Origin: an uncultured beta proteobacterium
GTDB lineage: Bacteria > Pseudomonadota > Gammaproteobacteria > Burkholderiales > Burkholderiaceae_C
Reading direction: 5' to 3'
DNA: 11,962 bases
Assembly (NCBI GenBank): GCA_903920405.1
Contig: CAIXMC010000369.1
Span: forward strand, 1-11,962
Positions 1 to 11,962 of this stretch are shown here, piece after piece. Below the pieces are notes generated by a model. That model saw only the letters and a list, made by a program, of their open reading frames with translations, did not search any database and had not been told where the DNA came from. The position numbers and the translations under genes were made by a program. Numbering within the stretch: position 1 is the stretch's first letter; the number at the start of each line of letters is the position of its first letter.

Positions 1-668
1 GTCAGTCCATTCGCATCATTCCGATGGGGTTTGGCATCGCCTCGACCATGGATCAGCGCTACACCATGATCCAGATTACTGATGTAACGCACTCTGTGCT
101 GCGTGAGCGTTTACTCAAGGCGCAAGCAAGCAAGTTGCAGGGAATAGCCAATCTGGATGTACTCACGGGATTGGGCAACCGTCGGGAGCTAGATGAAAAG
201 TTGGCTCAGGAACTGCGTTTGGCCACCCGGGAAAATTCTACCTTGGCTCTTGTGATGTTTGACATTGATTATTTTAAACAATTCAACGATTTATATGGTC
301 ATTTGGCAGGTGACGAGTGTTTGCGGCGCGTGGCAGACACTCTGCGCGAGGTCTGTCGTAGGCCACAAGATGTGGTGGCGCGGTTTGGCGGTGAAGAAAT
401 CGTTGTCATTTTGCCTAAAACAGATCGCGCAGGGGCCATGCAGGTTGCCAATGAAGCTTTGCAACAGGTTCGTCATTTGCCCATTCCCCATGCGGGTAGC
501 ATGGTCTCGGATGTACTGACCTTGAGCGCCGGAGTTGCCGTGAGTGATCCTGCCCATGCGCTCACGCCCAAAGCCTTGCTGGAGTTGGCCGATCGAGCAC
601 TTTATGCTGCCAAGGCAAGTGGTCGCAACAGAGTTTGTGTTGACAACGCCCAAAATCTTGCCGAGTGA
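1..668 (+). CDS. Diguanylate cyclase (PAS-GGDEF), 5'-truncated by window edge
   Basis: The product makes cyclic di-GMP from two GTP. The frame is open from base 3 with no stop upstream, so the gene starts outside the window and the ATG at 24 is probably internal. Counting from that ATG, residues 1-35 look like the end of a PAS sensor domain (IQITDVTHSVLRER), followed by a linker and a GGDEF domain from about residue 43 (LDVLTGLGNRREL). The catalytic motif is GGEEI at 122-126, a common active variant of GGEEF. The metal-binding stretch DIDYFKQFNDLYGH begins at 80. An inhibitory I-site RxxD is present as RPQD at 113-116, exactly five residues before the GGEE, so feedback inhibition by cyclic di-GMP is likely. 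The domain ends normally (ADRALYAAKASGRNRV). The signal it senses and its partners are not visible. Confidence 0.93.
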   Translation, partial: QSIRIIPMGFGIASTMDQRYTMIQITDVTHSVLRERLLKAQASKLQGIANLDVLTGLGNRRELDEKLAQELRLATRENSTLALVMFDIDYFKQFNDLYGHLAGDECLRRVADTLREVCRRPQDVVARFGGEEIVVILPKTDRAGAMQVANEALQQVRHLPIPHAGSMVSDVLTLSAGVAVSDPAHALTPKALLELADRALYAAKASGRNRVCVDNAQNLAE

Positions 669-729
669 CGTTATTTGGCCTGGTTCTGCGCTGCCTGTCA
701 TCCCCGTATTTTTTTTATATCTGTATTCC

Positions 730-1434
730 ATGTCTATTTTTCTGCCTGTTATCGTCACGTTTTTTGCTTATTTGGTAGGTTCTTTGTCGTTTGCAGTGAT
801 GGTCAGTCGCTGGATGGGCTTGAGTGATCCTCGCACCTTTGGCAGCCAAAACCCAGGGGCAACCAATGTGTTGCGAACAGGCTCCAAGGCTGCTGCCGTT
901 CTCACGCTGGCACTGGATGTCACCAAGGGTTGGTTGCCGGTGGAACTGGTTAAGTGGCTGGGGCCGTCTTATGGCTTGGGTGATGGCACGGTGGCACTGG
1001 TGGGGTTGGCGGTATTTTTGGGACATGTCTATCCCGTTTTTTTTCGGTTTGCTGGTGGAAAAGGGGTGGCGACAGCCTTGGGGGTTTTGTTGGGCACGAG
1101 CGTATGGCTAGGTGTGGCAGCGGTACTGATTTGGGTGGTCATGGCGTTGGTGTTTCGTTATTCGTCTCTGGCCGCTGTCTGTTCTGCCGTGTTGGCACCG
1201 ATGGTTTATGTGTTGGGGGATGGAGAGTTGTGGATCAGGAACAAGAGCGTGACGCTTGGCATTGCTGTGATGGCACTTTTTTTGCTGTACCGTCATGCCC
1301 CCAACATCAACCGTCTGATTTTGGGGACTGAATCTTGCATCGGCAAAAAAGTCACATCCCCTGCCAAACCGTCACATCACAGACCTCATCGTGAACACAA
1401 GCCCCATTCCAATCACTCTGGCGATGCACCATGA
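730..1434 (+). CDS. plsY: Glycerol-3-phosphate acyltransferase PlsY
   Basis: Integral membrane enzyme that moves the acyl group of acyl-phosphate (made by PlsX) onto glycerol-3-phosphate to give lysophosphatidic acid, the first step of phospholipid synthesis. The 234-residue protein has about five hydrophobic segments and the family motifs: GSQNPGATNVLRTG at 38-51, DVTKG at 63-67, GHVYPVFFRFAGGKGVATALG (98-118) in the cytosolic loop, and RHAPNINRLILGTE at 188-201. I chose the ATG at 730 because the N-terminal membrane segment starts there. An in-frame ATG at 544 would overlap the GGDEF gene and add a non-hydrophobic leader unlike the family. No clear Shine-Dalgarno is seen. The protein is about 30 residues longer than usual because of a His/Pro-rich tail after residue 204. 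Its stop overlaps the next start (ATGA), suggesting coupled translation. Confidence 0.95.
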   Translation: MSIFLPVIVTFFAYLVGSLSFAVMVSRWMGLSDPRTFGSQNPGATNVLRTGSKAAAVLTLALDVTKGWLPVELVKWLGPSYGLGDGTVALVGLAVFLGHVYPVFFRFAGGKGVATALGVLLGTSVWLGVAAVLIWVVMALVFRYSSLAAVCSAVLAPMVYVLGDGELWIRNKSVTLGIAVMALFLLYRHAPNINRLILGTESCIGKKVTSPAKPSHHRPHREHKPHSNHSGDAP

Positions 1435-2183
1435 AACTCTGCATTCTTGAAAACGACGACATTGACCCTGATATTGCTCCAACGTATATTGGCTATGGTG
1501 CCATGTTTGATCGCCTGCTGCGCCATGCAGGTGCCACAGGGCAGTTTGATATTTTCAACACATTTCATGGCCAATATCCCGATTCTTTTGACGATTTTGA
1601 TGCTGTGCTTCTTACTGGCAGCCGTGCGGATTCCTTTTCTGAAGAGCCTTGGATACGCAAGCTGCGCCATACTGTCTTGCAACTGTTGCACACTCCAAAA
1701 AAAATCATCGGCGTGTGCTTTGGTCACCAATTGGTGGCCATGTGTTTGGGGGCACGTGTGGGCAGGGCGCCGCAGGGTTGGGGTGTGGGGCGCTTGCAAT
1801 ACCAGTGGCTGGCAACCGATATGTCACCTGGACGTACCCAAATAGCCCTGTTGGCCAGTCATCAGGATCAGGTGTTTGATCTGCCTGCGGGAGCACGACG
1901 ATTGGCCACCAGCGATTTTTACCCGGTGGCAGCTTTTGCACTTCAAGACCGTGTGCTTTGTGTCCAGGCGAATCCCGAGTTTGTTGAAGATTACAGCGCT
2001 TATTTGTTGAACAAACGCCGATCTGTTCTGGACGAAGCGCTTTACACATTGAGCATGCACAGCCTGGCATTAGGTATGCACCACTTATTATTACTCCCAA
2101 AAATCATGGCGACTTGTCAAAAAATCAATCAGTTGCGATGTGTTTTTGGAGCAACAATAAGTGGGACATCCCTTAGGCCATGA
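1431..2183 (+). CDS. Class I glutamine amidotransferase-like protein, C-terminus replaced by a small insertion; probably decaying
   Basis: This is a class I glutamine amidotransferase fold of the stand-alone, GMP-synthase-like type. The nucleophile elbow is GVCFGHQ with Cys96. Other landmarks are LLTGSRADSF near 61-70 and SHQDQV at 143-148. The usual Q-x-HPE motif that supplies the catalytic His and Glu reads QANPEF at 179-184, so the expected His is Asn181 while Glu183 is kept. Family-like sequence stops at Gly215. The last 35 residues are encoded by a palindromic insertion (2073-2172) that shifts the frame and ends at a TGA at 2181. Without the insertion the frame runs on to 2241 and gives a 235-residue protein. 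The start overlaps plsY by 4 bp, so expression probably depends on plsY translation. The substrate is unknown. A missing catalytic residue plus a broken C-terminus suggests loss of glutaminase function. Confidence 0.85.
   Translation: MKLCILENDDIDPDIAPTYIGYGAMFDRLLRHAGATGQFDIFNTFHGQYPDSFDDFDAVLLTGSRADSFSEEPWIRKLRHTVLQLLHTPKKIIGVCFGHQLVAMCLGARVGRAPQGWGVGRLQYQWLATDMSPGRTQIALLASHQDQVFDLPAGARRLATSDFYPVAAFALQDRVLCVQANPEFVEDYSAYLLNKRRSVLDEALYTLSMHSLALGMHHLLLLPKIMATCQKINQLRCVFGATISGTSLRP
2073..2172. mobile_element. Element A: ~100-bp palindromic MITE-like insertion inside the amidotransferase gene
   Basis: The sequence is flanked by direct repeats TTAGG at 2070-2074 and 2173-2177. The junction can be read as a 3-bp TTA duplication with ends starting GG, or as a 5-bp TTAGG duplication. 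The left arm from ATG at 2076 and the complement of the right arm from CAT at 2169 match in 18 of 22 positions, including CCACTTATT and CTCC. Further inside, CATGGCGACT (2105-2114) pairs with AGTTGCGATG (2131-2140) at 8 of 10 positions. Nearly the whole element can therefore fold into one hairpin. It carries no transposase, so a parent element would have to supply that in trans. I cannot assign an insertion-sequence family. Confidence 0.8.
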
Positions 2184-2241
2184 AGGTGATGTCATGGCAC
2201 GTATCATCGTCTCTTTTGTCAATGCGCCAAAGCCAGTCTGA
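2173..2241 (+). pseudogene. Severed native C-terminus of the glutamine amidotransferase
   Basis: In the +1 frame relative to the upstream gene, codons from 2173 read LGHEGDVMARIIVSFVNAPKPV and then TGA at 2239-2241. This resembles the final helix of YfeJ-like amidotransferases (family knowledge). Joining it to the codon TTA at 2070-2072, by deleting 103 bp, gives SMHSLALGHEGDVMARIIV without any frame correction. It therefore reads as the original 3' end, cut off by the insertion. It has no start or ribosome site of its own and should not be translated. Confidence 0.75.
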
Positions 2242-2248
2242 ATGCACC

Positions 2249-2351
2249 TATAGACTTTCAGATAAATAACTTCCATTTTGAACGAAAAAATGTATTTAAG
2301 ATCAGCAGGTTGATTGAGCCTACTTGGAAACTATTTATCTGAAAGTCTATA
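2249..2351 (+). mobile_element. Element B copy 1: 103-bp MITE with 27-bp terminal inverted repeats
   Basis: It begins TATAGACTTTCAGATAAATA and ends with the exact complement of those 20 bases. The repeats extend to 27 bp with two mismatches, ending TTCCA. The middle is AT-rich and non-coding. A second copy of identical length and orientation lies at 10232-10334, with 89 of 103 positions matching without gaps; both ends are identical and the differences are confined to the middle. The ends can be read as TA plus TAGACTTT, consistent with TA target duplication as in IS630/Tc1-like elements, but this is inference. The element fills the gap between the amidotransferase gene and the HD-GYP gene, ending 32 bp before the latter's start codon. 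Confidence 0.88.
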
Positions 2352-2353
2352 AC
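2324..2353 (+). promoter_or_regulatory. Possible sigma-70 promoter formed at the right end of element B copy 1
   Basis: TTGGAA (2324-2329) and TATAAC (2348-2353) are separated by 18 bp and match the consensus -35 and -10 at 4 and 5 of 6 positions. The -35 and most of the -10 lie inside the element, and the last two -10 bases come from the flank. Transcription would start near 2360, about 24 nt before the HD-GYP start codon. The call rests on sequence match only. Confidence 0.35.
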
Positions 2354-2383
2354 ATCTAACACCTAACAGCAAAAATTCATGAC

Positions 2384-3568
2384 ATGACCAATACCCCCAT
2401 GACTGCCATGACACCGGAAGTCAACAGTGTGCATGCACCTGAAAAGTCCACCATTTTGGTGATTGACGACACCGAAAGCTACCTGTATTTAATGCAAAGC
2501 ATTTTGTCAGATAGTTACCACGTCCAGCTTGCCAGCAGTGGTTTGCAGGGGCTGGAGATAGCCAATGCCTTTGACTCCCCTGATTTGATATTGCTGGACA
2601 TTTTGATGCCGACAATGGATGGCTATGAGGTCTGTCGCCAACTCAAAGCCAATGTCCACACGCATGATATTCCTGTTATTTTTTTAACTGCCAAATCTGC
2701 CGAAGACGACGAGAAGTTTGGGTTGGAATTGGGGGCGGTCGATTACATCACCAAGCCCATCAGCCCTGCCATTGTGTTGGCACGTTTGCGCACCCAACTC
2801 GCACTCAAGGCAGCAACTGATTTCTTGCGAGATCAAAATTCCTTTTTGGCGCATGAAGTGACCGAGCACACCCGCGAAGTGAGTGCCATTGAAGACGTTA
2901 CCATTTTGGCCATGGCCTCGCTGGCCGAAACCCGCGACTCCGACACTGGAAATCACATTCAGCGCACCCAGCGCTATGTCAAGGCGCTGGCATGGAAGCT
3001 CGCAACACACCCACGATTTTCAGAATTTTTAAGTGCGCAGACAATAGGTTTGTTGTTCAAATCAGTACCATTGCATGATATTGGCAAGGTAGGGATTCCT
3101 GATCGCATTTTGCTCAAACCCGGCAAACTCACACACGAAGAGTTTGAGATCATGAAAACCCACACCACCTTGGGGCGCGATGCGATAGCGCACGCAGAAC
3201 ACATGCTGGGATGCGAAGTGGCGTTTTTGAAAATTGCCAAGGAGATCGCTTATTCTCACCAGGAAAAATGGGATGGTACCGGCTACCCACAGGGCATTAA
3301 GGGCGATCAAATCCCGATCTCGGCGCGCCTGATGGCCTTGGCTGATGTGTATGACGCACTGATCAATCGGCGCACCTACAAAGAGCCTATGTCCCATGCA
3401 GAGGCCGTCAATATCATTGTCCAAGCCAGTGGACGGCATTTTGATCCAGACGTGGTCGACGCATTTATGGCCTTGCAAGACAATTTCCAATTCATTGCCA
3501 TGAGTTTCACCGACTCAGCAGAAGACCTTCAAATGAAAAGAAATTACATGGCCATTGCCAACATGTGA
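2384..3568 (+). CDS. Response regulator with HD-GYP cyclic-di-GMP phosphodiesterase domain (RpfG-like architecture)
   Basis: Cytoplasmic two-component output protein that hydrolyses cyclic di-GMP when its receiver domain is phosphorylated. The receiver domain (about 22-140) has the acidic pair Asp28-Asp29, phospho-acceptor Asp72 (LILLDILMPTMDGYEV), Thr102 and Lys124. After a helical linker (about 140-170), the HD-GYP domain holds HDIGKVGIPD at 231-240 and HQEKWDGTGYP at 292-302, so both the HD pair and the GYP motif are intact and activity is expected. ALADVYDALINRRTYK follows at about 318-333. The 394-residue length fits REC-HD-GYP proteins. In-frame ATGs at 2399 and 2408 are alternative starts; none has a good Shine-Dalgarno. 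No cognate kinase is adjacent; the hybrid kinase at the far end of the window is on the other strand. Element B lies directly upstream and may supply the promoter. Confidence 0.94.
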   Translation: MTNTPMTAMTPEVNSVHAPEKSTILVIDDTESYLYLMQSILSDSYHVQLASSGLQGLEIANAFDSPDLILLDILMPTMDGYEVCRQLKANVHTHDIPVIFLTAKSAEDDEKFGLELGAVDYITKPISPAIVLARLRTQLALKAATDFLRDQNSFLAHEVTEHTREVSAIEDVTILAMASLAETRDSDTGNHIQRTQRYVKALAWKLATHPRFSEFLSAQTIGLLFKSVPLHDIGKVGIPDRILLKPGKLTHEEFEIMKTHTTLGRDAIAHAEHMLGCEVAFLKIAKEIAYSHQEKWDGTGYPQGIKGDQIPISARLMALADVYDALINRRTYKEPMSHAEAVNIIVQASGRHFDPDVVDAFMALQDNFQFIAMSFTDSAEDLQMKRNYMAIANM

Positions 3569-3591
3569 CCGTTATAACCGGGTGTGTAATG

Positions 3592-3607
3592 CTTTCAGCC
3601 GTGAAAG
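3592..3607. terminator. Weak hairpin between convergent genes
   Basis: CTTTCA and TGAAAG form a perfect 6-bp stem with a 4-nt loop, 24 bp after the HD-GYP stop codon. There is no following T-tract and the stem is AT-rich, so a terminator role is only suggested by its position. Confidence 0.2.
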
Positions 3608-3657
3608 TTGGTCATCCAGTTCCAGCATGCGGTGAGATGAGAGAACGATGCCATCGA

Positions 3658-3697
3658 GTGCGTTTCAAAGTGATGTGGTGCAATACAAAAACCAAAT
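3658..3697 (+). repeat. Solo 40-nt end of element C, 18 bp past the gltD stop
   Basis: This stretch, starting GTGCGTTTCAAAGTGATGTG, matches the reverse complement of 10166-10205 at 39 of 40 positions. That interval is the right end of element C beyond its central hairpin. No matching second end is found here, so this is a truncated copy or the relic of an excision. GGTGCAA (3677-3683) and TTGCACC (3707-3713) form a further 7-bp inverted repeat around the break point. The copy is inverted relative to the one beyond gltB, so gltBD lies between inverted repeats. Confidence 0.85.
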
Positions 3698-3715
3698 TCC
3701 ATGGTGTTGCACCCC

Positions 3716-5182
3716 TCACCGCGGCAATTCACTTCCCCCCATTAAAAACGCATCCACCGCCCGTGCCGACTGTCGCCCCTCGCGAATCGCCCAGACCACC
3801 AGACTTTGACCCCTGCGCATATCTCCCGCTGCAAATACTTTGGGCACATTGGTCGCATAACCCCCAACAGCATCCGTACTGGCCAGCGCATTGCATCTTG
3901 AATCTTTCACTACTCCAAATCCATCCAGGACAGATGCAACTGGATTCACAAAGCCCATCGCCAGCAAAACCATATCAGCGGGGTAGAGTTTCTCGGTGCC
4001 TGCAACTTCTTGCATCTTGCCGTCCTTGAACACCACACGAACGGTTTTCAACCCCGTCAAACGGCCTTTTTCGCCGATAAATTCCTGTGTGGAAATGGCG
4101 AATTCGCGCACACAGCCTTCATCGTGACTGGAACTGGTGCGCAGTTTCAAAGGCCAATCGGGCCAGGTGAGGGGGCGGTTTTCTTCGATGGGGGGTTGGG
4201 GCATGACTTCAAATTGGGTGACGCTCGCAGCTCCCTGACGGTTGCTGGTGCCGACGCAGTCTGAACCCGTGTCGCCGCCGCCAATGACAATGACGTGTTT
4301 GCCGTCGGCTCGCAACTGGCCTTTGAGTTTGTCGCCGGCATTGACCTTGTTTTGCTGGGGCAAAAATTCCATGGCAAAGTGAATGCCTTCCAGATTGCGG
4401 CCTGGCACGCTCAGGTCTCTCGACTGCTCTGCGCCACCGGTGAGCAACACTGCGTCATAGTCTTGTTGCAAAAAGACAGGTGAAATCGTCTCTTTAGACC
4501 AGTTGGTCACTTTACATCCCTTTTGCAGAGTGCCGACCAGGATGCCGGTGCGAACCGTGACACCTTCGGCCTTGAGTTGTTCTATTCTGCGGTCAATGTG
4601 GGATTTGTCGAGTTTGAAATCGGGAATGCCATAGCGCAACAGACCACCTGCGCGGTCGTTTTTCTCGTACAGGGTGACGTCATGCCCTGCGCGAGCCAGT
4701 TGTTGGGCGGCGGCCATGCCGGCAGGGCCTGCACCCACAATGGCCACCCGTTTGCCGGTTTTGTGTTGGGGCGGTTGGGGCGTGACCCAGCCTTGCTCCC
4801 AGGCGTGGTCAATGATGGCATGTTCGATGGACTTGATGCCTACTGGCAATTGGTTGATGTTCAGTGTGCAGGCGGCTTCGCAAGGGGCGGGGCAGATGCG
4901 GCCTGTGAATTCTGGGAAATTGTTGGTACTGTGCAGTACGTCGATGGCGTTTTTCCAGTCGCTGCGATAGACCAGATCGTTAAAGTCTGGAATGATGTTA
5001 TTGACCGGACAGCCGTTGGTGCAAAACGGGATGCCACAGTCCATGCAGCGGGCAGCCTGTTGTTTGGCCTGTGCATCGTCCAATCCAATGACAAATTCCT
5101 GGTAATGTTTTAAGCGATCAAGGACGGGGGTGTAGCCCTCTTCGATGCGTTCAATTTCCATGAATCCTGTTGTTTTTCCCAT
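3716..5182 (-). CDS. gltD: Glutamate synthase (NADPH) small subunit
   Basis: The beta subunit takes electrons from NADPH through FAD and passes them over iron-sulfur clusters to GltB, which makes glutamate from 2-oxoglutarate and glutamine-derived ammonia. The 488-residue product is close to the family length (472 in E. coli). The N-terminal ferredoxin-like domain has cysteines 46, 49, 54, 58 ([13 protein letters not shown]) and 97, 101, 105 (CPAPCEAAC) for two 4Fe-4S clusters. GAGPAG at 150-155 begins the FAD fold, and GGGDTG at 301-306 marks the NADPH site. The C-terminus is complete ([14 protein letters not shown], then SELPR). It lies 138 bp after gltB on the same strand, in the usual gltB-gltD order, with repeat D in the gap. 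A good ribosome site precedes the ATG. The gene is intact. Confidence 0.97.
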
Positions 5183-5189
5183 TTTTGTT

Positions 5190-5194
5190 TCCTT
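5190..5194 (-). promoter_or_regulatory. Ribosome binding site of gltD
   Basis: AAGGA on the minus strand lies 7 nt before the ATG at 5182 and supports that start. gltD can thus be translated independently of gltB despite the 138-bp gap. Confidence 0.7.
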
Positions 5195-5221
5195 GGTGTT
5201 GGTGTGTCACATAGAAATCTG

Positions 5222-5261
5222 ACGGCCAAATGTGGAACTTATTACTGACCACATCCTTAGG
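5222..5261 (+). repeat. Repeat D copy 1, in the gltB-gltD intergenic gap
   Basis: This 40-nt sequence, starting ACGGCCAAATGTGGAACTTA, matches 10355-10394 at 37 of 40 positions in the same orientation. ATGTGG (5230-5235) and CCACAT (5248-5253) form a perfect 6-bp stem with a 13-nt loop, and ATCCTTAGGAT at the end is a short palindrome. Both copies lie just downstream of a minus-strand stop codon (gltB here, the kinase gene at 10399). It could be a remnant end of a mobile element or a transcript 3'-end structure. The gltB-gltD message should contain it. Confidence 0.8.
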
Positions 5262-5320
5262 ATAACGCGGGCAAGATGCCTTCGCTTCCAAAAGTACATT
5301 GCTTTGTTTTTAATAGCACA

Positions 5321-8300
5321 CTACGCACGCCCAGCTTGGGTTACAGCCACTTTTCTTGCATAAATTTCCCCCAGCGCACGGCGGTATTCGTTGGGAAAAA
5401 CCTTGACAAATTTTTGGAGTGAAGTTTCCCATTTGTCCAATAATTCGCGGGCACGTTTGCTGCCTGTCCAGCGGTTGTGGTCTGAGAGCATTTGTTTAAG
5501 TTGCTCTTCGTCACTTAAACCGCGATGCCACAATTCGACCTCAAGTACTTCTTTTTGTTCGGCCGTGGTCAAAACCTTGTGCAGTGTGACCATGGCTGTG
5601 TTGCAGCGTTGGGCAAATTGGCCGTCTTCATCATAGACGTAGGCCACGCCGCCGCTCATGCCCGCAGCGAAGTTGCGTCCGGTTTTTCCCAAGACGGCAA
5701 CAGTACCGCCGGTCATGTATTCGCAGCCGTGGTCACCCGTGCCTTCGACTACGGTGGTAGCACCTGACAGTCGCACAGCAAAACGCTCGCCGGCTACGCC
5801 GCTAAAAAAGGCTTCGCCACTCGTTGCGCCAAACATCACGGTGTTGCCGACGATGATGTTTTGGGTGGCCTCGCCCCGAAAATCAATGCTGGGGCGCACC
5901 ACAACACGACCGCCTGACAGGCCCTTGCCGGTGTAATCGTTGGCATCTCCAATCAAATACAGCGTGATGCCACGCGCCAGAAATGCGCCAAAAGATTGTC
6001 CACCGGTGCCTTCGAGTTGAATTCGTATGGTGTCATCAGGCAAACCTTCGGGGTGAACTTGCGTGAGCGCGCCCGAGAGCATGGCCCCCACCGAGCGGTT
6101 GACGTTGCGCACGGTTTCCATGATTTTGACTTTTTCGCCAGAATCGATGGCACGGCGGCTTCTGGCTATCAGTAATTTGTCAAGTGATTTTTCAAGTCCA
6201 TGATCTTGAGTTTCGGTGTGGTAACGCGGCACATCGGCAGGGACGTTGGGTTGTGCAAGCAGTCGGCCAAAGTCCAGACCACGTGCTTTCCAGTGGGTCA
6301 GGCCTGGGCGCATGTCGATCAGGTCAGATCGTCCAATCAGGTCATCAAATTTGGCGATCCCCAATTGCGCCATGATGTGGCGAACTTCTTCGGCAATAAA
6401 GAAAAAGTAGTTCACCAGATGCTCAGGCTTGCCTGAGAATTTTTGGCGTAACACGGGGTCTTGCGTGGCCACGCCAACCGGGCAGGTGTTTAAGTGGCAT
6501 TTGCGCATCATGATGCAGCCTTCCACCACCAAAGGTGCTGTGGCAAACCCAAATTCATCTGCTCCTAGTAGCGCACCCATGACCACGTCGCGGCCTGTTT
6601 TCATTTGGCCATCCACTTGCACGCGAATACGGCTGCGCAGACGGTTGAGCACCAGGGTTTGCTGGGTTTCGGCTAGGCCAATTTCCCAGGGGCTACCCGC
6701 GTGTTTGATGGATGACCAGGGTGATGCCCCTGTGCCGCCGTCGTGGCCGGAAATCACCAGATGGTCAGCCTTGCACTTGGCAACGCCAGCAGCAATAGTG
6801 CCCACGCCAATTTCAGACACCAGTTTGACGCTGATACTGGCCTTGGGTGCAACGCTTTTCAGGTCATGAATGAGTTGCGCCAGGTCTTCAATCGAATAAA
6901 TGTCGTGGTGAGGGGGAGGCGAAATCAGCCCGACACCGGGCACCGAGTGGCGCAGTCGGCCAATATAGTCCGACACTTTTCCGCCAGGCAGTTGGCCGCC
7001 TTCGCCGGGCTTGGCCCCTTGCGCCATTTTGATTTGAATCTGGTCGGCGCTGGTCAGGTATTCAGCCGTTACACCAAAGCGGCCTGAGGCCACCTGCTTG
7101 ATGCGTGATCGCAGGCTGTCGCCGTCTTGAAGTGGCATATCAACCTCAACCACATCGCTGCCAATCACGCTTTTCAAGGTATCGCCCAGCTTAATGGCAA
7201 TGCCTTTGCGCTCGTTGCGGTAACGTGCCGAGTCTTCACCGCCCTCGCCGGTGTTGCTTTTGCCACCGATGCGGTTCATGGCAACGGCTAATGTGGCGTG
7301 CGCTTCAGTGGAGATCGATCCCAGGGACATGGCCCCCGTGGCAAAGCGTTTGACGATTTCCTTGGCAGACTCGACATTGTCTAGTGCAATAGCCTTGGCC
7401 GGATCACATTTGAACTCGAACAGACCGCGCAGTGTCATCTGGCGTTGGCTTTGGTCGTTGATGATGTGGGCATATTCCTGGTAAGTATTCCAGTTGTTGG
7501 CACGGGTGCTGTGTTGCAGTTTGGCAATGGCATCAGGTGTCCATAAATGCTCATCGCCTCTCGTGCGCCAGGCGTATTCGCCGCCGGTATCGAGCCGATT
7601 GGCCAGCACGGGGTCTGAACCATAAGCACATCGGTGCATGCGAATAGCCTCTTTTGCAATTTCAAACACGCCAATGCCTTCCACGCGGCTGGGCGTGCCG
7701 GTAAAGTATTTTTCAATCAAATCAGAAGATAAGCCAATGGCTTCAAACAATTGCGCGCCACAGTAGCTCATGTAGGTGGACACGCCCATTTTGGACATGA
7801 TCTTGGACAAGCCTTTGCCCACAGCCTTGATGTAGTTGCCAATGGCTTTGTCAGCGTCAGGCGCACCGGGCAAGTCTTGGCAGATGCCCGTCAGAGTTTG
7901 CATGGCCAAATAGGGGTGAATGGCCTCGGCGCCATACCCCGCCAGCACGCCAAAATGATGTACTTCACGCGCCGTGCCGGTTTCAACCACCAAACCTGCC
8001 GATGTGCGCAAGCCCTCACGCACTAAGTGCTGGTGAATGGCAGACAGTGCCAGGAGAGCAGGAATAGCCACCTGCGTGGCATTCAAGGCACGGTCGCTGA
8101 TGATCAAAATGTTATGGCCGCCCTCAATGGCATCAACCGCCTGCGCGCACAGGGAAGCCAGCTTGGCTTCCACGCCTTCGTGCCCCCAAGCCAATGGGTA
8201 AGTGATGTCAATGACACAACTGCGAAATTTGCCATGGGTGTGCCTGGCTATGTCGCGCAGTTTGGCCATGTCGGCACAGTTCAGAATCGGCTGGTTCAAC

Positions 8301-10012
8301 TCAAGACGCAAGGGTGGATTGACCTGGTTGATGTCCAGCAGATTGGGTTTGGGGCCAACGAAAGACACCAGACTCATCACGATGGCTTCACGAATGGGGT
8401 CAATAGGAGGGTTGGTGACCTGGGCAAACAACTGTTTGAAATAGTTGTACAACGGTTTGTTTTTGTCTGACAACACCGCCAAAGGGCTGTCGTTGCCCAT
8501 CGAACCCACCGCTTCTTCGCCATGGGTGGCCATGGGAATCATCAAAAATTTAAGGTCTTCCTGGGTGACTCCAAAAGCCTGCTGACGATCCAGTAGGGTG
8601 TCTGCTGGTTCTGGCGCGAGTTCGTTGCTCACGGGCAAATCGCTTAAACGAATGCGCAGGTTTTCAATCCACTGCTTGTAGGGCTTGCTGTTGGAAAGGA
8701 TGGACTTGATCTCGTCGTTTTCAACCATGCGACCCTGTTCCAGGTCAATCATGAACATTTTGCCGGGTTGCAATCGCCATTTACAAACGATTTTGTTTTC
8801 AGGAAATGGCAATACGCCCGATTCAGAGGCCAACACAACCAAATCATCATCGGTGATGCAGTAGCGTGACGGGCGCAGGCCGTTGCGGTCGAGCGTAGCG
8901 CCAATCTGGCGGCCATCGGTAAACACAATGCTGGCAGGGCCGTCCCAAGGTTCGAGCATGGCGGCGTGGTACTCATAAAACGCACGGCGACGTTCGTCCA
9001 TGCCGGTGTTTTGCTCCCACGGCTCGGGGATCATCATCATGATCGCCTGGCTGATGGGGTAACCTGCCATGGTCAATAGCTCCAGGCAGTTGTCAAAAAT
9101 AGCCGTGTCGGACTGAGTGGGCATACTGATGGGGTAGAGCTTGTGCAAATCTGCGCCCAGCACGGGGGATGACATCACGCCTTCACGCGCTTTCATCCAG
9201 TTGTAATTGCCTTTGACGGTGTTGATTTCCCCGTTATGCGCCACATAGCGGTAAGGGTGCGCCAGCGGCCATTCGGGAAACGTGTTGGTGGAAAATCGTT
9301 GATGCACCAGCCCCAGGGCAGACACGCAGCGGGGGTCTTGCAAATCCATGTAATAAACACCCACCTGGTCGGCAAGAAGTAATCCCTTATAGACCACGGT
9401 TCGGCTGGACATGCTGGGCACATAGTATTCCTTACTGTGCTTGAGCTTGAGGTCTTGAATGTGGGCGCTTGTGGTTTTGCGAATCACATAGAGTTTGCGC
9501 TCCAGTGCATCTTGCACCAGCACATCATGGCCACGGCCTATGAACACCTGGCGCAAAACAGGTTCTTTTTTTCGTACTTCAGGAGACATGGGCATCTCTC
9601 GATTGACCGGCACATCGCGCCAGCCCAGGAGTACCTGCCCTTGTGTTCGGATGGCACGCTCAAGTGCTTGCTCGCAAGCCAGACGCGAGGCGTGTTCCTT
9701 GGGCAAAAACACCATGCCCACGCCATATTCACCCGGTGGCGGCAGTGTGACACCTTGTGCTGCCATTTCTTCGCGGTACAAAACATCGGGCAACTGAATC
9801 AAAATGCCCGCACCATCGCCCATCAACTTGTCAGCGCCCACTGCTCCCCTGTGGTCCAAGTTCTGAAGGATTTTGAGCGCATTCAAAACAATGTCATGCG
9901 ATTTGATGCCTTTGATATGTGCAACAAAACCTGCCCCACAAGCGTCATGCTCGTGGGCTGAAGAATACAAACCGTTGTTTTGGAGATGAAGAATCTCGTC
10001 TGCCGTTGTCAT
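5321..10012 (-). CDS. gltB: Glutamate synthase (NADPH) large subunit
   Basis: The alpha subunit hydrolyses glutamine and channels the ammonia to 2-oxoglutarate to form glutamate, using electrons from GltD; it is the main route for ammonia with glutamine synthetase. The 1563-residue product is intact. The N-terminal Ntn amidotransferase has its nucleophile at Cys25 ([15 protein letters not shown]), preceded by a 24-residue propeptide expected to be removed. The central domain is followed by the FMN-binding synthase domain, with [12 protein letters not shown] and [13 protein letters not shown]. The 3Fe-4S cysteines are 1166, 1172 and 1177 (C-x5-C-x4-C in [16 protein letters not shown]). The C-terminal beta-helix shows repeated Gly motifs ([20 protein letters not shown]). 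The ATG at 10012 has AGGA 9 nt upstream; a TTG eight codons earlier is in frame but has no such support. Only about 80 bp separate the start from element C. Confidence 0.98.
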
Positions 10013-10021
10013 GGGCGCGTG

Positions 10022-10025
10022 TCCT
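10022..10025 (-). promoter_or_regulatory. Ribosome binding site deciding the gltB start
   Basis: AGGA on the minus strand lies 9 nt before the ATG at 10012 and favours it over the in-frame TTG at 10036, which overlaps this site. Confidence 0.6.
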
Positions 10026-10092
10026 GGAAAAATCAAAAGATGTGGACTTTACCGTAAATGCATTCGGGGAATGAAGGGTCGTGATGATGGGG

Positions 10093-10205
10093 GTGCGATT
10101 CAAAGTGATGTGGCTTGGGTGCGACATCCAAATCCCCCCTAACCCCCCCTTTTTTCAAAGGGGGGATTTGATTTTTGTATTGCACCACATCACTTTGAAA
10201 CGCAC
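10093..10205. mobile_element. Element C: 113-bp MITE with 21-bp terminal inverted repeats and a C6/G6 central hairpin
   Basis: The left end (10093-10113, GTGCGATTCAAAGTGATGTG) matches the complement of the right end (10185-10205) at 20 of 21 positions. Inside, CAAATCCCCCC (10129-10139) and GGGGGGATTTG (10160-10170) form a perfect 11-bp stem. A competing stem pairs CCCCCCTTT (10144-10152) with AAAGGGGGG (10157-10165). Similar C-rich/G-rich hairpins are widespread as dispersed repeats in many bacteria (general knowledge). The element has no coding capacity. A solo right end lies inverted at 3658-3697. Confidence 0.85.
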
Positions 10206-10231
10206 CTAGGCCACACTGCGCGATTTGCGCC

Positions 10232-10334
10232 TATAGACTTTCAGATAAATAACTTCCACTTTTTTATAGAAAATGTCTTTAACATCAGCACGTTACTTTA
10301 GACTACTTGGAAACTATTTATCTGAAAGTCTATA
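10232..10334 (+). mobile_element. Element B copy 2: 103-bp MITE with 27-bp terminal inverted repeats
   Basis: Length, orientation and both ends are identical to copy 1 at 2249-2351; the 14 differences are all in the central 45 bp. The flanks are unrelated to those of copy 1 apart from a shared CC just before the left end. It ends 64 bp from the kinase stop codon. Its right end would give TTGGAA-18-TATAGC, a poorer promoter match than copy 1, pointing toward the kinase gene in antisense. Confidence 0.88.
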
Positions 10335-10354
10335 GCATTGCATCTTTAACTCTA

Positions 10355-10394
10355 ACGGCCAAATGGGGAACTTATTACTGACCATATCCTTACG
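10355..10394 (+). repeat. Repeat D copy 2, 4 bp from the kinase stop codon
   Basis: It matches 5222-5261 at 37 of 40 positions. One stem arm is changed (ATGGGG against CCATAT), so the hairpin of copy 1 is weakened here. ACGGCC occurs at both 10355-10360 and 10392-10397, a direct repeat that copy 1 lacks on its right side. Confidence 0.8.
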
Positions 10395-10398
10395 GCCT

Positions 10399-11962
10399 TT
10401 ACCCGGGCATGGCCAGCCATTTGCTTAAAGTCGATTTCAGGGCTTCGAGTGCGATGGGCTTGGTTAGAAAATCGTCCATGCCGACCGACAGGCAATGTTG
10501 GTGGTCTTCCTCATACGCATCGGCTGTCAGGGCAATGATGGGCAAGCGGGGGCTGTTGTTGTGGGTTTCCCACTGGCGTATGTGTTGGGTGGCCATGTAG
10601 CCATCCATGACGGGCATGTGGATATCCATCAGGATCAGGTCAGGCCGATCACCCTTTGTGATGGCATCGAGTGCCTGCTGACCGTTGTAAGCCAGCGTCA
10701 CCGTCATTCCCAACATGGTCAGAAATGACTCAATCACGCTGCAATTGAGGGCGTTGTCTTCCACCACTAACACCTGTCCACCCAACTGCACAGGTTCAGT
10801 CACGTTGACTGGCACACAGCGTTCAGACTTGCGGCTCTCTTCCTGGGTGACAGCTTGGGCACGCACGCGAAACCAGAATCTGGAGCCTTGGCCAGCGACG
10901 CTTTCAACACCCACATCACCACCCATGAGTTGGGACAACGTTCGCACAATGGACAGCCCCAGCCCAGAGCCTCCAAACTCGCGCGTGATGGAACTGTCCG
11001 TCTGTGAGAACGGTTGAAAAAGCAAATCCATTTTGTCGGCTGGTATGCCCATGCCTGTATCGCTGACCGAAAACTCCAGCAGGGCAGATTCGCCTTCGCG
11101 TTCCAGCTCTGTTCCTTCAATACGAATGCTGCCAGACTGGGTGAACTTAATGGCGTTGCCAATGAGGTTCGAGAGCATTTGTCGCACACGGTGCGAGTCT
11201 GCCTGATAACGGCGATGAGGTGGGCACATCCATTGGCATTCGAGTTGGAGACTTTTAGCTTCTGCGGCACCAGAAAACAGCTCGCGTGTTTCCCGAATCA
11301 GAGAATACGGCTCAAAAATGATGCTGTCAAGCTGCAATTTTCCAGCCTCGATTTTCGAGAGGTCAAGAATGTCGTTGAGCAAAGTCAGCAGGGTCTGCCC
11401 CGATGAATAAATGGTTCTGACGTACTCACGACGCTCGTTGTCTGTCAAATGGGGCATCAACAAAAGCTGCGCCATGCCCAGAATGCCGTTCATGGGGGTG
11501 CGAATTTCATGCGACATGGTGGCCAAAAAGCGACTCTTGGTGAGGTTGGCAACATCGGCGCTTGTCTTGGCCGCGATCAGTTCGGTCTCGCGCTGGCTTA
11601 AAACCATCAACAAGTGGTTGAAGCTGTGAATCAACTCTCCAATTTCATCTTCACGAACAATAGGCAAAGGTTGCGGCGTTTGATGTGAGTCAGCCTGGGT
11701 TGCCAGTTGCCGCGTTGCAGACAGCATGGGTGACAACTGATGCTTCAAGATGAACGAAACCATCCACCAGGTCAGTGGGCTTGCCAGCAAGGTCAGCAAT
11801 ACCATGGACAGCAGCATGTTGCGCTGCATGGCCTTCACGGGCGCAAAGGCTTCATCCGTTGGCAGGACAACGCCCAATACCCAGCCCGCCACAGGAATGG
11901 CTTTGGCAGCAGTGACTTCTTCCACGCCTTTGGAACTGATGGTAATGCCGTGACCTTCATAA
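10399..11962 (-). CDS. Hybrid sensor histidine kinase (HAMP-HisKA-HATPase-REC), 5'-truncated by window edge
   Basis: Inner-membrane sensor that autophosphorylates on His and passes the phosphate to its own receiver domain, from where it would go to a downstream partner. The frame is open to the window end, so the N-terminus lies outside; the GTG at 11925 is internal. In the 520 visible residues, the first ~40 look like the end of a periplasmic Cache-type domain ([14 protein letters not shown]). A membrane segment follows at about 48-72, then a HAMP linker. HisKA has His151 in [13 protein letters not shown]. The ATPase shows [10 protein letters not shown] (265-274), DTGMGI (301-306) and GSGLGLS (331-337). 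The receiver has Asp446 ([14 protein letters not shown]) and LTKP near its end. All key residues are present. No Hpt domain is visible. The ligand and partner are unknown. Confidence 0.94.

Follow-up and report, generated by a model that had tools for sequence, protein, structure and literature searches.

A 100-bp palindromic MITE, probably mobilised by an IS5-type transposase, at a TTA site in a probably decaying amidotransferase gene of a Rhodoferax-like bacterium

The interrupted amidotransferase gene and its empty site

The window, a stretch of 11,962 bp from the draft genome of an uncultured beta proteobacterium, carries a class-I glutamine amidotransferase gene that is cut near its 3′ end by a palindromic element, with a second, different palindrome following shortly behind. 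The features on which the analysis rests are listed here with the evidence for each.

1431–2069, + strand: class-I glutamine amidotransferase gene before the insertion, 213 codons (PF00117; NF004212 below its cut-off)
1920–1922, + strand: codon 164, encoding Tyr in place of the Cys found in the 120 listed homologues (homologue alignment)
1971–1973, + strand: codon 181, encoding Asn in place of the His found in the 120 listed homologues (homologue alignment; PDB chain alignment)
2070–2072, + strand: left copy of the 3-bp target duplication, TTA (repeats in other copies; single TTA in the L041 empty site)
2070–2183, + strand: new C-terminal end of the interrupted frame, mostly element-encoded, with its stop codon (ORF 1431–2183)
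2073–2172, + strand: 100-bp palindromic non-autonomous element (MITE) with ends GG...CC (copy comparison in the own and the sister genome)
2173–2175, + strand: right copy of the target duplication, TTA (L041 empty site and copy comparison)
2173–2241, + strand: original gene end (LGHEGDVMARIIVSFVNAPKPV with its stop codon), cut off and no longer in frame (matches the L041 C terminus)
2249–2351, no strand assigned: second palindromic element, unrelated to the 100-bp one, with TA at both ends (inverted arms; absent from L041)
About 10226–10338, no strand assigned: the other copy of the second element in the window (repeat search of the own genome)

The interrupted frame encodes 250 residues, of which residues 55–185 match PF00117 (E 2.1e-7). 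Its best NCBIfam match, to NF004212 (PRK05665 amidotransferase), reaches 280 bits against a cut-off of 309, the corresponding score for L041 being 306.5 bits, and 2084 homologues are found at E <= 0.001. When one genome per species was scanned for relatives of the first 213 residues, 31 loci were returned. The nearest of these, L041, comes from a MAG of the uncultured beta proteobacterium isolate Loclat_bin-01332; its protein is 93% identical over these 213 residues, and the two loci run collinear from window position 1 as far as the HD-GYP gene. Since many of the next-nearest loci carry the name Rhodoferax, we label the source Rhodoferax-like. The own genome holds one other relative of the protein, a weak one (30% identity); the draft, about 90% complete, thus showed no close intact duplicate of the gene. 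Upstream of the gene, window positions 18–909 and L041 positions 2915–3805 share 892 bp that are identical save for one base in a T run, while the sequence beyond this tract (910–1430) has 37 mismatches and is about 7% diverged; either a recent recombination between lineages or a chimeric bin could account for the tract.

Comparison with L041 reveals the empty site. The aligned DNA reads ...AGCCTGGCA TTAGGTATGC...CATCCC TTAGGCCATGAAGG... in the window and ...AGCCTGGCA TTAGGCCACGAAGG... in L041, so that one TTA in L041 faces two in the window with 100 bp between them. The initial annotation had predicted this site from the window itself, and the L041 junction, GCA-TTAGGCC, agrees with the prediction to the base. 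Likewise, deletion of 2070–2172 restores the frame as had been anticipated, giving a protein of 235 residues that ends in SMHSLALGHEGDVMARIIVSFVNAPKPV and matches SMHSLALGHEGDAMARIIVSFINAPKQV of L041. A tail motif, G[HQ][DE]G, is present there in 16 of the 17 relatives whose C termini were examined (17 of the 31 loci; L064 has DHDG). Of the 120 best-listed among the 2084 homologues, 113 have it in their final 60 residues; it is lost in the window gene. None of the relatives examined at the C terminus (17 of 31 loci) carries the 100 bp at this locus as conserved coding sequence.

Because the element and one copy of the duplication together measure 103 bp (1 mod 3), the insertion shifts the frame, and the replacement of 20 original residues by 35 new ones had been correctly worked out beforehand. 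The residues LG after SMHSLA are common to both forms; of the last 37 residues, all but this LG are unlike those of relatives, and the new stop codon (2181–2183) lies just past the element.

Structure, copies and range of the two elements

The sequence around the insertion forms an imperfect palindrome (2065–2180), the inverted arms of which, 2065–2114 and 2131–2180, are 76% complementary. In the core of 100 bp, 34 of 50 positions can pair with their mirror position, compared with a maximum of 24 in 10,000 shuffles, and when folded as RNA the palindrome gives a long hairpin of -36.9 kcal/mol (z -5.6) that none of 200 shuffled sequences equalled. Arms, shuffle test and RNA folding thus agree that the palindromic element of about 100 bp reported to cut the gene is real. 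The span originally given for it, 2070–2241, runs on to the original end of the gene; 2073–2172 is the part occupied by the element. Its ends are GGTATGCACC/GGGATGTCCC. Two of the three forward frames of the core are open and all three reverse frames are closed; the longest frame inside it encodes 33 residues, and the element holds no transposase gene. A search of the window against the curated RNA families of Rfam at gathering scores returned no matches. A length below 500 bp, the lack of a transposase gene and the terminal inverted repeats are properties of a MITE, as are two further features seen when copies are compared, namely a target site duplication of fixed length and numerous copies, dispersed and sharing constant boundaries.

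The own genome (2.68 Mb in 458 contigs) gave 20 match rows. Twelve are near-full-length copies, 97–100% identical, so the search for further copies that the initial annotation had suggested yields 11 more elsewhere in this genome; the remaining rows comprise two truncated copies (90 and 95%) and six weaker, short end-like matches. The sister genome, that of L041, holds nine copies at 88–98% identity (28 rows, many of them the same copies read on the other strand); it is present under two handles, G060 and G106, with identical contigs and coordinates. Setting 23 copies from both genomes side by side left 18 with both ends and both flanks, the other five having an altered or missing end (L012, L013, L014 and L083) or being cut by a contig end (L078), for which reason they were omitted from the target-site count. 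Three copies, L007, L077 and L078, lie at contig ends.

Identical 3-bp repeats flank 16 of the 18 complete copies (TTA in 12, TAA in four), although these two trimers together make up 1.25% of the trimers in the window, which defines the element as 100 bp with ends GG...CC and a 3-bp TWA duplication. The flanks are unequal in two copies, L008 (TAA/TTG) and L009 (TTG/TAA), and we count these against the preferred explanation. They are reciprocal, as would fit recombination between two copies, or coincidence. Whether the duplication measured 3 or 5 bp had been left ambiguous by the initial annotation. The 3-bp length stands, and the 5-base duplication TTAGG is rejected: the bases 3′ of the right TTA or TAA vary among copies, and the GG that follows the right-hand TTA belongs to the host, being present in the L041 empty site too. 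The flanks of the copies differ from one another, although other repeats are common to some of them, as on the right side of L007 and L008. With the empty site, the other copies and the constant boundaries, the earlier explanation by insertion of a non-autonomous element is well supported.

A further repeat, resembling GGCCACACTGCGCGATTTGCGCC, is found repeatedly around copies of the element in the two genomes (L092 at about 1540–1640; left flanks of L024 and L026). For the single end-like matches L015, L016, L017, L019 and L020, an origin as termini of a longer parent collapsed at contig ends was weighed and dropped, since by eye their inner sequences are dissimilar and have no recognisable transposase frame.

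Several copies lie beside or inside other genes: L003 at a Tn3-type transposase gene (PF01526 in the upstream piece), L081 at a type I restriction specificity gene (PF01420 in the downstream piece) and L082 at an RHS-repeat gene (PF05593). Three of the six flanking pieces searched (L081 upstream, L003 downstream and L077) had no Pfam match. Judging from these matches, interruption of the three genes is likely, and it would suggest that the element has broken genes repeatedly.

The range of the element was explored with the 25-base end pattern used for the searches of the own and the sister genome. With up to two mismatches, four of 89 genus genomes (own included) contain it: the own genome, the sister genome (G106), G064 with one decayed copy and G073 with one chance-like match. 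With up to one mismatch, the own genome is the single match among 399 family genomes (own included), and at the DNA level the whole element likewise matched the own genome alone among 60 (own included), G106 lying outside both samples. The exact end pattern was absent from viral contigs and the whole element from plasmid records. Given so few matching genomes and such high identity between copies, the element family appears narrow and recent.

A parent insertion sequence with the same ends, for which the initial annotation had also proposed a search, was not found in the own, sister, genus or family genomes, the viral contigs or the plasmid records. The own and the sister genome each have one PF01609 locus; PF13359 is absent from the own genome and present once, with other ends, in the sister genome; PF13586 occurs in neither. 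The 17-base end of the element was not found at up to three mismatches in the three transposase loci, the one match at four mismatches, in L157, being chance-like; these loci span 2–3 kb each, and L158 and L159 lie at or near contig ends, so the far end could be missing. L159 (about 1021–2197, sister genome) holds a DDE_Tnp_4 transposase gene surrounded, by eye, by ends like TAG.C.TTATTGGAAACCTA. As parent of the 100-bp element it was rejected for these different ends, which lie at the end of the stretch examined. High-copy elements are often missing from draft bins, and the absence of a parent is for this reason weak evidence.

TTA or TAA occurs in all 16 matching pairs, as a 3-bp TNA duplication requires, and IS1031-group members of the IS5 family prefer a TNA target, at which they generate 3-bp repeats, according to the available part of PMC12016507. 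PIF/Harbinger elements, eukaryotic relatives of IS5, use TWA, while the bacterial IS5 elements compared in the accessible portion of the same source have ANT and not TNA (PMC4482050), which counts against a simple assignment. Judged from target-site type alone, a transposase of the IS5 (IS1031-like) group is most likely to have mobilised the element.

The second palindromic element has 27-bp ends (TATAGACTTTCAGATAAATA...) that are 93% complementary, and is found at eight places in the own genome, one of them partial. The copy at 2249–2351 starts just behind the original stop codon and is absent at the same place in L041, which also lacks 14 or so further bases there, making this second empty site less clean than the first. 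Another copy (L024) sits in a repeat that is found without the element in L092, and comparison of the two by eye suggests that the second element duplicates TA. A TA duplication would fit movement of the IS630/mariner type. The simplest reading of the locus is that two different MITEs inserted within 180 bp after the split from L041. A remnant in a third genome, G064 (L141, about 1498–1617), has one end of the second element fused with an arm of the 100-bp element; by eye, both have CCACTT at the joint.

State of the interrupted gene

The PF00117 domain ends upstream of the insertion, so that the insertion alone may be tolerated. Two substitutions, C164Y and H181N, are private to the interrupted gene and passed unnoticed in the initial annotation. 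Both residues are invariant in the 29 relatives that could be aligned (29/29, of 31 loci) and are Cys and His in all 120 best-listed of the 2084 homologues. From its position we take H181 to be the catalytic His, in the HPE motif of a Cys-His-Glu triad. Of 55 near-invariant columns the window departs at three, namely these two and D201, at the last of which one of the 29 relatives also departs and L041 too has D. Two aligned chains of gamma-glutamyl peptidase 1 differ at the same position, with NPEY in 9k7l and HPEY in 9k7i as the sole difference in the stretch shown; we suspect that this reflects an engineered variant.

Loss of the catalytic His and of the invariant Cys makes the gene most likely a decaying pseudogene, and from sequence we would expect that enzyme activity has probably been lost. 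The whole-gene dN/dS against L041 is 0.146, compared with 0.20 for the neighbouring plsY and 0.197 for the HD-GYP gene, and the raised value that was looked for in this comparison was not found. Most of the divergence therefore predates any decay, and the decay, if real, is recent and rests on the two substitutions. The two altered codons may represent a consensus error in the draft genome. L041 also has an unusual residue of its own, G114, where 17 of 17 others aligned have P. A different view would make the gene a non-catalytic pseudoenzyme with an element-made tail, the insertion and the losses of Cys and His being linked steps of changed function rather than decay; we regard this as highly improbable.

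Origin of the insertion and comparison with known elements

It is very probable that the locus records insertion of a MITE, likely IS5-mobilised, at TTA in an amidotransferase gene that is probably decaying. On this account the 100-bp MITE would have been moved in trans by a transposase that acts on its inverted GG...CC termini and leaves 3-bp duplications at TWA sites. Insertion at a TTA in the 3′ part of the gene, most simply once the L041 lineage had branched off, would have added 103 bp and exchanged the conserved last 20 residues for 35 others; the gene would also have lost its presumed catalytic His (H181N) and the invariant Cys (C164Y), before or after this event.

Among alternative origins, the first to be weighed is that the palindrome is a coding one of the type of the Rickettsia palindromic elements (RPEs), a selfish peptide insert kept as a functional C-terminal extension. 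The fused frame does read through the element, two of the three forward frames of the core being open, and a 149-residue public protein, the only one found among two candidates, carries the same peptide near its start at 94% identity; RPEs are often in-frame inserts, as far as the accessible part of PMC10969869 describes them. However, the 103-bp gain shifts the frame, and the downstream protein is not preserved as it is with RPEs; moreover, the reverse frames are all closed and the interrupted enzyme has lost its catalytic His. We give this origin even less credence than the pseudoenzyme. A REP-type or regulatory hairpin, spread by recombination rather than transposition, would account for the strong fold and for the failure to find a transposase partner, yet the element shows the hallmarks of transposition, with boundaries constant at 100 bp, target duplications of 3 bp and a clean empty site, and such a hairpin seems to us more doubtful again. 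Least credible of all is an assembly chimera hiding an intact gene in the living genome: the draft is in 458 contigs, some copies lie at contig ends and the near-identical tract adjoins diverged sequence, but the sequence on either side of the junction is collinear with L041, the identical TTA repeats would have to be a coincidence, and chimeras formed at repeats usually bring together flanks of unrelated sequence.

Insertion of a MITE therefore remains the reading that we carry forward. As far as we have searched, the MITE family is new, though of a well-known kind, and we found no literature on MITEs in Rhodoferax. With it, a Rhodoferax-like lineage gains a MITE family of clear limits, for which the empty site is exact and the 3-bp TWA rule settled, and the 97–100% identity between copies, together with the absence of both insertions from the same place in the sister lineage, points to recent activity. 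The general effect is modest, gene interruption by MITEs being well documented (PMC10969869, in the part available).

One close likeness is to MITEs derived from the IS5 family (IS1031 group), with which the 100-bp element shares a duplication that fits 3-bp TNA, inverted repeats starting with G, a lack of coding capacity and high identity between copies. It differs in that no parent was found here, in that its ends are unlike those of the example in the available part of PMC12016507, and in that only TTA and TAA occur among the 16 matching pairs. A further resemblance is to the Tourist-like MITEs (PIF/Harbinger) of eukaryotes, which likewise duplicate a TWA target, as stated in the accessible text of PMC4482050. 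In contrast to these, the host here is bacterial, and PF13359 is absent from the own genome and represented in the sister genome by one locus with other ends. Tourist-like MITEs also have GG...CC ends, as the 100-bp element does. Correia elements of Neisseria, at about 100–150 bp, are of comparable size and are set apart by description, having other ends and a TA target duplication. They too occur in many copies and interrupt genes in a strain-dependent manner (PMC10969869, available part). From the same partial source, Rickettsia palindromic elements resemble the 100-bp element in being palindromic, lying inside genes and having open frames; many of them, however, keep the frame of the host gene, whereas the 100-bp element shifts it.
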